From Nitrososphaerota archaeon (GTDB lineage Archaea > Thermoproteota > Nitrososphaeria > Nitrososphaerales > Nitrosopumilaceae), in NCBI GenBank assembly GCA_028867785.1, contig JAGWFS010000005.1, positions 1-64,000 on the forward strand: a DNA stretch of 64,000 nt, in the 5' to 3' direction. This document shows positions 1 through 64,000 of the stretch, in pieces (position 1 is the stretch's first letter; each line of letters begins with the position of its first letter). The position numbers were made by a program, and so were the translations under genes. Below the pieces are notes generated by a model. The model ran no database searches, had not been told where the DNA came from, and saw only the letters and a list, made by a program, of their open reading frames with translations.

Positions 1-157
1 GCCACAGCTTGACATGGCTTCTTCTGTTTCCGGTCAGCTCCAGAATGTTTCCAGTCTCCCAGATGTTGTCTTCTACAACTTTGGGATCAACTACAGCGAT
101 TCCCTTTCCTACGTGTCTTTGTGACGCCTCTGTAATTTTTAATATAATTTCACTCAT
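1..157 (-). CDS. cdc48: Cdc48/VAT-type AAA+ ATPase, N-terminal fragment
   Basis: Only the first 52 codons lie in the window; the gene runs off the left edge. The reading frame begins at an ATG at 157 and includes ITEASQRHVGKGIAVVDP, which matches the start of the double-psi beta-barrel N-domain of Cdc48/p97/VAT unfoldases. The two AAA modules would lie outside the window, so ATPase motifs cannot be checked. In this family the hexamer pulls apart folded or tagged proteins and works with the archaeal proteasome. The gene follows hsp20 on the same strand with a 30-nt gap, so co-transcription as a protein quality-control unit is likely. Identification rests on the N-domain only. Confidence 0.85.
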   Translation of the reverse strand, partial: MSEIILKITEASQRHVGKGIAVVDPKVVEDNIWETGNILELTGNRRSHVKLW

Positions 158-187
158 AATTTTATCACCATAAAAAATAAAGTGGGT

Positions 188-703
188 TTATTCGACCTCC
201 ACTTTTTTTCCTTTAGGTCGTTCCTCTTCCTTCAGTTTGAATTGTACCTCGAGAATTCCGTTGGCATATGTTGCCTTGACAGAATTTTCGTCTACTTTTT
301 GTTTGATGGGTACTTTGGCATGATACTTCCTTTCCCCATGCTCTGCATCTAGCAGAATGGTGTGTCCAACCACTTCGATCTTGATGTCATTCTTGTCTAC
401 GCCTGGCATCTCTGCCACAACCTTGAGAACTTTGTCCTTGTCATCTGCTATGACATCTACGAAAGGCTCTCTTGTTTCTGCAGTTGGAGGGAGGCTTTGT
501 CGGACATTTCCATATTCTTTTACCACTGGTTTGCCATCTGGTCCTATTGTTACGGAATATCCGTAATAATATGGGCCAAATGTCTGCACGTTTGCAGAAC
601 CTCTCATCTCGTCCCAGATGTTGTCCAGCTCTTTGAAAGGTTGCATCATCCTTTGGAAGAGACCATCAAACTCATCCGATTCTATCATGTCATATTCTTT
701 CAT
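188..703 (-). CDS. hsp20: Small heat shock protein, Hsp20/alpha-crystallin family
   Basis: This 171-residue protein is an ATP-independent holdase of the cytosol. The alpha-crystallin domain covers roughly residues 78-165: it starts at EPFVDVIADDKDKVLKVVAE, continues with the conserved GVDKNDIKIEV strand, and ends with ANGILEVQFKLK (the A-x-x-x-G-I-L signature). The last residues, KKVEVE, supply a V-x-V pair resembling the C-terminal I/V-x-I/V oligomerisation motif. The N-terminal 75 residues are variable and Gly/Tyr-rich, as usual for the family. It lies just upstream of cdc48 in the same direction. A TATA-like box and an 18-bp palindrome sit directly before the start codon, which implies a leaderless mRNA under repression. 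Confidence 0.93.
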   Translation of the reverse strand: MKEYDMIESDEFDGLFQRMMQPFKELDNIWDEMRGSANVQTFGPYYYGYSVTIGPDGKPVVKEYGNVRQSLPPTAETREPFVDVIADDKDKVLKVVAEMPGVDKNDIKIEVVGHTILLDAEHGERKYHAKVPIKQKVDENSVKATYANGILEVQFKLKEEERPKGKKVEVE

Positions 704-706
704 AGT

Positions 707-731
707 ATGTAATAGTTATTACATTATATAA
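707..731 (-). promoter_or_regulatory. hsp20 promoter with palindromic operator
   Basis: On the minus strand a TATA-like TTTATATAA lies at about 724-732, and the hsp20 ATG is at 703, so transcription should start at or next to the start codon. Between them is the palindrome ATGTAATA-gt-TATTACAT (707-724, 8-bp arms, 2-nt centre). A dyad placed between TATA box and transcription start is the normal position for an archaeal repressor site, comparable in placement to Phr sites at Pyrococcus heat-shock genes. The identity of the regulator is not visible. Confidence 0.6.
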
Positions 732-798
732 AGTTTAAGGAAATAAACCATAAATTCTTACATAACCTAATATAGCTGACAATAGTAAATTCCTTTGT

Positions 799-1464
799 AT
801 GCGTACTGGGGTTTCTGTTCCTGAAGCTATACGGGAGATTATCACTAGAAACAGGTCGATTTATGACTGCATGAAGATGGATCTGATAAACTACACGGCA
901 CTTGCCGTAAAGATCCAAAAAGAGGTAGAAGTGCAGGTCAGTAATGCCGTAAACCTCAACACAATCGTGGTCGCAATTAAGAGATATGCGGATTCCTTTG
1001 AGAAAAAAGATGACGTACAAAACGAACCTGTGTTAAAGAATGCCAGGTTATCGCTTACCGATGGAATTTTGGACATCAAGTTTTCTTCACAAGATTTTGG
1101 CATGGAAGATGCTGTATCCCTGATGGACGGTTTTACTAGGATAGACCCTGATTATGAATTTTTCAGACTTACAGATTCGTTTAGGTTCCTGACTGAAGAC
1201 ATCAGCGATGTCAGAAAACTGCTTGAATCTTTTTCGTCACACAAGAACTTTTTCCAGACAGGACTTGCAAAGATAAGCATCAGCATGCCACAATCTGAAA
1301 ACAGTCCAGATGCTGTCTCGTACATATCAGAGATTTTACATAATAGTGGAATTGAGCTTGTTAATGCATTTTTTGGACAGGATAATACTGTACTAGTATT
1401 GCATGAAAAAGACGCTGCGAAGGCATATGAGATATTACGCGGCGAGATTTCAAGGCAAAACTAG
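799..1464 (+). CDS. Conserved thaumarchaeal protein with C-terminal ACT-like domain
   Basis: A 221-residue soluble protein whose function I do not recognise. The N-terminal 60 residues are helical and look like a DNA-binding or dimerisation segment (VPEAIREIITRNRSIYDCMK). The last 70 residues (from about 152, ISISMPQSENSPDAVSYISE onward) have the strand-helix-strand-strand pattern of an ACT domain, including the typical end in which a valine-rich strand is followed by a short helix (VLVLHEKDAAKAYEIL). ACT domains bind amino acids or other small ligands and regulate attached domains. A TATA-like TAATATAG lies about 28 nt before the ATG, so the mRNA is probably leaderless. It is divergent from hsp20. 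Confidence 0.75.
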   Translation: MRTGVSVPEAIREIITRNRSIYDCMKMDLINYTALAVKIQKEVEVQVSNAVNLNTIVVAIKRYADSFEKKDDVQNEPVLKNARLSLTDGILDIKFSSQDFGMEDAVSLMDGFTRIDPDYEFFRLTDSFRFLTEDISDVRKLLESFSSHKNFFQTGLAKISISMPQSENSPDAVSYISEILHNSGIELVNAFFGQDNTVLVLHEKDAAKAYEILRGEISRQN

Positions 1465-1470
1465 GCGGAT

Positions 1471-1791
1471 TTAGATTCCAAGAGACTCGGCTCTTGTCAG
1501 TTCCAAGTATACCTTGTCTCCTACAGATAGGTTTAGCTCCTTGTACTCGTGCATGTCTAGCTTAATCGAGGTAATTCCACTGCCCATTCCGCCCATACCA
1601 CCTGCCATCATTTTATTGAGGCCCTTTATCATGTCATCCATATTTGTAAATCCCATGACGCCGGACCCAAAGGGAGACATCGGGGTACTATTTTGCTCCT
1701 TGAAATCCTTTGAGGATGACAGTGAGACTATAACGTATGGAGCACCGTCTGGAGACCCCTCAATCCTTACTACGATATACTCCTTCTTCAT
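1471..1791 (-). CDS. Conserved small protein of unknown function, Gly/Met-rich middle
   Basis: A 106-residue protein with no family I can name. It consists of a beta-strand-rich first third (EYIVVRIEGSPDGAPYVIVS), a flexible Met/Gly-rich centre (MMAGGMGGMGSG, about residues 61-72) and a last strand-rich part ending in VGDKVYLELTRAES, which resembles a small beta-barrel edge. The Met/Gly linker resembles the tail of group II chaperonins, but that is a composition match only. It is convergent with the ACT-domain gene, with six bases between the two stop codons. Coding is supported by the clean frame and the ordinary composition of both ends. Confidence 0.7.
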   Translation of the reverse strand: MKKEYIVVRIEGSPDGAPYVIVSLSSSKDFKEQNSTPMSPFGSGVMGFTNMDDMIKGLNKMMAGGMGGMGSGITSIKLDMHEYKELNLSVGDKVYLELTRAESLGI

Positions 1792-1903
1792 ATACTCTAT
1801 TTCTCCATAATACTGTATTTTATCTTTCTCTCCATTCTACAGAAGGGAAGGAGGGTTTCGTTAACAATTATTCTTTTCACGAGATCTTTACATTTAAGGA
1901 AGT

Positions 1904-2590
1904 TTATTTGGTCGTTTGGGTTCTTTTTGCAAGCCTCTTTTTTCTCCCAATTGCAATTATTATACCTAAAACCAGTGCAGCCACTACGATTCCAATAGAG
2001 GTGTAATCAGATGGAAATGATATGGTATTGCTTACAAATTTAACAGAACCTATAAGCTGGTCATAGTTTGCCAGATTGGCATCGAAGTTTTTCAGGTCGT
2101 TTGCATAAGTTAGTGTATAAAATTTGTCATTTGCAAGCGCAATAGATTGCTTGAATTTTATCGTATTGCTGCCGTCCTGGGAGGTAAAATTTTCCTCAAA
2201 TAATGAAGTTTTTGCGGCAACGCCTCCTGTGGTATCATCCTGTTCCGACAGAAAGACCAGATTAGATTGGCCGTTGGAAAGCTGGCTCTTTTTGTTTTTG
2301 ACATAATCATCAAGCGATGTCCCATTTGCTTTTTCAATACTAAGAGAGATTGAAGCAGTAAATCCGCTTGAATATGGAGCTATTACAGCAACATCAGGAG
2401 CATCGGGCTGGTATTTCTTGGGTTCTGAAACTGTCCATCCTGCCGGGGCTTGAAATGATATGCCAAGCGATGGATTATCATAGTTTCCCTGCGAATCCAG
2501 CGTAGAGTTTTGTTGGGCTGCAGAGGAGGCTGGAACAAAGCCGATTAAAACCGCAAGCATTGAAATTGAGATTATTGCTCTGCTGTACAA
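1904..2590 (-). CDS. Secreted, membrane-anchored PsbP/DcrB-like lipoprotein-type protein
   Basis: A 228-residue exported protein of unknown role. It begins with a signal-peptide-like segment (ISMLAVLIGFVPASSAA, cleavage expected near residue 25) and ends with a single transmembrane helix (residues about 197-218) followed by a positive tail (RKKRLAKR), so the main domain sits outside the cell. The domain starts with the motif NPSLGISFQAPAGWTV, which is typical of PsbP/DcrB-like folds found in many archaeal surface proteins. The start at 2590 is a TTG; an ATG at 2560 would drop the arginine of the signal peptide, so the TTG seems more likely. It is divergent from cbiE. Confidence 0.7.
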   Translation of the reverse strand: MYSRAIISISMLAVLIGFVPASSAAQQNSTLDSQGNYDNPSLGISFQAPAGWTVSEPKKYQPDAPDVAVIAPYSSGFTASISLSIEKANGTSLDDYVKNKKSQLSNGQSNLVFLSEQDDTTGGVAAKTSLFEENFTSQDGSNTIKFKQSIALANDKFYTLTYANDLKNFDANLANYDQLIGSVKFVSNTISFPSDYTSIGIVVAALVLGIIIAIGRKKRLAKRTQTTK

Positions 2591-2676
2591 TTATGAAATG
2601 ATCATTGTATTGGCAAATAAAAGCTAATTGTAATTTTAAATTGTGAGTTATATTGAACGTTACAAGAGGTATACCA

Positions 2677-3378
2677 ATGGGAAAAGTCTTTGCAGTTGGG
2701 GTAGGTCCCGGCTCTCCAAGATATGTTACAGACATTGTTAAGGAGATTGTAGCAAATTGCGACATAGTAGTGGGTTACAAGTATACACTCAAGACAATTG
2801 AGGAGTTAATCAAAGGCAAAGAGATTCATGAGATTACAATGCAGAATCAAGAGGAGGCATACCAGAAAATCTCTGCATCATTTGGAGACAAGATGTGTGT
2901 TGTGCCGTTCACAGGAGATGTGAATTTTTCCGAGTCCGAGGTGGTGGACAGATTAATTGAAATTTTCGGGGATGTGCAGATAGTTCCCGGTATAAGTTCA
3001 GTGCAAGTAGCTGCGTCAAAGGCAAGGATACCATTGGACAAAAGCAGGGTCATAACTATGCATATATCGACTAGTATAGAAGAGAAGAAAGTCGAGCTCC
3101 AAAAGGCGCTGATAGACGGATTAAGTGTGGTGCTTGTGCCTCGTCCTTGGCCTAAGGAGCCCTCAAAGCACTTTATGCAGTCAGAAATCGCAGTTTACTT
3201 GAAAAACCATGGGTTTGATACCTCGAGAATGAAGGTGCACGTCTTTGAGTTTCTCACGACTGAAAAGGAAACGCATTTTGTTGGAATGGTGAAGGATTTG
3301 GAAGGAAAACAATTCTCTGATCTTTCGGTAATGGTTTTCGATCAGACAAAACTAGAGTCATACATCAATTTCAAATAA
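2677..3378 (+). CDS. cbiE: Cobalt-precorrin-7 C5-methyltransferase-like tetrapyrrole methylase
   Basis: This protein belongs to the SAM-dependent tetrapyrrole methylase family that builds cobalamin in the cytosol. The N-terminal signature VFAVGVGPGSPRYVT is the first SAM-binding glycine motif; PFTGDVNFSE is the second (the family's G-D-P loop) and VPGISSVQVAASK the third. Spacing and length (about 233 residues) fit CbiE, which adds the C5 methyl and in some organisms is fused to CbiT. An open frame extends to a TTG at 2653, but the AGAGGT at 2664-2669 sits 7 nt before the ATG at 2677, and homologues begin right at MGKVFAVG, so 2677 is chosen. No other cobalamin biosynthesis gene is adjacent. 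CbiF or CbiH are less likely alternatives. Confidence 0.82.
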   Translation: MGKVFAVGVGPGSPRYVTDIVKEIVANCDIVVGYKYTLKTIEELIKGKEIHEITMQNQEEAYQKISASFGDKMCVVPFTGDVNFSESEVVDRLIEIFGDVQIVPGISSVQVAASKARIPLDKSRVITMHISTSIEEKKVELQKALIDGLSVVLVPRPWPKEPSKHFMQSEIAVYLKNHGFDTSRMKVHVFEFLTTEKETHFVGMVKDLEGKQFSDLSVMVFDQTKLESYINFK

Positions 3379-3387
3379 TTTGATGTT

Positions 3388-5094
3388 TTATCGAAGGCCC
3401 GGGCTGGGATTATTCTGGGGGCTTTTATCTAGGACATGGGTTTGTGTGGATGGAATTGATACGATTATGCCGTTCATCCAAGTATACGACGGATCGTAGA
3501 ATCTGATCATTCCGGTATCATTGATAGTATATTGGAAGGTCTGACCGGGGGCTATTGAGCCGCTCTTTATCCTGCCGTCTGGAATGTACGGATTGACCAT
3601 ACTGAATGTTGCAGTTCCGCTAAATATTGAATGTGCAACATTGTCGTTGTTGGTCCAGACTATTGTGGTTCCAGGAGAGATCTGTATCTGATCCGGAGAA
3701 TAGTATCCGTTCACATAGTTTTGATTTTGTTGAGCGGCAGAGCCCTGGGCTCGTGATGAGCCCTGTAGGATGCTTACCTGTACTGGAAGTATTTTCGAAA
3801 TTTGTGAGACCGATATGATGTTACCGTTTAACCATGTGTTTGAGGAATCATAAAAGGAAAAGACGCCGGTTCCGGTTACTGTATACTGAAAGGTCTGTCC
3901 TGGTGCAATGATTCCACTGTCAATTCTTCCATCGGGAACAAATACTGGCGTTGCCAGTCCCGTTGATCCAACACCGCGGGTTCCTGCGGTATTTTGTCTG
4001 GTTTGGCCACTCAATATCCTATGCGCAACAGAATCATCGTTCTTCCAAACAATTGTTGAGCCAGGTGTGACTTGTACAGATGATGGGGATAGATACAAAT
4101 TATTTGTTGCAGTGGATGCCCCTTGCAATATGTCAATCTGGACTGTTTGTGTCTGGGTTGAAGATGATATAGAAGACGGGCTTATCACTCCCATCATCCA
4201 AGTATAAGTTGGATCAAAAAAGGTAATATCGCCAGCAGTTTGCTCCATTGGTAAATTTAGATATTGTGCTGCCGCGGGACTGAGATAGGCTTTGGAATTA
4301 AAGTTTGTTATGGTATACTGGAAAGATTTTCCGGGCGATATGATTCCACTGTTGATTATTCCATCAGGAGAAAATTTTGGCGTGGTAGTATTTCCTCCTA
4401 TGACTGCTGCAGTTCCGCTCATTATTTGATGAGGCACGCTGTCGTTGTTGGTCCAGATTATCGTAGTTCCAGGTGTTATACTGACAGACGACGGAGAAAA
4501 GTAAATTTGGTTATTGATATTTGATGCACCTGCAAGTATGCTTATTCTTACAATATTCGATGTGGTCATGTTCTGTTGCGTGGTTGTTTGTGAAGTTGAT
4601 GTCTGTGTAGCGGATGATGTTTGTGAACCAACCATGGTTGCTTTGGCACTATAGATAACTCGGAAGGCTTCTGAGCTGGTGGCCTTACCGGTGATACTGT
4701 AAACTAGACCGTTTTGGCTGCTATCTATCTGCCTCCCAAAGAGGTTGAGTTGTATGGTATTGCCGTGTGAATCCTGGGCATTTCCTTGAAGCAACAAGTA
4801 TTTCCCGTCTCTCAGCAGAGTTGTATTCCAATTGCCCGTATTAAGATAATTATCACCGTTAATTGTAACAAGACCGTTATCTAACGTAGAAAGTATGCTA
4901 CTGCCGCTTTGGGTACCCGTAGTAAGCTGTATGTCAAATGTGGAATCAAGTATGTCCTGTGTGCCTGCTACAAAACCTGTAGCTTGAATTAGATATTTGT
5001 TATTGGATGTAAAATCGGAATATGCATTATGAGGCATACAGAATATAATTAAAAGTCCGGCAATTGCCATTAGGGGCAGGAAACGTGGTGCCAT
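3388..5094 (-). CDS. Secreted protein with three degenerate cupredoxin domains
   Basis: A surface-exposed protein of about 568 residues. After a signal peptide (LMAIAGLLIIFCMPHNAYS) comes a beta-rich domain (residues about 35-150), a Ser/Thr/Gln linker, and three plastocyanin-like repeats of 100-130 residues. Each has the copper-domain core: a strand, SITPGTTIIWTNND or similar, a histidine in VPHQI, VAHRI or VAHSI, and a final strand. At the position where copper cupredoxins carry Cys-x-x-His-x-x-Met the three repeats read FFDPTYTWMMG, FYDSSNTWLNG and FYDPSYTWMNG, so the cysteine is Asp in all three and the second histidine is Tyr or Asn. The domains therefore probably do not hold type 1 copper. 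An upstream TTG at 5112 is in frame; the ATG at 5094 is preferred. Confidence 0.85.
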   Translation of the reverse strand: MAPRFLPLMAIAGLLIIFCMPHNAYSDFTSNNKYLIQATGFVAGTQDILDSTFDIQLTTGTQSGSSILSTLDNGLVTINGDNYLNTGNWNTTLLRDGKYLLLQGNAQDSHGNTIQLNLFGRQIDSSQNGLVYSITGKATSSEAFRVIYSAKATMVGSQTSSATQTSTSQTTTQQNMTTSNIVRISILAGASNINNQIYFSPSSVSITPGTTIIWTNNDSVPHQIMSGTAAVIGGNTTTPKFSPDGIINSGIISPGKSFQYTITNFNSKAYLSPAAAQYLNLPMEQTAGDITFFDPTYTWMMGVISPSSISSSTQTQTVQIDILQGASTATNNLYLSPSSVQVTPGSTIVWKNDDSVAHRILSGQTRQNTAGTRGVGSTGLATPVFVPDGRIDSGIIAPGQTFQYTVTGTGVFSFYDSSNTWLNGNIISVSQISKILPVQVSILQGSSRAQGSAAQQNQNYVNGYYSPDQIQISPGTTIVWTNNDNVAHSIFSGTATFSMVNPYIPDGRIKSGSIAPGQTFQYTINDTGMIRFYDPSYTWMNGIIVSIPSTQTHVLDKSPQNNPSPGLR

Positions 5095-5151
5095 TTGATT
5101 AGCAAAGCCCAAAACTTGTATTTAATCAATAGGTATAATTTAGCAACGCAA

Positions 5152-5892
5152 TTAGGCAATTCCCGGTTGGTTGTCTTTTCTAGCTAGTCCATTCACGTAG
5201 TTTATTTGTTGTTCCATGAACTGTTTTCTTTTTTCTTCTTCCTCCAACTCTTTCATGTCAAGCGGTTTGAGGTCTAAAACTTGTAAAAGTTTTTCAAGTA
5301 CAAGTTGAGCCGATTTGGGTTGGATGACATTTGGATTGTCTATTTCCGATAAGATGCATATGCTGTCAAGTTGTTTCTCCTTTGCAATTCCCATTATCAG
5401 GCCATTGAAGCCGGTAATCTGGCCTTTTCCGTTTAGAAGTTCCAGTCTTTCTTTCTTTAGCACGCCTAGATGTTTTGGTGTTGTAGTTGCTGCAAACAAT
5501 TTGGGTTCGGCAGGATTTGGCTGTCTAAGTGCGGCTCCAATGGAATAAAGTGTACTTACCCTAAGTTTTTTCGCCATGCTAACTACCTCATAGCACAGTT
5601 CATAAAGACGCCTGGGATCAGAGGGGTTAAACTCTCCGGAAAATAACACTAGGTTTTCTTTTTGAGAATAATGAAATTTGTAGCTTGACTGTTCATATTT
5701 TATCAATCCATGGTCATAAGAAACGGCGGGAGGCCAGAAGGCATAGATCTCTGCAAATAGTTTTGCTTTTAGTTTTTTTACGAGAAAGGCCATTCCAATA
5801 CCGGCAACGTTCCCCATGTCTGGAAGTGCTGCTATCATGACGGGCCGGGTTAATTTTGGAAGTGTGTGAATCTTGAGGCCAAGCATTATCAT
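5152..5892 (-). CDS. PAC2 family protein (proteasome assembly chaperone-like)
   Basis: A 246-residue cytosolic protein of the PAC2/PbaB family. The start TLPKLTRPVMIAALPDMGNV with its A-x-P-D-x-G-N motif, the following VAGIGMAFLVKKLKAK helix and the central ALRQPNPAEPKLFAAT region are characteristic. Archaeal PbaB-type members bind the C-termini of proteasome alpha subunits or act as ATP-independent assembly chaperones; which partner this one uses cannot be seen. The last 40 residues are charged and probably coiled (ELEEEEKRKQFMEQQINYV). It forms a run of minus-strand genes with the cupredoxin protein and the SpoIIM-like gene, with no shared overlap. Confidence 0.8.
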   Translation of the reverse strand: MIMLGLKIHTLPKLTRPVMIAALPDMGNVAGIGMAFLVKKLKAKLFAEIYAFWPPAVSYDHGLIKYEQSSYKFHYSQKENLVLFSGEFNPSDPRRLYELCYEVVSMAKKLRVSTLYSIGAALRQPNPAEPKLFAATTTPKHLGVLKKERLELLNGKGQITGFNGLIMGIAKEKQLDSICILSEIDNPNVIQPKSAQLVLEKLLQVLDLKPLDMKELEEEEKRKQFMEQQINYVNGLARKDNQPGIA

Positions 5893-5922
5893 GCCTAGTT
5901 TGGCGTTAAAATAAAAATGAAT

Positions 5923-6465
5923 CTAGTGTGTTTTGGTGTTAACTAGTGTGGAGCCGAATTCTTGTATCATTGCATATTCAATAAATGCTGCGGCAAGCAA
6001 CAAAGCAATTACAATTCCTATCTCAATTATCGTTGGACGTAGCTCGTGTCTGAGTTCGGTCTTCTTTCTGAAAAGTGTATTGACAAGAAGAAAGCTTCTA
6101 GACATTCCAATAGAATAGGCAATTAGTTCCATTATGCCAAAAGGCGATAGATAGATGATGGCCAGAGGCGGTAGCTTTGCAAGGGAGGGAGTGGTAGACA
6201 CTAGTGCTCGGAACGCCAGTCCAGTGGACCATGCGGCAAAAGATCCCCAAGCTATCCCGAAGCCTGGTACAAACATAGGCAACGCGACAGATGTGTTATG
6301 CGCAAAGATTCCTATTGCGTCAATTCCTTCTACTGCTTGTTGAAATTCCTTGATGAATGACTTGGAATCTTGTTCTGATATGTTGCTTGCACTGCCTACA
6401 GAATAAGCAATTGAAAATATTGCAATGAAAATCAAAAATACTAGAATTCTTTTTTTTGCCAACAA
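5923..6465 (-). CDS. SpoIIM/DUF95-like integral membrane protein
   Basis: A 180-residue membrane protein. One N-terminal helix (residues 7-24) is followed by an external loop and about three further hydrophobic helices. The family signature is visible: the FAHNTSVALPMF segment and PGFGIAWGSFAAWSTG, then YLSPFGIMELIAYSIGMS, which corresponds to the P-H/F-G-x-x-E-L motif of SpoIIM/DUF95 proteins. Archaeal members are thought to be structural or transport-related, without an established function. The start appears to be a TTG (6465 or 6462) since no ATG lies upstream of the first helix. It is divergent from the PolD small subunit gene with a 75-nt shared promoter region. Confidence 0.75.
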   Translation of the reverse strand: MLAKKRILVFLIFIAIFSIAYSVGSASNISEQDSKSFIKEFQQAVEGIDAIGIFAHNTSVALPMFVPGFGIAWGSFAAWSTGLAFRALVSTTPSLAKLPPLAIIYLSPFGIMELIAYSIGMSRSFLLVNTLFRKKTELRHELRPTIIEIGIVIALLLAAAFIEYAMIQEFGSTLVNTKTH

Positions 6466-6540
6466 CGAATTTGTTCTGAGGAGTTATTTGAGGGTTGAGA
6501 GTTAGAACAGATTTAATTAAAAGCTGTATTATGACAGTTT

Positions 6541-7971
6541 GTGAAAGAAGAGGTATCGTCTGCAATAACATACGCATTAAGTAAGGGATTTCAAATTCAT
6601 CCTGATGCGTTTAAGATATTAGAGAAAATTGATGTAAAGGAACTCCAAAATATAATTAAACAGGTTGTTCGTGAAAAGGCAAAGCAGAACCTGTTTTTGA
6701 TTAATCAGAGCGACCTCAGAATGTTTGTAGAGTCGGGAATTGATGAGAGTGTGGGGGACCAACACGCCGTATTGTTTGATCCTACAAAGAAGGTCACTTC
6801 TGCAGAGGGAATAGACGGTTTTACGGCCTTGTTTTCTGACAGGTATTCAAAATTACTTAGAATAATGATGCAAAGATCTCAGGCAAAAAAGATGGTACCA
6901 ATAGGAAATGTGACCGGCGGCAAGCTGGGTGAGGAGATATTTGTTGCAGGTCTCTTGATGGATAGAAAAAGTGAGCGGGATGTCACCAAGCTTGTCATAG
7001 ACGATCCAAGCGGCTCTCTTGAGGTCCTAGTATTCAACCAAGAGCTTCAGGAGACCGCAAACTCGCTTTTAATGGACCAGTTCGTGATGGCAGGCATTAC
7101 AAATGGCAAGAATGGGGGATTTATAGCAAAGGAGTTTTTAGTGCCAGACATTCCAGATCACATAGCGAATCGCTCGAAGAGTGAGACATACGCGGTCTTG
7201 ATATCTGACATTCACATTGGCAGCAAGTATTTTATGGAAAAGGAATTTGCAGAGTTTATCGCCTGGCTTTCAAGCCCCGATCCAGTGGCAAGAAAGGTGC
7301 GATTTCTCTTGATATGTGGGGACATAATAGACGGCGTTGGCATCTTCCCAAATCAGGACAAGGAGCTGCTTCTGACTGACATTGACGAGCAGATGGCAAA
7401 GGCGGCACAGATGCTTGACAGAGTACCAAGACACATCAAGACCTTCATAATTCCTGGCAACCATGATCCTGGTAGAAGAGCACTTCCGCAGCCTGCCATA
7501 CCAGAAAAACACAACATGAGTCTGTGGAATCGAGAGAATTTTTTCATGATGGGAAATCCCGCATTTTTGGATCTTAATGGAGTAAAGGTGTTGATGTTTC
7601 ATGGCCAGAGTCTTGACGATGTGGTAGGAACCACTCCTGGTCTGAGCTATGCACAGCCGGCAAAGGCAATGCGCGCGTTATTGAGGACAAGGCATCTCAG
7701 TCCAATATATGGAAAGCGAACTCCAATTGCTCCGGAGCTTGAAGATTTCATGGTAATAAATGAGGTTCCCGATATTTTTCATTCGGGCCATGTTCATGTT
7801 GTAGACCTTGATATGTATAAGGGAACGTTGATTGTAAATTCTGGAGCCTGGCAGAGCCAGACAGGTTATCAGGCAAGCGTCGGCATAACCCCAACTCCAG
7901 GCATTGCCATAATTGTTAATCTGGCTACAATGAAGGTATTTACCAAGGATTTTACCGAGACGTTTGGTTAA
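6541..7971 (+). CDS. polB: DNA polymerase D small subunit (DP1), exonuclease
   Basis: The 476-residue small subunit of the archaeal replicative polymerase D, which carries 3'-5' proofreading activity. An OB-fold region (about residues 110-205, including DDPSGSLEVLVFNQELQE) precedes a calcineurin-like phosphoesterase domain with all metal-binding motifs: SDIHIGSKYF, CGDIIDGVG, PGNHDPGRR, MFHGQSLDD and HSGHVHV. The N-terminal 70 residues are the helical module that binds other replication partners. The start is a GTG at 6541. It is convergent with cdc6 (one base between stops) and lies 1.3 kb from the origin candidate, with the large subunit 4 kb further on, so replication genes are grouped here without forming one operon. 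Confidence 0.96.
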   Translation: MKEEVSSAITYALSKGFQIHPDAFKILEKIDVKELQNIIKQVVREKAKQNLFLINQSDLRMFVESGIDESVGDQHAVLFDPTKKVTSAEGIDGFTALFSDRYSKLLRIMMQRSQAKKMVPIGNVTGGKLGEEIFVAGLLMDRKSERDVTKLVIDDPSGSLEVLVFNQELQETANSLLMDQFVMAGITNGKNGGFIAKEFLVPDIPDHIANRSKSETYAVLISDIHIGSKYFMEKEFAEFIAWLSSPDPVARKVRFLLICGDIIDGVGIFPNQDKELLLTDIDEQMAKAAQMLDRVPRHIKTFIIPGNHDPGRRALPQPAIPEKHNMSLWNRENFFMMGNPAFLDLNGVKVLMFHGQSLDDVVGTTPGLSYAQPAKAMRALLRTRHLSPIYGKRTPIAPELEDFMVINEVPDIFHSGHVHVVDLDMYKGTLIVNSGAWQSQTGYQASVGITPTPGIAIIVNLATMKVFTKDFTETFG

Positions 7972-7972
7972 G

Positions 7973-9214
7973 CTATAGCAGGTCTTCCAGAACCAAGTCT
8001 TCTTTGAATGCCTTTTTTACGGTCTCAGGATTTAGTGTCAAGGCAAATTTCTTTGTTCTGCCATGCATGCCCTGATGAATTATCTTGCCTGAGATCAGTC
8101 CTGTCATCTCAATCTCGCTTAGCATTTGCGTGACCCGCCGCTGTGTGAGCTCCTTCTGTCTTGTAGTCTTGCAGAGGTTTTTGTAGGATTGGTATATCTC
8201 GCCTGTTGTGCTGCCATTTGCCTTCATTACGGCAAGTATGAGTAGTTTTTCATGTAGAGGATAAGAGTTGAGTGCGGTGGTCTCCTTGTCCTCTTCCATC
8301 TTCAGTGAGGCCTTGCGTATGTGGTCTTCCCTCACCATATCGGCCTGTTCGCGTTCTGCTATCTCGCCTGCCACACGAAGCAGGTCAATCGCTCTTCTGG
8401 CGTCGCCATGTTCTTGACCTGACATGGCAGCACATAGATTCAATGCAGCGGCATCAAGAATGTTTGGAATGAAGGCTTGTTTGATTCTCTCTGTTAGGAT
8501 TTCCTTGATCTGGTTTACTGTATAATTGGTAAAGACAATCTCTTCCTCGCTTAGGCTGCTCAGGACCCTCGGATCCAGTCTTTCTTTGAATGTCAGGTCG
8601 TTTGATATCCCAATGAGGGTAAGCGAGCCCTTCTTCAGCCTTTCATTTGCTCGTGTTAACGAGTAAAAAACATCCTTTCCTGTCTTTGATACCAGTTCTG
8701 CAAGATAGTCAATCTCATCAACCACAAAGACCGTATTGAGTGTGTTTTTCTCAATTACCACCATTAATCTGTTAAAGACCTCGCTTATTGACAGACCGGT
8801 TGTTGGCAGCTCTTTTTGAGACACAAGTCCTAACTGGCGGCCAAACTTTACCAACAAACCATACAGTGTGGTCTCCTCTTTTGCATTTGCGTAAAGTAGT
8901 TGAATTGGAAATGAACCGTCTTTAACCCGTTCCTGAATCTTATTTAGCACTTTTTTAACAACCAGTGTCTTGCCTGTACCTGGCTTGCCATATATCAATA
9001 GGTTTGACGGTCTTGCCTTTTTTAATAGTGGAATTAGTGATTGTGTGACCTTTTTTTGTTCATCATCTCTATGTAGCACTATATCTGGCATGAAAGTAAA
9101 ATGTAATACCTCCCGGTTTTTGAATAGTGATTTGCCACTTGCTGCATCATCAAGCAGTTTATCGATGGGATCTTTTGTCATCAACCCACACACCGTCGTT
9201 TCTTCTCTGTCCAC
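7973..9214 (-). CDS. cdc6: Cdc6/Orc1 replication initiator
   Basis: An Orc1/Cdc6-type AAA+ origin-binding protein of 413 residues. Walker A is GKPGTGKT (76-83), Walker B with the initiator-type acidic pair is FVVDEID (163-169), sensor 1 follows at LTLIGISNDLTF, and sensor 2 lies in HGDARRAIDLLR. A C-terminal winged helix (from about 310; LHEKLLILAVMKANGSTTGE) makes the main DNA contacts with ORB sites. The frame opens at a GTG at 9214, while an ATG at 9181 (MTKDPIDKLL) is the other plausible start. The gene is transcribed away from the origin candidate at 9215-9654, the usual archaeal arrangement. Confidence 0.95.
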   Translation of the reverse strand: MDREETTVCGLMTKDPIDKLLDDAASGKSLFKNREVLHFTFMPDIVLHRDDEQKKVTQSLIPLLKKARPSNLLIYGKPGTGKTLVVKKVLNKIQERVKDGSFPIQLLYANAKEETTLYGLLVKFGRQLGLVSQKELPTTGLSISEVFNRLMVVIEKNTLNTVFVVDEIDYLAELVSKTGKDVFYSLTRANERLKKGSLTLIGISNDLTFKERLDPRVLSSLSEEEIVFTNYTVNQIKEILTERIKQAFIPNILDAAALNLCAAMSGQEHGDARRAIDLLRVAGEIAEREQADMVREDHIRKASLKMEEDKETTALNSYPLHEKLLILAVMKANGSTTGEIYQSYKNLCKTTRQKELTQRRVTQMLSEIEMTGLISGKIIHQGMHGRTKKFALTLNPETVKKAFKEDLVLEDLL

Positions 9215-9320
9215 ATATGGACTCTACCATACTAATTAGATTAGAATGGAATAACTAATTCAAATTTAGTATATCATTAATTATTTTTATTTTTTCTTAA
9301 AAAAATTTTTTTTAATAAAG

Positions 9321-9341
9321 CTAGAGTGGAAGGAATGGTGT
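9321..9341 (+). repeat. ORB-like Cdc6 binding box, degenerate copy
   Basis: Reads CTAGAGTGGAA followed by a G/A/T stretch ending in GGTGT. It matches 17 of 21 positions of the two perfect boxes downstream but in the opposite orientation, at the edge of the A/T tract. Confidence 0.75.
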
Positions 9342-9414
9342 GTGGGTATTCCTAGAATCAAGTTCACTAATTGTTAAGTTATTGTTAAGATAAACAAAAA
9401 AAGAGGCCAAAATA

Positions 9415-9437
9415 ACCCCTTTATTTCCACTCTAGGC
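9415..9437 (-). repeat. ORB-like Cdc6 binding box, copy 2
   Basis: On the minus strand it reads GCCTAGAGTGGAAATAA then AGGGGT. It is identical over 23 bases to the copy at 9477-9499, 39 bases downstream. The AGTGGAAA core and the GGGGT string match the archaeal ORB consensus. Confidence 0.85.
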
Positions 9438-9476
9438 GTGAAGATGGCTCTTAACATTGTTAACATGCCTGAATAG

Positions 9477-9499
9477 ACCCCTTTATTTCCACTCTAGGC
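9477..9499 (-). repeat. ORB-like Cdc6 binding box, copy 3
   Basis: This is a perfect 23-bp direct repeat of the box at 9415-9437, in the same orientation with a 62-bp period (about six helical turns). That spacing would place two initiator molecules on the same DNA face. Confidence 0.85.
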
Positions 9500-9581
9500 A
9501 TAGTTTTAGCCTGTTCTATGATATAAAAACAGGGTGCCTGTTAAGATGGGATAAGTGTCTACGAATGACCTAGGCAGTGAA

Positions 9582-9605
9582 TGTTAACAAACCCCCTTGT
9601 TAACA
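9582..9605. repeat. TGTTAACAA inverted repeat upstream of the winged-helix gene
   Basis: TGTTAACAA (9582-9590) and its exact complement TTGTTAACA (9597-9605) flank a 6-base C-rich spacer, 50 nt before the ATG at 9655. Further TGTTAAC copies occur at 9457-9465 and 9636-9642. The repeats could be operators for the adjacent winged-helix gene or accessory origin sites. Confidence 0.6.
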
Positions 9606-9654
9606 ATTCTTCTTTGATCTGTTCAAGTGTTAAGGTGTTAACCGGATCGATCAC

Positions 9655-10050
9655 ATGGCCAGAAAACGAATACGAATAGACCTAGAGGACGCAGATGGCG
9701 CCAAATACAACCTCAGCCTAGAGGGCAACGTTACTCGTGAAAAGATGCTAAAGATATTCGAATTAATGGACCTGATGAACATAGAGGAGCCTGAAGAACC
9801 AGCACAGCCTGACTCTGTTGGAGCCAAGATCTGGAACATTGTGGATAAGCACCACCCAATGGGCAAGTTTACATCCTCTATGATTCTTGAAAAATATGAG
9901 GACGAGTATGAAGAGCCAATCAAACTAAGTGTAGTATCCACCTATCTCTCAAGATTCGCCCTTAAAGGAAGGATGGCTAGGGAACGTAAGGGAAAGGAAT
10001 GGAATTACCAAGTGCTCAAACTGGCCCACAGAGAACAAAGCACAACCTAG
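9655..10050 (+). CDS. Origin-adjacent winged-helix protein
   Basis: A 131-residue protein with no name I recognise. The first 40 residues form a charged beta/helix segment (RIRIDLEDADGAKYNLSLEG) and a short acidic linker (EEPEEPAQPD) leads to a winged-helix-like domain (about 53-125): a helix at VGAKIWNIVDKHH, a second at FTSSMILEKYEDEY, a recognition-like helix LSVVSTYLSRFALKG, then a wing with WNYQVL. It is transcribed divergently from cdc6 across the origin candidate, which recalls the winged-helix WhiP/Cdt1-like protein beside a Sulfolobus origin. Similarity to WhiP itself is not shown. Its stop codon shares the tetranucleotide CTAG with the convergent AbrB gene. Confidence 0.75.
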   Translation: MARKRIRIDLEDADGAKYNLSLEGNVTREKMLKIFELMDLMNIEEPEEPAQPDSVGAKIWNIVDKHHPMGKFTSSMILEKYEDEYEEPIKLSVVSTYLSRFALKGRMARERKGKEWNYQVLKLAHREQSTT

Positions 10051-10202
10051 GATATTGTTACTTTCTTAATGATAAGACGGTCTCCTTCGACTGATACCCT
10101 GACATAACTCCCCTTTTGAAGCTCAAGATATTTTCTAAAATCCTTTGGAATAGAGATTGTGCCTGCGGAGGTTATCTTTACAAGTTGTTCGACGGCTGGC
10201 AT
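10047..10202 (-). CDS. AbrB/SpoVT/MazE-type swapped-hairpin DNA-binding protein, 51 aa
   Basis: A short gene starting at an ATG at 10202 and ending at a TAG that overlaps the stop codon of the winged-helix gene. Translation gives a protein whose core is QLVKITSAGTISIPKDFRKY followed by LELQKGSYVRVSVEGDRLII, the standard AbrB-fold sequence: two strands with S-x-x-G-T-I-x-I-P, a short helix, then a strand-turn-strand. AbrB-fold dimers bind DNA and act as transition-state regulators or as antitoxins. No toxin gene is beside it, so a regulator is more likely. Its promoter would lie in the A/T-rich stretch 10203-10290 (TTATAAAT near 10209). Confidence 0.85.
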   Translation of the reverse strand: MPAVEQLVKITSAGTISIPKDFRKYLELQKGSYVRVSVEGDRLIIKKVTIS

Positions 10203-10317
10203 ATTACTTATTATAAATTCAATAATTTAAGATTTTATTATAAAATAAGATTAATAATTTATGTTAATTTTTTATCATTTTTGGCCAAAATCTTCCAATG
10301 ATTTTGAATCAGAGGTC

Positions 10318-10374
10318 GGGTTTAACTACGATCCTAAAAACCAGACAACAGGATCCTGATCAAAAATCTAACCC
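10318..10374. other. Nested inverted repeats downstream of a regulator gene
   Basis: GATCCT (10330-10335) pairs with AGGATC (10350-10355), and outside this GGGTT (10318-10322) pairs with AACCC (10370-10374). The element lies 4 nt beyond the stop codon of the minus-strand membrane regulator and 115 nt before the AbrB start. It could be a 3'-end hairpin. The remaining gap 10203-10317 is A/T-rich promoter-like DNA. Confidence 0.35.
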
Positions 10375-10377
10375 AGA

Positions 10378-10932
10378 TTATTGCATTGGTGGAGCCTTTA
10401 AGGTCCCTAACCTAGTAAGGCCTTTCTGGGTTATCTTATAGGTAAACGGCTTTATCTGCATATCTCTCTCTACCAAACCCTCCTCGAAAAGCTTTTTCAT
10501 CATACGTGATGTGTGTTCCCTACTCCTTCCTATAGTGACTTGGATGTCACGTGACGTCATTGGTTTTTCCGTGATTAATCGCAACACATACTCTGTTGCA
10601 CTGCCAAAATTCATATTATGAACCCTAACCTTGGACTTTTCCTCTTTTATCTCAATGACCGCATCTGGCCCCCGTTTCTCCTCTCTTGGTCTTGGAGTTT
10701 GTGCCTGCACAAGTTCTTCTGGTTCATTGACTAATTCCAATGAATCTAGCCTGATTTTCATATCTATTAGTAGATTTTCATAATATTGTACACGTTCTAT
10801 CAAAATTTTTAGATCATTTGACTGTGAAACTAGACGCGGTTTGATTTTATTATACACTACTATACACACCAGGCCAATCACAAATGAAGCTACTATTGCC
10901 AGAATCATTCCTACATCTATGTCTACTAACAT
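10378..10932 (-). CDS. Membrane-anchored winged-helix regulator
   Basis: A 184-residue protein with one N-terminal transmembrane helix (VGMILAIVASFVIGLVCIVV, residues 8-27), a coiled-coil-like spacer (about 36-70) with a charged disordered section, and a C-terminal MarR/HTH-type winged helix (about 110-180: ATEYVLRLITEKPMTSRDIQ, then IGRSREHTSRMMKKLFEEG and a wing KPFTYKITQKG). The layout puts the DNA-binding domain in the cytosol, tethered to the membrane. The ligand or signal is unknown. An ATG at 10932 follows a GTG at 10935 and either could be the start. It is monocistronic. Confidence 0.75.
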   Translation of the reverse strand: MLVDIDVGMILAIVASFVIGLVCIVVYNKIKPRLVSQSNDLKILIERVQYYENLLIDMKIRLDSLELVNEPEELVQAQTPRPREEKRGPDAVIEIKEEKSKVRVHNMNFGSATEYVLRLITEKPMTSRDIQVTIGRSREHTSRMMKKLFEEGLVERDMQIKPFTYKITQKGLTRLGTLKAPPMQ

Positions 10933-11057
10933 CACTACATGTCATAGGCTGATGTGATTTATCATCTTTGGGTAAAATAGTTTTACATAATACACATCAG
11001 TCACAGACATATCTATCACGAATTATTCATGTAAATGAGCGAACTCACACGTGGAAA

Positions 11058-11450
11058 TCACAACTTACACATACGGTTTAGTAGTTCTTGTATCACAGAC
11101 ATCACTTGTTCCTCACGCTCAGGGAAAACATCACTATTTTTTATCACAGAAACCTGCTCTGAGAGGCGATTTATCACATCCATATCCTCCTTATGAAGGA
11201 TGTCCAACACCCTGAGCAGTATCCATGAATAGCACAAGGCACGAAACTTGTCTTGGGACTGTCCAATCTGTCTGTAAAATGCCCCCTTGGTTATGTTGAA
11301 CTGCTGGTCTGATAGATTCCTCTTCTTTAAAATAATTTCAATTTGTCGTTCTGTAAATGATGATTTTTTTATAATTTGTCTTATTATATTATTCAAATTT
11401 TCTTCCGGTGATGTGCTCAAAGCTATACAAATCTGTATATCTTTATTCAA
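11058..11450 (-). CDS. Conserved all-helical protein, unknown function
   Basis: A 130-residue, predicted all-alpha cytosolic protein that I do not recognise. The segment SFTERQIEIILKKRNLSDQQ has a helix-turn-helix-like rhythm, followed by KGAFYRQIGQSQDKFRALCY, so DNA or RNA binding is conceivable but unproven. The frame begins with a TTG at 11450; no ATG lies close to it. A/T-rich DNA with TTAATTGAA-like elements lies just upstream in the 34-nt gap to the divergent GGGPS gene, so the two probably share a promoter region. Confidence 0.6.
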   Translation of the reverse strand: MNKDIQICIALSTSPEENLNNIIRQIIKKSSFTERQIEIILKKRNLSDQQFNITKGAFYRQIGQSQDKFRALCYSWILLRVLDILHKEDMDVINRLSEQVSVIKNSDVFPEREEQVMSVIQELLNRMCKL

Positions 11451-11484
11451 TTAAACTTTTAATCAATAGCTATCAACCAGTCAT

Positions 11485-12234
11485 ATGCAAAATGTAGAAA
11501 GCTATCTAAACGCATCTAGAAAGAAGAAAGGCGCCTTACTATTCGTATTAATCGATTCTGAAAACGATGGCGGCGGGTCTGCATCAAAACTTGCCAAAGA
11601 GGCAGAGAAGAATGGGGCCTCGATCATACTAGTTGGGGGTTCGTCTGCAACCGATCAGCTAAACATGGCCGAAACTGTCAAGAACATCAAAAGATCTGTC
11701 AACATTCCAGTTATACTCTTTCCAGGAAATGTCACGGGCGTGGTCCCAGGCGCGGACGCAATCCTGTTTAGTTCGCTCTTGAATTCTGACAATCCGTATT
11801 TTATCTCTCAAGCTCAGGCATTAGGAGCACCAAACGTACTTAGATTTGGCTTGGAACCCCTGCCCACGGCCTATATCATAATTGGTGAGGGCACCACAGT
11901 ATGGCATGTCGGTTCTGCAAGAACCATACCATTTGACAAACCAAATCTGGCTGCAATGTATGCCTTGTCTGCACAATTCATGGGAATGAGATTTGTATAC
12001 CTTGAAGCAGGCTCTGGCGCAAAATCAAATGTTAGACCAGAGATGGTAGCAGCTGTACGAAAACTCTTCAAAGGATTTCTCATAGTGGGTGGCGGAATTC
12101 GAAATGTCCAGACCGCTGCTAAAATTGTCAAGGCAGGCGCGGACGCTATAGTAATAGGTACCTTCATTGAGAAGGGCGGAAGCTTCAAAACAATAGCCGA
12201 TATCGTAAAAACCATCCAATCCGTAAGGAAGTAG
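11485..12234 (+). CDS. Geranylgeranylglyceryl phosphate synthase
   Basis: A TIM-barrel prenyltransferase of 249 residues that makes the first ether bond of archaeal membrane lipids by joining geranylgeranyl diphosphate to sn-glycerol-1-phosphate. Diagnostic pieces are the first strand HFxLID-type motif (LLFVLIDSENDGG), IILVGGSSATDQL, the PVILFPGNVTGVVPGADAIL region, YLEAGSGAK and the phosphate-binding LIVGGGIRN followed by AIVIGTF. Length is normal for the group II archaeal enzymes. It lies one base before the start of the PolD large subunit, so the two are almost certainly co-transcribed. Confidence 0.95.
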   Translation: MQNVESYLNASRKKKGALLFVLIDSENDGGGSASKLAKEAEKNGASIILVGGSSATDQLNMAETVKNIKRSVNIPVILFPGNVTGVVPGADAILFSSLLNSDNPYFISQAQALGAPNVLRFGLEPLPTAYIIIGEGTTVWHVGSARTIPFDKPNLAAMYALSAQFMGMRFVYLEAGSGAKSNVRPEMVAAVRKLFKGFLIVGGGIRNVQTAAKIVKAGADAIVIGTFIEKGGSFKTIADIVKTIQSVRK

Positions 12235-12235
12235 C

Positions 12236-15200
12236 ATGTCAGAAAATGTAGCATTGAGGCTCAAGGAAGTCCCAATGCCAGCGTCGTATTTTGATTACTA
12301 TAATAAAATATCCAACGAGGTCTTTACCATCTTTGAAAAGGCCGCTTCTGCCAAAGCAACCCTAGCTGATTCCTCTGGAATGGTAGAGCCCAAGATAGCA
12401 TTTGACCTATCCGACCGTGTATCAAAAATGCACGACATAGACATCACGGATAACCTCCGAAACCTCATCCAGACTACAACAAAGGAACTGGCCGCTCTCA
12501 AACTTGCAGAAGAGATAGCCCAAGGCAAGTATCTGGGGTCTGAGACAAGCCTTGAGGAAAAGCTTGATCTGGCCGTACGTGTGGGACTGGCAATAGTTAC
12601 TGAAGGCGTAACCATAGCACCTCTTCAAGGAATAAGCGAGGTCAAGATAAAGAAGAACGCAGACGGCACTGAGTATCTCTCAATCTCGTTTGCAGGCCCC
12701 ATAAGATCCGCTGGGGGTACAGAAGCGGCCTCTACCATGCTTATTGCAGACCACGTGCGCAAGATTGCCGGCCTTGACAAATACAAGGCTAACTCATACG
12801 ATGATGAGACGGGTAGGTTTGTAGAAGAACTGCGCCTCTATGAGAGAGAAGTAGGAAGCTTTCAATTCCATGTTCCAGATGAGGATGTGATCACGGTCAT
12901 TTCCAACCTTGCCGTAGAGCTTGACGGCATAGATACCGATCCAGTCGAGATTGTAAGCCATAGAAACATGACAAGAATAGGCACAAACAGGGTCCGGGGA
13001 GGCGCACTCCGTGTACTCAATGACGGCCTTATTGGCAGATCTCGCAAGCTACTAAAGCTGATTGACCTGTTCAAACTAGATGGCTGGGAATGGCTCAAGG
13101 ACCTCAAGGGCGCCATCCAGACAGGAGATGAGGACGCAGCGGCTCACAGAATGAGGGAGGTAATCACTGGAAGGTCCGTTCTTTCAATGCCAAAGAAACT
13201 CGGGGGATTCAGGCTTCGGTACGGGCGCGCATGCAATACCGGGTTTGCATCAATTGGGATTCATCCGGTTGTTGCAGAAATTCTAGATCATGTTATTGCA
13301 GTAGGCACACAGATTAAACTTGACATTCCTGGGAAAGCGGCAACTATTGCGTTTGTTGATTCAATTGATACACCGATTGTCAGACTGGATAATGGAAATG
13401 TAGTCAAGATAAGAGATACCGCGCATGGAATCCATCTAAAACCCCACATAGAAAAAATTCTACATCTAGGAGACATTCTCATAAGCTATGGGGACTTTCT
13501 TGAAAACAACGCCGAGCTTGTACCCACTGGATATGTAGAAGAGTTCTGGATTGAGGAGCTAAAGGAAAAGGTTGCAAAATACGAACCTCATGATCTTGAG
13601 CTGCTAAGCTATGTAGGCAAGACCCCGGATCTTGAGGAGGCGTTCAAAATATCGCTTAATTTTGGAATAGGCCTTCATCCCCACTACCTCTACTATTGGG
13701 ACCAATTGACAGTGGAAGAGTTTGAAAAACTCCTTACCCCAACCAAGATGGAATCCGAACTTGTAGTTTATCAAACAGACACAAAGGAAATTCTGGAAAA
13801 ACTCGGCGTTCCCCACGAATTGGCAGGTGACGTAATAGTGCTAAAAGACACTGAGGCCAAAATCTTCTCTTACCTGCTTTTTAGAAAACCAATCCAGCTT
13901 GACAAAACACTATCGGTTCCAGAAATAATCTCTATATCGTCCGGAATCAAGATACCGCCCAAGTTCTCCACTGCCATAGGCGTTAGAGTTGGAAGACCAG
14001 AAAAGGCATCGCTTAGAAAAATGAAACCTCCAGTGCATACGTTGTTTCCTGTAGGCAGCAAGGGAGGGGCCTCACGCGATCTACTCAAGGCCTCAAAACA
14101 ACCCAACTTCTACTGTAACATCAACAACAGAATGTGCAAAAACTGCAACCTGCCCTCAATCAGCATAGTATGTCCACGTTGCAAAACCAAGACTGTTACA
14201 ATATTTGTCTGCCCCAAATGCCGCAGTGAACTGGAGGAATCTCCCTGTCCCAAATGTAGGGTTAGGGCATCGGCCCACTCATATCGTGCTTTTCCTCTCA
14301 AAGAGCTGCTCTATTCAGCACAGGAAAGAACGGGCATTCGCGCCAAAGAGCCATTCAAGGGAGTAAAGGAGCTGATCAACCAGGACAGGGTTCCAGAACC
14401 CATGGAAAAAGGACTCATACGACAGAGCCTGAACCTCAATGTTTTCAAAGACGGTACCATTAGATTCGACGCAACCAATGCGCCGCTCTCTCACTTTAAA
14501 CCCTCTTGGATTGGCACAACTCCGGAAAAACTTGTAGAGCTTGGATATACGCACGACATGAACGGCAAGCCGCTTGAAAACCAAGATCAGCTAGTTGAGC
14601 TAAAAACCCAGGATGTCATAATTCCAAAAGAATGCGGTGACAGCTTGGTTCTTGTATGCCAGTATCTGGACCAAGAACTTGCAAAGCTATTTGCCCATCC
14701 TCCATACTATAACATAAAAAATACTGATGGCCTGGTTGGCCATCTGATAATCGGGCTTGCACCGCATACTTCTGTTGGCATTGTGGGAAGAATAATTGGT
14801 TATACAAATACCCAAGTCTGTCTTGGCACTGCAGTGTGGCACTCGGCAAAAAGAAGAGACGCTGATGGGGACGCAGACTCGATCATGCTGTTGCTTGACA
14901 GCCTACTCAACTTTTCACGCCTGTTCCTGTCTGATAGAATTGGCGGATTGATGGACGCGCCACTGCTTGTACAACCAATTGTTATACCGCAGGAGGTCCA
15001 AAGACAGGCCCACAACTTTGAGCTAGCAACCAGCTACCCACTGTCGTTTTTTGAGGCAACACTACAAAAGGAAAAAGCAAGTGAGATAAAGGGAGTGGAA
15101 ATTCTAAAATCAAGGTTAGAGACTGAAAAACAATTCTATGATTATGGATTCACGCATGATACCACCATCCTTACCACCTCAAAATCACGCAGCGCGTATT

Positions 15201-15610
15201 CCACGCTGGGCTCTGTCCTTGAAAAACTTGACATGCAAATCAGGACTGCCGATATAATCAATGCTGTAGACCCAAGCGAGGTAGTCTCCATGGTCATGAC
15301 CACCCACCTCTTGCCTGATATTATGGGAAACCTCCGGGCATATTCTGGGCAATCGTTTAGGTGTACTACATGCGGCGCAAGCTATAGAAGAATTCCACTG
15401 GCAGCAAAATGTCTGGAGTGCGGCAATAAACTAATTCAAACAATGACAAGACCATCTGTTCAAAAATATCTCAAGCTTGCAAGAAGGATGCTTGGCAAGT
15501 ACAGGATCGAGCCCTATCTGAAAGGCAGAGTTCTCTCCTTGCTGGATGAACTCGAACTTGTATTTGGCAAGGAAGACGGAAGCCAGGCCCTGCTTACGGA
15601 TTATGCCTAG
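12236..15610 (+). CDS. polC: DNA polymerase D large subunit (DP2)
   Basis: The catalytic subunit of polymerase D, 1124 residues and intein-free. The N-terminal part contains the conserved FAGPIRSAGGTEAA segment. The double-psi-barrel active site includes ADGDAD within AKRRDADGDADSIMLLL (about residues 875-892), whose aspartates bind the catalytic magnesium. Two zinc modules are clear: a double ribbon near 630-680 (CKNCNLPSISIVCPRCKTK and CPKCRSELEESPCPKC) and a C-terminal one (CTTCGASY...CLECGNK, about 1040-1065) close to the DP1/PCNA contact region. It starts at the ATG one base after the GGGPS stop codon and overlaps glyA tail to tail at CTAG. Confidence 0.97.
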   Translation: MSENVALRLKEVPMPASYFDYYNKISNEVFTIFEKAASAKATLADSSGMVEPKIAFDLSDRVSKMHDIDITDNLRNLIQTTTKELAALKLAEEIAQGKYLGSETSLEEKLDLAVRVGLAIVTEGVTIAPLQGISEVKIKKNADGTEYLSISFAGPIRSAGGTEAASTMLIADHVRKIAGLDKYKANSYDDETGRFVEELRLYEREVGSFQFHVPDEDVITVISNLAVELDGIDTDPVEIVSHRNMTRIGTNRVRGGALRVLNDGLIGRSRKLLKLIDLFKLDGWEWLKDLKGAIQTGDEDAAAHRMREVITGRSVLSMPKKLGGFRLRYGRACNTGFASIGIHPVVAEILDHVIAVGTQIKLDIPGKAATIAFVDSIDTPIVRLDNGNVVKIRDTAHGIHLKPHIEKILHLGDILISYGDFLENNAELVPTGYVEEFWIEELKEKVAKYEPHDLELLSYVGKTPDLEEAFKISLNFGIGLHPHYLYYWDQLTVEEFEKLLTPTKMESELVVYQTDTKEILEKLGVPHELAGDVIVLKDTEAKIFSYLLFRKPIQLDKTLSVPEIISISSGIKIPPKFSTAIGVRVGRPEKASLRKMKPPVHTLFPVGSKGGASRDLLKASKQPNFYCNINNRMCKNCNLPSISIVCPRCKTKTVTIFVCPKCRSELEESPCPKCRVRASAHSYRAFPLKELLYSAQERTGIRAKEPFKGVKELINQDRVPEPMEKGLIRQSLNLNVFKDGTIRFDATNAPLSHFKPSWIGTTPEKLVELGYTHDMNGKPLENQDQLVELKTQDVIIPKECGDSLVLVCQYLDQELAKLFAHPPYYNIKNTDGLVGHLIIGLAPHTSVGIVGRIIGYTNTQVCLGTAVWHSAKRRDADGDADSIMLLLDSLLNFSRLFLSDRIGGLMDAPLLVQPIVIPQEVQRQAHNFELATSYPLSFFEATLQKEKASEIKGVEILKSRLETEKQFYDYGFTHDTTILTTSKSRSAYSTLGSVLEKLDMQIRTADIINAVDPSEVVSMVMTTHLLPDIMGNLRAYSGQSFRCTTCGASYRRIPLAAKCLECGNKLIQTMTRPSVQKYLKLARRMLGKYRIEPYLKGRVLSLLDELELVFGKEDGSQALLTDYA

Positions 15611-16944
15611 CGAAGCCTGACATAATCGTATCCGCCCATCTTGCTTTCAAAGCAATACCGCACCTTTTGGAACTTCCTTCTAAATCGCTTGACCTCCCCT
15701 GCAATCTTTTTTTTGTCTTTTTTATCCACAACCACGTTTTTGATAAACTCTGCAACATGTTTCATTTCAGACTCTTTCATGCCAAGCCTTGTCAGCTCTG
15801 CAACCCCAAGTCTCATGCCTCCTGGGTGGAAGTAGTTGCGTCCCGCCTTGATGTCCCCTGGAATTAGTTGTCTGTTTACAATGATGTTTGCCTTTTCAAG
15901 ATCAGCTTCTATGATGCCTCCATCTCCAAATGAAAGAACATTTACTACAATTTGATGTGATTTTGTAAATCCGCGTTTTTCTCCAAGCACTGTAAAACCA
16001 GCTGAGCTCAGATCTTCTGCCAAGGCCTTTGCATTCTTGACTACTTGGGCCGCATATTTTTTGCCAAACTCTAGCATTTCTGCAAACGCAATGGCTTTTC
16101 CTGCCATGTGATGCAAATGATGATTGCTTGTCATGCCGGGAAATGTTGCCTTTTTGATCTCGTCACTATATTTGTTAAATGAGCATATCATCCCTCCCTG
16201 CGGACCAAACAAAGTCTTGTGGGTGCTCATGGTCATGGCATCAGCTCCTTCTCTGAGTGGATCCTGGAACTGGCCTCCTGCAATAAGGCCGGCTACATGG
16301 GCCCCGTCATAGTTTATGAACATCTTGTAACTTTTCAGAAAATCGGCAAGCTCCTTTACGGGATGGGGAAACAAAAAGACTGAACCGCCAAACATTGCAA
16401 GCTTTGGAATCCTGCCTGCCTTTTCAAGCTCCTGGACTTTCTGTTTTGTCTTGTCGACGTCAATTGCCATCTCTTCTGCATCAAATGGATAGAACTCTAT
16501 GTCCAGCCCGTGTACAAGTCCCGCGGTTCCGGCGTGTTCTTTTTTACCGTGTGAGATATGCCCACCTGATGGAATGGACGGTGCAAGCATTACATCACCT
16601 GGGTTGGTAAATGCCGAATAAATTGCCAAATTAGCAACAACGCCTGAAATTGGTCTTACATCGACAAACTCTGCCTTGAACAGCTTTTGTGCAAGTTCCA
16701 TGCACTTGAACTCTACCTTGTCTATGTAGATGCATCCTGCATAGACCCGTTCCCCCGGCCAGCCTTCCGCATATCTGTTTGCAAAATCGGAGATCGTCGC
16801 CTCTCTGACCGCCGGGCTGGGAATATTCTCGCTTGCGATTAACGGGATCGAGTCTGCAAACCATTGGTTGTGCGTCTTGAGCATGGAGAGTACTTCTTTG
16901 TAAGCAGCACGTGGCGAGGAACGTACCATGCCAAGTTCGGCCAT
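15607..16944 (-). CDS. glyA: Serine hydroxymethyltransferase, archaeal type
   Basis: A 445-residue PLP enzyme interconverting serine and glycine with a pterin one-carbon carrier. The PLP lysine is in MSTHKTLFGPQGGM (about residues 231-244); other family motifs are IPLIASENIPSP, GERVYAGC, and INYDGAHVAGLIAGG with the cofactor-binding aspartate. The shortened, Lys-rich C-terminal end resembles archaeal enzymes that use tetrahydromethanopterin-type carriers rather than folate; that preference is inferred. The gene is convergent with polC, sharing CTAG in both stop codons, and divergent from the thermosome gene across a 99-nt promoter region. Confidence 0.95.
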   Translation of the reverse strand: MAELGMVRSSPRAAYKEVLSMLKTHNQWFADSIPLIASENIPSPAVREATISDFANRYAEGWPGERVYAGCIYIDKVEFKCMELAQKLFKAEFVDVRPISGVVANLAIYSAFTNPGDVMLAPSIPSGGHISHGKKEHAGTAGLVHGLDIEFYPFDAEEMAIDVDKTKQKVQELEKAGRIPKLAMFGGSVFLFPHPVKELADFLKSYKMFINYDGAHVAGLIAGGQFQDPLREGADAMTMSTHKTLFGPQGGMICSFNKYSDEIKKATFPGMTSNHHLHHMAGKAIAFAEMLEFGKKYAAQVVKNAKALAEDLSSAGFTVLGEKRGFTKSHQIVVNVLSFGDGGIIEADLEKANIIVNRQLIPGDIKAGRNYFHPGGMRLGVAELTRLGMKESEMKHVAEFIKNVVVDKKDKKKIAGEVKRFRRKFQKVRYCFESKMGGYDYVRLR

Positions 16945-17043
16945 TTTTCCTAATTTAAAACATCGTTAAGCATAAGCAAAAATTCAATCCATCAAACCGG
17001 TCTACATAAAGAATAATAAGGGAAAATTGATCTCAGCTAAAAC

Positions 17044-18741
17044 ATGTCGATTCAAGCTTCCGCAGGAGGAATTCCTGTTGTTATACTAAAAGACGGCGCA
17101 ACCCAGACCAAGGGTCGTGATGCTCAGAAAAACAATATCACTGCAGCAAAGCTAATCTCTGAAATTATTCACACAAGCCTAGGCCCAAGGGGAATGGACA
17201 AGATGCTCGTAGATTCACTGGGAGACGTTACAATCACAAACGACGGAGCTACCATTTTAAAAGAAATTGATGTCCAGCACCCGGCTGCAAAGATGCTAGT
17301 CGAGATCTCCAAGGCAACAGACAACGAAGTAGGGGACGGAACCACGTCTGCCGTAGTACTTGCAGGCGCACTCTTGGAAAACGCCGAATCTCTCATCCTA
17401 CAGGACGTTCATCCAACAATCATAGTTGATGGCTATAGAAAGGCCGCTCAAAAGGCAAAAGAATTTTTGGCAAAGATAGCAGACAAGGTTGCTGCAACCG
17501 ACAAGGATGTACTTGAAAGAATAGCAAAGACGTCAATGCAAACAAAACTTGTCAGAAGAGATTCTGCAAGCCTGGCAGATATGATAGTAAAGGCAGTTGT
17601 AGCAGTTGCAGAAAAAGCAGATGACGGATACGTGGTAGACATTGATGATATCAAGGTGGAAAAGAAGGCAGGAGGTTCAATCAAGGATTCCGTATATACC
17701 AAGGGCATAGTGCTTGACAAGGAGGTAGTCCACAGCGGAATGCCAAAGAAGATTGAGAGGGCAAAAATTGCCATAATCAACAACGCACTTGAGATTGATA
17801 AAACGGAATTTGATGCCAAGATAAACATCCAGAATCCGCAACAGATGAAGTCATTTCTTGATGAAGAAAACCGAATGATCAAGAACATGGTTGACAAGGT
17901 CATTGCTTCTGGTGCTAACGTACTGTTCTGCCAAAAGGGTATTGATGACATGGCACAACACTACCTTGCCAAGGCGGGAATTCTTACAGTTAGAAGAATA
18001 AAAGAAAGCGACATGGCAAAGCTTGCAAAAGCAACAGGTGCCAGAATCATAACGAATCTTGATGATCTTTTTGAAAAAGATCTTGGAACTGCAGAAATAG
18101 TAGAAGAGCGAAAGGTTGAGACCGACAGATGGGTCTTTGTAGAAGGATGCAAGCATCCAAAGGCAGTAACACTTCTTGTTAGGGGAGGATCCCAGAGAGT
18201 TGTAGATGAAGTTGAGAGATCTGTTCATGATGCATTAATGGTTGTCAAGGACGTAATGGAAAATCCGATGATTGTAGCTGGCGGCGGTGCTCCGGAAACT
18301 TATGCTGCAACAAAGCTACGAGAATGGGCAAAATCTCTTGAGGGACGGGAACAACTGGCAGTAGAAAAATTTGCAGACTCGCTTGAAGTAATTCCAATCA
18401 CACTTGCGGAAAATGCAGGAATGGATCCAATCGATACTCTTGCCTCGCTACGATCAAAACAGCTAAAGGGAAACAAATGGACCGGCATTGATGTCATGAA
18501 AGGCCAGGTGGCCAGCATGCATGCAACAGACATTTTCGAGCCACTATCTGTGAAAAACCAGATAATTTCATCCGCTACCGAGGCAGCATCAATGATTCTG
18601 AGAATTGATGACGTAATTGCAGTAGCCAAGGGTGCCGGCGGACCTCCGCCTGGCATGGGTGGTATGGGCGGAATGGAAGGAATGGGCGGCGGCATGGGTG
18701 GTATGGGCGGAATGGGTATGCCACCTATGGGCATGGAATAG
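17044..18741 (+). CDS. Thermosome subunit (group II chaperonin)
   Basis: A 565-residue subunit of the cytosolic ATP-driven folding chamber. It has the ATP-site sequences [23 protein letters not shown] and [16 protein letters not shown] in the first 100 residues, the nucleotide-binding VAGGGAPE in the C-terminal equatorial part, and ends in the typical Gly/Met-rich tail (from about residue 535). Only one subunit gene is present in this window; paralogues may exist elsewhere. A TATA-like CTACATAAAG about 40 nt before the ATG suggests a short leader. It is followed by an independent small membrane-protein gene. Confidence 0.97.
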
Positions 18742-18795
18742 CTGAATTATTTTCTCTTCTCAAAGTTTATTTGACTAGCATAGATAGGCAATCCC

Positions 18796-19074
18796 ATGCA
18801 GCTAGGCAGCAGCAAAATCTTGACCGGCGCAAAATATGTCTATCTAATAGTTTTCTTTGCGCTGCTATCGGGAGTATTTTATCCTGTCATCACTCACACC
18901 GCTTGGGACCCAGTTGTGATTGGAACACTAATCCTCTTTGTGGGTCTTGCCGGTGCCGTATCGCTCTACAAGGGAGGAACCGGCGATAAACACAGGCGGG
19001 CTTATCTCATAATCGGTTTTGCTTTGATGGCACTGGCCCTGTTCTTGGTATATGCTGCAATAGGAAGAGCCTAG
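18796..19074 (+). CDS. Small membrane protein with three predicted helices
   Basis: A 92-residue integral membrane protein of unknown function. Hydrophobic spans are at about residues 13-32 (AKYVYLIVFFALLSGVFYPV), 40-58 (VVIGTLILFVGLAGAVSLY) and 70-89 (LIIGFALMALALFLVYAAI), with a positive loop KGGTGDKHRR between the second and third. Similar small proteins are common in thaumarchaeal genomes without assigned roles. It starts 54 nt after the thermosome stop and overlaps glnA tail to tail by four bases (CTAG), so no separate terminator fits between these two genes. Confidence 0.7.
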   Translation: MQLGSSKILTGAKYVYLIVFFALLSGVFYPVITHTAWDPVVIGTLILFVGLAGAVSLYKGGTGDKHRRAYLIIGFALMALALFLVYAAIGRA

Positions 19075-20555
19075 ATATCAAAATAGAGATAGAACTCATG
19101 GGGATGGGGCCTTATTGAAATCTCATGATCGTCCGCCCTTTCCACCTCGATTACCTTGTCTATTGTTTCATTTGAAAATATTGTGGTGAGAAACTTTCTG
19201 TCGCTTTCAAGTTCATCAAGTGCCTCTCCTAACGTAGCTGGCAGGTCCTTGATTCCTTTTGCGTCTCGCTGGGCCTTGGTCATCTTGTAAATGTCTTCGT
19301 TGACCGGGTCTCCCGGGTCAGTCTTCTTTTTTATCCCGTCAAGCCCTGCAGCAAGAACAGCGGCAAACACAAGATATGGATTTGAAGATGGATCGGGAGC
19401 TCTAAATTCCAGCCTCTTTATCTTGGAATATTTTTCCCCCTTAAAGTGGGCTGGAATCCTGACTATGGCAGACCTGTTGCTTGCACTCCATGCTATGTAC
19501 ACAGGAGCCTCGTATCCCGGGACCAGCCTGTGATACGAGTTTGTCGTGGGGGCAACAATTGCGGACAATGCTCTTGCATGATTCATGACTCCTCCACAGT
19601 AGTATCTTGCAACTTGGCTTATCTCCTCTTTGTCGTCTTTATCGTAAAATATGTTCTTGCCGTCCTTCCACAGGCTCATGTTGGTATGCATTCCCGAGCC
19701 TGCATCCATGGAGATTGGCTTTGGCATCATGGTGGCTACCTTGTCATATTTTGTTGCAATGTTTCTTACTACATACTTGTAGGTCTGGGCCCCGTCTGCA
19801 GCATTGGTCAGGGTATCGTATCTGATATCAATCTCGCACTGTCCGGCAGTTGCTACCTCATGGTGATGATTATCGCATAGGATTCCAAAATATTCATTGA
19901 GGCACTCCACGCAATCATTTCTGTATTCTGTCAGGGTATCAGCAGGAGTGCTCGGATAATATCCCTTCTTCAGCGCCATCGGATATCCCTTCCCCTCCTG
20001 ATTCCACGGAGCTTCCTTTGACTCAATTGAATATGACTGGCCCTTGTATGGCGTTAATACATCCCATTGGATCTTATCGAAGACAAAAAACTCTACCTCG
20101 GGGCCCCAATAGCTTGAATCAAAACCTTGCGTGGTAAGATATTTCTCTGCCTTTTGCGATATGCCTCTTGGATCGGCATCCAGCCTGCCCTTTCCCCAAC
20201 CCCAGTATATGTCGCATATCAGTCTGGCTGTCTTGGAACTTGTCATCCAAGGAACTACCGCGTACGTGTTGGGATCTGGCTTTAGTATCATGTCAGAGTC
20301 CTGAATTGACGCAAATCCTACGATTGAGGAACCATCTAGTTTTGGCAGACCGTCTTGCATTTGTTGAGGAGTAAACAGGTTGGCCGAAATCGTAGTATGA
20401 TGAAATCTTCCTCTAAGGCCTGTAAACTGTAAATCAATGAATTTTATTTGATCGTGTTTTATCTTTGCAAAAACCTCATCAGCCGAATATGAAGTTGGTA
20501 CTGGCTCCCCACCAATCACTTTATATGGCAATTTTGCACCTTGATCATAACACAA
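19071..20555 (-). CDS. glnA: Glutamine synthetase, type I
   Basis: The main ammonia-assimilating enzyme, up to 494 residues, forming glutamine from glutamate, ammonia and ATP. Family motifs include the catalytic-domain start WGPEVEFFVFDK, the substrate loop GSGMHTNMSLW, PTTNSYHRLVPGYEAP, SASNRSAIVRIP and the metal-binding RLEFRAPDPSSNPYL. The frame opens at a TTG at 20555 but a TATA-like CTTAAATC is centred near 20571, which would place the transcript start around 20546; a TTG at 20531 (LPYKVIGGEP) or a GTG at 20519 may be the real start. It is divergent from the GINS gene, with less than 40 bases between the likely start codons. Confidence 0.95.
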   Translation of the reverse strand: MCYDQGAKLPYKVIGGEPVPTSYSADEVFAKIKHDQIKFIDLQFTGLRGRFHHTTISANLFTPQQMQDGLPKLDGSSIVGFASIQDSDMILKPDPNTYAVVPWMTSSKTARLICDIYWGWGKGRLDADPRGISQKAEKYLTTQGFDSSYWGPEVEFFVFDKIQWDVLTPYKGQSYSIESKEAPWNQEGKGYPMALKKGYYPSTPADTLTEYRNDCVECLNEYFGILCDNHHHEVATAGQCEIDIRYDTLTNAADGAQTYKYVVRNIATKYDKVATMMPKPISMDAGSGMHTNMSLWKDGKNIFYDKDDKEEISQVARYYCGGVMNHARALSAIVAPTTNSYHRLVPGYEAPVYIAWSASNRSAIVRIPAHFKGEKYSKIKRLEFRAPDPSSNPYLVFAAVLAAGLDGIKKKTDPGDPVNEDIYKMTKAQRDAKGIKDLPATLGEALDELESDRKFLTTIFSNETIDKVIEVERADDHEISIRPHPHEFYLYFDI

Positions 20556-20590
20556 AGGGGTCTATGATTTAAGTATTGTTGGGTATGCAA

Positions 20591-21148
20591 ATGTCAGAAA
20601 CAAAAAAAATTGATGTAAATTCATTGTATTCCTTGCTTCTCCGGGAAGTAGAAAATGATTCAGTACAGGAGCTAGATTCCAAGCTGTACAACAACATTGC
20701 CGAATTTCTTGGAAATTTAAAAAATCAGGATTATGATGGGGTCGAATCCAAAATCAAAGACTCACTTGTAAAAATGATAACCGACATGACGTCTCTTCTT
20801 TTAAAAATTAGAATTGAAAAGGCAGTAGGCTATGAAGAGATTGACTATTCGAATCTTCTTGATGAAGAAAGATTCATCCTTGATTCTGAGGATGAACTAA
20901 GGCAGAGAAAAGAGACCATTCTCTCTGCAACATTAAACGGCAGGTTAAAGCTTCTCGAAACCGTAGCGGAAAATCACAGATCTAGGACCATTGTAGTGAG
21001 ATTTCTCAAACCAATAGACCAGATTGTGGGAACGGATCTCCAGACGTATGGCCCGTTTGAGGCTGAGGATGTTGCAACTTTGCCGTTTGAGAACGCACGG
21101 GCCCTGATTGCCAAAAAGGTAGCGGTAAAGATAATCTGGGAAGACTAA
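20591..21148 (+). CDS. GINS complex subunit (Gins51-like)
   Basis: A replication factor of about 185 residues that joins Cdc45/RecJ-like protein and MCM in the replicative helicase. The N-terminal two thirds is the helical A domain (LYSLLLREVENDSVQELDSK, RIEKAVGYEEIDYSNLLDEE). The C-terminal B domain is the best match: VRFLKPIDQIVGTDLQTYGP then FEAEDVATLPFENARALIAK and VAVKI, the G-x-D-x-x-x-Y-G-P-F-x-x-x-D-x-x-x-L-P pattern of archaeal Gins51. In-frame TTGs at 20576 and 20579 and an ATG at 20585 precede the chosen ATG. It lies about 11 kb from the origin candidate, among other replication genes. Confidence 0.88.
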   Translation: MSETKKIDVNSLYSLLLREVENDSVQELDSKLYNNIAEFLGNLKNQDYDGVESKIKDSLVKMITDMTSLLLKIRIEKAVGYEEIDYSNLLDEERFILDSEDELRQRKETILSATLNGRLKLLETVAENHRSRTIVVRFLKPIDQIVGTDLQTYGPFEAEDVATLPFENARALIAKKVAVKIIWED

Positions 21149-21175
21149 AAATTGGGCAACTGCAGGTGATACAGC

Positions 21176-21448
21176 ATGCACAACGGGATAGACCTTGATG
21201 TCTACTTTGAGATAATAATCTATCCTGTTGCAGCTTTGTTTATCATAGAAATGATTAGCAGGGCAGCCAAGATACCAAACTGGATAAAGCTCCTGACCCA
21301 AGCCGTGTCATGTATTGGGTTTGGAGTAGCGTATCTTCTCATGCAAGTGGCCCACTGGCTTACTGCAGGCGTATTGCTGGCATTGGCAATTGCTCTGTTT
21401 TACCAAGCAAAGGTATCAAAACTCAATCCGCAAAAACCTCTGTACTAG
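21176..21448 (+). CDS. Small membrane protein, three predicted helices
   Basis: A 90-residue hydrophobic protein of unknown function. Spans are near residues 9-27 (VYFEIIIYPVAALFIIEMI), 37-56 (WIKLLTQAVSCIGFGVAYLL) and 60-78 (AHWLTAGVLLALAIALFYQA). It follows the GINS gene after 27 nt in the same direction, so co-transcription is possible, though nothing suggests a functional link. The stop codon shares CTAG with the convergent AN1 zinc-finger gene. Confidence 0.65.
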   Translation: MHNGIDLDVYFEIIIYPVAALFIIEMISRAAKIPNWIKLLTQAVSCIGFGVAYLLMQVAHWLTAGVLLALAIALFYQAKVSKLNPQKPLY

Positions 21449-21669
21449 CCGAGCTTGCCAAAGACCCGTTTCATAAAACCTTGCCTGCCCGTACCTTTTC
21501 TTCTCTGAACCTTGTTTTCCCCGAATCTTTTTGCTCTGATCTGATGCAGTTTGACACACCTGTGATCTTCTGGTAGTCTGTGCTCTGCACAAAACTTGTC
21601 GCTACAGTAATTGCATTGAAATGGAAGATCAGTTTTTTCTCCACAGTACGCGCAGTCCACTTGTTCCAT
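21445..21669 (-). CDS. AN1-type zinc finger protein
   Basis: A 74-residue protein with one AN1 zinc finger: CAYCGEKTDLPFQCNYCSDK followed by FCAEHRLPEDHRC. The zinc ligands follow the AN1 pattern C-x2-C-x9-C-x2-C-x4-C-x2-H-x5-H-x-C, which binds two zinc ions. A basic tail (RRKGTGRQGFMKRVFGKLG) could bind nucleic acid or membrane. In eukaryotes AN1 proteins act in stress responses and proteasome/Cdc48 pathways; archaeal roles are unknown. An in-frame ATG at 21711 would add 14 residues that look non-conserved, so the ATG at 21669 is chosen. Confidence 0.85.
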   Translation of the reverse strand: MEQVDCAYCGEKTDLPFQCNYCSDKFCAEHRLPEDHRCVKLHQIRAKRFGENKVQRRKGTGRQGFMKRVFGKLG

Positions 21670-21776
21670 AGCTACGATCCAACTTGATCCTAAATCAATG
21701 TTAAGAAACAAAGTTAATTTCTATAATTATTGGAATTAATTGACAAGACTTTTAAGCAAAAAGGCCTTGATGAAAA

Positions 21777-22529
21777 ATGATTTTTGGTATGATTGGGGGA
21801 AATGTTGCTGTAATAACTGGTGCGAGCAGCGGAATTGGATATGCTACAGCTCTGTCAATTGCAAAGGCGGGTGCAAAGGTTGTTGCAGCTGCAAGAAGAA
21901 AAGACAGACTGGATCAGCTGCAAAAGGAAATTGAAAAATCTGGAGGAGAGTGTATCACGGTTGCATGTGACGTAGCAAAGCGCAGCGATTGTGAAAACCT
22001 AATCGATGCGGCAATAAAAAAGTGGAATAGGACTGATATTCTAGTTAACAACGCCGGTTTGATGCCGTTGAGTTTTGTGAAAAACCTCAAAGTTGATGAA
22101 TGGGAAAGGATGGTTGATGTAAACATCAAGGGTGTACTGTACTGCACCGCTGCTGCAATTCCGCACATGCTCAAACAAAATTCCGGTCACATAGTAAACA
22201 TATCCTCAATTGCAGGAAGGGTGGTCTTTCCTGCAGGAAGCGTATACTGTGCGACAAAATACGCAGTGAGGGCATTCAGCGAGGGGCTAAGACAGGAACT
22301 CTCGGCACGAAACAACATACGCATTACCACAATTGAACCCGGAGTGGTTGATACCGAGCTTACAAATACAATTACTGATAAATCACTTGAAGCATTTGTA
22401 AAATCTGCCAAAACCATGCAGGCCCTCAAGTCGGAAGACATTGCAAACTCTATACTGTTTGCAGTAGAATCGCCACCTCACATGAACGTAAACGAGATAA
22501 CCATAAGGCCGACAACCCAAGAAAGATAG
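21777..22529 (+). CDS. Short-chain dehydrogenase/reductase
   Basis: A 250-residue classical SDR. The NAD(P)-binding TGASSGIG motif is at residues 14-21, NNAG at about 90-93, the catalytic serine in NISSIAG, and the Y-x-x-x-K pair in YCATKYAVRAFSE. Arginines after the second strand (AAARRKDRL) favour NADP(H). The substrate is unknown; the C-terminal region EIDxxGVVDTEL-like sequence is standard for COG4221 enzymes. The next gene, a FAD oxidoreductase, follows closely in the same direction, so the two may form a redox operon. Confidence 0.88.
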   Translation: MIFGMIGGNVAVITGASSGIGYATALSIAKAGAKVVAAARRKDRLDQLQKEIEKSGGECITVACDVAKRSDCENLIDAAIKKWNRTDILVNNAGLMPLSFVKNLKVDEWERMVDVNIKGVLYCTAAAIPHMLKQNSGHIVNISSIAGRVVFPAGSVYCATKYAVRAFSEGLRQELSARNNIRITTIEPGVVDTELTNTITDKSLEAFVKSAKTMQALKSEDIANSILFAVESPPHMNVNEITIRPTTQER

Positions 22530-22542
22530 GACGTGTCTTGGT

Positions 22543-23685
22543 ATTAGGCCAACGAACATAGTAATTCTAGGCGGGGGATTTGGCGGCCTTTCGGCAGCAA
22601 ACGAGCTACGCGAGAATCTTACCCAGGACACCCGGATTACAATTGTAGACAAGAAAGACTGGTTCATGATGGACCTTGTCAAACTCTGGATGATTACAGG
22701 CTCAAGGGAGTTTGAAACCTCAAAGAAACCCCTTGAAAATATCACAAAAAAAGGAATCGAGTTTATCAATGAAAATGTGACCAAGATAGACCTGCAGAAT
22801 AAGATTGTAAGAACAAGCTATCGAAGATTGCACTATGATTATCTGATAGTTGCTCTGGGAGTCGAGCTTGCGCCAGAGCAGATTCCGGGCCTTAAAGAAA
22901 ACAGTCTTGTGCTGTATGACATAAACGACGTTCCAAGGATTCGCGATGCAATACGTGGCATGAAATCAGGCAGGATAGCAGTGGCAATTACCGGCCTCCC
23001 ATACAAGTGTCCTCCTGCACCATACGAGGCCGCGCTACTGATCAGATCTGTACTGGAAGAGACTGGAACAAGCAGTTCAATTCAAATGGACTTTTACAGT
23101 CCCACTCCAATCACACTCCCGGCCGGAGGGCCTCAGGTGAGCGAGGAAATACTGCAGATTCTAAAATCAAGACACATTGAATTTCATGGAAGCCACAAGA
23201 CGATATCCGTGGAACAGTCCAGGATAAAATTTGAGTCCGGGGAGGCAGAATTTGATCTGCTGATTGCCGTTCCTCCTCACAAGGTACCGCTTGTAGCAGT
23301 TGATTGCGGGCTGGCACAGCCGGGCAAGTTCATCGAGGTGGATAGAAGTTGCAGGACCGCGTCTGACAATGTATACGCAATAGGCGACGTAAACCAGATG
23401 ATGGTAACAGACAAGATTGCCGTACCAAAGGCTGGAATATTTGCAGAAGGCGAGGGAATAACTGTTGCAAAAAACATTGTTTCAAAGATAAAAAAAGAAT
23501 CTGAGGGAGCAGTCTTTGATGGAAGGGGCGGATGTTATCTTGAGACGGGAAAAAAGACTGCTGGATATCTTAGGGTAGACATGTATGCAGATCCCGCCCC
23601 TGTAACTGAGCTGAAATCCCCTACACCCGACTATTTTCTGGAAAAGGAAAAATTTGAAAAAGAGCGGCTGGAAAAGTGGCTCTAA
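22543..23685 (+). CDS. FAD-dependent NAD(P)/sulfide:quinone oxidoreductase-family protein with unusual start
   Basis: A two-dinucleotide-domain flavoprotein of about 380 residues. The FAD-binding VILGGGFGGLSAANEL lies upstream of the first ATG (22666), so the coding region must begin earlier. In that frame there is no ATG, GTG or TTG between a stop at 22504-22506 and the motif; the ATT at 22543 (giving x-R-P-T-N-I-V-I-L-G-G-G) is the best-placed rare start, ATA at 22558 another. Further motifs are LIVALGVEL, KCPPAPYEAALL, and VYAIGDVNQM near the C-terminus. The KCPPAPYE element recalls sulfide:quinone oxidoreductase relatives, but the redox cysteine pair of true SQR is not obvious. It follows the SDR gene by 13 nt. 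Confidence 0.8.
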   Translation: MRPTNIVILGGGFGGLSAANELRENLTQDTRITIVDKKDWFMMDLVKLWMITGSREFETSKKPLENITKKGIEFINENVTKIDLQNKIVRTSYRRLHYDYLIVALGVELAPEQIPGLKENSLVLYDINDVPRIRDAIRGMKSGRIAVAITGLPYKCPPAPYEAALLIRSVLEETGTSSSIQMDFYSPTPITLPAGGPQVSEEILQILKSRHIEFHGSHKTISVEQSRIKFESGEAEFDLLIAVPPHKVPLVAVDCGLAQPGKFIEVDRSCRTASDNVYAIGDVNQMMVTDKIAVPKAGIFAEGEGITVAKNIVSKIKKESEGAVFDGRGGCYLETGKKTAGYLRVDMYADPAPVTELKSPTPDYFLEKEKFEKERLEKWL

Positions 23686-23733
23686 ATATCTGATCCTACC
23701 ATTTAATAATTTCAATACTGGCCAGCAACTTGA

Positions 23734-23811
23734 GGGACCGTAGTCTAGCTTGGTCATGATGCTAGCCTGGGGTGCTAGAGGTCGCCGGTTCAAGTCCGGC
23801 CGGTCCCACCA
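23734..23811 (+). tRNA. tRNA-Pro (anticodon GGG), CCA encoded
   Basis: The cloverleaf is complete. Acceptor GGGACCG pairs with CGGTCCC (23801-23807); the D arm has three pairs with GCTTGGTCA in the loop; the anticodon arm is CTAGC-CTGGGGT-GCTAG, giving anticodon GGG; the T arm is GCCGG-TTCAAGT-CCGGC. A is the discriminator (23808) and CCA follows in the DNA. There is no intron. A TTTAATAATT box at about 23701-23710 is correctly spaced as promoter. Confidence 0.95.
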
Positions 23812-23940
23812 TTTCATGGGGGGTAAGGACAGCATGGACTCATTTGATCTTTTTGGGCTGCCTGGATCACTTCAAAATCATTAGTCAGGTGCAAACATTA
23901 AACTGCCTTTTTAACAAACTATTTTTCCCACACTCATTTC

Positions 23941-24264
23941 TTATCTCTTTCTTACTATTGCCACAAAAAACAAAGCCAGTATTACAAATCCAATTGAGGA
24001 TAGTATGACCTCTACCGTGGTTGCTTCAGTTGACGGCAATAGAATTTCCAACCTTGGAAGTATTGCCCTAAATGCATAAAGACCAAAAGCCGCGCTAACA
24101 AAAACAAGTCTTTTCAGCTTGGTTCGTTTGTAAGCAAATAGTGACATTACAAGCAAAATCGCTGCAAATATTCCAGTAGCAAGATCAAGAGATTCCGGAA
24201 GATCTGGCATCTCCCCACCTACCTCTCGCAGATTGTCTAGAGCCAAGAAGATGCTCTGTAGCAC
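23941..24264 (-). CDS. Membrane protein coupled to a winged-helix regulator
   Basis: A 107-residue protein with three predicted membrane helices (about residues 28-44, 52-70 and 84-104) and a short acidic N-terminus. No family is recognised. It begins with a GTG whose G is the last base of the upstream regulator's TAG stop codon, so translation is very likely coupled. Paired genes of a winged-helix regulator and a small membrane protein often form a sensor-regulator unit; here that is inference only. Confidence 0.65.
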   Translation of the reverse strand: MLQSIFLALDNLREVGGEMPDLPESLDLATGIFAAILLVMSLFAYKRTKLKRLVFVSAAFGLYAFRAILPRLEILLPSTEATTVEVILSSIGFVILALFFVAIVRKR

Positions 24265-24821
24265 TAATCATCTTCCTCCTTCATGTCTGATGATATCTGT
24301 ATGAAGAGTTCTGCAAATCTACTGAGCAATTTATCCCAGATGTTTTCATGATATGTTTTAAGCGCAGTGGCAATGCCCTGACTATCTATTATTGAATATT
24401 TCATGGTCCGCCCCTCTTTCACAGACCGGACAAGACCTGCCTCCTCGAGCCTTGACATGTGCCAGCTTATTGTAGGCGCAGAAAATCCCTTGAAATTTAC
24501 AATATCGCTTTGTGTAGACCAAGGATGTTCCAGTAGATATATGAGTATGTCGCGTGCTGTCTCTTGTCTCAAAAAAGCAAGTATGTGATGCTCTGTATCA
24601 AGTACCCCCATCACAAAATAGTGTCTGTACACATTGATTCTCTGAGATTTTATTCTTCCAGATCTTTCTAATACATCAAGGTGGTGCTGGGTTGCGCCCA
24701 TTCCTAATTGTAATTCTCTTGTTATCATTCTAAGATGCGCACCTGGATTTTTTTCAATGTAATTGTATATTTTAGATCTGATTTCAGAATCGTCTTCATC
24801 TTGATCTCTTCCATCTCGCAA
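24264..24821 (-). CDS. Tandem winged-helix transcriptional regulator
   Basis: A 185-residue cytosolic protein with two winged-helix domains. The first (about residues 12-75: EIRSKIYNYIEKNPGAHLRM, ELQLGMGATQHHLDVLERSG) and the second (about 85-155: ETARDILIYLLEHPWSTQSD, FKGFSAPTISWHMSRLEEAG, wing EGRTMKYSI) both resemble ArsR/MarR-like archaeal repressors of the COG3398 type. There are no cysteine metal sites. The C-terminal helix may mediate dimerisation. It is the first gene of a two-gene unit with the membrane protein that overlaps its stop codon. Confidence 0.8.
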   Translation of the reverse strand: MRDGRDQDEDDSEIRSKIYNYIEKNPGAHLRMITRELQLGMGATQHHLDVLERSGRIKSQRINVYRHYFVMGVLDTEHHILAFLRQETARDILIYLLEHPWSTQSDIVNFKGFSAPTISWHMSRLEEAGLVRSVKEGRTMKYSIIDSQGIATALKTYHENIWDKLLSRFAELFIQISSDMKEEDD

Positions 24822-24994
24822 CAGTTTTCTCCTTCTATCAATGAAGGTGTGCCATAATAAAGGCTAATTACATTACAGGTGCGACTAGCTAAATATCCTT
24901 GCTTACAATGAATTTTGCGTGACTGGAAATAAACAAAATTTAGTCAGTCGTCCCTCAATTATAATATACAAATTTTGGCAATTTGGTATCCGAG

Positions 24995-25273
24995 GTGAAA
25001 AAAATAAACAAAACAAAAACAATCGTGACATTACACTTGATTGCAGTTGTAGTAGCAGCTGGAATTGCAATGATGGCAGAGGACAAAGTCTTTGCACAGC
25101 CAGTTACACAGAACAATGCAAATTCTCAGGTAGCGGATCAGCCAGACCAACCAGATTCGCAAAATAATCAGGCAAACAACATAGACAATCACAGTGATGG
25201 CGAGACAAATGATGACAACAACACGTCAAGTCGAGACTCTATTGGTGACGGAGACGGAGAGCACCAGGACTAG
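24995..25273 (+). CDS. Secreted acidic, Asn/Asp-rich disordered protein
   Basis: A protein of about 92 residues with a signal peptide (LHLIAVVVAAGIAMMAEDKVFAQ region, cleavage expected after VFA) followed by a low-complexity segment rich in N, D, Q, S and G (for example NNQANNIDNHSDGETNDDNN). It has no cysteine and no domain. Such exported acidic tails may bind cations at the cell surface, but no function is assigned. A TTG at 24983 is in frame; the GTG at 24995 gives the more usual short basic start (MKKINKTKT). A hairpin with a T-rich tail follows the stop codon. Confidence 0.55.
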   Translation: MKKINKTKTIVTLHLIAVVVAAGIAMMAEDKVFAQPVTQNNANSQVADQPDQPDSQNNQANNIDNHSDGETNDDNNTSSRDSIGDGDGEHQD

Positions 25274-25281
25274 ATCAAAAT

Positions 25282-25326
25282 AGAAAGTAGAGAATAGTGT
25301 TCTCCCCTACTTTTCTAAATTTTTAT
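25282..25326 (+). terminator. Hairpin with T-rich tail after the acidic secreted protein
   Basis: AGAAAGTAG (25282-25290) pairs with CTACTTTTCT (25307-25316) with one bulge, around an inner AGAA/TTCT pairing. A run of T and A (AAATTTTTATTTTCC) follows. It sits 9 nt past the stop codon at 25273. The gap to 25493 otherwise shows only A/T-rich promoter-like DNA. Confidence 0.5.
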
Positions 25327-25493
25327 TTTCCATATAGTAATTCATATTTGATGAATGTTGATTTTGGAAAACTTAGTTAGATGCACCTATATTGTAATAT
25401 ACTGAAATAACTGAAAAATCTCGAATTGGAAAGAAAGTTGCTTGAACCGTTTGTTATTACAATTAACATAAACCAAGTACACGGTGAAAAAAA

Positions 25494-26291
25494 TTGAAAG
25501 ATAAAGATCATAAGTCACTGGCTCAAGTAATGCTGAACAAGGTCCCCGAGATCACGTTGTTCTTTTGGATAATCAAGATTCTGTGTACTACAGTAGGCGA
25601 AACGGGGGCGGATTTTTTGAACATCAACCTGAATCTTGGACTCGATGGAGTAACGTTAATCATGGGAGCAATGCTTGCTGTAACGCTGATCTTTCAGTTC
25701 AAATCTAAAAAATATGTTCCTGGAATCTACTGGCTTGCAGTTGTTTTAATTAGCATAGTAGGAACTCTCATCACAGATAACCTGACTGACAGGTTAGGGG
25801 TGCCTTTGACTATCAGTACCATAGCCTTCAGCATCGTGCTTTCAATAGTCTTTGCCGTTTGGTATAAGAAAGAAAAAACACTATCAATACATTCAATCAT
25901 TACTACCAGAAGAGAGGCGTTTTATTGGCTTGCCATTCTGTTTACATTTGCACTTGGAACCGCCGCAGGGGACCTATTAGCTGAGAAAATAAATCTTGGT
26001 TACATGCTTTCAGCAGTTATCTTTGGTGCATTGATTGCATCTGTTGCAATAAGTCATTTCGTTTTCAAGGTAAATGCTGTTTTGGCATTTTGGATAGCAT
26101 ACATTCTAACACGTCCTCTTGGGGCTTCGATAGGAGATTATCTCTCACAAGATCTGAGTAATGGCGGTTTGGGATTGGGAACCGCAATAACAAGCATGAT
26201 TTTCCTTGGCACTATCTTAGCTACAGTCATCTATCTAACAGTAACAAAAAAAGATGTCATTAGAAAGAGTAATTTCGGAGACCAAGTATGA
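25494..26291 (+). CDS. COG4705/DUF347-repeat membrane protein
   Basis: A 265-residue integral membrane protein with about eight hydrophobic spans. Four related segments recur: TTVGETGADFLNINLNLGLD, GTLITDNLTDRLGVPL, LGTAAGDLLAEKINLGY and TRPLGASIGDYLSQ. These match the pattern of the DUF347 repeat, with a T/E-x-x-G-D and a following N-L-G. COG4705 proteins are widespread but uncharacterised. The conserved acidic and threonine residues inside membrane helices suggest transport. The start is a TTG at 25494; a nearby GTG frame hits a stop. Its stop overlaps the ATG of the UspA relic. Confidence 0.78.
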   Translation: MKDKDHKSLAQVMLNKVPEITLFFWIIKILCTTVGETGADFLNINLNLGLDGVTLIMGAMLAVTLIFQFKSKKYVPGIYWLAVVLISIVGTLITDNLTDRLGVPLTISTIAFSIVLSIVFAVWYKKEKTLSIHSIITTRREAFYWLAILFTFALGTAAGDLLAEKINLGYMLSAVIFGALIASVAISHFVFKVNAVLAFWIAYILTRPLGASIGDYLSQDLSNGGLGLGTAITSMIFLGTILATVIYLTVTKKDVIRKSNFGDQV

Positions 26292-26579
26292 TGATAAAAA
26301 ATATTCTGGTACCTGTTGTCGGATCAAAATATTCGGTTAAAGCATTTAATGCTGCACTTGACATCGCAAAAATATGATGCCAAAATCAGTATCCTGACTT
26401 GTTTAGAAAAAGAAAATATCTGTGTTTGGTGTATTAATAAAAAAGCACACATGCAAATAATTGCAGATGCAGGGAAATTTGCACATGATTTTCTCTCAAA
26501 ATTAGAAAATACAGCAAAAGATGCACAAGTTTCACTTTCTGTTCATGTTATTGAGACAAAATCTTGTCATAATTTTTAA
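26288..26579 (+). pseudogene. Frameshifted and truncated universal stress protein (UspA) gene
   Basis: The frame from ATG 26288 gives KNILVPVVGSKYSVKAFNAA then LDIAKI and a stop, the start of a UspA domain. The continuation, YDAKISILTCLEKENICVWC and beyond, is in the +1 frame; a change in the A-run at about 26369-26374 (five A where four or seven would be in frame) breaks the gene. The product also ends early at 26579: the C-terminal ATP-binding G-x2-G-x9-G-S/T signature is absent. It overlaps the preceding membrane protein stop by ATGA, so it was once its operon partner. Confidence 0.8.
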
Positions 26580-26640
26580 TGCAGATGCTAGCTCTGATTT
26601 GTCAATCCATCTTTTGAGGAAAATTGTTATTTTATATGAC

Positions 26641-26946
26641 ATGGGAAAAAGGAAATTTACCATAGACCTTGGCAATGAGAAGATAGAGGTAGAGGGCCAC
26701 CAGCACAAGAACGTGGCAATCAAATATCTCATGAAGAGGCGCAGATCCCTTCTTATGACACGCGACAAGGACAAGGTAGAAAAACTGTACGCTGCGGTGC
26801 CAAAAACAATCTCAATAGTTGGAGGACACGCAACAAAAACCTACAAGATAAACTGGGAACGGGAAGGCACGACAGAGTTTGAAGGGTCCAGATTTGTATT
26901 TACCTTGGCAGAACTTGAAAATCCGATACACGAGATCGCGTGCTAG
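26641..26946 (+). CDS. Conserved small protein, unknown function
   Basis: A 101-residue soluble basic protein that I do not recognise. It has the pattern of a small alpha/beta domain: two opening strands (KFTIDLGNEKIEVEG), a helix with KNVAIKYLMKRRRSLLMTRD, and later strands (TYKINWEREGTTEFEGSRFV). The central KRRR cluster could contact nucleic acid. The open frame extends further upstream into the UspA relic, but the ATG at 26641 begins the well-composed part. It is convergent with the XPD-like helicase gene. Confidence 0.6.
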   Translation: MGKRKFTIDLGNEKIEVEGHQHKNVAIKYLMKRRRSLLMTRDKDKVEKLYAAVPKTISIVGGHATKTYKINWEREGTTEFEGSRFVFTLAELENPIHEIAC

Positions 26947-26981
26947 TCTTTCTTTTTTGAGAGGTAAACCTGCGTTAAATT

Positions 26982-28679
26982 TCACACGGATTCTCTGTAG
27001 CTTGGAAAGCCCAAAACATCATAGTAAGCTTTGGGAACCATCGGTTTGCACTGATACAACAAGTCATTTGCAGCCTCATCAAGCACGTACGTTACTGCCC
27101 AGTCATTCTCGCTTCTAATCGACCTACCAAACCCCTGCAGTAGCTTCACTAGCGTCTGGGACTTGTACCACAGGGGAAATTTCTGCATCTTGTCCTTGGT
27201 TCTTTTTTCACTCAGGTTGGGGTATGGTGATTTTGCTATAATCTGGAATCTCGACAGATCGTCTTTCAAGTCGACCCCCTCCCACAATGACGATGACAAC
27301 AATACTCCACTTTCATCCATTGCGTGCTGCTGAATTATCTCGTCCTGTGTAGTTCCATTCTCGTTCCTGCTGTGGCAGATTCTAATCCTGCTTTTATTTT
27401 TCTGTGAAAGATTGTTCCGTATGTCAATACATCGTTTTTCTGATGAGGTAAGTATCAGACCCCGCTCATTTTGATGCTGGGACAAAATCTCGTCAATCCT
27501 TGATATCACTGCACGCTCGTCATCCCAACTAGATGAGTAGCTAAGCTTTCTGATGTTTAGAAAGTTGATTCTTCTCTTGTCTGGATGAAACGGCGATTTC
27601 GGCGTATCCACAAAGGCAACGTCTCCAGGATCAAGCCCAGTATTTTCACAAAAACTGGCCTTGTCGATTGTGGCAGACATGAAGACCTGCGTGTCAATGT
27701 CAAAGAATGTCCTGACATATTTTGAGATGTCAAGAGGCTTTACAGACAGCGATCTCAGGTTTCCTCTCTCGTCAAAGTATGGATTGTTTATGACAAAATT
27801 GTTCTTGTTCAACTCCAGCTCAACTTTGGCGTTTGCCATCTTTTCATAACGTGACTCTAGCCTTGCAAGCTGCATATAGTCAGGGTTTGTCTGGAATGTC
27901 CTGCTCTCCTGCAGCTCTTTTATCTGCTCAGAGTACGATACTGCAAGGTCATTGAGCAGCTGCACGACCATCCTGACATCATCAAGTGAATAGCTCTTGA
28001 TGTCAATCTTGCATTCCGTTATGTGTGCATTGTAAACATCGATGCCAATGAACTGGATTATCTGGTCTTCTATCTTGTGTGCCTCATCAAAGATGGCAAC
28101 TGGTTTGTTGATATAATCTGCATATACTTTCCTGCCAAATCTCATAAGCTGAAAATATGCAGCATAATTCCAAATGGAATGATCAGAAACCAGGGCACGA
28201 TATTTCTGTTCATAGTAGAAACAATAGGGATTCTTGGAATTTGGTTCAAGCTCGCCGATTCTGGGCTTGAACTTGCAAAATTCCTTGATCTCCTTTCCTT
28301 TTATTTTGACGGTCTCCTCACACAGCCCCTTTTCGCATGTCAGGCCTCTTTGAACAGCTTTTTTGGTCTCTGTCTTGGATATTTCCTGGTGTTCCATTAG
28401 CTTGAGACACGCAAAATTGGATTTTCCCTTGACAGGGTTGAGGAACCCGAGGTCTTTTGAGTACTGATCCTGGAGCTGTTTTGAAGCCGTAATGACAAAT
28501 GACCTGCCATAATATCTTGCAAGCGTTGCGGCAATGAGGGATTTTCCAACTCCCGTGGGAGCTGAAAGTACGACAATCTTGTATCCAGACTTTAGTTCCT
28601 GTTCCATTGCATGCAGTATGTCCTTCTGTATCTGTCTTGGCTGAAACTCTTCTGGAAAATGCTCTAAAACACTGCTCAT
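26982..28679 (-). CDS. XPD/Rad3-like superfamily 2 DNA helicase with Fe-S cysteines
   Basis: A 565-residue helicase. Walker A is SAPTGVGKS (39-47) and the DEAH box is in IFDEAHKIED (from 196). Between them lie cysteines at 91, 115, 120, 135 and 153, in the place where XPD/DinG proteins bind a 4Fe-4S cluster. Motif VI is GFGRSIRSENDWAVTYVLD. The family unwinds DNA 5' to 3' and acts in repair. It is shorter than eukaryotic XPD and typical of archaeal forms. A 9-bp inverted repeat (ATTGTAATT at 28727-28735 and AATTACAAT at 28759-28767) lies upstream of the start codon at 28679. Confidence 0.92.
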   Translation of the reverse strand: MSSVLEHFPEEFQPRQIQKDILHAMEQELKSGYKIVVLSAPTGVGKSLIAATLARYYGRSFVITASKQLQDQYSKDLGFLNPVKGKSNFACLKLMEHQEISKTETKKAVQRGLTCEKGLCEETVKIKGKEIKEFCKFKPRIGELEPNSKNPYCFYYEQKYRALVSDHSIWNYAAYFQLMRFGRKVYADYINKPVAIFDEAHKIEDQIIQFIGIDVYNAHITECKIDIKSYSLDDVRMVVQLLNDLAVSYSEQIKELQESRTFQTNPDYMQLARLESRYEKMANAKVELELNKNNFVINNPYFDERGNLRSLSVKPLDISKYVRTFFDIDTQVFMSATIDKASFCENTGLDPGDVAFVDTPKSPFHPDKRRINFLNIRKLSYSSSWDDERAVISRIDEILSQHQNERGLILTSSEKRCIDIRNNLSQKNKSRIRICHSRNENGTTQDEIIQQHAMDESGVLLSSSLWEGVDLKDDLSRFQIIAKSPYPNLSEKRTKDKMQKFPLWYKSQTLVKLLQGFGRSIRSENDWAVTYVLDEAANDLLYQCKPMVPKAYYDVLGFPSYRESV

Positions 28680-28726
28680 TTTTTCTCAGGTTATGAAAAC
28701 CTCTGCTGTCAGTACCTACTTAACTC

Positions 28727-28767
28727 ATTGTAATTATTCAAATAGCTTTCTTGCTGTCAATTACAAT
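28727..28767. promoter_or_regulatory. Inverted repeat upstream of the XPD-like helicase
   Basis: ATTGTAATT (28727-28735) and its exact complement AATTACAAT (28759-28767) are separated by 23 nt. They lie 48 nt and more upstream of the helicase start and 34 nt past the stop of the short minus-strand gene. The position fits an operator or a 3'-end element. Confidence 0.4.
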
Positions 28768-28800
28768 CTGTTTTACAAACCCGTCTGATTTTGGCGCCTG

Positions 28801-29004
28801 TTATTTTCTAATTGATACAATGATTCTTCCGTTTGCCTTGTCTCGTATGTTTACCTGTTGCGAATGAACTTGAAAATAGACATGGCCCATCAGTTCTACC
28901 AGCCCATCATCCGCATCAGATCTGCCACCTGACATCGCAACCAGGTTTTTCATTGCAATTCTAGTCTTTGGCACGCCGTGCTTTTTGATGAAATTGTCTA
29001 CCAC
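28801..29004 (-). CDS. Small protein of unknown function, start uncertain
   Basis: The frame yields at least 67 residues from a GTG at 29004 (VDNFIKKHGVPKTRIAMKNL ... QQVNIRDKANGRIIVSI), ending in strand-rich sequence. Upstream the same frame stays open to a stop at 29071-29073 and reads ISLDTEEAIRRRAEFYTSDV, which looks coding, yet it has no ATG, GTG or TTG. The true start may be the GTG, or a rare codon further up. No family is recognised. It is followed by the helicase and preceded by the glycosylase gene, all on the minus strand. Confidence 0.5.
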   Translation of the reverse strand: MVDNFIKKHGVPKTRIAMKNLVAMSGGRSDADDGLVELMGHVYFQVHSQQVNIRDKANGRIIVSIRK

Positions 29005-29095
29005 ATCGCTGGTGTAGAATTCCGCCCTGCGTCGTATGGCTTCCTCTGTATCTAGAGATATCGTGGCATACTAATGGTCACCCTTACTAATAAGA

Positions 29096-29704
29096 TCAAC
29101 CTATCTTGCTAAAATTCTGAAGACTCTTCCAAAGATACCAAGTAGCCACACTTCTGTACGGCCTCCACCTCCTGCCAATATCTTCCACCTCGTTTGGTTT
29201 TGGCAGCTCGGGCAACGAAAACGCCATCCGGACGCCTTTTTGCAACCCAAGATCATGGACGGGCAAAACGTCTGGCCTCTCAAGCGAGAAAATAAGAAAC
29301 ATCTCAGCAGTCCATCTCCCAATCCCTTTTACCTGCGTCAGGTGGACAACTACCTCCTCATCGCTCATCTTTGAAAGCATTCCCAGTCTGACCTTGCCCT
29401 GGCTTACATTTCTTGCCAAATCCTTGATGTATTCTGCCTTCATGCTTGAAAGTCCCACCGAACGAAGTTTGGACTTTTTTGTGGCAAGAATCTCCTCTGC
29501 TGTAGGAAACTTGGGGTAAAGATCCTTGAATCGGCAAAAGATTACGTCTGCAGCCCTTGTTGCAAGCTGCTGCGATATTATGGACTCGATCAAAACTGCA
29601 AAATGATGCCTTCTTTTCTTTAGCGTATAGTCTCCGACAGAATCTATGATTTTTTTCATTACCGGGTCTTTTTTGAGAAACCTCACTCCCTTGTGTACCG
29701 TCAT
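29096..29704 (-). CDS. HhH-GPD DNA glycosylase (AlkA-like)
   Basis: A 202-residue base-excision repair enzyme. The helix-hairpin-helix is LTQVKGIGRWTAEMFLIFSL (about residues 125-144), and the catalytic aspartate is in VLPVHDLGLQKG, as in AlkA and MPG2-type 3-methyladenine glycosylases. The N-terminal SIISQQLATRAADVIFCRF matches the family's Q-Q-x-x-x-x-A-A segment. There is no Fe-S cluster loop at the C-terminus, so it is not an endonuclease III. It removes alkylated purines; the exact base range is unknown. Its start codon lies 1 base from the stop of the CDF transporter gene, so it is the last gene of a five-gene run. Confidence 0.9.
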   Translation of the reverse strand: MTVHKGVRFLKKDPVMKKIIDSVGDYTLKKRRHHFAVLIESIISQQLATRAADVIFCRFKDLYPKFPTAEEILATKKSKLRSVGLSSMKAEYIKDLARNVSQGKVRLGMLSKMSDEEVVVHLTQVKGIGRWTAEMFLIFSLERPDVLPVHDLGLQKGVRMAFSLPELPKPNEVEDIGRRWRPYRSVATWYLWKSLQNFSKIG

Positions 29705-29705
29705 G

Positions 29706-31064
29706 CTAGTTTGGCTCGGGATGTATGGTTACTACCGCATTTTTAATCTGATTTTTTATCCTAGACTCTATCTCAGAGACGATGTCATGAACCTGCTCTA
29801 TTGTAAGCTTGCCGTCAAAAGAACAGTCAATGTCTACCTTGAAGATATCCTGTAGCTGGAATGTAATGACGCGCCCGATTTTTTTGACACTCGTATATTC
29901 CTTGATGATGCTGGCCACCTGCTCCTCGATTGTAAGGTCTTCCACAGGAATGCTTTTCGGGATGGATACATAGGGCTCTAGGTGAATCGTAATGTGGTTT
30001 ACATTTTCAACCGATTTTTTAATCTGATCTTCTATCTCGTCTGAAACCTTGTGGGCGTCTTCAAGCGACATGCTTCTGTCCACCATCACGTGCAGGCTGA
30101 TAAAGACCCCGTCCTTTGCGGTGGAATAGCTGACGTTGTGTATGCCTGATACGCCATGAACCAGAGAGGCCACCCTGTTTACTATGTAATCGATTGGGAC
30201 ATCCTTCCATGTGGGCTCAAAGTGTACTGTGACCTTGCTGTTTGCAATGTTGTTTCTGATGTTCTTTTCCACGTTTGCACTTATCTCATGTGCCTCCTCA
30301 AAACTTGACGTGCCTTTCAAAGATATCGTAACCTCTGCAAAAATATCGCTTCCAGACCTTCGCATCTGCACGGACTCTGTCTTCATTACTCCCTCTGTAC
30401 CGCTAACTATGTCGCGGACAGTCTTCACCATGCTCTCGGGAACGGCATCAGTAAGCTCCATTGCATTTCTGTAGATAAGCTTCAGGCTGAGTACTGCAAG
30501 AAGTACTCCCAGTATCAACGCGGCAACAAAGTCTCCCTGATAGAACCCCATGGTAACAAGAACAATACCCACAAGCGCCACCGAGGTAGACCCCACATCC
30601 ATGAATGCATGGTAAAAGTCAACCTGGAGTGCAGGACCACCGGTCTTTTTTATTGCCCTTCTTAAAATGCCAATCCTTGCGCCATCCGAGCACAGGGTGT
30701 AAACTGCAGCGCCTATTGCCATTACGCCAGGCAATACGACAGGGCGCGGCTCCTGTAATCTCAAGATTGCCTCGAAGATAAAAAAACAGGCTATCACGAG
30801 TATGATGATGCCACCTATGAAACTCCCCATGGTCTCTATCTTGCCGTGTCCATAGGTGTGTTCTCTGTCAGGGGGTTTTGAGGCCCACCTTGCTGTCACG
30901 AGCAGTATGGCAGTAACCACGGAATCCAGCACTGCATGAATGCTATCGGTGACCAGAGCAAGGCTGTTGGAAAAAATTCCAATGAAAAGCTCTACCACAA
31001 AGGCAGAAAGTATTATCCCTAGGGAAATTTTCAGCGCATCTGTCTTGATGTCTTGTAAATTCAA
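29706..31064 (-). CDS. Cation diffusion facilitator with three C-terminal metal-binding-like domains
   Basis: A 452-residue metal/proton antiporter. The first 210 residues hold six helices; the metal site is visible as DSIHAVLDS in helix 2 and FYHAFMDVGS in helix 5 (the H-x3-D pair). Instead of one cytosolic dimerisation domain there are three consecutive copies (about 212-290, 293-370 and 375-450), each with a histidine in AHEIS, AHKVS or VHDIV and each ending in HFEP, HLEP or HPEP. Most CDF proteins are about 300 residues with one copy. The start is a TTG overlapping the TGA of the upstream kinase gene (TTGA). Confidence 0.9.
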   Translation of the reverse strand: MNLQDIKTDALKISLGIILSAFVVELFIGIFSNSLALVTDSIHAVLDSVVTAILLVTARWASKPPDREHTYGHGKIETMGSFIGGIIILVIACFFIFEAILRLQEPRPVVLPGVMAIGAAVYTLCSDGARIGILRRAIKKTGGPALQVDFYHAFMDVGSTSVALVGIVLVTMGFYQGDFVAALILGVLLAVLSLKLIYRNAMELTDAVPESMVKTVRDIVSGTEGVMKTESVQMRRSGSDIFAEVTISLKGTSSFEEAHEISANVEKNIRNNIANSKVTVHFEPTWKDVPIDYIVNRVASLVHGVSGIHNVSYSTAKDGVFISLHVMVDRSMSLEDAHKVSDEIEDQIKKSVENVNHITIHLEPYVSIPKSIPVEDLTIEEQVASIIKEYTSVKKIGRVITFQLQDIFKVDIDCSFDGKLTIEQVHDIVSEIESRIKNQIKNAVVTIHPEPN

Positions 31065-31828
31065 ACCTTGTACAGCCCCAGCACTTTCAATACGTTGTCA
31101 AAGTTCTCGCGCGACTGGTCGTGTTTGTATTTTTTCAGAGACTCGATCATCCTCTTTGTATCTGGAATTTTTATAATTTTTTTAACAATATTTGAAAGAC
31201 CGGAACCGATGAAGATGCTCTGTGTAGCAGAGGTCACGTTGGCTGTTCTCCGGTTCACACTTGCGCTCTCAAAATCAATTATGCGCGGGAATTTTCCTAC
31301 AATAACATGCTTGTGCATATAGCTTAGTTCTCCATGATCAAGATGGATCCTGTCTAAATTATAACAATCTTCTAGAATTTTACGCGCCACGGTTTTTAGC
31401 TTGGCCGCACTACCTCTGCCCTTTAGCTCTCCCACCCAATCAATTATCTTCTTTCCCTCTACGTATTCCATTACCATGAAATTTTTACTGCTGTCTATTA
31501 CCTTGGGACCGACATTTACTTTGTTGGCAAGCTTTAGAAACTTTGCCTCGCCTCTCATTTCCTCCCTGCTCGAGTCTGTCCTGCGTATCTTTAGGGCAAC
31601 CTGGTTCTTACCGTGTCTTGACAACACCACGATACCCACATAGCCCTTGCCCAGCACAGGAACATTGCCCAGCAGGGTGGGGCCGCAAAATGTAACATTC
31701 TTGATTCCAAGTTTTTTAAGCTCCAAGACTCGTTTTGCAACGGCTTTCTTTGTAGTCTTGGGATATCCTATAATGCGTGAATATGGCTCTTGGCCCAGTC
31801 TACCTATTGGTACTGAAAACGAGTCCAT
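31061..31828 (-). CDS. Archaeal atypical Ser/Thr protein kinase (COG2112-type)
   Basis: A 255-residue kinase-like protein. The glycine-rich loop is VLGKGYVGIVVL, the ATP lysine is in VALKIRR, the hinge is MVMEYVEGKKI, the catalytic loop HLDHGELSYMHKHV and the metal-binding loop IIDFESAS (D-F-E in place of D-F-G). This set matches the COG2112 predicted kinases related to RIO/Bud32. Substrates are unknown. The stop overlaps the CDF start, and the start overlaps the end of cca by 29 bases, so all are co-transcribed. Confidence 0.85.
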   Translation of the reverse strand: MDSFSVPIGRLGQEPYSRIIGYPKTTKKAVAKRVLELKKLGIKNVTFCGPTLLGNVPVLGKGYVGIVVLSRHGKNQVALKIRRTDSSREEMRGEAKFLKLANKVNVGPKVIDSSKNFMVMEYVEGKKIIDWVGELKGRGSAAKLKTVARKILEDCYNLDRIHLDHGELSYMHKHVIVGKFPRIIDFESASVNRRTANVTSATQSIFIGSGLSNIVKKIIKIPDTKRMIESLKKYKHDQSRENFDNVLKVLGLYKV

Positions 31829-33134
31829 CAGTAGAGGTAACCTCTGCCAGTGCCTTTTTAATGGATTTGCTTACCGGTTGGTTGCCATGCAGAACCCTAA
31901 AACCGCGCCTGATGTCTGGAATTATGCCGCTTGGCACACCTGCTTGTACTAGGTTCTTCCTCAAGAGATGTTCTAGAAATTTTTTTGCATCGTAAAACTC
32001 TCTTTCCTGCATTGACAGTATTCGTCCGCTTTCATCAATCCAGGTCATTATATTCTTGGAGTTCTTTGAAATAAAGCTCTCCGAGTCCATCTTTCTGTAA
32101 ACCTCCGGCCCGTTTTTTACGGTAAACTTTTCAATTGCGGGCAGGCGCAAAAGAAAAAGCATTGCCGCCTCTGATTTTTCGTCAGCTACTGCAGCCTTGC
32201 GTATGACCTCAAACCCTCCAAGCTCAAGCTGTCCGGCAAGGGAGGTAGTGCCGCGTTTTACCTGCCCCCAAATTATGTCAGGGCTTCTCCACTTGTAGTC
32301 AAATCTCACAATTAGCGCATTTTTCAAATTTTTCCTATTGGCGTTTCTCTGCTTGCCAGTAAAAAATACCATTGACTGTTTTTTCAGAAATGCTCTGGCA
32401 GCAAGTATGAATCTTGCCGCGTTTTGTGAAGAGATTGCAGTGCCCAGGTTTCTGTTGCTATCTACAGGATCTATCAACACAAGGGATGTCTCAAATTTTT
32501 TACTCGGGTTTCCTATGACATGTCCCTGGGTAAAGTTGGACGCTGCCTCTATTACGCCAAGAAAACTTCCATAATTATGAACAAGGACTTCTGCAACATA
32601 TCCACCAAAACCCTCTTTTGCTATTTCAGCACCATAGATGCCTACGCCTTTGAGGAATTTCTTTAAGAGTCTTACCTCGTTTTTCTTGGCATCATCAAAC
32701 GATTCCAAAATAAATTTGGTATGAAAAGATGATCTGTCAGCAGCGCTCTTCCACTGGCCCTTTTCTACATCATAGCAGGGAACAACGTTCACTCTTGTTC
32801 CCTTTATCTCGGCTTCAACATATGGATGCTCGGAATATCTTACATGTGGATTGAACTTTTTCATTGAATCAAAGCCGATTTTTTTCCCAGTCTCCTCGAA
32901 CTCTTTCTCGCCGGTATCAGTTTTCAGCTTGACAAATATGTCAAAGTCCATCTGGCCCCTAAGCCAGGTCCCCTTTGCATAAGACCCGCCAAGCTCAACA
33001 GCTACCACTTGGGCATGTCTGGCAGCTTCTCTGTTTACTTGTTTTATCAGAAAGTCCGCAAGCTCTTCTGTTTTTTCCTCCTCCTGTCTTGTAGGAATTG
33101 AAATCTTCCTTGCTTGTTCCAAAACCCTGCTCAT
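31800..33134 (-). CDS. cca: CCA-adding tRNA nucleotidyltransferase, archaeal class I
   Basis: A 444-residue enzyme that adds or repairs the 3' CCA end of tRNAs without a template. The nucleotidyltransferase signature GGSYAKGTWLRGQMDFDIFV (about 49-68) contains the catalytic D-x-D; the third carboxylate lies in VNVVPCYDV. The central and tail domains follow archaeal class I enzymes such as that of Archaeoglobus. The start ATG overlaps the stop codon of thpR (ATGA), and the end overlaps the kinase gene, marking a tight RNA-processing operon. The tRNA-Pro gene in this window already encodes CCA, so a repair role remains needed. Confidence 0.95.
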   Translation of the reverse strand: MSRVLEQARKISIPTRQEEEKTEELADFLIKQVNREAARHAQVVAVELGGSYAKGTWLRGQMDFDIFVKLKTDTGEKEFEETGKKIGFDSMKKFNPHVRYSEHPYVEAEIKGTRVNVVPCYDVEKGQWKSAADRSSFHTKFILESFDDAKKNEVRLLKKFLKGVGIYGAEIAKEGFGGYVAEVLVHNYGSFLGVIEAASNFTQGHVIGNPSKKFETSLVLIDPVDSNRNLGTAISSQNAARFILAARAFLKKQSMVFFTGKQRNANRKNLKNALIVRFDYKWRSPDIIWGQVKRGTTSLAGQLELGGFEVIRKAAVADEKSEAAMLFLLRLPAIEKFTVKNGPEVYRKMDSESFISKNSKNIMTWIDESGRILSMQEREFYDAKKFLEHLLRKNLVQAGVPSGIIPDIRRGFRVLHGNQPVSKSIKKALAEVTSTDGLVFSTNR

Positions 33135-33670
33135 TGTGCCTTTACCACCAGTAAATCAGAATATATCGGCCCATTTGAAGTTAAGACACTCTGCTTGAAT
33201 TTTAGCTCAGAAATGACATCCTCCCCAAGGCTGACCTTGCTGTATCTTGCCATCTTGTCCGAAATTCCATCTTCCCTGTTTCTTACCCTAAATATGGTGA
33301 GGTGCGGCCTGAACTGCTTGTCCTGCCTGAATCCCAGCGGTGCAAGCTTTTGCTCAACTTGGATGGCAAGCTCAACTAGGCGTGCTGCTGCTACCTCGTC
33401 CACCCCCACCCAAACCACCCTTGGAAACTTGGAATTGGGAAACGCACCAAGGTGAGTGAAACTTACTCGTATTGGTTTGAAGCTAATGCCTGAAAGGGCA
33501 GTTTTTACATCATAGGCAGCATCACCAGTTATCTCTCCCAGGAAAAATAAAGTGAAATGCATGTTCTGCCTGCTCACCGGACTTGCCTTTATGGCAAGAT
33601 CAGACTGTAGTTTTACTATGGAATTTAACGTGCCTTGATTGCAAACCTCAACTGCAACAAATGTACGCAT
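33131..33670 (-). CDS. thpR: RNA 2',3'-cyclic phosphodiesterase (LigT/ThpR family)
   Basis: A 179-residue 2H phosphoesterase. Both catalytic histidine motifs are present: HFTLFFLG (about residues 39-46) and HLTIFRVR (about 126-133). Members open 2',3'-cyclic phosphates or ligate tRNA halves. The open frame continues upstream across the divergent kinase gene, but the ATG at 33670 gives the usual start MRTFVAVEV, so the earlier part is rejected. It is the first gene of the thpR-cca-kinase-CDF-glycosylase run. Confidence 0.92.
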   Translation of the reverse strand: MRTFVAVEVCNQGTLNSIVKLQSDLAIKASPVSRQNMHFTLFFLGEITGDAAYDVKTALSGISFKPIRVSFTHLGAFPNSKFPRVVWVGVDEVAAARLVELAIQVEQKLAPLGFRQDKQFRPHLTIFRVRNREDGISDKMARYSKVSLGEDVISELKFKQSVLTSNGPIYSDLLVVKAQ

Positions 33671-33737
33671 TAGAAGAATTCTTATCCAATGGTCTATAAT
33701 AATTTCCGGTAGCTTCATAGACTGGAGGGGCAGGCTT

Positions 33738-34292
33738 GTGAATGTGGCAAAACTTATCGTCTGCCTGACTGGCATGCCCGGGGCCGGAAAAACCACAATA
33801 GCTGAGGCTCTCAGATCCAAAGGATTTGACAAGATAACCATGGGAGATGCAGTAAGAGAAGAGGCCACACGAAGAAAGATCGAACCCACAGGTGCAAATC
33901 TCGGAAAGATAATGCTTGAACTTCGAGAAAAAAATGGGCCTGGAGCAGTGGCGGAACTAATCAAAGGTCACATACTAAATTCCAAGTCTGATGTCATACT
34001 TGTTGATGGCGTAAGATCACTTGCAGAAGTCAACGTACTAAAAACAATCGGCACGGTCAGGGTTCTCGCAATTCATGCGTCAGGAGACACCAGATTCAAA
34101 TTTCTGACAGGCCGTGGAAGATCTGACGCTCCATCCGACAGGGAGGATTTCTCAAAGAGAGACTCCAGAGAGATTGGAGTTGGAATGAGCGAATCAATTG
34201 CACTTGCAGACGAAACAATATCCAACAACAATCTGACAATAGAGCAGCTGGTAGATACGGCATACCATATCATCAGGGGCTGGATAAAGTGA
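33738..34292 (+). CDS. UPF0200-family P-loop nucleotide kinase
   Basis: A 184-residue P-loop protein related to dephospho-CoA and nucleoside monophosphate kinases. Walker A is LTGMPGAGKTT near the start, followed by TMGDAVREEATRR, VILVDGVRSLAEV and the lid arginines GRGRSDAPSDREDFSKRD. These features define the UPF0200 family, whose substrate is not known. Longer starts overlap thpR; the GGAGGGG at 33724-33730, 7 nt before the GTG at 33738, fixes the start. The GTG of the next gene overlaps this stop (GTGA), which makes the known UPF0200/UPF0201 pairing. Confidence 0.88.
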   Translation: MNVAKLIVCLTGMPGAGKTTIAEALRSKGFDKITMGDAVREEATRRKIEPTGANLGKIMLELREKNGPGAVAELIKGHILNSKSDVILVDGVRSLAEVNVLKTIGTVRVLAIHASGDTRFKFLTGRGRSDAPSDREDFSKRDSREIGVGMSESIALADETISNNNLTIEQLVDTAYHIIRGWIK

Positions 34293-34693
34293 ATATACCT
34301 AACATTGCATGTAAAATAGAAGCATACGCCTCGGTTAATCCGTCTGAAGACCAGGAAAAGATCAGGACTGCCGTATCCAACGTAATCTTGGATGCTAACT
34401 ATGAATACAAGGAAGGAAGCATAAAGGCAGTCTCCCGAGACCTGCGTTCTCTATCAAAGGTTCAGGAAGCCATACGAAAACGCAAAGTGAACAGGGTATA
34501 CAGGAGACAGATGAGGTATAACACGAATGGGGAGACCACCTGGTTTTATCTCAACAAGCAGGCAGCATATGTGGATGTCATTGCCATATGCGAAGAGGCA
34601 GAAGAATCTCCATTGGGACCAATCAAGGTAATTTTGCATTCAAAGAATCTGGAAAAAATAACTGACTGGCTTGCCCCCGAATTCATATACTGA
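34289..34693 (+). CDS. UPF0201-family RNA-binding-like protein
   Basis: A 134-residue archaeal protein of the COG1325/UPF0201 family. The opening ACKIEAYASVNPSEDQEKIR with a conserved N-P-S/T-E-D motif, and the middle RSLSKVQEAIRKRKVNRVYR are typical. The family is predicted to bind RNA, and in some euryarchaea it is fused to UPF0200. Translation is coupled to the upstream kinase through the GTGA overlap. The two products probably act together in RNA or coenzyme metabolism, but no reaction is established. Confidence 0.85.
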   Translation: MNIPNIACKIEAYASVNPSEDQEKIRTAVSNVILDANYEYKEGSIKAVSRDLRSLSKVQEAIRKRKVNRVYRRQMRYNTNGETTWFYLNKQAAYVDVIAICEEAEESPLGPIKVILHSKNLEKITDWLAPEFIY

Positions 34694-34754
34694 CCACAAA
34701 AATTGTATCTCAAGAGACGATCTGTACGGTAGAATGTTTTTGAAATTGTGTGAT

Positions 34755-34843
34755 GGCGTGGCCCTGTATAGGCAAAGAGCATTCTCCTGCCGCTTGCGCA
34801 CCTTTGTGCGCTCTACCATGTACTATTTTTCGCAGAGCCACGC
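34755..34843 (+). ncRNA. Structured intergenic element A (candidate RNA or palindromic mobile element)
   Basis: GCGTGGC (34756-34762) closes with GCCACGC (34837-34843), with CTG/CAG pairing next to it. Inside are two hairpins: GGCA-aa-GAG-CATT-CTC-c-TGCC (34771-34791) and GCGCAC-CTTT-GTGCGC (34796-34811). Element B at 43404-43487 on the other strand has the same ends and the same plan. The adjacent ACGCAAATTC (34840-34849) and GAATTTGCGT (34858-34867) form a further perfect 10-bp dyad. Strand is set only by analogy with element B; expression is unproven. The rest of the gap 34694-35012 is A/T-rich without a convincing gene. Confidence 0.5.
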
Positions 34844-34867
34844 AAATTCAGTCGTTAGAATTTGCGT
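34840..34867. repeat. Perfect 10-bp inverted repeat
   Basis: ACGCAAATTC and GAATTTGCGT flank an 8-nt spacer. The left arm overlaps the last stem of element A, so the two pairings compete. A TATA-like ACATATAATAAG on the minus strand lies about 20 nt away. Confidence 0.6.
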
Positions 34868-35012
34868 CTATTCTCATTACTTATTATATGTTTTCATAAT
34901 ATTTAACGATTATTCATAATTTTCATAATTAATTTCTTATTTTTCAATAATTCTTTATGCAAGAACGACAATTCAATGAAAACATCCCTCTGTCTTTTGA
35001 AAGATTTGTGAT

Positions 35013-35732
35013 TTACTTTTGAAATATGGAAAGAAGTTCAGGCAGGGCCTTTGCGGCAGAGGAACGAATTGAAATATCAGTATCTGCAGACATGGGAGTC
35101 TCCTCAGGGTTTATCTCTATTACGGCTGCCCCATTTTGTTTGGCGTAGACAGGCAATAGATTTGCAGGAGACACCGCAAGCGATGTACCAACCACCATCA
35201 TCACATCACAGGATCTTGCTTGACATATTGCAGAATTCCATACGCCCTGTGGCAGGGGTTCTCCAAACCATACCACGTCAGGCCTGAGCATATTCTTGCA
35301 TTTGCAAATTGGAGGAAGCTTGGGAAAACTGGACGTTATGGTATCTTTGAAATCACATACAGTACACCTGACTGTAATGATGCTTCCGTGAAGTTCATGG
35401 ACCTGGCTACTGCCAGCCCTCTGGTGCAGACCATCAATATTCTGTGTTAGTATGTGGACAGGCTTGAATTTTTCAAGTGCTGCTATTGCAAGATGACCCG
35501 CATTTGGTTCTGCTGCCAATATGTTGCTCCTTCTTTCCTCATACCACTCCCATACAAGTTTTGGATCTTCATAAAACGCATCGATTGTTGCAAGCTTCAT
35601 TGCATCATGCTTTCTCCACAAACCGTCTTTGCCTCGAAATGTAGGGATACCACTTTCCTGTGATATGCCTGCACCAGTTACAAAGACAATATTTTTTGCC
35701 TGACGCAACTTGTCAGCAATAGGCTCTAACAT
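35013..35732 (-). CDS. NAD-dependent protein deacylase, Sir2 family
   Basis: A 239-residue sirtuin that removes acyl groups from lysines using NAD. Motifs are VTGAGISQESGIPTFRG, TQNIDGLHQRAGS, the catalytic histidine in HELHGS, and a zinc module CTVC ... CKCK. The sequence WEWYEERRSN contains Y-x-x-R, the feature of class III enzymes (SIRT5/CobB-like) that remove succinyl or other acidic acyl groups. Substrates are not visible; archaeal Alba is one known example in other species. It lies one base past the rnz gene on the same strand, so it ends a run prs-trmG10-rnz-sir2. Confidence 0.93.
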   Translation of the reverse strand: MLEPIADKLRQAKNIVFVTGAGISQESGIPTFRGKDGLWRKHDAMKLATIDAFYEDPKLVWEWYEERRSNILAAEPNAGHLAIAALEKFKPVHILTQNIDGLHQRAGSSQVHELHGSIITVRCTVCDFKDTITSSFPKLPPICKCKNMLRPDVVWFGEPLPQGVWNSAICQARSCDVMMVVGTSLAVSPANLLPVYAKQNGAAVIEINPEETPMSADTDISIRSSAAKALPELLSIFQK

Positions 35733-35733
35733 G

Positions 35734-36633
35734 TCACTTGATATCTATCTCTAGCAGATCCCTTGCAGCAATTACTGAACCGTGTATTGTTTTTGCCTCT
35801 GTAACAAGCCCGTCTGTATCTTCATATCGAGCAGAAAAATGTGTCAAAATGAGGTTTGATACATGCGCTTTTCTGGCAAGATCTGCGGCCTCTTTTGCAG
35901 TGGAATGATAGTTTTCTACGGCCTTGTCACGCAACTCGTCAGAATACGTTGAATCAAACGTGATGTAATCGCAATCCTGAAAAAATTTCTCAAGCTTTTC
36001 TGTGGGTCTTGTATCGCCTGAAATCCCAATCTTTCTTCCCGACCTCTTTCCTCCCATGACATCAGATGGTCTCACGGCCTTGTCTCCGACTCTAACTTCA
36101 TTCCCGTTCTGCAGTTCCCTCCAGAGTTTGCCCTCCGGTATTCCAAGCTCCTTTGCTTTCTCCGGATAAAACTTGCCAGGCCTGTCCTTTTCAGAAAAGC
36201 GGTATGAATATGCGGGAATAGAGTGCTCTGCTTCGCAGACATGAACCGTATAATGCGGATCATCGAAGACCAGGCCCTCCCTTATTCTCATAATCCTTAC
36301 AGGAAATGCAAGTCCAAAATTTAGTATCCTCAGGTTGCTTGCAAGAAATTCTTCAATCCCTGTAGGACCGAATATGTCTACTGGTTCCGTCCTGTTCTGA
36401 AGTGACATTGTCTGCAGCAAGCCAAGTATACCAACACAGTGATCACCGTGCAAATGGGTGACAAAGATCTTCATTTTTTTGTTCCATCCAAGCCTTGCCT
36501 TTTGGAACGCCACCTGCGCACCCTCACCTGCATCAAACATCAGTATCTCCTTGTCCAATACTAGACAGATGCATGTCATTCCGCGGTCTGCTGTTGGCTG
36601 GGCGGCAGATGTTCCCAAAAATACCAATTTCAT
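35734..36633 (-). CDS. rnz: Ribonuclease Z (tRNA 3' endonuclease)
   Basis: A 299-residue short-form RNase Z that cuts the 3' trailer from pre-tRNA. The metallo-beta-lactamase metal motif is [15 protein letters not shown] (H-x-H-x-D-H), other ligands are in SGDTRPT and LTHFSARY, and the N-terminus [18 protein letters not shown] is typical. The exosite region lies at residues about 150-190. The gene overlaps the TrmG10-type methyltransferase by four bases (ATGA-type), so it belongs to a tRNA maturation operon. Confidence 0.95.
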
Positions 36634-37556
36634 CTTACTGCAATCACTCTGGTGAGGCTCTTATGTCTGTAGATCTCGTATTTTTTTGCTTTGGCAAGCC
36701 CGTCAACATCCATTCCCTTCTTGTATACTAGAACCAATTTCATCTTTTTTGGCACCACTGAGACAAAATCCCGGATCATCTTTTTTGGTGGCATGGACGA
36801 CCTTGAGGCAGTACCATATGGAACATCGGTAACTATGGCATCAATCTCGCCCTTGATTTTTGATATGTGGTTGTATGTTGAGTTGATGACCCCTGACTTG
36901 TACCCGTTTGCCGCCAGGTTTTTCTTTGCAATGTCACACATCTTGGAATCAAAATCAATGCCAATGCACCGTATTCCCATCGACTCGGCCTCAAGCAGTA
37001 TGGTGCCTGTTCCACAGAACGGGTCACATAGTGTATTGCCTTCTTTTAGGCGTGACAAGTTTACCATGCACCTGCCAAGCTTCCAGTCAAGCTCGGTTGG
37101 ATACTTGATCTTCTTCGTGGGTTTTTTGTATTCCAGCACATCTGCATAGCCGACATATCTGTTGTTATCTGTTACAACGAGGTAAATGGTAAGCGCCGGA
37201 TCTAAAAGGGACACTCTATAGCCCAGTTTTTTCTTCAGAACCGCTCCCATCTCTTTTTCTATAGTCCGAGTATTGATCTTCTTAGATGATAAGTTGACTG
37301 CCCTGCACGCAAACGTATCAGATTCTGGGAATTCTATCTCTGAGATATCATTAAAAGTCCCGGCAAGATTTCCTGCAGCTCTGACAAACGTGGCACGCCT
37401 GGCAATTTTTTGCCATGATGCATGAGATGATATAATCACAAGCCCCGAGTCTGCTACATGTTGTGCCTTGATATCATAGCTTTTTGATATTGCTGCTATC
37501 TCATCTTTTGCAAGATCCTGATGCTCTCCGGATAATATGAAAAAACTTTGCGGCAT
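36630..37556 (-). CDS. tRNA (guanine-10-N2) methyltransferase, Trm11/TrmG10-like
   Basis: A 308-residue two-domain enzyme. The N-terminal half is a THUMP-type RNA-binding module (around residues 60-140), the C-terminal half a Rossmann methyltransferase with [18 protein letters not shown] as SAM site, [15 protein letters not shown], and the catalytic TDVPYGTAS (the D-P-P-Y type motif with V in place of the first P). This matches archaeal enzymes that methylate G10 of tRNA. Its ATG immediately follows the TGA of prs and its end overlaps rnz, so all three are co-transcribed. Confidence 0.9.
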
Positions 37557-38441
37557 TCAGCTGATTGCCCTTGCTATTACGGGGGAGACGTCTACGACAC
37601 CTGTCTTTCCCGGTATGGTGTTTGTACTGATTATTCTTGTAACTCCCGCCCTTCTGATCCGCTTCTCTGCATCGCCAATCAAAAGTGCGTGGATACAGCA
37701 GGCGAATACCCTCCCGCATTTCTGCCTTTTCAGATGTTCTGTGGCTTTTACTATGCTGCCTCCAGTGCTAATCATGTCATCTACCAAGATGAGATCCCTG
37801 TTTCTCACCTCTTGGTTGTCGCTTGAGCTTATTACAACCTCGCCGGTCTTTCTATCTCTGTGTTTTTCCAGCGCAATATAGCCTGTCCCCATTAAATTTG
37901 CAAAACTTTTTGCCCTCTCAATTCCCCCCATGTCGGGAGATACCACCAGAGGGTCTTTGAGATGCAATTTCCTAAAATATTTTACAAGCTCGCCTATTGC
38001 AGTGGCATTTTTTGCAGGTATGCAGAAATGCCTTAGGGCCATCATGCTGTGAATATCCACCACAATAATTCTTGTTGCGCCTGCAGCCTTGAACATCTTT
38101 GCAACAAGAGACATGGTAACAACTTCTCTTGGAAGGAATTCCCTGTCTTGCCTTGCATAGCCCATGTATGGAATGACTGCGTAAACTTGGGAGGAATACT
38201 TTCTTGCCTGTGAAACCAATGCCAGCACCTGAACAAGATTAGAGTCAACAGGGGGATAGATAGAATGCACCACGATTATTTTTCCTGTCGGTTTTGCCTT
38301 GAGGGTGATCTTGCCCTCGCCATCCGGAAAAATCCTGAGCTCATAGCCTACATACCTTGCTTTCAATCTTGACGCTATCTTTCTTGCCAGTTGCTCAGAT
38401 GACAATCCTCCAATGACTGTAAATCTAGCCAACAGACTCAT
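37557..38441 (-). CDS. prs: Ribose-phosphate pyrophosphokinase
   Basis: The enzyme makes PRPP from ribose-5-phosphate and ATP. Characteristic parts are YELRIFPDGEGKI, AVIPYMGYARQDREF, VVDIHSM, and the PRPP loop ILVDDMISTGGSI. The size (294 residues from 38441) fits the shorter archaeal form. An ATG at 38456 is also possible. A longer open frame upstream overlaps the divergent gene and looks non-coding. It is first in the prs-trmG10-rnz-sir2 run; PRPP supplies nucleotide and histidine biosynthesis. Confidence 0.93.
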   Translation of the reverse strand: MSLLARFTVIGGLSSEQLARKIASRLKARYVGYELRIFPDGEGKITLKAKPTGKIIVVHSIYPPVDSNLVQVLALVSQARKYSSQVYAVIPYMGYARQDREFLPREVVTMSLVAKMFKAAGATRIIVVDIHSMMALRHFCIPAKNATAIGELVKYFRKLHLKDPLVVSPDMGGIERAKSFANLMGTGYIALEKHRDRKTGEVVISSSDNQEVRNRDLILVDDMISTGGSIVKATEHLKRQKCGRVFACCIHALLIGDAEKRIRRAGVTRIISTNTIPGKTGVVDVSPVIARAIS

Positions 38442-38480
38442 CGAGCCGTGGGCCATTCTTAAGTTTTGAGGAATTCTGAC

Positions 38481-39452
38481 ATGCCGATCAAGACGTTTAA
38501 AGAAGACATTTGCAAAATAAGTAGGATGGAAAACCGCATAGTCTCTTTTCTCCCAAGCGCAACCGAGATACTGTATGAGCTTGGCGCGGGAGACAATGTA
38601 CTTGCAGTTACACACGAATGTAATTATCCTTCAGAGGCAAAAAGCAAACCAAGAGTGATTCATTCCGTATTTGATCCTCAAAGAATGACAAGCCAGGAAA
38701 TTGACAGAAAAGTGGTAGATCTTATGAAGTCAGGCAAGGACATTTACACACTGGACGAACAGGTGCTAAAAGACGCAAATCCAAATCTGATAGTGGCTCA
38801 GGGCATCTGCGAGGTCTGCTCGCCTTTTACCAAAGAGATCAACCGAGCAGTTGCAATACTTGGGGGAAAACCCGAAGTTCTTGTTCTAGACCCAAGGAAC
38901 CTTGATGGCATACTTGACAACATAGCTGAGATTGGAAAAAAGATCGGAAGGATACGAGAGGCAAATGACTTTGTTTCCAAACTAAGGAATAAAATCAAGG
39001 CCGTTCAGCACATTCCAAAGGGTGCACGACCAAAAGTTCTCTGTATAGAGTGGCTTGATCCGCTGTTTACTGCAGGCCACTGGGTTCCACAAATGGTAGA
39101 GATTGCGGGAGGAATCAACGGAATCAGTACAACAGGTGACCAATCAAGAAGAATGGAACTTGATGAGGCAGTAAAACTTGATCCTGATATAATAATACTC
39201 ATGCCATGCGGTTTTGACGTGAAACGAACTCTTCAGGAATATGAGAGGATTGCAGACAGGCCAAAATGGAAATCCATGCGGGCAGTCAAGCAGGGCCAGG
39301 TTTACGCAGTAAATGCAAACGAATACTTTAGCAAGCCAGGACCGAGGACCGTAGTGGGACTTGAGATCCTGGCAAAGATAATCAATCCTGACACGTTTCG
39401 GGATTTACAGATTCCAAAAAACTCTGTCCAGAAAGTAGAATCTGAGTTGTAA
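38481..39452 (+). CDS. Cobalamin-binding (BtuF-like) protein without signal peptide
   Basis: A protein of about 310-323 residues of the COG0614 substrate-binding fold. From residue 16 it reads NRIVSFLPSATEILYELGAG, the usual mature start, with AVTHECNYP, LIVAQGICEVCSPF and EWLDPLFTAGHWVPQMVEIA following, a set typical of cobalamin-binding relatives. Bacterial BtuF carries a signal peptide; here neither this ATG (38481) nor the later ATG at 38526 provides one, so the protein is probably cytosolic. No permease or ATPase gene is adjacent. A TTG at 38466 is also in frame. It is divergent from prs. Confidence 0.82.
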   Translation: MPIKTFKEDICKISRMENRIVSFLPSATEILYELGAGDNVLAVTHECNYPSEAKSKPRVIHSVFDPQRMTSQEIDRKVVDLMKSGKDIYTLDEQVLKDANPNLIVAQGICEVCSPFTKEINRAVAILGGKPEVLVLDPRNLDGILDNIAEIGKKIGRIREANDFVSKLRNKIKAVQHIPKGARPKVLCIEWLDPLFTAGHWVPQMVEIAGGINGISTTGDQSRRMELDEAVKLDPDIIILMPCGFDVKRTLQEYERIADRPKWKSMRAVKQGQVYAVNANEYFSKPGPRTVVGLEILAKIINPDTFRDLQIPKNSVQKVESEL

Positions 39453-39462
39453 AAATGTCCTG

Positions 39463-39492
39463 ACATCCTCATTTGGGTAGGTATGAGGATGT
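39463..39492 (+). terminator. 10-bp hairpin after the BtuF-like gene
   Basis: ACATCCTCAT (39463-39472) and ATGAGGATGT (39483-39492) form a perfect stem with a 10-nt loop, 11 nt past the stop codon. A T-rich stretch (TTGTTTTGTCTTTTATTTATC) follows about 30 nt later. It could be a terminator or mRNA 3' protection element. The rest of the gap to 39680 holds only promoter-like DNA. Confidence 0.5.
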
Positions 39493-39680
39493 GAGCGACT
39501 CCAAATGATTGGTAGTGTGATTTGTTTTGTCTTTTATTTATCTTGACTCTGTCTTTTACCATCTTATTCTAAGATTTGAGAATATCCAAATTCTGCCTGT
39601 TGAAGAAACCAGATATAATGGCAAGCTTTGCATTCAACCGTGCACGAAAAGTTACAAATTAGGTTGATAATCCCTTGTAA

Positions 39681-40529
39681 TTGTTGGATCTGGTATTTTC
39701 TGACATTCATGCAGACATTAATGCACTTGAAACCATACTTGGCGTGGCGTCAAGCAGCGAGTTTACAAAAAAATATGGCGCCTTTTCCAGAATCATAAAC
39801 TTGGGAGATGTGCTGGAACGAGGGACCCGCCCAAAGGAGGTTCTCTCAAGATTAAAATCACTTGAAAAGAATTATCCGTTTTTTTCTGTTATGGGAAACC
39901 ACGACGAGGGATTTTTGTACAACAGGCTTGTCAGCGAAAGTTCAATTGAAAGCATGGACGCCCATGCAAAGCTAAACTCAGAAGACATCTCGTTTTTTAA
40001 AGAAAACAATGATGGAACCTTTGGCAATCAGGAATTCATTGATAGAAAATATGGCCTTTTCTGCGTACATGGAGGCCCGCTTGACCCCAAAAACATAACC
40101 CCAAAAAATGCACAAGACGAGTCTTGGCTATATCAAAGGTCATGGCAGAGATTGACAGATGAAAACTTTGAGTTCTTCACATATGCTGGATATCACTACA
40201 AGGCGTCTTCTGCTTTTGAGGAGGCTAAAAGGCACGTGAGAAACCACATAATTTTATGTGGCCATCAACACCAGGAGGAAGTCATAATGCAAGACGGCAA
40301 CATTCAACGTCTCTATCCTGCACTCAAACCCATAAAGGAGAAAATCCCAGGTCACATCCTTGAAAGAAAAGAGATTGAAATCAATCCAGATGGCAACTAT
40401 CTTATCAGACTGGGTATTGGCGGACCGCAAGGCCATTATGTAAAAGATTCCGAAGTTCCACACTTTGCCGTAATTCAACACGATCCAAGAAAGGTAATAT
40501 TGTTCACAATATTGCCTGGCATGAGCTGA
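39681..40529 (+). CDS. Calcineurin-like metallophosphoesterase
   Basis: A 282-residue phosphoesterase with the family motifs in order: FSDIHADINAL (D-x-H), INLGDVLERG (G-D), VMGNHDEGF (G-N-H-D), CVHGGPLDP and LCGHQHQEEVI (G-H-x-H). The layout resembles protein or bis(5'-nucleosyl) phosphatases; the substrate is not determined. The start appears to be one of two consecutive TTG codons at 39681 and 39684. The next gene, hemerythrin-like, begins 8 nt after the stop codon, so they likely form an operon. Confidence 0.85.
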   Translation: MLDLVFSDIHADINALETILGVASSSEFTKKYGAFSRIINLGDVLERGTRPKEVLSRLKSLEKNYPFFSVMGNHDEGFLYNRLVSESSIESMDAHAKLNSEDISFFKENNDGTFGNQEFIDRKYGLFCVHGGPLDPKNITPKNAQDESWLYQRSWQRLTDENFEFFTYAGYHYKASSAFEEAKRHVRNHIILCGHQHQEEVIMQDGNIQRLYPALKPIKEKIPGHILERKEIEINPDGNYLIRLGIGGPQGHYVKDSEVPHFAVIQHDPRKVILFTILPGMS

Positions 40530-40537
40530 ACCTGACC

Positions 40538-41080
40538 ATGAGTGCGACTGAGACACTGCGCAATGACCACAAACAGATGCGTCGTCTTGAAAAAATAGTT
40601 ATTCAGTGCTATACCAAACTTTATGCCGGTGAAGACATTCCGTTTTCAGATCTGGAAACGATGGTTGCAATAATGTCTGAATTCCTTGATGCCATTCATT
40701 ATTCAAGGGAAGAAGATGCATACTTTGCCTGTGTAGGAAGTTATGGCTCTCTAAAAGACGAGATACGGGCATTTATGATAGAGCATGAGTTTAGCCGCCG
40801 TATTGCAGGTAAAATCTCAAAACATCTGCAGAGATGGAAGGGCGGAGAAGATGAGAGAGAACCGGTTGCGAGGTTTCTCAAAGCCTATGCCGTATATCTA
40901 AATGACCACATGACAAAGGAAGATAAATTCTTTGACATTGCAGAAAAACAGGTGCTGTCTCCTGAGGAAGAAAAAATGATGTATGAAGAATTTCGTGCAG
41001 TCAATGCAATTGTAACAAAGATTGACGAAATGATAAAATCAATAGATCATTTGGAGCAGACTGCTTGGATGCAAAATTAG
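40538..41080 (+). CDS. Hemerythrin HHE-domain protein
   Basis: A 180-residue four-helix bundle protein. The diiron-binding pattern is seen as LRNDHKQMRRLE, HYSREEDAYF, MIEHEFSRRI and NDHMTKEDKFF (H...H-x3-E...H...H-x4-E/D). Proteins of this kind bind oxygen, sense redox state or store iron. No other domain is fused. Co-transcription with the phosphoesterase upstream is likely because only 8 nt separate them. Confidence 0.88.
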   Translation: MSATETLRNDHKQMRRLEKIVIQCYTKLYAGEDIPFSDLETMVAIMSEFLDAIHYSREEDAYFACVGSYGSLKDEIRAFMIEHEFSRRIAGKISKHLQRWKGGEDEREPVARFLKAYAVYLNDHMTKEDKFFDIAEKQVLSPEEEKMMYEEFRAVNAIVTKIDEMIKSIDHLEQTAWMQN

Positions 41081-41176
41081 TTGTCTTCAAAGACTGACTT
41101 TACTTTGGGATAAAATGAAACTTCATTCTGTTCTGGTTTGTATTTTTGTTGCATGATCTGGGTACGGCATCACAAT

Positions 41177-41217
41177 TATTATATATCATCACTTTAGTAT
41201 GCAAACTATACATACTA
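41177..41217 (+). promoter_or_regulatory. Promoter and dyad of the CARF-wHTH gene
   Basis: A TATA-like ATTATATATC lies at about 41178-41187. About 25 nt later, covering the expected transcript start, is the inverted repeat TAGTATG (41195-41201) / CATACTA (41211-41217) with a 9-nt spacer. The ATG at 41220 follows directly. The dyad fits an autoregulatory operator. Confidence 0.55.
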
Positions 41218-41219
41218 TT

Positions 41220-41963
41220 ATGAGTACCATTGTGAATCTTCGAGTGCATATTGCCCCTGTAGGCTTTGAGATTGACAGAATAGCCATACCTGCAAAGCAG
41301 ATGAAAGCAGACCGAGTCTGGCTTTTGATGCATGGTGAGCCTGCAAAGGATAGGGCGCAAGGATATATGGAAAAGATAAAGGCGCAGTTGAAAAAGGAAA
41401 AGATCGAGGTTCATACTGAATACTCTGACAGATTTGATCTCTTCAAGATACTAAAATCGGTTAGAGAAATTGTAGAAAAAGAGAGAAACAATGACATCTT
41501 CATAAACTGTTCCTCGGGCTCGAAAATTCAGGCAATTGCATGCATGATGGCCTGCATGATGTTCCAGGGAAAGGCAAAGCTTACACCGTACTATGCCGAG
41601 CCGGAAAATTACTCCAGTGTAAAGGGGGAACAGCTCTCCTCAGGACTGAGGGCGGTGGTAAAACTTCCTGCATATGAAATTCATACACCAAAACCTGCCT
41701 TGGTTCAAGCATTGAAAATAATAAGACAACACGGTGGCAAAATAACAAAAAAAGAGATGGCACGACTTGCAGAAGAAAAAAAACTAATCGTGATCAATGC
41801 AAAGGAGGAGAATTTTCAGCAAGCACGATTTGCAAGCCTTGACAAAAACATAATTCAGCCGCTCTTAAACGAGTGGAAATTCATCGAGGTTGAAAGAATA
41901 GGCAGGACGCGCTGGATAAGAATCACATCTGAGGGCAACGGGGCGGTTGAATTTCTTAACTAG
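41220..41963 (+). CDS. CARF-like domain plus winged-helix regulator (HFX_2341/DUF6293 type)
   Basis: A protein of 247 residues. The N-terminal Rossmann-like domain begins RVHIAPVGFEIDRIAIPA and contains INCSSGSKIQAIACMMAC, the nucleotide-facing loop typical of CARF/DUF6293 proteins. The C-terminal part (about 165-245) is a winged helix: LVQALKIIRQHGGKITKKEM then SLDKNIIQPLLNEW and RTRWIRITSEG. CARF domains bind (oligo)nucleotide second messengers, in CRISPR systems cyclic oligoadenylate; no cas gene is present here. The ATG at 41220 is chosen over an in-frame ATG at 41199 because the latter lies upstream of the expected transcript start. Confidence 0.78.
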   Translation: MSTIVNLRVHIAPVGFEIDRIAIPAKQMKADRVWLLMHGEPAKDRAQGYMEKIKAQLKKEKIEVHTEYSDRFDLFKILKSVREIVEKERNNDIFINCSSGSKIQAIACMMACMMFQGKAKLTPYYAEPENYSSVKGEQLSSGLRAVVKLPAYEIHTPKPALVQALKIIRQHGGKITKKEMARLAEEKKLIVINAKEENFQQARFASLDKNIIQPLLNEWKFIEVERIGRTRWIRITSEGNGAVEFLN

Positions 41964-42183
41964 GGGAGCCTCTAGTTGCAAGCTCGGGTTTTAATGTCCA
42001 GACCACTCCCATGGCAATGAAGGGTATGGAAACTATTCCTGCAATCTCTAGGTATACCCTGTATTGTTCCGGATGCTGAGGATCGGGATTTGCCCATAAA
42101 AACGGCACTGGTAGGGCCGCAGCAAACCAAACTATGGATAACAGGATGATTATCTTAAGCGATCGCTTTCTTTTAGGATCCAC
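41956..42183 (-). CDS. Small membrane protein, two helices
   Basis: A 75-residue protein with a basic start (MDPKRKRSLK), a helix at residues 11-31 (IIILLSIVWFAAALPVPFLW), a short external loop rich in P and Q, and a second helix at 46-63. The function is unknown. The start is a GTG at 42183. It overlaps the CARF-wHTH gene tail to tail by eight bases. Confidence 0.6.
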   Translation of the reverse strand: MDPKRKRSLKIIILLSIVWFAAALPVPFLWANPDPQHPEQYRVYLEIAGIVSIPFIAMGVVWTLKPELATRGSPS

Positions 42184-42227
42184 GTCATGAATAAAATGGT
42201 AGTTCTATTAATTTTGTATGGATGGTT

Positions 42228-42977
42228 TTACTTGACTGATATTCCGCCGTCTACTGGCAATATTGCACCGGTAACCCACGATGAATCCTCTGTCGCAAAG
42301 TACAGTATGGCCTTTGCGACGTCTTCTGGCCTGCCTATTCTTCCTATCGGATGTTCAGCCACGGCCATGGCTCTATCTGCTTCCGTTCTAAGATAGGGTT
42401 CTGTCATATCTGTCTCAACGATGCCTGGGCAGACACAATTTATGCGAATCTTGTACTTGGCATATTCTATTGCCCATGTTTTTGTTAGGTGTATCAGTGC
42501 AGCTTTTGTAGCTGAATATGCATCAGCTTCAAAATTTTCAAATGTCCTGAGTCCTGCATCTGAAGATACATTGACGACACAGCCGCCATTTCTCATCATA
42601 TGTGGAATGACTGCTTTGGTAAAGAGAAACTGTCCAGTCAAGTTTGTATCTACTACCTCACTCCACTCTGATTTAGAAATCTCATGTAGGGGTCTTACCT
42701 CTGGAAATATTCCTGCATTGTTTACTAGTATGTCTATCCTGGCAAACTTGTCCAAAGTTTTTTTCACGACATTTTCGACATCTTCCTCTCTTCTAACGTC
42801 ACCGGCAAAGCCAATCACACCTAATTGTTTAGCTGTAGACTGGAGTCTGGAATCTTCTCTTGCAGTAATCACGACATCTGCCCCTTCTTCTGTAAAAATT
42901 CTTGCAACGGCTTTTCCTATTCCTCTACTGCCGCCTGTTACAATCGCTACCTTTCCGGAAAGTTTCATTTGTTCCAA
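42228..42977 (-). CDS. Short-chain dehydrogenase, 3-oxoacyl reductase (FabG)-like
   Basis: A 249-residue classical SDR. NAD(P) motif TGGSRGIGKA (14-23), NNAG, the catalytic serine in NVSSDAG, and YSATKAALIHLTK (Y-x3-K). The C-terminal end GRPEDVAKAILYFATEDSSW, then VTGAILPVDGG, is characteristic of FabG-type enzymes with a tetramer interface. TAREDSRLQ suggests NADP use. Archaea lack fatty-acid synthase, so the role may be in polyhydroxyalkanoate-like or other keto compounds. An ATG at 42968 (MKLSGKV) is the alternative start. Confidence 0.9.
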   Translation of the reverse strand: MEQMKLSGKVAIVTGGSRGIGKAVARIFTEEGADVVITAREDSRLQSTAKQLGVIGFAGDVRREEDVENVVKKTLDKFARIDILVNNAGIFPEVRPLHEISKSEWSEVVDTNLTGQFLFTKAVIPHMMRNGGCVVNVSSDAGLRTFENFEADAYSATKAALIHLTKTWAIEYAKYKIRINCVCPGIVETDMTEPYLRTEADRAMAVAEHPIGRIGRPEDVAKAILYFATEDSSWVTGAILPVDGGISVK

Positions 42978-43403
42978 GTTTTATCTCGAATGTTATATGT
43001 CTATGCAGATATTTTGTGATCTTATAAGAATCAAATCTATCATTTGGCATGTGAATTACCACCTGTGAAAAATAATTTAGTTCAAACCCGCATTAGTTGT
43101 TTGTTACGACCTACTGAATGTATCAATAAATCAAAGTGGGTTTTTATCACTACAAGACTTTATCATGCTAATCTGTTGTTGTTTTGAGAAAACATACACA
43201 TACGAAATATTTCACTAGGACCTCTACCGCTTTGGTTCTGCAACTATTGGAATTATCCAATTTGTTAAATGTGTATTGAATAAGGCTTGTTTAATTATTT
43301 CAATAATTACTGATAAAATATCAAAAAATACATATAAAATCATAAATACTCTGAGCCCCTATACGAATTGATGCAGAAAGATGTAAAATCTACTGCCAGA
43401 TAA

Positions 43404-43487
43404 GCGTGGCTTTGCAGACCTTGTAAAACATCCTCCCAAGGAGGATCTTAAGAGGTAATCTCTGAATGTCTGCAATAGGGCCACGCC
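43404..43487 (-). ncRNA. Structured intergenic element B (candidate RNA or palindromic mobile element)
   Basis: On the minus strand it begins GGCGTGGCCCT and ends GCAAAGCCACGC; element A at 34755 has the same start and GCAGAGCCACGC at its end. ATAAG-CGTGGC (43400-43410) pairs with GCCACGCCTTAT (43480-43491) with one bulged C, then TTGCAGAC/GTCTGCAA (43412-43419, 43468-43475). Inside are hairpins AGAG/CTCT (43451-43463) and ATCCTCC/GGAGGAT (43430-43446). A 63-codon TTG-started frame runs through it on the minus strand but seems a by-product. The remaining gap 42978-43400 is A/T-rich with a TATA-like ACATATAAAAT at about 43330. Confidence 0.55.
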
Positions 43488-43617
43488 TTATTGTTTTCAG
43501 TAATCTGTGATAATCCTCATATCCTCTGGCAGAAATTTTTATCAACACATAACCGGTTTTTATAATTTTCTTGCAGGTCAAGTCACTGGTTAAAAACTAG
43601 AGTTAATTTTAAAAAAT

Positions 43618-44532
43618 TTAGAGCTTTAGGGATTCTTTCAACCCCTTGTATCTATTTCGGATTGTTACCTCTGTTACTCCGGCAGCCTGCGCTACATCCT
43701 TTTGCGTTTTGTTCTCCCCGTTCATAACACAAGAGAGATACAATGCCGCAGCGGCAAGTCCCATGGGATCTTTACCCGCAGAAATTTCAATTTCTGCAGC
43801 ATCCTTTAGAATTTGCAAAGCTTTTCTCTTTGTCTTTTCGCTTAACCCTGCCTTGCTTGCAATCCTTGCCACACATTTTATCGGATCAACTACCGGCATC
43901 TTGAGATCAAGTTCTCTAAGTAAAAGTCTGTAGCACCGGGCAACATCTTTTCTTTTGATGTTAATTCCACTTGCTACATCAGTCAGAGTTCTTGGAGTCT
44001 CAGTATCTCTACATGCTGCATACAATGCAGCAGCCACAAGTCCAGGAATCGATCTTCCTCTGACAAGGCCTTTGTCAAGCGCTTTTCTATAGATGTATGC
44101 AGTTTTTTCTATTACTGCATCAGACAATGCTAGTTTGTCTTTTAGTCTATCAAGCTCACTAAATGCCTGTCTAAAGTTTCTATCCACTGGTTCATGAACT
44201 TGGCTTCTACTATCCCAAGTTCTAAGTCGTTCAATCGTACTCTTCATAGATGCAGAAAGTGGCTTTCCTGACGCATCCTTATCAGCAGGACCGATGATTG
44301 TCGCCAGTCCCATGTCGTGCATTGCAAGTGATGTTGGAGTTCCTGTTCTACTTCGGTCCTCATGTTCTTCTTTTGAAAATGATCTCCATTCTGGTCCGGA
44401 TTCTTCGACGCGTTCTGTCATGACAAAACCGCATCCACCACAGAACATTTCGCCTGTAGTGCTATCTGTAACCATCGGACCTTTTCCACAACGAGGACAA
44501 CGTCCGCCAGAACCAAACGATTCGCGAGTCAT
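43618..44532 (-). CDS. tfb: Transcription initiation factor B (TFB)
   Basis: The archaeal TFIIB, 304 residues, which bridges TBP-bound promoters and RNA polymerase. The N-terminal zinc ribbon is CPRCGKGP ... CGGCGFV (C-x2-C, C-x2-C), followed by the B-reader region EWRSFSKEEHEDRSRTG. Two cyclin-fold repeats follow (about 108-200 and 205-300), the second ending in QAAGVTEVTIRNRYKGLKE, the helix that contacts the BRE. Thaumarchaea often carry several TFBs. The minus-strand TATA-like TTTTTATC lies about 30 nt before the ATG, so the transcript is nearly leaderless. Confidence 0.97.
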   Translation of the reverse strand: MTRESFGSGGRCPRCGKGPMVTDSTTGEMFCGGCGFVMTERVEESGPEWRSFSKEEHEDRSRTGTPTSLAMHDMGLATIIGPADKDASGKPLSASMKSTIERLRTWDSRSQVHEPVDRNFRQAFSELDRLKDKLALSDAVIEKTAYIYRKALDKGLVRGRSIPGLVAAALYAACRDTETPRTLTDVASGINIKRKDVARCYRLLLRELDLKMPVVDPIKCVARIASKAGLSEKTKRKALQILKDAAEIEISAGKDPMGLAAAALYLSCVMNGENKTQKDVAQAAGVTEVTIRNRYKGLKESLKL

Positions 44533-44926
44533 ATGATATCTTATAAGAATTTCGGTTTACATAGATAAAAAGGTTTAACTATAAGTGACTTTCAAAAAAC
44601 TTGTAAGATTTACTTGATAAATTAGAGTTTTTAGCTTTTATTTTTTAATAATTGAAAAAACTTGCATCACCCTGTATTAATCGTAAAGAAAGCCTGATCA
44701 AAATTATGCTGCCAAGTTTTTTGCAAACAAAGATTCTTCAAAACTAAAGGACCGTATCAAAAACCGTTTTTCTCGATTCTGTTTTTATTATTTTTTTAAA
44801 AATATTTTTTGTCTCATCTTCTTTTCATGGACAGAATTTTTTAAAAACTCAATGACAGTTTTGTTGTCAAAATATCTCAGGCAAAACCTTAAATACATTA
44901 GTTTTGGATGACAGGCATTAAATAAA
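44533..44926. other. A/T-rich promoter-containing gap between tfb and the zinc-finger microgene
   Basis: No coding frame of good composition is seen. It holds the tfb promoter (minus, near 44558-44568), long T and A runs around 44800-44870, and the TATA-like CCTTAAATACAT at 44887-44898 that belongs to the zinc-finger gene. Confidence 0.5.
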
Positions 44927-45037
44927 ATGGAAAAATGTCCACTTTGCTGTGAATCGCAGCCATCAAGCGGTGCACTGGCAATTCACATAAAGAAAATCCA
45001 TCCGCAGAGAAATATTGCAATTCAAATAATTCAATAG
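44927..45037 (+). CDS. C2H2 zinc-finger microprotein, 36 aa
   Basis: A very short gene from ATG 44927 to TAG 45035-45037. Its product contains CPLCCESQPSSGALAIHI then KKIHPQR, that is C-x2-C-x12-H-x4-H, a classical C2H2 zinc finger with a hydrophobic residue between, followed by a short tail. TTAAATA-type TATA sequence lies about 30-35 nt before the ATG, in the correct place for a short-leader mRNA. Single-finger C2H2 proteins of this size occur in archaea and may bind DNA or partner proteins. It lies between tfb and the CdvB-like gene. Conservation is the main point to confirm. Confidence 0.7.
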   Translation: MEKCPLCCESQPSSGALAIHIKKIHPQRNIAIQIIQ

Positions 45038-45221
45038 ATTTCTGCAATGGGAGTCAAACGTAGGATCTATCCAAAATAGATTATCCGAAAATTTTGATTT
45101 TTTAGCCGTATCAAACAAGCCTTGTCTGTCTCACACGCAAGCTTTGTTGTTAGCTAAATTTAGCATACTGTGAACCACATTTTACACCTGAAATTAATAA
45201 CAGATTTTATCAGTCGTATCC

Positions 45222-45860
45222 ATGACAACATTTGCTAATAACTGGCAAAAGCCACAGACACCAAGCGTTGGGGAAAGAATCAACGACGCAATAAGACCGA
45301 AAGGTCCTCTGAAGCCAAGAATGGAACAAGCAGTAAAAAGACTTCAGACTCAAATCGGTAAACTTGATGGAATGATTACAAAATTAAAACAAAGAGATGA
45401 AAAGTTATTCAAAAGAATTGTAGTTGCTACTCAACAGCATGATCTAACTGCCAGCAGAGTCTTATCAAAAGAATTAGCCGAGGTTAGAAAAGTTACCAAG
45501 CTTCTCGGAAATGCTAGAATTGCACTAGAACAAATCGAACTCAGACTTAGCACCTTCCATGATCTGGGAGATACGGTTGTTACAATCATGCCAACAATTG
45601 GCTTGATGAAGAACCTGAGGTCATCACTAGGACAGTTCATGCCAGAAGCAGATCGTGAGCTTGCAGGAATGACTGATATGCTCAGCGGATTGATGACAGA
45701 TACATTCCATAGTGGAGACTTTGGAATCGATTCTGGAGTTACGGACGAGGAATCAGAGAAGATCATCCAAGAAGCTGCAGCAGTTGCAGAGGCGGCAGTC
45801 AACGACAAACTACCGTCCATGCCTGCCAGCGGTCAATCATCTTCTGCCCGCTATATCTAG
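45222..45860 (+). CDS. ESCRT-III family protein (CdvB-like)
   Basis: A 212-residue member of the Snf7/ESCRT-III family, used for membrane constriction in Cdv-type cell division. It has the basic first helices (MEQAVKRLQTQIGKLDGMIT, KLKQRDEKLFKRIVVA), the long alpha1-alpha2 hairpin and the later helices around STFHDLGDTVVTIMPTIGLM and EADRELAGMTDMLSGLMTD. The acidic end (EESEKIIQEAAAVAEAAVND) may bind the MIT domain of CdvC. It lacks the C-terminal winged-helix seen in CdvB proper, so it resembles the shorter paralogues. A TATA-like AAATTAATAA lies about 28 nt before the ATG. It shares CTAG with the convergent MFS gene. Confidence 0.88.
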   Translation: MTTFANNWQKPQTPSVGERINDAIRPKGPLKPRMEQAVKRLQTQIGKLDGMITKLKQRDEKLFKRIVVATQQHDLTASRVLSKELAEVRKVTKLLGNARIALEQIELRLSTFHDLGDTVVTIMPTIGLMKNLRSSLGQFMPEADRELAGMTDMLSGLMTDTFHSGDFGIDSGVTDEESEKIIQEAAAVAEAAVNDKLPSMPASGQSSSARYI

Positions 45861-47128
45861 ACTGTCTTGTGAGATAGCCTGTGGCGAAAATATGCCACAA
45901 ATAAAACCAAGGAAATAACCAATACGGTGGCAGAAGAAAAGAACAGCACGGAATAGCCAAACGCCTTGGTAAACTCTCCTGTTACTAGTGCTCCTGCAAA
46001 AACACCAATTCCAGTCACAGCGCTATTGACTCCCAAGTATTTCCCCTCAAATCCCTGTGGTATACTTTTGAAAAATATGACTGAACTTGCTGTATTAAAA
46101 ATAGAAAACCCGACAACAAGAAGACAAGATGAAATAATCGCCAATATTGCACTAAAACTTCCCATCATTATGGAGATGGCAACACCGGGAATTGCCACGG
46201 CCAAAACTCTGGGCACAAATGCTACTAATGTAGATCGTTCCTCTCCCATCTTGGAAATTATTTTTGGTGCTATAAAGAAAACAGCCAGCATGACAGCTGT
46301 CTGAACCATATAGTTTAGAAAAACACCAGAGTTTGAAAAGTGGCGGCTTATGAGAAAAGGACTCCAAGCCGTTGAATACATGTTGCTTCCCAGATTAAAA
46401 CAAAAGATTGCAATGTAAAAAACTCCAATCTCGTTGCTTATCTTTCCTCTAAATATTGTGATTATGTGCTTGAAATCATAAAGCTCAAGAATCTTGGGAA
46501 AGATAAAGTGATGATGATTTAATGTATACCGCAAACCATGTATGGAATGTGCCACACTGCTTCGTTCAAGATGAAATCTGCCTCCCTTGACCATCATGCT
46601 AAGAGCCATTGCTATCCCGCTTGATGTTGCGCAAATCAGGAAATATGGCCTCAGATCAAAATACAGACTGCTATAGACAGTTCCAATGGCCATGGCAAAC
46701 AGCATTCCAAGAGTGCTTATGACCGATGTTCTTGCAAAAAGCCAACTCCATAGGTTTTTCTGCACTGATTCCATCACAAGAAGCTGGGTCACCGGGTTTC
46801 TTCCAACAATAAAAAATCCAAGTATGGGAGAAATGCAATACAACACTACAATTGATCTAGTAAAACACATGCCAAGGCTGCAAAGAAAAACAACAAAAAA
46901 TGATATCAAAAGTATGTGCCGCCTTGTATGAAATCGGTCAATTATCCTGCCCCAGAAAATAGAGCCTATTGCAACTGCGGCATTTTGGAGAGCAGAGATT
47001 ATTGCAACCTCTCCAATATCCCCTCCTAGGAATATTACATACAAAGGAATTACTATGCTTAAACCTTGGTTGGTAATTTGGCCTGGAAGAATATACCACA
47101 TCCATTTCTGTGATTGCAGAGGCCGCAC
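45857..47128 (-). CDS. Major facilitator superfamily transporter
   Basis: A 423-residue membrane transporter with about 12 hydrophobic spans. The loop between helices 2 and 3 is GRIIDRFHTRRHILL, the MFS signature (G-x-x-x-D-R-x-x-R-R). The middle loop (about 190-225) is long. Substrate cannot be inferred from sequence. The frame opens at a GTG (47128); an ATG at 47101 (MWYILPGQI) is the alternative. The 10-bp inverted repeat at 47163-47191 lies 35 nt and more upstream and could be its operator. Confidence 0.85.
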   Translation of the reverse strand: MRPLQSQKWMWYILPGQITNQGLSIVIPLYVIFLGGDIGEVAIISALQNAAVAIGSIFWGRIIDRFHTRRHILLISFFVVFLCSLGMCFTRSIVVLYCISPILGFFIVGRNPVTQLLVMESVQKNLWSWLFARTSVISTLGMLFAMAIGTVYSSLYFDLRPYFLICATSSGIAMALSMMVKGGRFHLERSSVAHSIHGLRYTLNHHHFIFPKILELYDFKHIITIFRGKISNEIGVFYIAIFCFNLGSNMYSTAWSPFLISRHFSNSGVFLNYMVQTAVMLAVFFIAPKIISKMGEERSTLVAFVPRVLAVAIPGVAISIMMGSFSAILAIISSCLLVVGFSIFNTASSVIFFKSIPQGFEGKYLGVNSAVTGIGVFAGALVTGEFTKAFGYSVLFFSSATVLVISLVLFVAYFRHRLSHKTV

Positions 47129-47162
47129 CCCTTTAGACAGTCATGATGACGCCATTATTGTA

Positions 47163-47191
47163 TAATCTATGTGAATAATTTACATAGATTA
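47163..47191. promoter_or_regulatory. Perfect 10-bp inverted repeat upstream of the MFS gene
   Basis: TAATCTATGT (47163-47172) and ACATAGATTA (47182-47191) flank a 9-nt spacer. It lies between the MFS start codon and the structured segment at 47222-47402, so it could control either direction. No regulator gene is adjacent. Confidence 0.6.
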
Positions 47192-47221
47192 GTCTATTTT
47201 GTTGTAATTGGGAAAAATTCT

Positions 47222-47402
47222 ATCATGCAGACGTGTGTGATCCACACGCCACGTGAGATCGCGCCGCAAAGGCACGATGACCATTGTCACCGTCTCCCCT
47301 TGGGTTTCTCCCGTCGGCGCTTTTACGGAAGGGATTTGGGCCCTAAACCGTTTCACATGTTTGCTGCATGATCTCTGTCTTGGGAGGATATTCCTTTGAC
47401 AG
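47222..47402 (+). ncRNA. Candidate structured noncoding RNA, about 180 nt
   Basis: A GC-richer island inside an A/T-rich gap with nested pairing: outer stem ATCATGCAG (47222-47230) / CTGCATGAT (47364-47372); hairpin CGTGTG-tgatc-CACACG (47232-47248); stem GCGCCG (47261-47266) / CGGCGC (47315-47320); inner hairpin around ATGAC-CATT-GTCAC (47276-47290); hairpin ACGG-a-AGGG...CCCT-aaa-CCGT (47325-47351); and hairpin CTGTC-AGGA-tat-TCCT-GACAG (47375-47402). It matches no RNA I know (not RNase P, SRP or tRNA). Strand is uncertain; a 66-codon frame through it looks like an artefact. Confidence 0.55.
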
Positions 47403-47523
47403 GGACAATTAATACGTGTGCAAATTATTTAAGTATTATGACTTATTTCATATCCGAACTTTTGATTTTTCTATAATAGTTCAAGTTGTTGCATATTAAC
47501 AAAGGATTTTTTGAAAATTATTG

Positions 47524-47898
47524 ATGAAAGCTTTTATGACATGGTTACGTAACGCAACCGTGACAAAAGATACGGACATTTACCAACTAATCTATGAATC
47601 CAACCTAGACAGCAAACTGGAACAAATTCTGATTGGATTGATGAAGGACAACCCGTCCCACAAAACTGAGAAAGTCATTCAAAAGTTTCTGCTCTACATA
47701 CAGCACTCTACAGAGAACTTTTGGACTACATATTACAGCGCAAAAACCTACCAGGAGAAACTGGACTGCTATTACCAGTTCTCAAAGAACCAATGTCTTG
47801 CAACAGAGGTGCTGATCCGAGACCTCGACTCAATGTCATCCGAAGAGGAGATAAAGGAAAACCTAAACAGCATTTTAAAAGAAGGGTTTACCTTTTAA
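47524..47898 (+). CDS. Conserved helical protein, unknown function
   Basis: A 124-residue protein, predicted mainly alpha-helical, with no family I recognise. Segments such as FLLYIQHSTENFWTTYYSAK and YYQFSKNQCLATEVLIRDLD are aromatic-rich amphipathic helices. The start is the ATG at 47524 (a TTG precedes it directly). A TATA-like TATTTAAGTATT near 47427 lies too far up for this gene alone. It overlaps the coiled-coil gene tail to tail by four bases (TTAA). Confidence 0.6.
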   Translation: MKAFMTWLRNATVTKDTDIYQLIYESNLDSKLEQILIGLMKDNPSHKTEKVIQKFLLYIQHSTENFWTTYYSAKTYQEKLDCYYQFSKNQCLATEVLIRDLDSMSSEEEIKENLNSILKEGFTF

Positions 47899-48491
47899 CT
47901 GAAAGAAGCTTCGGGCCTGGGTCTAGAGTCTTTGAACTTTTCTATCTTGTTCCCTTCCTCGTTAACTACTCTATCTATGCCTAATATCTTTTCACGTAAA
48001 TTATTGATAATTGTGGCAACATCATCAGCTTCCTTTTCTACATCGCTTCTTTTTTGCTGCAGTGCCCTTAATCCCTGTTTTTCTTCTTCAATATATTGAC
48101 CCACCTTGACCAATTTTTCCTTGAGATTCTTGATATCGACAGACTCATCCTCTATGCTCTTTTCTAAGTTGGTTCTCTTGTCCTTCAAATTCTTAATCAT
48201 CAGGCCTACATAGTCAATTGCTTCTTCGAGCTTGGTTCTCTTGTCCATGAGTGCCCTGATTCCTATGTCTTCTCCGCTGCTCACTGTCCTTTGTTGCATA
48301 GGTTCCGGTATTTTTACTTGTTCCGTAGGCCTAGGTTGCTCAGCTTTGGCAGGTTCCAGCCTTGACTGTTCAATAACCTCGCCAGTTTCCTCTATTTCTG
48401 GTGGTTGATATTGCGCGGTAGTTGTAATGTCTTCTTTTTTAGTGGAATCTGGCTCAAAATCGTCCTTTTTCTTTCGAAATTTTTCAAACAT
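47895..48491 (-). CDS. Coiled-coil protein
   Basis: A 198-residue cytosolic protein with a basic start (MFEKFRKKKDD), a Pro/Glu/Gln-rich disordered linker (about 15-75), and a long heptad-like coiled coil (about 80-190: RALMDKRTKLEEAIDYVGLM, IKNLKDKRTNLEKSIEDESV and on). The alternating K-R-T/S-x-L-E-K blocks recur three times with about 37-residue spacing. A structural or scaffold role is likely, but the partner is unknown. The promoter (minus) probably includes TTATATATTATG at about 48512-48522. Confidence 0.7.
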   Translation of the reverse strand: MFEKFRKKKDDFEPDSTKKEDITTTAQYQPPEIEETGEVIEQSRLEPAKAEQPRPTEQVKIPEPMQQRTVSSGEDIGIRALMDKRTKLEEAIDYVGLMIKNLKDKRTNLEKSIEDESVDIKNLKEKLVKVGQYIEEEKQGLRALQQKRSDVEKEADDVATIINNLREKILGIDRVVNEEGNKIEKFKDSRPRPEASFS

Positions 48492-48651
48492 ATTGCTTAT
48501 GACTATTGTAATACATAATATATAAAAAGTTAATAGGTGAAATGATCGTTTGCGGTTCGCTAGTTAGAGAAAGGGCTCTTTTTTAGGCACATTTCGCGAT
48601 CATTTACTTTAAACAAGATATATTTAGAATCAAGTCATTGCTTTTCGTTAA

Positions 48652-49032
48652 ATGAAAAATAATAACAAAACAAACCTCCTTCCCATCGTAGAGTATATTC
48701 TGGAACTAGATCCAATGATGCGGTTTGCCGCAATCATAGATCTAAAGGGGAACGTATCAGAAGCTATAATGAAAGAGGGTAAAACGTCTCTCAAGTCACA
48801 AAAAGAGGAAGAACACTTTTGCAAGCAGGTGGCCATAAGAAGAAAGATCCGAAAGCAATTTGACAAAAGCCTAGGACCCGTTAATTATGTACACATAGAA
48901 CGCCAGAGGGTTACCCAAATAGTCATCTATCCAAAACACAAGACAGTCTATGTCACCATGGAACCAAACATGGACATGGTAAGAAAATTGGAAATTATAG
49001 ATAAGATAAAAAAGAAAACTAGTAATCTGTAA
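48652..49032 (+). CDS. Conserved thaumarchaeal protein, possible roadblock/longin-like fold
   Basis: A 126-residue protein. The order of secondary structure, a helix (LLPIVEYILELD), two strands with RFAAIIDLKGNVSEAIM, a helix, then VHIERQRVTQIVIYPKHKTV strands and a last helix (MVRKLEIIDKIKKK), resembles the roadblock/longin domains that regulate small GTPases. That is a structural guess from pattern, without motif proof. It is a monocistronic gene with a short A/T-rich promoter (AAGATATATTTAG at about 48612). Confidence 0.6.
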   Translation: MKNNNKTNLLPIVEYILELDPMMRFAAIIDLKGNVSEAIMKEGKTSLKSQKEEEHFCKQVAIRRKIRKQFDKSLGPVNYVHIERQRVTQIVIYPKHKTVYVTMEPNMDMVRKLEIIDKIKKKTSNL

Positions 49033-49063
49033 GAAACCCGAAAAACCCCTTCCGGACAACCGC

Positions 49064-49408
49064 CTATTCTGTTGCTGGTTGTGGGGTTCCTTCGCCTACT
49101 AGATCAGCAGTAGCAAAGCGTCCGCCAACTTGCGTAATCTTTACTTTTGCGTTCTGGCCTACTTGTCCGCCTTTGACGAATATGACAAAACCTTCTACTC
49201 TTGCGATACCGTCTCCCTTTCTGCTAATTTCTGTTATGGATACGTCGTACTCCTTACCGGTCTCTACTGGTTTTGGTCTATTGTCATCAAATCGTCGTCC
49301 GCCACCGAAGCGTCGTCCGCCGCCAAATCTTCGACCTCCACCGTAACCTCTATTTCCACTGTATCCCTGTCTTGGACTTTCACCAAAACCAGAGTCGTTA
49401 AAGCTCAC
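49064..49408 (-). CDS. TRAM-domain RNA-binding protein with Gly/Arg-rich N-terminus
   Basis: A 114-residue protein. The C-terminal TRAM domain (about 50-110) contains GKEYDVSITEISRKGDGIAR and FVIFVKGGQVGQNAKVKI, the usual signature. The first 45 residues are Gly/Arg/Phe-rich with GYGGGRRF then three GGGRRF units, an RGG-like RNA-binding tail. Small TRAM proteins serve as cold-shock-like RNA chaperones in methanogens. The GTG start at 49408 is fixed by a perfect GGAGGTG (49414-49420 on the minus strand) 5 nt upstream, a rare clear leader in this genome. Confidence 0.9.
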   Translation of the reverse strand: MSFNDSGFGESPRQGYSGNRGYGGGRRFGGGRRFGGGRRFDDNRPKPVETGKEYDVSITEISRKGDGIARVEGFVIFVKGGQVGQNAKVKITQVGGRFATADLVGEGTPQPATE

Positions 49409-49602
49409 CGTTGCACCTCCTTTGTTGCTAGACCTATGATGTTACCCTATAAAATCTGTTCAACTTGCAATCCATACAAGCTCCCCCGCTTCGTAAATGC
49501 GTCATTTTTGACCATTTCAGAGCATGAAACACCTGTTCCACTAGCTGTTCCGCTACGATGTTTCATACTGTCCCTCATAAAATATCGATTCCATTAGATG
49601 CC

Positions 49603-49890
49603 ATGTCAAAACAACAATACAGGTCCGAAATGGGTATCATTGCTGATATCCTAGGTGTGACCATGGATGGCGGAATACAGGGAGTAATCGTCTCTGCTAT
49701 TTCCAGAAGAGCAAATCTTTCTCACTATGCAGTCTTGGAGAAATGCCAGAAGCTTATCGATGCCGGCCTGGTAGAATCGATGAAGGCAGACAGAAACAGG
49801 CTGTTTAAGATTACAGAGAAAGGCATTAGGTTCTTCCAGGAATTCCAGAGATTTCAAGGTGTAGTCCAGGGACTCAACTTAAGGTACTAG
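49603..49890 (+). CDS. HTH_45-type winged-helix protein
   Basis: A 95-residue DNA-binding protein. It is of the Sso10a/HTH_45 family: a first helix (YRSEMGIIADILGVTMDG), the winged-helix core (ISRRANLSHYAVLEKCQKLI, then AGLVES), a wing (RNRLFKITEKG) and a C-terminal helix FFQEFQRFQGVV that forms a coiled-coil dimer in Sso10a. Such proteins organise chromatin or act as regulators. The longer frame from 49558 has an unlikely N-terminus; the ATG at 49603 starts the conserved part. It is followed 4 nt later by a membrane regulator gene. Confidence 0.85.
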   Translation: MSKQQYRSEMGIIADILGVTMDGGIQGVIVSAISRRANLSHYAVLEKCQKLIDAGLVESMKADRNRLFKITEKGIRFFQEFQRFQGVVQGLNLRY

Positions 49891-49894
49891 AAAA

Positions 49895-51088
49895 ATGTAC
49901 CGGAAAACCCTAGTGATCCAAGCAGAAGTGCAAGCAGAAGCAATGCTTTTTGTAAGGATTACCTATATCTTGACAATAATGCTAAAGGCTCCGATAATTG
50001 CTACCTGCCTTTTTCTACTTGCTTTTTCCTCTTGTATACAGTATGCACTAAGCTCATCCAAAGTACTCGAGTTTACCATTTATGCCGATGGTACCACTCA
50101 TGTCTTCTATCAAACTGATGTTGATCCGCAATCTCCAGATGCTGTTCTTGATCTGTATGGCAATACTACTGACAACCTTGTCATACGGGACCAGAATGGA
50201 ACGTTGCTTTCAAGCAAAATGAGTGCAAATGGCGTAGACGTTGAGACTCTCGGTGCCTCTACAGTTAAGGTAGATTATGATACTCCAGATCTTGTATCCA
50301 AAAGTGGAAAGACATGGACATTTCACGTAAATTCTCCTGTTGATTATTCTGTACTCTTGCCTGCAAATACTGTAATGGTGGGCATGAGTGCAACCCCGCT
50401 AAACTTGCAGGTTGTAAACGATCAATCCCTGATTTCATTCCCTAGTGGATCTGCAGATGTCAATTACATATTTGGCATATTGGGAACAAGCCAGACGGCA
50501 ACCCGTGCAATTCAGAGTGCTCGTGATTTTATAAACACAGTAAATTCTGAGAACATAAAGACACCACTTGCTTCCCAAAAACTTGATGATGCAAATACGG
50601 CCTTTAACCAAGGGAGGTATTCTGATTCTGAGGAGCTGGCAAATGACGCTAAAAACTTGGCTGTACAGGAACAACAAGCGGCTCTTTCCATTCCGAAATC
50701 TTCTGGAGACTATGGCACGACTCTAATTTTGGTTGCAGGCGGAGCAGCCGCTGCAGGAACTACTGTATTCATTATACTGAGAAGAAATAGAACCGCAAAG
50801 GAGATGCCAATACCCCAAATCCCAAGTAGCAATTATGTACCGCCAGACAAAGAAACAATCTTTAGACTAAAACCAGAACTGCGCCAGGACGACAAGGACA
50901 TTGTTGCATTCATCTCTGAAAAGGGAGGGCGAGTTTTTGAAAGTGAACTTCGCAAGAAATTTCTTTTACCACGCACTACAATGTGGCGGGCAGTAAAACG
51001 GCTAGAAAGAGGGGGGGTTGTTGAAATAGAAAAGGTGGATCAACAAAACCTCATAAAACTACAAAAAGTTGAGGAGAATCCACAATGA
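49895..51088 (+). CDS. Membrane-anchored sensor with cytoplasmic winged helix
   Basis: A protein of up to 397 residues that spans the membrane. A signal-like helix (IIATCLFLLAFSSCIQYALS) leads to an external beta-rich domain (about 55-225) and a helical stalk; a second transmembrane helix (TLILVAGGAAAAGTTVFIIL, about 276-295) precedes a cytosolic winged helix (about 330-395: KDIVAFISEKGGRVFESELR, FLLPRTTMWRAVKRLERGG). It probably couples an outside signal to transcription in one polypeptide. The ATG at 49979 (MLKAPIIATC) is the alternative start. Its stop overlaps the ATG of the Pro-repeat protein (ATGA). Confidence 0.8.
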   Translation: MYRKTLVIQAEVQAEAMLFVRITYILTIMLKAPIIATCLFLLAFSSCIQYALSSSKVLEFTIYADGTTHVFYQTDVDPQSPDAVLDLYGNTTDNLVIRDQNGTLLSSKMSANGVDVETLGASTVKVDYDTPDLVSKSGKTWTFHVNSPVDYSVLLPANTVMVGMSATPLNLQVVNDQSLISFPSGSADVNYIFGILGTSQTATRAIQSARDFINTVNSENIKTPLASQKLDDANTAFNQGRYSDSEELANDAKNLAVQEQQAALSIPKSSGDYGTTLILVAGGAAAAGTTVFIILRRNRTAKEMPIPQIPSSNYVPPDKETIFRLKPELRQDDKDIVAFISEKGGRVFESELRKKFLLPRTTMWRAVKRLERGGVVEIEKVDQQNLIKLQKVEENPQ

Positions 51089-52404
51089 AAGTGTCATCGA
51101 TATTCCTTCTGGTATTGCTGGCTGGAACAATAATCTCTGGCATTCCCGTGAAATCTTATGCTGATCCACAGCTAGATACTCTGCTCAATATAGCGACTCA
51201 GGCCAGAAACAGCCTTGGCATCACAATATCCCAAATCAATAATATGCCTGCTCAGATTAACCAGCTTTACAAACAAGGTTCCGATGAAACTGATGAACTG
51301 GCACAGGCAGTGACCCAACAAGACGTTGATTCTGCCAAGCAACACTTCCTTGCCGCCATGAAATATTTCAAGGAAACAAATGATCAGATAAATTCACTTA
51401 ATGCAACAGCACCAAATGACCAACAAAAAACTGAGATGATACAGCTAAGGAGTGAAATAATCAGACTAGAAAACATGGGGAAGCTACTCAAAACTATTGC
51501 ATTACACAATGATGTGGATATCAATTTTACAAGCTTTGATGGAATGCTTCAAAATGCAACACAGGATCTCAGCTCAGGAAACCTCGATGATGCATCAACA
51601 CAAATTCAGAATGCCAATGACTTTGTTGTTACTACCCATAATTCTCTTACCAAAGTTGCACAAGAAAGAATTACTGAAAAGGAAAAAGAGTTTACAGAAA
51701 AACAAATTGCACAGCTAAACATCGCTCAGGCAAATACTACAGTAAATACCACTAGTCAATCTAACGCTGGATTCAATGCTACCCGTCAATCTAATGCGAT
51801 TCAAACTACACTGCCTGTGAATTCGTCTTATGTTGCACCGGTTGCAAACAACTCTAAAATTGCTATAGAGCATAATCCAAAAGATATGGTTGCAGAGCTC
51901 AAGAGGTTGGTAGCAGAAGGTAAAGTTGATCAAGCAATAAATCTGATTAAGATAATTCAAGCCTATCAAAAATTACAGTCAATTGAAAAAGCAACAGCAA
52001 TATCCTCGACTACAAACACAACCTCTACTCCTCCTGTAAACAACACCGTACCAACGCCGCCATCTCCACCACCAGCTCCTCCTGTAAACAACACCGTACC
52101 AACGCCGCCATCTCCACCACCAGCTCCTCCTGTAAACAACACCGTACCAACGCCGCCATCTCCACCACCAGCTCCGCCTGTAAACAACACCGTACCAACG
52201 CCGCCATCTCCACCACCAGCTCCTCCTGTAAACAACACCGTACCAACGCCGCCATCTCCACCTGAAAACACAACAATGTCTACATCACAGTTCACAACAC
52301 AAGAAAATCATACTATATCAGATCAAAGTATGGGACATAACGAACATCTAAAAAAACACGATGAGAATACAAAGCCAGAAAAAAGACACCACCATCAAAA
52401 CTGA
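51085..52404 (+). CDS. Secreted protein with helical domain, Pro-rich repeats and His-rich tail
   Basis: A 439-residue exported protein. A signal peptide (IFLLVLLAGTIISGIPVKSY) is followed by a helical region (about 30-215) rich in Q, N and D, an Asn/Thr linker, a helix (HNPKDMVAELKRLVAEGKVD) and then tandem repeats of PPVNNTVPTPPSPPPA (four full and one partial copy, 52030-52263) with potential N-glycosylation sites (N-N-T). The end is histidine-rich (HNEHLKKHDE, RHHHQN). It probably sits at the cell surface. It is translationally coupled to the membrane sensor upstream, so the two may form a signalling pair. Confidence 0.8.
   Translation: MKVSSIFLLVLLAGTIISGIPVKSYADPQLDTLLNIATQARNSLGITISQINNMPAQINQLYKQGSDETDELAQAVTQQDVDSAKQHFLAAMKYFKETNDQINSLNATAPNDQQKTEMIQLRSEIIRLENMGKLLKTIALHNDVDINFTSFDGMLQNATQDLSSGNLDDASTQIQNANDFVVTTHNSLTKVAQERITEKEKEFTEKQIAQLNIAQANTTVNTTSQSNAGFNATRQSNAIQTTLPVNSSYVAPVANNSKIAIEHNPKDMVAELKRLVAEGKVDQAINLIKIIQAYQKLQSIEKATAISSTTNTTSTPPVNNTVPTPPSPPPAPPVNNTVPTPPSPPPAPPVNNTVPTPPSPPPAPPVNNTVPTPPSPPPAPPVNNTVPTPPSPPENTTMSTSQFTTQENHTISDQSMGHNEHLKKHDENTKPEKRHHHQN
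52030..52263 (+). repeat. 48-bp tandem repeat within the Pro-rich protein gene
   Basis: Units start at 52030, 52078, 52126, 52174 and 52222 (the last partial). They are almost identical; one visible change is GCTCCG for GCTCCT at about 52171-52176. Such near-perfect repeats change number easily by slippage. Confidence 0.9.
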
Positions 52405-52473
52405 CAATTTTCTGCACTGATTTCCGTCACATTTTCATAAAATTCATATAGATTTTTGTAGGAGCAAAGCCTA

Positions 52474-52671
52474 ATGGCCTCAAAACAAATCTCCGTAGGA
52501 ATTGGCATTCCAATGATTGTGGTAGGCGCTATACTTGCCATCTTTCTTGCTCCAATGCAACCAGACCTAACTGATACGATAGAATTCATCGGAAGCCTTA
52601 TTGGAATTCTTGGAGTCATGATATTCATTGCAGGATTGTTTGCAAGGAAAATGCCCAAAATTGCTTCTTAA
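52474..52671 (+). CDS. Small membrane protein, two helices
   Basis: A 65-residue protein with hydrophobic spans at about residues 9-26 (IGIPMIVVGAILAIFLAP) and 36-56 (IEFIGSLIGILGVMIFIAGLF) and a short basic end. The function is unknown. It stands alone: a 232-nt noncoding gap with A/T-rich sequence separates it from queE. Confidence 0.6.
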   Translation: MASKQISVGIGIPMIVVGAILAIFLAPMQPDLTDTIEFIGSLIGILGVMIFIAGLFARKMPKIAS

Positions 52672-52904
52672 ACTTCAATATTTATGTTAGATGAGCTGTA
52701 ACGTCTTAGCAAATATGTGAATACTAGGTTTTCATGCTAATATGTAAACCATTCATCCCACATGTAATTGCCACCTTCCCCAATTCCAAAAACTATTTTT
52801 TCCACTGCGGGTGGTTTTCTTGCTAATCAGATAAATCGTTTTGGTAAAAATTATTCATCATAAAATACAATTAAATAAATACTGAACAATCAGAGATCGA
52901 ATAC
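52672..52904. other. Noncoding gap before queE with promoter
   Basis: No gene is seen. A CCACC/GGTGG pairing (52771-52775, 52810-52814) spans an A/C-rich stretch. TATA-like ATTAAATAAATAC at about 52868-52880 is about 30 nt before the queE start, so the upstream pairing would lie outside the mRNA. Confidence 0.45.
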
Positions 52905-53618
52905 TTGAAGGTACGACTATACGAAATATTCACCTCGATAGAGGGGGAAGGGATTCTATATGGTACCAAGACACTTTTTGTCAGGCTAGCGGGATGCCCC
53001 TTCAAATGTTTCTATTGTGACACAAAAGAAGCATTGCCAATGACGTCTGGGAAAGAATATCAAATTGACGAAGCAAAAAATCTAATTGAAGATAATCTGG
53101 TAAAAAATACATACAAAGTAAATTTCACTGGCGGAGATCCGCTTGCCCAATCTGAAGCAGTATCCGAGCTTGCAAAATTCGTGCAACAAAAGAAGATTCC
53201 AACCTATCTGGAATCTTCCTGCTTTGATTCAACAAGGTTTGCACAGGTTTTACCCTATTTTGACTTCATCAAAATTGAGTTTAAAACGCTTGATTCTGAA
53301 TTTGTAGATGAAGCACATTATTCTAAACTTTTAGAAAATGAATTACAGTGTTTAAAACTTGCAATAGATTCTGGTAAAACGACATATATCAAAATAGTCG
53401 TAAGCTCCAGAACCAAGCTTGAACACTTTGAGCAGCTTCTCAAGAACATTTTTGATATGACATCAAAGTCCAAGGTTGCAGGATTTATAATACAGCCTAC
53501 GTATGGTATATCGGAACCTGACTTGAAACAGCTTCTTGATTTTTATGATTTAGTTCACGCTTATTACGAAGAAGTACGCATCGTGCCACAGCTACACAAA
53601 TTCATAGGAGCGCCATAA
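52905..53618 (+). CDS. queE: 7-carboxy-7-deazaguanine synthase
   Basis: A 237-residue radical SAM enzyme that makes the 7-deazaguanine ring for archaeosine, a modified base in archaeal tRNA. The cluster motif is CPFKCFYC (C-x3-C-x2-C), preceded by SIEGEGILYGTKTLFVRLAG, and followed by NFTGGDPL. The compact size matches QueE rather than larger radical SAM proteins. The start is a TTG at 52905 close to the expected transcript start. The stop overlaps the folE ATG by one base (TAATG), so the two are co-transcribed. Confidence 0.93.
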   Translation: MKVRLYEIFTSIEGEGILYGTKTLFVRLAGCPFKCFYCDTKEALPMTSGKEYQIDEAKNLIEDNLVKNTYKVNFTGGDPLAQSEAVSELAKFVQQKKIPTYLESSCFDSTRFAQVLPYFDFIKIEFKTLDSEFVDEAHYSKLLENELQCLKLAIDSGKTTYIKIVVSSRTKLEHFEQLLKNIFDMTSKSKVAGFIIQPTYGISEPDLKQLLDFYDLVHAYYEEVRIVPQLHKFIGAP

Positions 53619-54178
53619 TGAATAAAGAAAGAGTAAAAAAACTAATTCGCGAACTGATTGCTGAAATAGGCGAAGATCCAACAAGAGAGGGCCTAGTAGA
53701 TACACCAGGCAGAATCGCAGACATGTATGGGGAGATCTTCAAGGGTTATGATGCAGAATCAGAGCTTTCGGTAAAATTCTCAGAGGATTCTGATGTTGTT
53801 ATAGCAAAAGATATCCAGTTTTATTCTATGTGTGAGCATCACATGCTGCCATTTTTTGGCAAGATTACAGTGGCATATGCCCCAAATGGTAAGGTATTTG
53901 GCATCTCAAAACTGGTTCGCTTGGTAGAAAAATACTCAGCCAGGCTGCAAATTCAGGAAAGAATCACAAAAAATATTGCAGATGAGTTGCATTCGGAAGG
54001 AGTAAAGGGAGTCTTGGTTATAGCAGAAGGCGAACATCTGTGCATGAAAATGCGTGGTGTAAGAAATGATGCACTGGTAACAACAATCGCATCAAGGGGT
54101 ATTTACGATAAAAAAGAGGCAAGAACTGATGTTCTAAGTCTGATTTATAGCGGCAGATCTCCCTCAAACATTGTATAA
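53618..54178 (+). CDS. folE: GTP cyclohydrolase I, FolE1 type
   Basis: A 186-residue enzyme that opens GTP to dihydroneopterin triphosphate, the entry step to 7-deazaguanine and pterin synthesis. The zinc ligands are in SMCEHHMLPFFGK and HLCMKMRGV; RLQIQERIT is the substrate-binding segment. In archaea with queE and queC this product feeds preQ0 and archaeosine. Many archaea use other cyclohydrolases (MptA); the C-E-H-H motif identifies the bacterial-type FolE1 here. It is co-transcribed with queE. Confidence 0.95.
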   Translation: MNKERVKKLIRELIAEIGEDPTREGLVDTPGRIADMYGEIFKGYDAESELSVKFSEDSDVVIAKDIQFYSMCEHHMLPFFGKITVAYAPNGKVFGISKLVRLVEKYSARLQIQERITKNIADELHSEGVKGVLVIAEGEHLCMKMRGVRNDALVTTIASRGIYDKKEARTDVLSLIYSGRSPSNIV

Positions 54179-54218
54179 ATCTGAAAAATTAAATAATAAC
54201 GTCTGATGCACGACGATT

Positions 54219-54470
54219 ATGGGTGTGCATAACAATTTTCACGCTCCAAAGGACTCTTGGCCTGCCTTTTCATGGTATGCAATTGAATTCTTTGTTGTCA
54301 TGGCAGTAGGCGTGTTAATTGCAGCAAGTTCTATGGACTATTTTAAAAAACTAGGCTTCGACGAATCCATGACTAACTGGATCTTCTGGGGCATTGTTGG
54401 TATACCGTATCCGATATACTATCTCATCATACGTCCACTTATCTTAAAGAGACCGGCGCTGAAAATTTAG
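54219..54470 (+). CDS. Small membrane protein with two helices
   Basis: An 83-residue protein: an amphipathic N-terminus (HNNFHAPKDSWPAFSWY), a helix (AIEFFVVMAVGVLIAASSM, about 20-38), a short loop, and a helix WIFWGIVGIPYPIYYLIIRP (about 53-72). It is not recognised. It follows folE with its own A/T-rich upstream sequence (TAAATAATAACG at about 54190) and overlaps queC tail to tail by four bases. Confidence 0.6.
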   Translation: MGVHNNFHAPKDSWPAFSWYAIEFFVVMAVGVLIAASSMDYFKKLGFDESMTNWIFWGIVGIPYPIYYLIIRPLILKRPALKI

Positions 54471-55147
54471 ACTTGGCTGGATTTGTATCTGGTCTTGTCC
54501 GTCATATTTGCTTGGGCAAAAGCCGCCTTTCTATTATTGCAGGATTCGCATCTTCCGCAATGTATCTTTGACTGCGAATAACAACTCCAAGCTTTGAATA
54601 TCTCTTCTCCAAGCAGGTCATAGCCGATTCTGAGAAGGTTACTCTTGGAAAGATTCCCAACAAATGGGCTCCATATATTGATCTTCTTTCTTAATCCCTT
54701 TCTTATCCCGTCTATTTCTCCTTCATTGAGTGCATTTGTCAATAATTTAGAAAATTTGGGCCTGCAATCTGGATACAGCTGATCGTCCTTGTGAGCTCCA
54801 TATGCTACAAGATTTGCATTCTTTGAAAATGCCCAGGCAGACGCTATGGAAAGAAAGACAGCATTTCGTATTGGAACCACTATGGAATAATCAAACTTGG
54901 ACGGTATGCTCATCTTTGAGTATGTCAGGGCATTTGTCTTTTCATACAATGTTTTCATGAATTCAATATCGATCACTTTGTGTTCTCGAAACTTCAATAT
55001 TTTGGAAAAGTATCGTGCAGCCTTTAGTTCTTGACTGGCCTTTTGACCATACGCGAACGTGATTCCATAAATGTCATATCGTTTTTGTAAATGAGCTGCA
55101 ACACATACGGAATCTATCCCTCCGCTGAAAACTACAATTGCTTTCAA
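54467..55147 (-). CDS. queC: 7-cyano-7-deazaguanine (preQ0) synthase
   Basis: The ATP-dependent enzyme that turns CDG into preQ0. The PP-loop is VVFSGGIDSVCVAA at the very start; HKDDQLYPDCRPKF contains the D-x-x-x-Y-P-D-C-R motif of QueC. The C-terminal zinc site is CYSQSKIHCGRCESC (C-x7-C-x2-C-x2-C). The frame is open to 55216 and would overlap the upstream transporter, but QueC homologues start just before the PP-loop, which corresponds to the TTG at 55147 (LKAIVVFSGG). It lies convergent to queE/folE, so the pathway genes are neighbours on two strands. Confidence 0.93.
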   Translation of the reverse strand: MKAIVVFSGGIDSVCVAAHLQKRYDIYGITFAYGQKASQELKAARYFSKILKFREHKVIDIEFMKTLYEKTNALTYSKMSIPSKFDYSIVVPIRNAVFLSIASAWAFSKNANLVAYGAHKDDQLYPDCRPKFSKLLTNALNEGEIDGIRKGLRKKINIWSPFVGNLSKSNLLRIGYDLLGEEIFKAWSCYSQSKIHCGRCESCNNRKAAFAQANMTDKTRYKSSQV

Positions 55148-55185
55148 TTTGAAGGCAGTCGTTTTTGGCCAAATAAAATGTTTAA

Positions 55186-56013
55186 CTATGCAATTGTAAT
55201 GAATGCGGCCCCGCACAAGATCAGGCCAGCGCCAGTTATGACTCTAAGTATGCCCTGCCTATGAACAATTTCTCTAAAGTACAAGATTCCCCAAGAGACT
55301 GCAAACAGTGTCGCTGTTTGTGATATGGGATAAGCGACAGTAATCCCAATTATCCCGACAGCTATCAGGACAGACAAGCTGCCCATATTGAACAAACTCC
55401 CCGAAAGGGCTCCTGCCAGCATTTCTCTTTTTGCAAACTTTCTTGATAGTAATAGCATGGGCATCCCTATTGCAAAGATGGAAAGGCTAGACGAAAAGAA
55501 TCCAGCCTGAAGCGAATGAGTGGCTTGAAGCGGAATCACGTAAGAGCCGCCAACCAGTCCTGACGCTGCTGCAATAAGATATCCGCTCTTTCGTATGGGA
55601 GAGTTTTTTGAGGTATTTGAGATAAAAACTAGTCCTGCAAGCAACAATCCTACTGCAATAATTGCAAGAATCATGTGATTGAATTTCTCACCAAAGTAGA
55701 GAATCCCCCACAAAAATGAAACAAGAATGCTAAAACCTGCAAGGAACGGCGATGTCCTGGAAAGCCCGATTAATCTGACAGAATAGAGAGCAAGCACGTT
55801 TCCAGCAGTCCATATTGCCCCACTCAGCAATCCAGATGGCAAAATTTGAAACCCCCAGAAGAATCCAACAGGGATTGCAAACAGGATCACTCCTATTCCC
55901 GTGGCGCCTTGTAATTGCCAGATATCTACAACCTTGACTTTTTTAATGGGAACAAAAAAAGTTCCCCAACATACGGCCGCACTAATGGCAGACAATAACC
56001 CCGATGAATTCAA
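55186..56013 (-). CDS. DMT-superfamily transporter (EamA/GRP-like)
   Basis: A 275-residue membrane protein with about ten helices arranged as two five-helix halves. The N-terminal SAISAAVCWGTFFVPIKKVK and the repeated feature SRTSPFLAGFSILVSFLWG and PISQTATLFAVSWGILYFRE mark the drug/metabolite transporter superfamily, glucose/ribose porter branch. The substrate is unknown. It precedes queC on the same strand with 38 nt between stop and chosen start, so a role in moving a deazapurine or its precursor is conceivable but unsupported. Confidence 0.8.
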   Translation of the reverse strand: MNSSGLLSAISAAVCWGTFFVPIKKVKVVDIWQLQGATGIGVILFAIPVGFFWGFQILPSGLLSGAIWTAGNVLALYSVRLIGLSRTSPFLAGFSILVSFLWGILYFGEKFNHMILAIIAVGLLLAGLVFISNTSKNSPIRKSGYLIAAASGLVGGSYVIPLQATHSLQAGFFSSSLSIFAIGMPMLLLSRKFAKREMLAGALSGSLFNMGSLSVLIAVGIIGITVAYPISQTATLFAVSWGILYFREIVHRQGILRVITGAGLILCGAAFITIA

Positions 56014-56102
56014 AGCCAGCTCATTGTACGCGGTACAGTATAACTCAGTTTCTATTTTCTTTCTACTCTAAAGTTTAATTTGCTGGGTAGTGATTGCCTG
56101 AT

Positions 56103-56855
56103 ATGCAGTATCTGAAGATAGAAAGGGAGGATGAGGTTGTTCAGATCACAATCAATAGGGAGGACAAGCTTAATGCATTAAGTCTTGAGGTCATGAACGA
56201 GTTCGTCTCGGTGTTAGATGAGTTAGAGAAGGACTCTTCCAAGGTGATCATAATTACAGGAGCCGGACAAAAGGCCTTCTCGGCAGGAGCAGATATTGAA
56301 TACATGAGCAAGATTGGACCCACGGAAGCAGAAAAATATGCCATCAGAGGCCATGAGGTTCTAAACAAAATAGAAAAACTGGAAAAACCAGTAATGGCGG
56401 CTATAAACGGATATGCGCTGGGCGGTGGCTGCGAACTGGCGCTTTCTTGTGATATCCGATTTGCATCACCAAATGCACAGCTAGGCCAGCCCGAAGTCAC
56501 ATTAGGAATATGCCCTGGGTGGGGAGGAACGCAAAGATTATTGCGTATAGTAGGACCTGCCAGAGCAAAAGATTTGATTTTTTCAGGCAGAAGAATTAAT
56601 GCAGAAGAGGCCATGTCAATGGGTCTGGTCAACAGAGTCTTCCAATCTGAAAACTTGCTTTCTGAAACCAAATCTTATGCCAAAAACGTCGCAAAAAATA
56701 GCAGCTATGCGGTAGGCATCTCAAAAATGCTTGTTAACAAGGGAATGGACACAAACTTGGATACTGGACTCAAGCTAGAAATTTATTCTTGGTCGCTCTG
56801 TTTTTCAACCAAGGACAGAGAATCCAGAATGAATTCCTTCTTGCATAGAAAATAA
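56103..56855 (+). CDS. Enoyl-CoA hydratase-family enzyme, candidate 3-hydroxypropionyl-CoA dehydratase/crotonyl-CoA hydratase
   Basis: A 250-residue crotonase-fold enzyme. Both catalytic glutamates are present, in GGGCELALSCDIRFA and GQPEVTLGICPGWGGTQRL, and the oxyanion loop GAGQKAFSAGADIEYM is normal. A single promiscuous enzyme of this family catalyses both dehydration of 3-hydroxypropionyl-CoA and hydration of crotonyl-CoA in the thaumarchaeal hydroxypropionate/hydroxybutyrate CO2-fixation cycle. This gene is a good candidate for that role, though other CoA reactions are possible. The start is ATG 56103 (a TTG at 56094 is in frame). It is convergent with thrB. Confidence 0.88.
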   Translation: MQYLKIEREDEVVQITINREDKLNALSLEVMNEFVSVLDELEKDSSKVIIITGAGQKAFSAGADIEYMSKIGPTEAEKYAIRGHEVLNKIEKLEKPVMAAINGYALGGGCELALSCDIRFASPNAQLGQPEVTLGICPGWGGTQRLLRIVGPARAKDLIFSGRRINAEEAMSMGLVNRVFQSENLLSETKSYAKNVAKNSSYAVGISKMLVNKGMDTNLDTGLKLEIYSWSLCFSTKDRESRMNSFLHRK

Positions 56856-57773
56856 CTAGACAACAGCGGAGCCTTTGCTTGGTTTGCATATCACTGTAGT
56901 GCATTCAACACCAGCTGCGGAAAATCCCTTTTTCATGGCGTCTGATATTTTTTTAGGATTGGCCGATGTTGATGCAAAAGAAATCACTGATGGCCCAGCG
57001 CCACTAATTGTTACTCCCATGGCTCCTGCCGCTAGCGCATTTTTCTTTACCCTGTCAAAGCCTGGAATGAGATGTTTTCTTGCAGGCTCTACTATGATGT
57101 CATTTATCGAACTGCCTATCAGATTCACATTTTTTTCCATAAATCCGACAGTTAGTGCAGATGCATTTGAAAGGTTTTTGACATGATCTGATAGTTTTAC
57201 TAGTTTTGGAAGGACTTTCCTTGACGCCTCGGTCTTTTTTCGAGGCACAGGAATTTTTGGAATGGCTACACAGAGAACCAAATCTTTGGGGGGGATGACC
57301 CTTATCACATCAAGCGGGTTTGTCCTGACTATGACAAATCCGCCCAGAACAGACGCAGCCACATTGTCATAATGGACCGATCCCGCACTGGCCATCTCGC
57401 CCATTCCTGCATACTGGACTAGGCTGTTTCCATCCAGTTTCAGCTTGAATAACGCGTCAAAAGCAACTGCGGCAGCTGCTGCCGATGCAGCGCTGCTACC
57501 CATGCCAAATCCCGTCGGAACTCCCTTCTTGATTTTTACAACCAGGCCCGTCTTTACTCTGTATTTTTTTGCCATTTCTTTTATCACAAGCCCAGCAGAG
57601 TTTTTTTCTAATTCGATGGGGATGGAATCGGAGCTTTGTATTCTGATCCCCTTGCCTCCTTTTTCTAGCTGAATCTGATCATAATATGCATCCAATGCCA
57701 AGCCAAAAACATCAAAACCAGGGCCCAAATTTGCAGTAGAGCATGGGGCCCTTACAGTTACGCTCTCAACCAT
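56856..57773 (-). CDS. thrB: Homoserine kinase
   Basis: A 305-residue GHMP kinase that phosphorylates homoserine in threonine biosynthesis. The opening VRAPCSTANLGPGFDVFGLA, the ATP loop PTGFGMGSSAASAAAAA (about 88-104) and the late GVTISGAGPSVISFA are family signatures. Length is typical of ThrB. The start overlaps the end of the GPN GTPase gene by eight bases, giving probable translational coupling. Confidence 0.94.
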   Translation of the reverse strand: MVESVTVRAPCSTANLGPGFDVFGLALDAYYDQIQLEKGGKGIRIQSSDSIPIELEKNSAGLVIKEMAKKYRVKTGLVVKIKKGVPTGFGMGSSAASAAAAAVAFDALFKLKLDGNSLVQYAGMGEMASAGSVHYDNVAASVLGGFVIVRTNPLDVIRVIPPKDLVLCVAIPKIPVPRKKTEASRKVLPKLVKLSDHVKNLSNASALTVGFMEKNVNLIGSSINDIIVEPARKHLIPGFDRVKKNALAAGAMGVTISGAGPSVISFASTSANPKKISDAMKKGFSAAGVECTTVICKPSKGSAVV

Positions 57774-58530
57774 AGTCTTCCATCTCTTCTCCCATGTTAA
57801 GAATTCTGCTCAATGCAGCATGTAGGTTTACCATGCCATCTCCCGTGGCATTTGAAATTGGAATCAATCCCTGTGCAAACCCGCCCAGATTCAGGCTTCG
57901 CAAAAGATTGGTGGCCAAAGTATAGCTCTCACCGTCTGACTCTTTTGCAATGGCCTCTTCAAGACTTGCCATGTTTGTTGACCATTTCAATACGTCTTTA
58001 ATTTTATCTTCGATAAGATCTACCTTTGTTACCACATTTACTTGCGGCAAGCCCAGTCGCAGTTTGACAGATGTTGCAAGCAGTGCCACCGACACAAAGT
58101 TGGTTGCAGTTGTGATAAGAGACCCGTCATGAAGAAATATTGATGTTTTCTGTTCCGTGTTTAGGTTTTTCATAAGAAAGGGCCCACTAGCTCTGTACGC
58201 AAACAATTCGATTTGACCAGGAGTGTCTACTATCATATAATCTGGATTCACGTCATCGATCTCCCGCTGTAATTCGTCAATTTTGGAAGCAATTAGATCA
58301 TTTGCCATGATCATGGATCCATTTGGGCCAAGATCATACTGCTTCATTATTGATACAATATCTACGTGGTCTCTTACATCTACATCACATGTATACGGGA
58401 GATTCTCCACCCCGGGATCCAAATTTAACATTCCAACAAAATGTCCATTTCTGGTATAATAATCCAAAACCTTTGAAGCTAGAAGGGATTTTCCAGATCC
58501 CGCAGTTCCCACAATGAAGATTGCTTTCAT
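57766..58530 (-). CDS. GPN-loop GTPase
   Basis: A 254-residue SIMIBI-class GTPase. Walker A is GTAGSGKS, the defining GPN insert is in DLGPNGSMIMAN (G-P-N at about 69-71), switch II is IVDTPGQIELFAY, and the guanine motif is VVTKVDLIED (T-K-x-D). Eukaryotic GPN proteins help assemble RNA polymerase II; archaeal members form homodimers with an unresolved role, possibly in RNA polymerase biogenesis. It is followed by thrB with an 8-bp overlap. Confidence 0.94.
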   Translation of the reverse strand: MKAIFIVGTAGSGKSLLASKVLDYYTRNGHFVGMLNLDPGVENLPYTCDVDVRDHVDIVSIMKQYDLGPNGSMIMANDLIASKIDELQREIDDVNPDYMIVDTPGQIELFAYRASGPFLMKNLNTEQKTSIFLHDGSLITTATNFVSVALLATSVKLRLGLPQVNVVTKVDLIEDKIKDVLKWSTNMASLEEAIAKESDGESYTLATNLLRSLNLGGFAQGLIPISNATGDGMVNLHAALSRILNMGEEMEDYG

Positions 58531-58548
58531 TTTCGATCAGCTATTTTG

Positions 58549-59604
58549 ATGTTGAGCTTATATTTCCATCCATGGATAGAGCATGCAATGAACTGGAAGC
58601 TACTGGCGCTGCCTGTAAGCATAATACCATTTCTGGTTATTGCTGCCACGTTTAACGTTAGCCTCGCAAATCTGCTTGCAGTGGGCATAGTACCATTTAC
58701 TGGTGCCGCAATTGCAATGGCCTGCAAACTGCTTACTCAAGGTTTAAAATTCAACTATCTGGTCAGGAAATTCCTAGGACCAATTGATGCAAACTGGAGA
58801 ACAATCTCGGTGAGGATAGGAAGCGAGTTTGTTACATCCACGACCCCGTCTTTTGTAGGGGGGGAATTGGTAAGAATCATGTGGCTAAACAAGAAAGGCA
58901 TACCTGTTGGTAAAGCATCCTATGTTACAATTGTGGAGATTGTAACAGAGGTCTTGGTAGCCGGAATATTTGCTATTACGGCAGCCGTGTTTTCTTTTAC
59001 CTATGGAGCTTATGTCGTGGGAATAGCAATACTTGCAATCAGCCTGCCAATCACGGGGGTTTGGTCCGCACTGTTCTTCCTGTCATCTAAGAGGACGTTT
59101 CAGGTACCAACATGGATCTCAAAAATTGCCACAAGAATAGGAAAGGAACGCTCCTTGCAGTATATAGGAAAAACCAACCTCTGGATGAAAGAAATCTGTG
59201 ATATGAGCAGAGAAACACGACACAACCAGCAAATCAAAAAAGCCTTTGTAGTGTCAACAATAATTTCTGTGTTTACCTGGTCTCTCTACGGACTGTCGTT
59301 TATGCTTATTGCAAATGGAGCAGGTTATACGATAAACTTTTTTCATTCTCTGATGGCTACAATGGCCGCAAATGCAGTAGGAAATCTGCCTGTAACCATC
59401 GGCGGTTCCGGTCTGACTGAATTTACCATATGGGCCTATCTTGGACATCTAAATACGTTAACATATGAAGCTGCAAAGGACAGTCTTCAATGGAATATAA
59501 TCATAGCTTGGAGAATTGCAACCTATCATGTAGGGCTGGTCATAAGCTGGCTGTTTCTCATGAAGGTGGTATATCCAAGCATAAAAAATCAAAAGACAGC
59601 ATAG
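58549..59604 (+). CDS. UPF0104/YbhN-like membrane protein (lysylphosphatidylglycerol synthetase TM-domain family)
   Basis: A 351-residue membrane protein with about eight hydrophobic spans. The segments VRIGSEFVTSTTPSFVGGEL and NLPVTIGGSGLTEFTIWAYL are the two conserved motifs of the COG0392 family (E-F-x-x-x-x-T-P-x-x-x-G-G and P-x-x-x-G-G-x-G-x-x-E). In bacteria such domains are fused to MprF or flippase-like; archaeal members often occur near glycosyltransferases. No fused soluble domain is present. It is divergent from the GPN gene with 18 nt between start codons. An upstream TTG adjoins the ATG. Confidence 0.85.
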   Translation: MLSLYFHPWIEHAMNWKLLALPVSIIPFLVIAATFNVSLANLLAVGIVPFTGAAIAMACKLLTQGLKFNYLVRKFLGPIDANWRTISVRIGSEFVTSTTPSFVGGELVRIMWLNKKGIPVGKASYVTIVEIVTEVLVAGIFAITAAVFSFTYGAYVVGIAILAISLPITGVWSALFFLSSKRTFQVPTWISKIATRIGKERSLQYIGKTNLWMKEICDMSRETRHNQQIKKAFVVSTIISVFTWSLYGLSFMLIANGAGYTINFFHSLMATMAANAVGNLPVTIGGSGLTEFTIWAYLGHLNTLTYEAAKDSLQWNIIIAWRIATYHVGLVISWLFLMKVVYPSIKNQKTA

Positions 59605-59638
59605 AAAGCACTTTATCTTCATCATCTCATTTTTCATC

Positions 59639-60427
59639 ATGGATTATTCCGGAAAGGTAGTTGTAATAACCGGTGCATCAAGCGGCATTGGCAGAGAATC
59701 TGCAGTAAAATTTGCCAAACTGCATGCCTCAGTTGTCCTAGTCTCACGAAACAAAGACAAACTTGAACAAGTAGCAAAAGAGCTTTCAGAATATCGCTCT
59801 GAAGTTCTTGTGTGCGTTTGTGATGTATCTCAAAAGGACCAGGTAGCTCAAATGAGCAAGCAGGTACTGGAAAAATTCGGTACCGTTGACATACTTGTGA
59901 ATAATGCAGGCTTTGGAATATACGGCAACTTTAATGACGTAAAGATAGAAGAAACAGAATCTCAGATGTCAACCAACTATCTTGGCATGACATACTGCAC
60001 CAAGGCTTTTTTGCCAAAAATGATGGAGCAAAAATCCGGTCATATCGTGAATGTGGCCTCTGTTGCCGCAAGTTTCGGAATTCCTGCAATGTCGGGATAT
60101 TGTGCATCCAAGTTTGCAATGTTGGGCTTTTCAGAGTCATTATATCACGAGCTGAAAGGAAGCGGTGTAGGAATAACAGTTGTGAGCCCGATAATGGTCA
60201 GAACCGGCTTTTTTGATAATGACTCATTTGACAAGATGCCAAAATATACTGCCGCCCTCAGTGCAGCAACTGTGGCAAGGGCAGTTGTGAAAGCTGCCTC
60301 CTCCCCTAGGCTTGAGATTGTGACTCCTCAGGTTGTGAGAATAGCCATATGGTTCAAACAGACTTTGCCATATCTGATAAATCCCATAGTGGGCGGAATC
60401 TTCAGAAGATCAAAAGCCAAGACATAA
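59639..60427 (+). CDS. Short-chain dehydrogenase/reductase (DHRS7-like)
   Basis: A 262-residue classical SDR. The motif order is TGASSGIGRES (12-22), NNAGFGIYG, serine in NVASVAAS and the YCASKFAMLGF pair (Y-x3-K), with VVLVSRNKDKLE suggesting NADP. The C-terminal part has a hydrophobic stretch (IAIWFKQTLPYLINPIVGGI) that may peripherally bind the membrane, and the family is often involved in lipid or sterol-like substrates; the true substrate is unknown. The third SDR in the window, not closely like the other two by eye. Confidence 0.88.
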   Translation: MDYSGKVVVITGASSGIGRESAVKFAKLHASVVLVSRNKDKLEQVAKELSEYRSEVLVCVCDVSQKDQVAQMSKQVLEKFGTVDILVNNAGFGIYGNFNDVKIEETESQMSTNYLGMTYCTKAFLPKMMEQKSGHIVNVASVAASFGIPAMSGYCASKFAMLGFSESLYHELKGSGVGITVVSPIMVRTGFFDNDSFDKMPKYTAALSAATVARAVVKAASSPRLEIVTPQVVRIAIWFKQTLPYLINPIVGGIFRRSKAKT

Positions 60428-60436
60428 CCTGGAATC

Positions 60437-60832
60437 TTATTCGTCTTCAGATTCGTCAGAACCTGCAGAATCAGAATCAACATCCATGAGCTCAAGACTG
60501 GCAAGCTCGAATTGGTATATTGCGTCCATGTCTATCTCCATCTCTTTTTTGAGAAATTCGACTAGTTTCTTGCCTAGAGGTGCCCTGGAAGCATTTATTG
60601 CAAATTCATAAACTGTTCCCTTCATGAGATCTGCTGGTTTTACCTTCTTTGGCAGGCTTATTCCCTCTACGATTTTTCTTCCATCATCCAATGCTTCATA
60701 AATCTGAACATCTACCCTCATCTCCTTGTCGTATATCTCAAGTATGTAACCTGTTCTTGTAAGCGATTCTGGCTTTCCAAACTTGGCATTCTTTATCTCG
60801 TCTTGTGCCCACTTTGGAATTTCTTTAGTCAT
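60437..60832 (-). CDS. Conserved thaumarchaeal protein, unknown function
   Basis: A 131-residue acidic soluble protein of no known family. The N-terminal part forms strands (SLTRTGYILEIYDKEMRVDV, QIYEALDDGRKIVEGI), with a helical second half (GKKLVEFLKKEMEIDMDAIY) and an acidic end (DVDSDSAGSDESEDE). It lies 19 nt after the zinc-ribbon gene on the same strand, so the two may be co-transcribed, and ends 9 nt from the convergent SDR gene. Confidence 0.65.
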   Translation of the reverse strand: MTKEIPKWAQDEIKNAKFGKPESLTRTGYILEIYDKEMRVDVQIYEALDDGRKIVEGISLPKKVKPADLMKGTVYEFAINASRAPLGKKLVEFLKKEMEIDMDAIYQFELASLELMDVDSDSAGSDESEDE

Positions 60833-60851
60833 TTCTATTCACCTTTTGTAA

Positions 60852-61073
60852 TCAGGCCTGTTTTTCTTTCTTGCTTGACTGCCACCAATCGCGATATTCA
60901 TCATGCTTGTCTTCTCGTGTCTTCTCGCGTTTATTTAATCTGTACTTGATATCACTTATCTGTTCTCTGGTAGCAAATAATCCGCATTTTTTACAAATGA
61001 AATGTTTTGTATTAGGATCAAATTTCATTTCCACTTGAACTTGTCTGGCTGCACACTCGGGACACTCAGTCAA
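60852..61073 (-). CDS. Small zinc-ribbon protein
   Basis: A 73-residue protein with one zinc ribbon: CPECAARQVQVEMKFD, then KHFICKKCGLFA (C-x2-C ... C-x2-C). A charged helical tail follows (REDKHDEYRDWWQSSKKEKQ). Such small ribbons often act as RNA- or protein-binding adaptors; the partner is unknown. It is followed on the same strand by the acidic protein gene. Confidence 0.75.
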   Translation of the reverse strand: MTECPECAARQVQVEMKFDPNTKHFICKKCGLFATREQISDIKYRLNKREKTREDKHDEYRDWWQSSKKEKQA

Positions 61074-61115
61074 TGACGGCGATCACAAGAGATATCCATA
61101 AAAGCTTTTGCTAGG

Positions 61116-61186
61116 TCTGGTACGCGGTCTATGTCTTCATCCCTAATTTTGGTCAGTTCGCCCATCGAAAAATGCCGCGTACCAGA
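61116..61186. other. Long perfect inverted repeat (12-bp arms)
   Basis: TCTGGTACGCGG (61116-61127) and CCGCGTACCAGA (61175-61186) are exact complements around a 47-nt loop, in the 148-nt gap between the zinc-ribbon gene start and the glycosyltransferase stop. The loop on the minus strand contains CTGA and GGATGAA segments that vaguely recall box C/D elements, without full consensus. It could be a small RNA, a 5' leader structure or an operator pair. Confidence 0.5.
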
Positions 61187-61221
61187 ATCTAAAATTATAT
61201 TTCAAAAATTATTAATTCTTT

Positions 61222-62454
61222 CTAGATGTCAAGCATTTCAGAAATGATCTCCGTAGTTTTACTAGTGCCATTTCTATCATAGTTTTCTGCAAAGTCTGCC
61301 AGATTTTCCTGATACTTGTTGTAGTCATCATGTATCTTGGAAACCGCTTTTGTAGTCTGCTTGACATTTGTAGCAAGAATCCCAAGCTTTCTCTCTTCGG
61401 CCCATTTTATCTGGTTTGTATGTTCATCATAAACAGGCATTCCTATGATTGGCTTTGCTTTTGCTCCTAGTATTTCTCCCATTGCAGTGTGAGAGCCGTT
61501 TATCACTGCATATTTGCACAAATTTAATACAGTATCTTTTTCTTGCTCGGAGAGAAATCCGACATCTATCTGAACCCAGTCCACCTGCTTCTCTAAAGTC
61601 TCAGAAATTGAATATGTCTTGCCGTCCCTGCCAAGTACTTTGTCTAAAGAAGGGTCGTTTTTTGCATGTGAGACAATTCTTCTCTCATTATTCATCTCAG
61701 GCGCATGAAATATTTTTCTATATTTTCTAGTAGTAGCTTCATTTGTAGACTTGTTTCCAGTTATCATCCAATATCCGAAACTATCTGCATTTTCAACTAG
61801 TCTTTCTAGGTCAGACTTTGGACCATGATTAATTACTTTCCCATTTGAAAAATGACCTACATATACCACTTTTTTCTTTAATTTCTCGGGAAAATTCAGA
61901 TTGTACTCACATATGGTGTAGGGCGGGGGGGAATCTGCAACCACTATCTTTGAAGCTTTTGCAATGTTTTTTGATATGTACATTACTCCTGGATAAAGAA
62001 AAGATCTTGATGCCCAAAGGCGGGGTCTGAATTGGTTTGTAACAAAGATGGATTTGACATTCCTCTTTTGTGCTATGACGTTTGAACCCACATCCCCGTC
62101 ATTAATAACAAGATCAAATTTCTGTCTGTCATACAGTTTTCCCTCATCAATCAGGTATCTTGCCATCACAGAGACAAGAGGAGGCCTGCCTGCAACAGGG
62201 AGGAGAAAATTGAATAAAGATAAAGTTACACTTGGGCCGCATTTGCCGTCTATGGGCGTGGGAATCACTATGTTGTGTAGTTTTTCTTTGTTTGCAGGAA
62301 ACTTTTTGAGAAGTTTTTGATATATCTCCCCACTGCTTGAATAATGAATATCAAATTCGTCTCTTATGTTTTGTTTAATCGCACTGTCAAGGGACATCAT
62401 CCTAGTGAAATGGCCATTTCCCCAAGGATTGATGAATCCGCCTATCTTTTTCAT
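61222..62454 (-). CDS. Glycosyltransferase-like protein (MurG/GT28-like fold)
   Basis: A 410-residue two-domain protein. The start KKIGGFINPWGNGHFTRMMS (G-x-G-H-x-x-R) and the late GSHTAMGEILGAKAKPIIGM segment, followed by a nucleotide-sugar-binding EHTNQIKWAEERKLG, match the UDP-glycosyltransferase/MurG-like architecture. It probably transfers a sugar to a lipid or surface acceptor, but neither donor nor acceptor can be named. The stop is followed by the long inverted repeat; a ThiI-like gene lies upstream on the same strand. Confidence 0.8.
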   Translation of the reverse strand: MKKIGGFINPWGNGHFTRMMSLDSAIKQNIRDEFDIHYSSSGEIYQKLLKKFPANKEKLHNIVIPTPIDGKCGPSVTLSLFNFLLPVAGRPPLVSVMARYLIDEGKLYDRQKFDLVINDGDVGSNVIAQKRNVKSIFVTNQFRPRLWASRSFLYPGVMYISKNIAKASKIVVADSPPPYTICEYNLNFPEKLKKKVVYVGHFSNGKVINHGPKSDLERLVENADSFGYWMITGNKSTNEATTRKYRKIFHAPEMNNERRIVSHAKNDPSLDKVLGRDGKTYSISETLEKQVDWVQIDVGFLSEQEKDTVLNLCKYAVINGSHTAMGEILGAKAKPIIGMPVYDEHTNQIKWAEERKLGILATNVKQTTKAVSKIHDDYNKYQENLADFAENYDRNGTSKTTEIISEMLDI

Positions 62455-62484
62455 GCAGCGACTTGATTGGTCCCACTTAAATTC

Positions 62485-63609
62485 TCAATGATTGGTTCTC
62501 AAAGAATCAATTATATCGTACACATTTTTTGGTCCCAAAGTTACAGATACTGATTTGATGCTCCTCACTGCACTATCTGCATGATTCTGAATATTTTTTT
62601 TTGACACGTTCTTTTTAGGAAATTTTGACCTGCATAGATTCTCTAGATTTGTAAGATATTTCTCCAGTCCTATTTGTCTGGAATTTTCGGTAATACTGGA
62701 ATCCATGCCTGCCAGCGGAAGCCACGGCATCAAACCTTTCTCGAAAACGAACTTGGCATTATATTCTACAAACCATGTGGGTAACGCAAAGGGAAGAATT
62801 GGTAATGCTACATGTCTGATTTTCTTGGAACGGGCAATAGATGCCATGAGATAGGTTGCCACTAAAATTTTCACTAGCTGGTCTTGGGTCTTGGGTATTT
62901 TACAGAAATAAAGCGTAATTTTTTCCTGTATGATGGATGCCAGCATTCTGTTGAGCATCTTTGATATCCTGAGAAGATCTGCATCATTTGAATAACACGT
63001 GATAATTTTTACATCAAAACCCATCTTGATGCTCTGCAGGCATGCTATTGCAGACAATTCATCGTATATGCAGCAAAGAGTGGTTTCCTTTTGAGAATTG
63101 TACGGAACTCCTCCCAATCCCTTGTCTACAAAAATACAGACATAAGCGTGGGATTCTGTAAGATACGTGTAAAATAACTTGCTGTGATCTGCCTCCAAGC
63201 CCACCTTTACCTGCATATCTGCAGATTTTTCAATCAAGGCTGCAGTAGCTGCAACCTCCAAGTCTTTTGCCAGATATTTTGCTGATTTTCCCTCAACCTT
63301 GATGTAAAATTTATCTCCCTTCAATAACAAATTCATACTCGTATCTGTGATTTTTGCAATCACTGCTTGAAAGTCATTCTCAATCTCCTTTGCAATAGCT
63401 ATTCGTTCAATGCCAAACAGTGATCCGATTGTGGAGGAAACAAGAACGGGATCACCTGTTTCTATTATTATCAAGACTCCATTCTTGCGCACACGAGTGA
63501 AATTTTGTTTTTTGATTTTTAGTATATTTGATATGTTCGTCTCCAAACTGTCGATCTTATTTAGCGAGAAAATGGACGGAAAAACAACCAAAACTGTTTT
63601 CTCGCTCAT
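62485..63609 (-). CDS. ThiI-like protein with THUMP-type domain and degenerate PP-loop
   Basis: A 374-residue protein. The first 60-160 residues resemble the ferredoxin-like and THUMP parts of ThiI (NILKIKKQNFTRVRKNGVLI; GDKFYIKVEGKSAKYLAKDL). At the ThiI junction it has KGLGGVPYNSQKETTLCCIY then DELSAIACLQSIKMGFDVKI, matching the PP-loop region, but the S-G-G-x-D-S site has become C-C-I-Y-D-E. ATP-dependent adenylation is thus doubtful; it may be an RNA-binding paralogue. The ATG at 63609 is preferred over one 24 nt upstream. It is divergent from the PAPS/APS reductase gene. Confidence 0.75.
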   Translation of the reverse strand: MSEKTVLVVFPSIFSLNKIDSLETNISNILKIKKQNFTRVRKNGVLIIIETGDPVLVSSTIGSLFGIERIAIAKEIENDFQAVIAKITDTSMNLLLKGDKFYIKVEGKSAKYLAKDLEVAATAALIEKSADMQVKVGLEADHSKLFYTYLTESHAYVCIFVDKGLGGVPYNSQKETTLCCIYDELSAIACLQSIKMGFDVKIITCYSNDADLLRISKMLNRMLASIIQEKITLYFCKIPKTQDQLVKILVATYLMASIARSKKIRHVALPILPFALPTWFVEYNAKFVFEKGLMPWLPLAGMDSSITENSRQIGLEKYLTNLENLCRSKFPKKNVSKKNIQNHADSAVRSIKSVSVTLGPKNVYDIIDSLRTNH

Positions 63610-63696
63610 TTTGTTTCTAATGCCTTGACTCATTTATAATTCTAGGATAGAAAATCAACCTAAATAATTATATGACCAAAATGAACGCATTTTCTC

Positions 63697-64000
63697 ATGC
63701 ATAGCTTCACTGCTGAGCAAATACAGCAGTTAAATGAAAAACTAAAGACCCCGCAGGAAGTTCTCAAATGGGCGCTTGACAATCTGCATCCAAGGATGGC
63801 TTTGGCATCAAGCTTTGGAGCAGAGGATGTTGTCGTGATTGACATGATGATGAAAATAAATCCAAAATCTAGAATCTTTACGCTAGATACGGGCAGATTA
63901 AACCAGGAAACGTACGATGTTATGGATGAGATAAGAACCAGATACAACACAAGCATCGAGGTAATGTTTCCGGATTCTAACGAAGTCGAACAAATGGTCC
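63697..64000 (+). CDS. cysH: Phosphoadenylyl/adenylyl-sulfate reductase, N-terminal fragment
   Basis: The gene begins at an ATG at 63697 and runs off the right edge, so only 101 codons are visible. ALASSFGAEDVVVIDMMMKI and RIFTLDTGRLNQETYDVMD are the PP-loop-type sulfate-binding and catalytic segments of CysH. The family reduces APS or PAPS to sulfite in assimilatory sulfur metabolism. The C-terminal cysteine signatures that separate APS from PAPS reductases lie outside the window. A TATA-like CCTAAATAATTATATG about 25-40 nt before the ATG supports the start. The divergent ThiI-like gene lies 87 nt away. Confidence 0.9.
   Translation, partial: MHSFTAEQIQQLNEKLKTPQEVLKWALDNLHPRMALASSFGAEDVVVIDMMMKINPKSRIFTLDTGRLNQETYDVMDEIRTRYNTSIEVMFPDSNEVEQMV

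Follow-up and report, generated by a model that had tools for sequence, protein, structure and literature searches.

The window, the whole stretch of 64,000 nucleotides that was analysed, comes from the genus Candidatus Nitrosotalea, ammonia-oxidising archaea of acid soils. A GC-rich island at 47222-47402 occupies the gap between a gene for an MFS transporter (Pfam MFS_1; 45857-47128, minus strand) and a divergently oriented gene on the plus strand, here called fam2 (47563-47898). In 100-base windows the GC content reaches 50-59% over 47200-47400 compared to 26-36% on either side. The first-pass annotation had noticed a GC-rich folded segment in an A/T-rich gap, which is confirmed by these values and by the comparison with dinucleotide shuffles (z of -4.1 for the plus and -4.6 for the minus strand, with 0 of 200 shuffles folding as well). 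The pairings quoted at that stage could all be located, namely an outer 9-bp helix of ATCATGCAG (47364-47372) with CTGCATGAT (47222-47230), a CGTGTG/CACACG pairing within 47231-47249, and GCGCCG (47315-47320) with CGGCGC (47261-47266). The gap had been described as lying downstream of the MFS gene; the element is situated instead upstream of this gene and on the same strand. The usual gene order in genomes carrying it is CdvB, MFS, RNA, fam2 and fam3; other Nitrosopumilaceae have CdvB and fam3 immediately next to each other. In the window (45222-48491), the MFS gene, the RNA and fam2 have the appearance of an insertion between the convergent CdvB (Snf7) and coiled-coil genes, and four Nitrosotalea genomes have lost the MFS gene again. 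Further along, 51085-52404 encodes a secreted-looking protein with the tandem proline-rich repeat PPVNNTVPTPPSPPPA.

The consensus fold, read on the minus strand, opens with the 5' hairpin P1, after which helix P2 closes the body of the structure. Within this body, P3 encloses a multi-branch domain made up of P5, P6 with P6a and P6b, and P7, and P4 forms a side hairpin. P1 (47375-47402) carries the near-invariant loop AAAGGA-N-AUCCUCCC-AA and shows two-sided changes at 4 of its 6 outer pairs, for example A-U in 23 and G-C in 14 sequences. The body is closed by P2, the outer 9-bp helix, in which 97.5% of the cells are paired. P3 is formed by CATGTGA (47353-47359) and TCACGTG (47250-47256) with two-sided changes at 7/7 pairs among 41 sequences, and P5 (47325-47351) has such changes at 8/9 pairs. 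Within the P6/P6a/P7 region (47261-47320), the P6b hairpin (47274-47293) ends in UGACAAWGGUCA, where both the GAC/GUC pairs at the apex and the CAAWGG loop are almost invariant while the base of the stem covaries; this tip and P1 with its loop are the least variable regions of the RNA. P4 (GCGTGTG..CACACGT, 47231-47249) is seen in the alignment of the 41 sequences. Conservation in relatives extends to two of the helices proposed initially, the outer 9-bp helix and the CGTGTG pairing, whereas GCGCCG/CGGCGC partly takes the place of P6/P6a/P7 in this species only. Relatives form AAG../..CTT and a separate hairpin at this site and, judged from the alignments, the GCGCCG/CGGCGC helix is a local variant specific to this species. 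An alternative helix between the 5' strand of P3 and the 3' strand of P4 was rejected, as it suits only some sequences (72% of cells).

The search for covariation in relatives, which had been proposed as a check, was strongly positive. In an alignment of 28 Nitrosotalea sequences made with MAFFT independently of the model, 91% of the cells pair, and two-sided change was found at 25 pairs compared to a shuffled mean of 12.8; the corresponding 103 two-sided cells (35.9 after shuffling) were reached in none of 500 shuffles. With 41 sequences from five genera, the paired cells amount to 92%, two-sided change is seen at 45 of 62 pairs (23.6 when shuffled) and 213 two-sided cells were counted (shuffled mean 64.9), although these counts lean towards the structure because this alignment was fitted to the covariance model. 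Controls with slid partners, which keep the relatedness of the 41 sequences, gave 8-19 pairs and at most 34 cells. A structure conserved by compensatory change, as expected for a stand-alone ncRNA gene, is therefore present.

The strand of the RNA was initially uncertain due to mixed G-U evidence and could be settled as minus by signals at both ends. In minus-strand reading, TTAAATA precedes the first conserved base by about 25 nt in 41/41 homologues with near-identical spacing; here, it is part of the TATA box TTAAATAATTT (47422-47432). The distance between TATA box and RNA corresponds to archaeal promoter spacing. The TATA box is followed by an ACGTA-type element and then A/T-rich sequence in all homologues except the one in genome G291, represented here by the near-invariant ACGTATTAAT (47408-47417, minus), in which the final bases of the consensus vary. 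At the other end, a tract of 4-5 U ends the closing helix in 41/41 homologues (UUUUU at 47217-47213), a likely terminator. Termination at U-tracts by aCPSF1 has been described, including a thaumarchaeal orthologue (PMC8716108). An own promoter and terminator, the second property expected of a stand-alone ncRNA gene, are thus found as sequence signals in all 41 homologues, and the minus-strand TATA spacing together with the U-tract places the RNA from about 47407 to 47213. This unit of approximately 195 nt takes in the 5' hairpin and the 3' U-tract, and is matched by the covariance model with an E of 7e-55 (G000:C283:47213-47407:-). The pattern TTAAATAN{3,9}YACGTANTA was found once in the whole genome of this organism; nevertheless, the promoter motif was rejected as a signature of this RNA alone, because in genus g27 it precedes an apparently protein-coding ORF. 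In these genomes (L165-L173), the conserved promoter TTAAATAGAAAAATCACGTATTGATA stands ahead of an apparently leaderless protein gene, which suggests that ACGTA downstream of the TATA box is a general core-promoter element in the family.

Use of the fold described above by the plus strand, be it as an antisense transcript or with both strands transcribed, is very improbable. The plus-strand complement also folds well, the antisense being even slightly more stable (mean folding energy -69.5 compared to -64.9 kcal/mol on the proposed strand), and the G-U evidence was mixed at first sight. Among the homologues, 125 G-U cells compared to 58 A-C cells were counted on the minus strand, a ratio that leans on a structure derived from that same strand. 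Since the folding energy alone leans to the antisense, the strand assignment rests mainly on promoter and terminator. Both are kept on the minus strand in all 41 homologues, even in the displaced copy of G291 with its different neighbours, which retains the U-tract and a TATA box at near-identical distance, while no comparable signals were seen on the plus strand when the alignment was judged by eye. A use of the element at the DNA level appears the least probable of all explanations, whether as a site for replication or segregation, a cluster of protein-binding palindromes, or a miniature transposon bounded by inverted ends. The perfect 9-bp inverted ends and the position beside CdvB, an ESCRT-III-like cell-division gene, would agree with such a role. 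However, it occurs as a single copy per genome, its base pairs show compensatory changes as the sequence diverges, the internal hairpins as well as the promoter and terminator signals are also conserved, and in G291 it is located away from CdvB.

The RNA could also be a cis-acting 5' leader of the MFS gene, a riboswitch or attenuator that senses a ligand and uses the U-tract as conditional terminator. Orphan transporters are typical riboswitch-controlled genes, the RNA is found directly upstream and on the same strand in most species, and the U-tract comes after the closing helix. Despite these features this reading is improbable, though less so than the two just discussed, because the consistent place upstream of one gene class that is expected from a riboswitch or mRNA leader was not observed. 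Four Nitrosotalea genomes (L097-L100) harbor the intact RNA without the MFS gene, and only the convergent CdvB gene lies behind it. In G291 (L093, 909-1103), the RNA was found at an unrelated locus between an RtcA-like gene (RNA 3'-phosphate cyclase) and a gene for a small membrane protein, with neither MFS nor fam2 alongside. Moreover, in most species the U-tract is followed by a conserved AT-rich block (TTATACAATAAT) of the MFS gene's own. The MFS-less genomes and the copy at an unrelated locus hence indicate that the RNA is a gene of its own, and the MFS gene is a downstream neighbor outside the RNA unit.

The RNA usually stays beside the divergent gene fam2, and some local role is therefore possible. 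The fam2 protein of about 110 amino acids contains the conserved CYYQFSKNQC and is an orphan, as no Pfam match and no sequence relative in the PDB were found. Its AlphaFold model is all-helical (pLDDT 84), and a fold search yielded no significant structural relative. The ORF called mechanically from 47521 (to 47898) probably starts too early: the homologues align from about residue 15, several of them have stop codons upstream of this position, and a GTG near 47560-47563 is likely the real start, with conservation in 19 homologues from about 47563 onwards. The gene occurs also in genera without the RNA, hence both are linked, not inseparable; the regions upstream of distant fam2 homologues in genera g22 and g24 revealed no RNA. 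In genus g26, a different folded, RNA-like segment precedes fam2 directly and on the same strand (L156 at about 2178-2340, plus strand, in G087, and likewise L188 in G403). It has nearly the same promoter (CCTTAAATATCATTTTCACGTAATTATA), a closing helix GACGAGGA/TCCTCGTC and a P1-like hairpin CTCTATC..TTCCTCC..GATAGAG. The model score of 12 bits (E 0.005 in 66 kb) is within the range of chance matches, for which reason this segment is regarded as a lead rather than a claimed homologue; it is possibly a rearranged or structural relative.

Regarding its distribution, a DNA search over 61 related genomes detected the element in most of those from the same genus. Searches with the covariance models R1 and R2 gave a single strong match in each of 33 out of 37 Nitrosotalea genomes; in the remaining four the whole locus is lacking or truncated. 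The RNA is also present in genera g25, g42 and g41 (E 1e-32 to 1e-45) and in g38 (E 1e-13 with R1, 1e-20 with R2), hence in 5 of 22 genera of the family, a narrow range, and was not found with either model in the other 17. Outside the family, only chance-level matches appeared in the order and class samples, and weak secondary matches were judged by eye to be chance-like and to consist mostly of coding-like sequence. The cultured N. devanaterra (G035) carries the RNA at 39292-39481 of its chromosome on the minus strand. Seven unnamed small RNA genes have been reported for this organism (PMC4836417), which could include the present RNA, and our literature search found no description of it. A viral origin was dismissed, as the 5' motif occurs in no IMG/VR contig.

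The initial impression that the segment belongs to no recognisable RNA class was borne out by the scan against Rfam 15 suggested at that time, which gave no match at curated cut-offs or relaxed E-values, and six homologues also produced only chance-level scores. The archaeal RNase P RNA (RF00373) and SRP RNA (RF01857), with model lengths of 288 and 317, are likewise single-copy, highly structured, stand-alone RNAs and roughly comparable in size. However, the present RNA matches neither covariance model, and clear copies of both exist elsewhere in the genome (G000:C111:321530-321808 and G000:C294:50360-50672, respectively). A C/D or H/ACA guide sRNA, which would be short and carry C and D boxes or an ACA box and a kink-turn, was rejected, because there is no Rfam match and the fold is multi-branched with 171-223 nt; inspection by eye revealed UGAUGA in some members and no paired CUGA box. 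Protein-coding potential was also considered. The homologue lengths of 171-223 show no restriction to multiples of three, no ORF is conserved on either strand with stops occurring in all frames across the homologues, and a 66-aa ORF on the plus strand (47171-47371) is not conserved in them. Orphan trans-acting structured RNAs detected through comparative genomics, among them the 104 candidates in Weinberg et al. 2010 (PMC2864571), resemble the present case, being lineage-limited, supported by covariation, organized as own transcription units and orphan in function. None of these families, as held in Rfam, matches the present RNA, which stems from ammonia-oxidising archaea.

Collectively, our data support a stand-alone gene for a structured ncRNA on the minus strand, to which we assign a probability of roughly 85%. 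The early suggestion of an uncatalogued ncRNA is thereby strengthened by covariation, the negative Rfam result and the promoter and terminator signals. The RNA, which has strong support from comparative sequence analysis, makes up a new family within a known kind, the lineage-specific, stand-alone structured RNAs. We propose that transcription would proceed on the minus strand from the TATA promoter at 47422-47432 and end at the U-tract at 47217-47213. The transcript would then fold into P1, followed by the P2-closed body with its multi-branch domain (P3, P5, P6a/b and P7) and the side hairpin P4. It would most likely act in trans within a protein complex, a mechanism to which we give about even odds. 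Two near-invariant surfaces could be used for this purpose, and proteins would most likely bind there: the internal loop of P1 (AAAGGA-AUCCUCCC-AA) and the hairpin tip UGACAAWGGUCA. More tentatively, the RNA might represent a new archaeal ncRNA class with a function unlike that of any described RNA family, assembled into an RNP of its own in ammonia oxidisers of the Nitrosotalea type. An analogy for the present RNA is offered by those regulatory sRNAs of archaea that have C-rich seed loops. As in these sRNAs, the conserved AUCCUCCC in the 5' hairpin loop could pair with ribosome-binding sites of the GGAGG type, which we regard as rather unlikely; in contrast to them, AUCCUCCC is here partly paired with the conserved GGA of the same loop.

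Ammonia-oxidising archaea are plentiful in soils and oceans, and the ncRNAs described from them are few. The present work adds a strongly supported, uncatalogued RNA family that almost all Nitrosotalea genomes carry, the cultured N. devanaterra among them. The expression, partner proteins and role of this RNA are therefore directly testable. A covariance model is now at hand, with which annotation pipelines could find this RNA.
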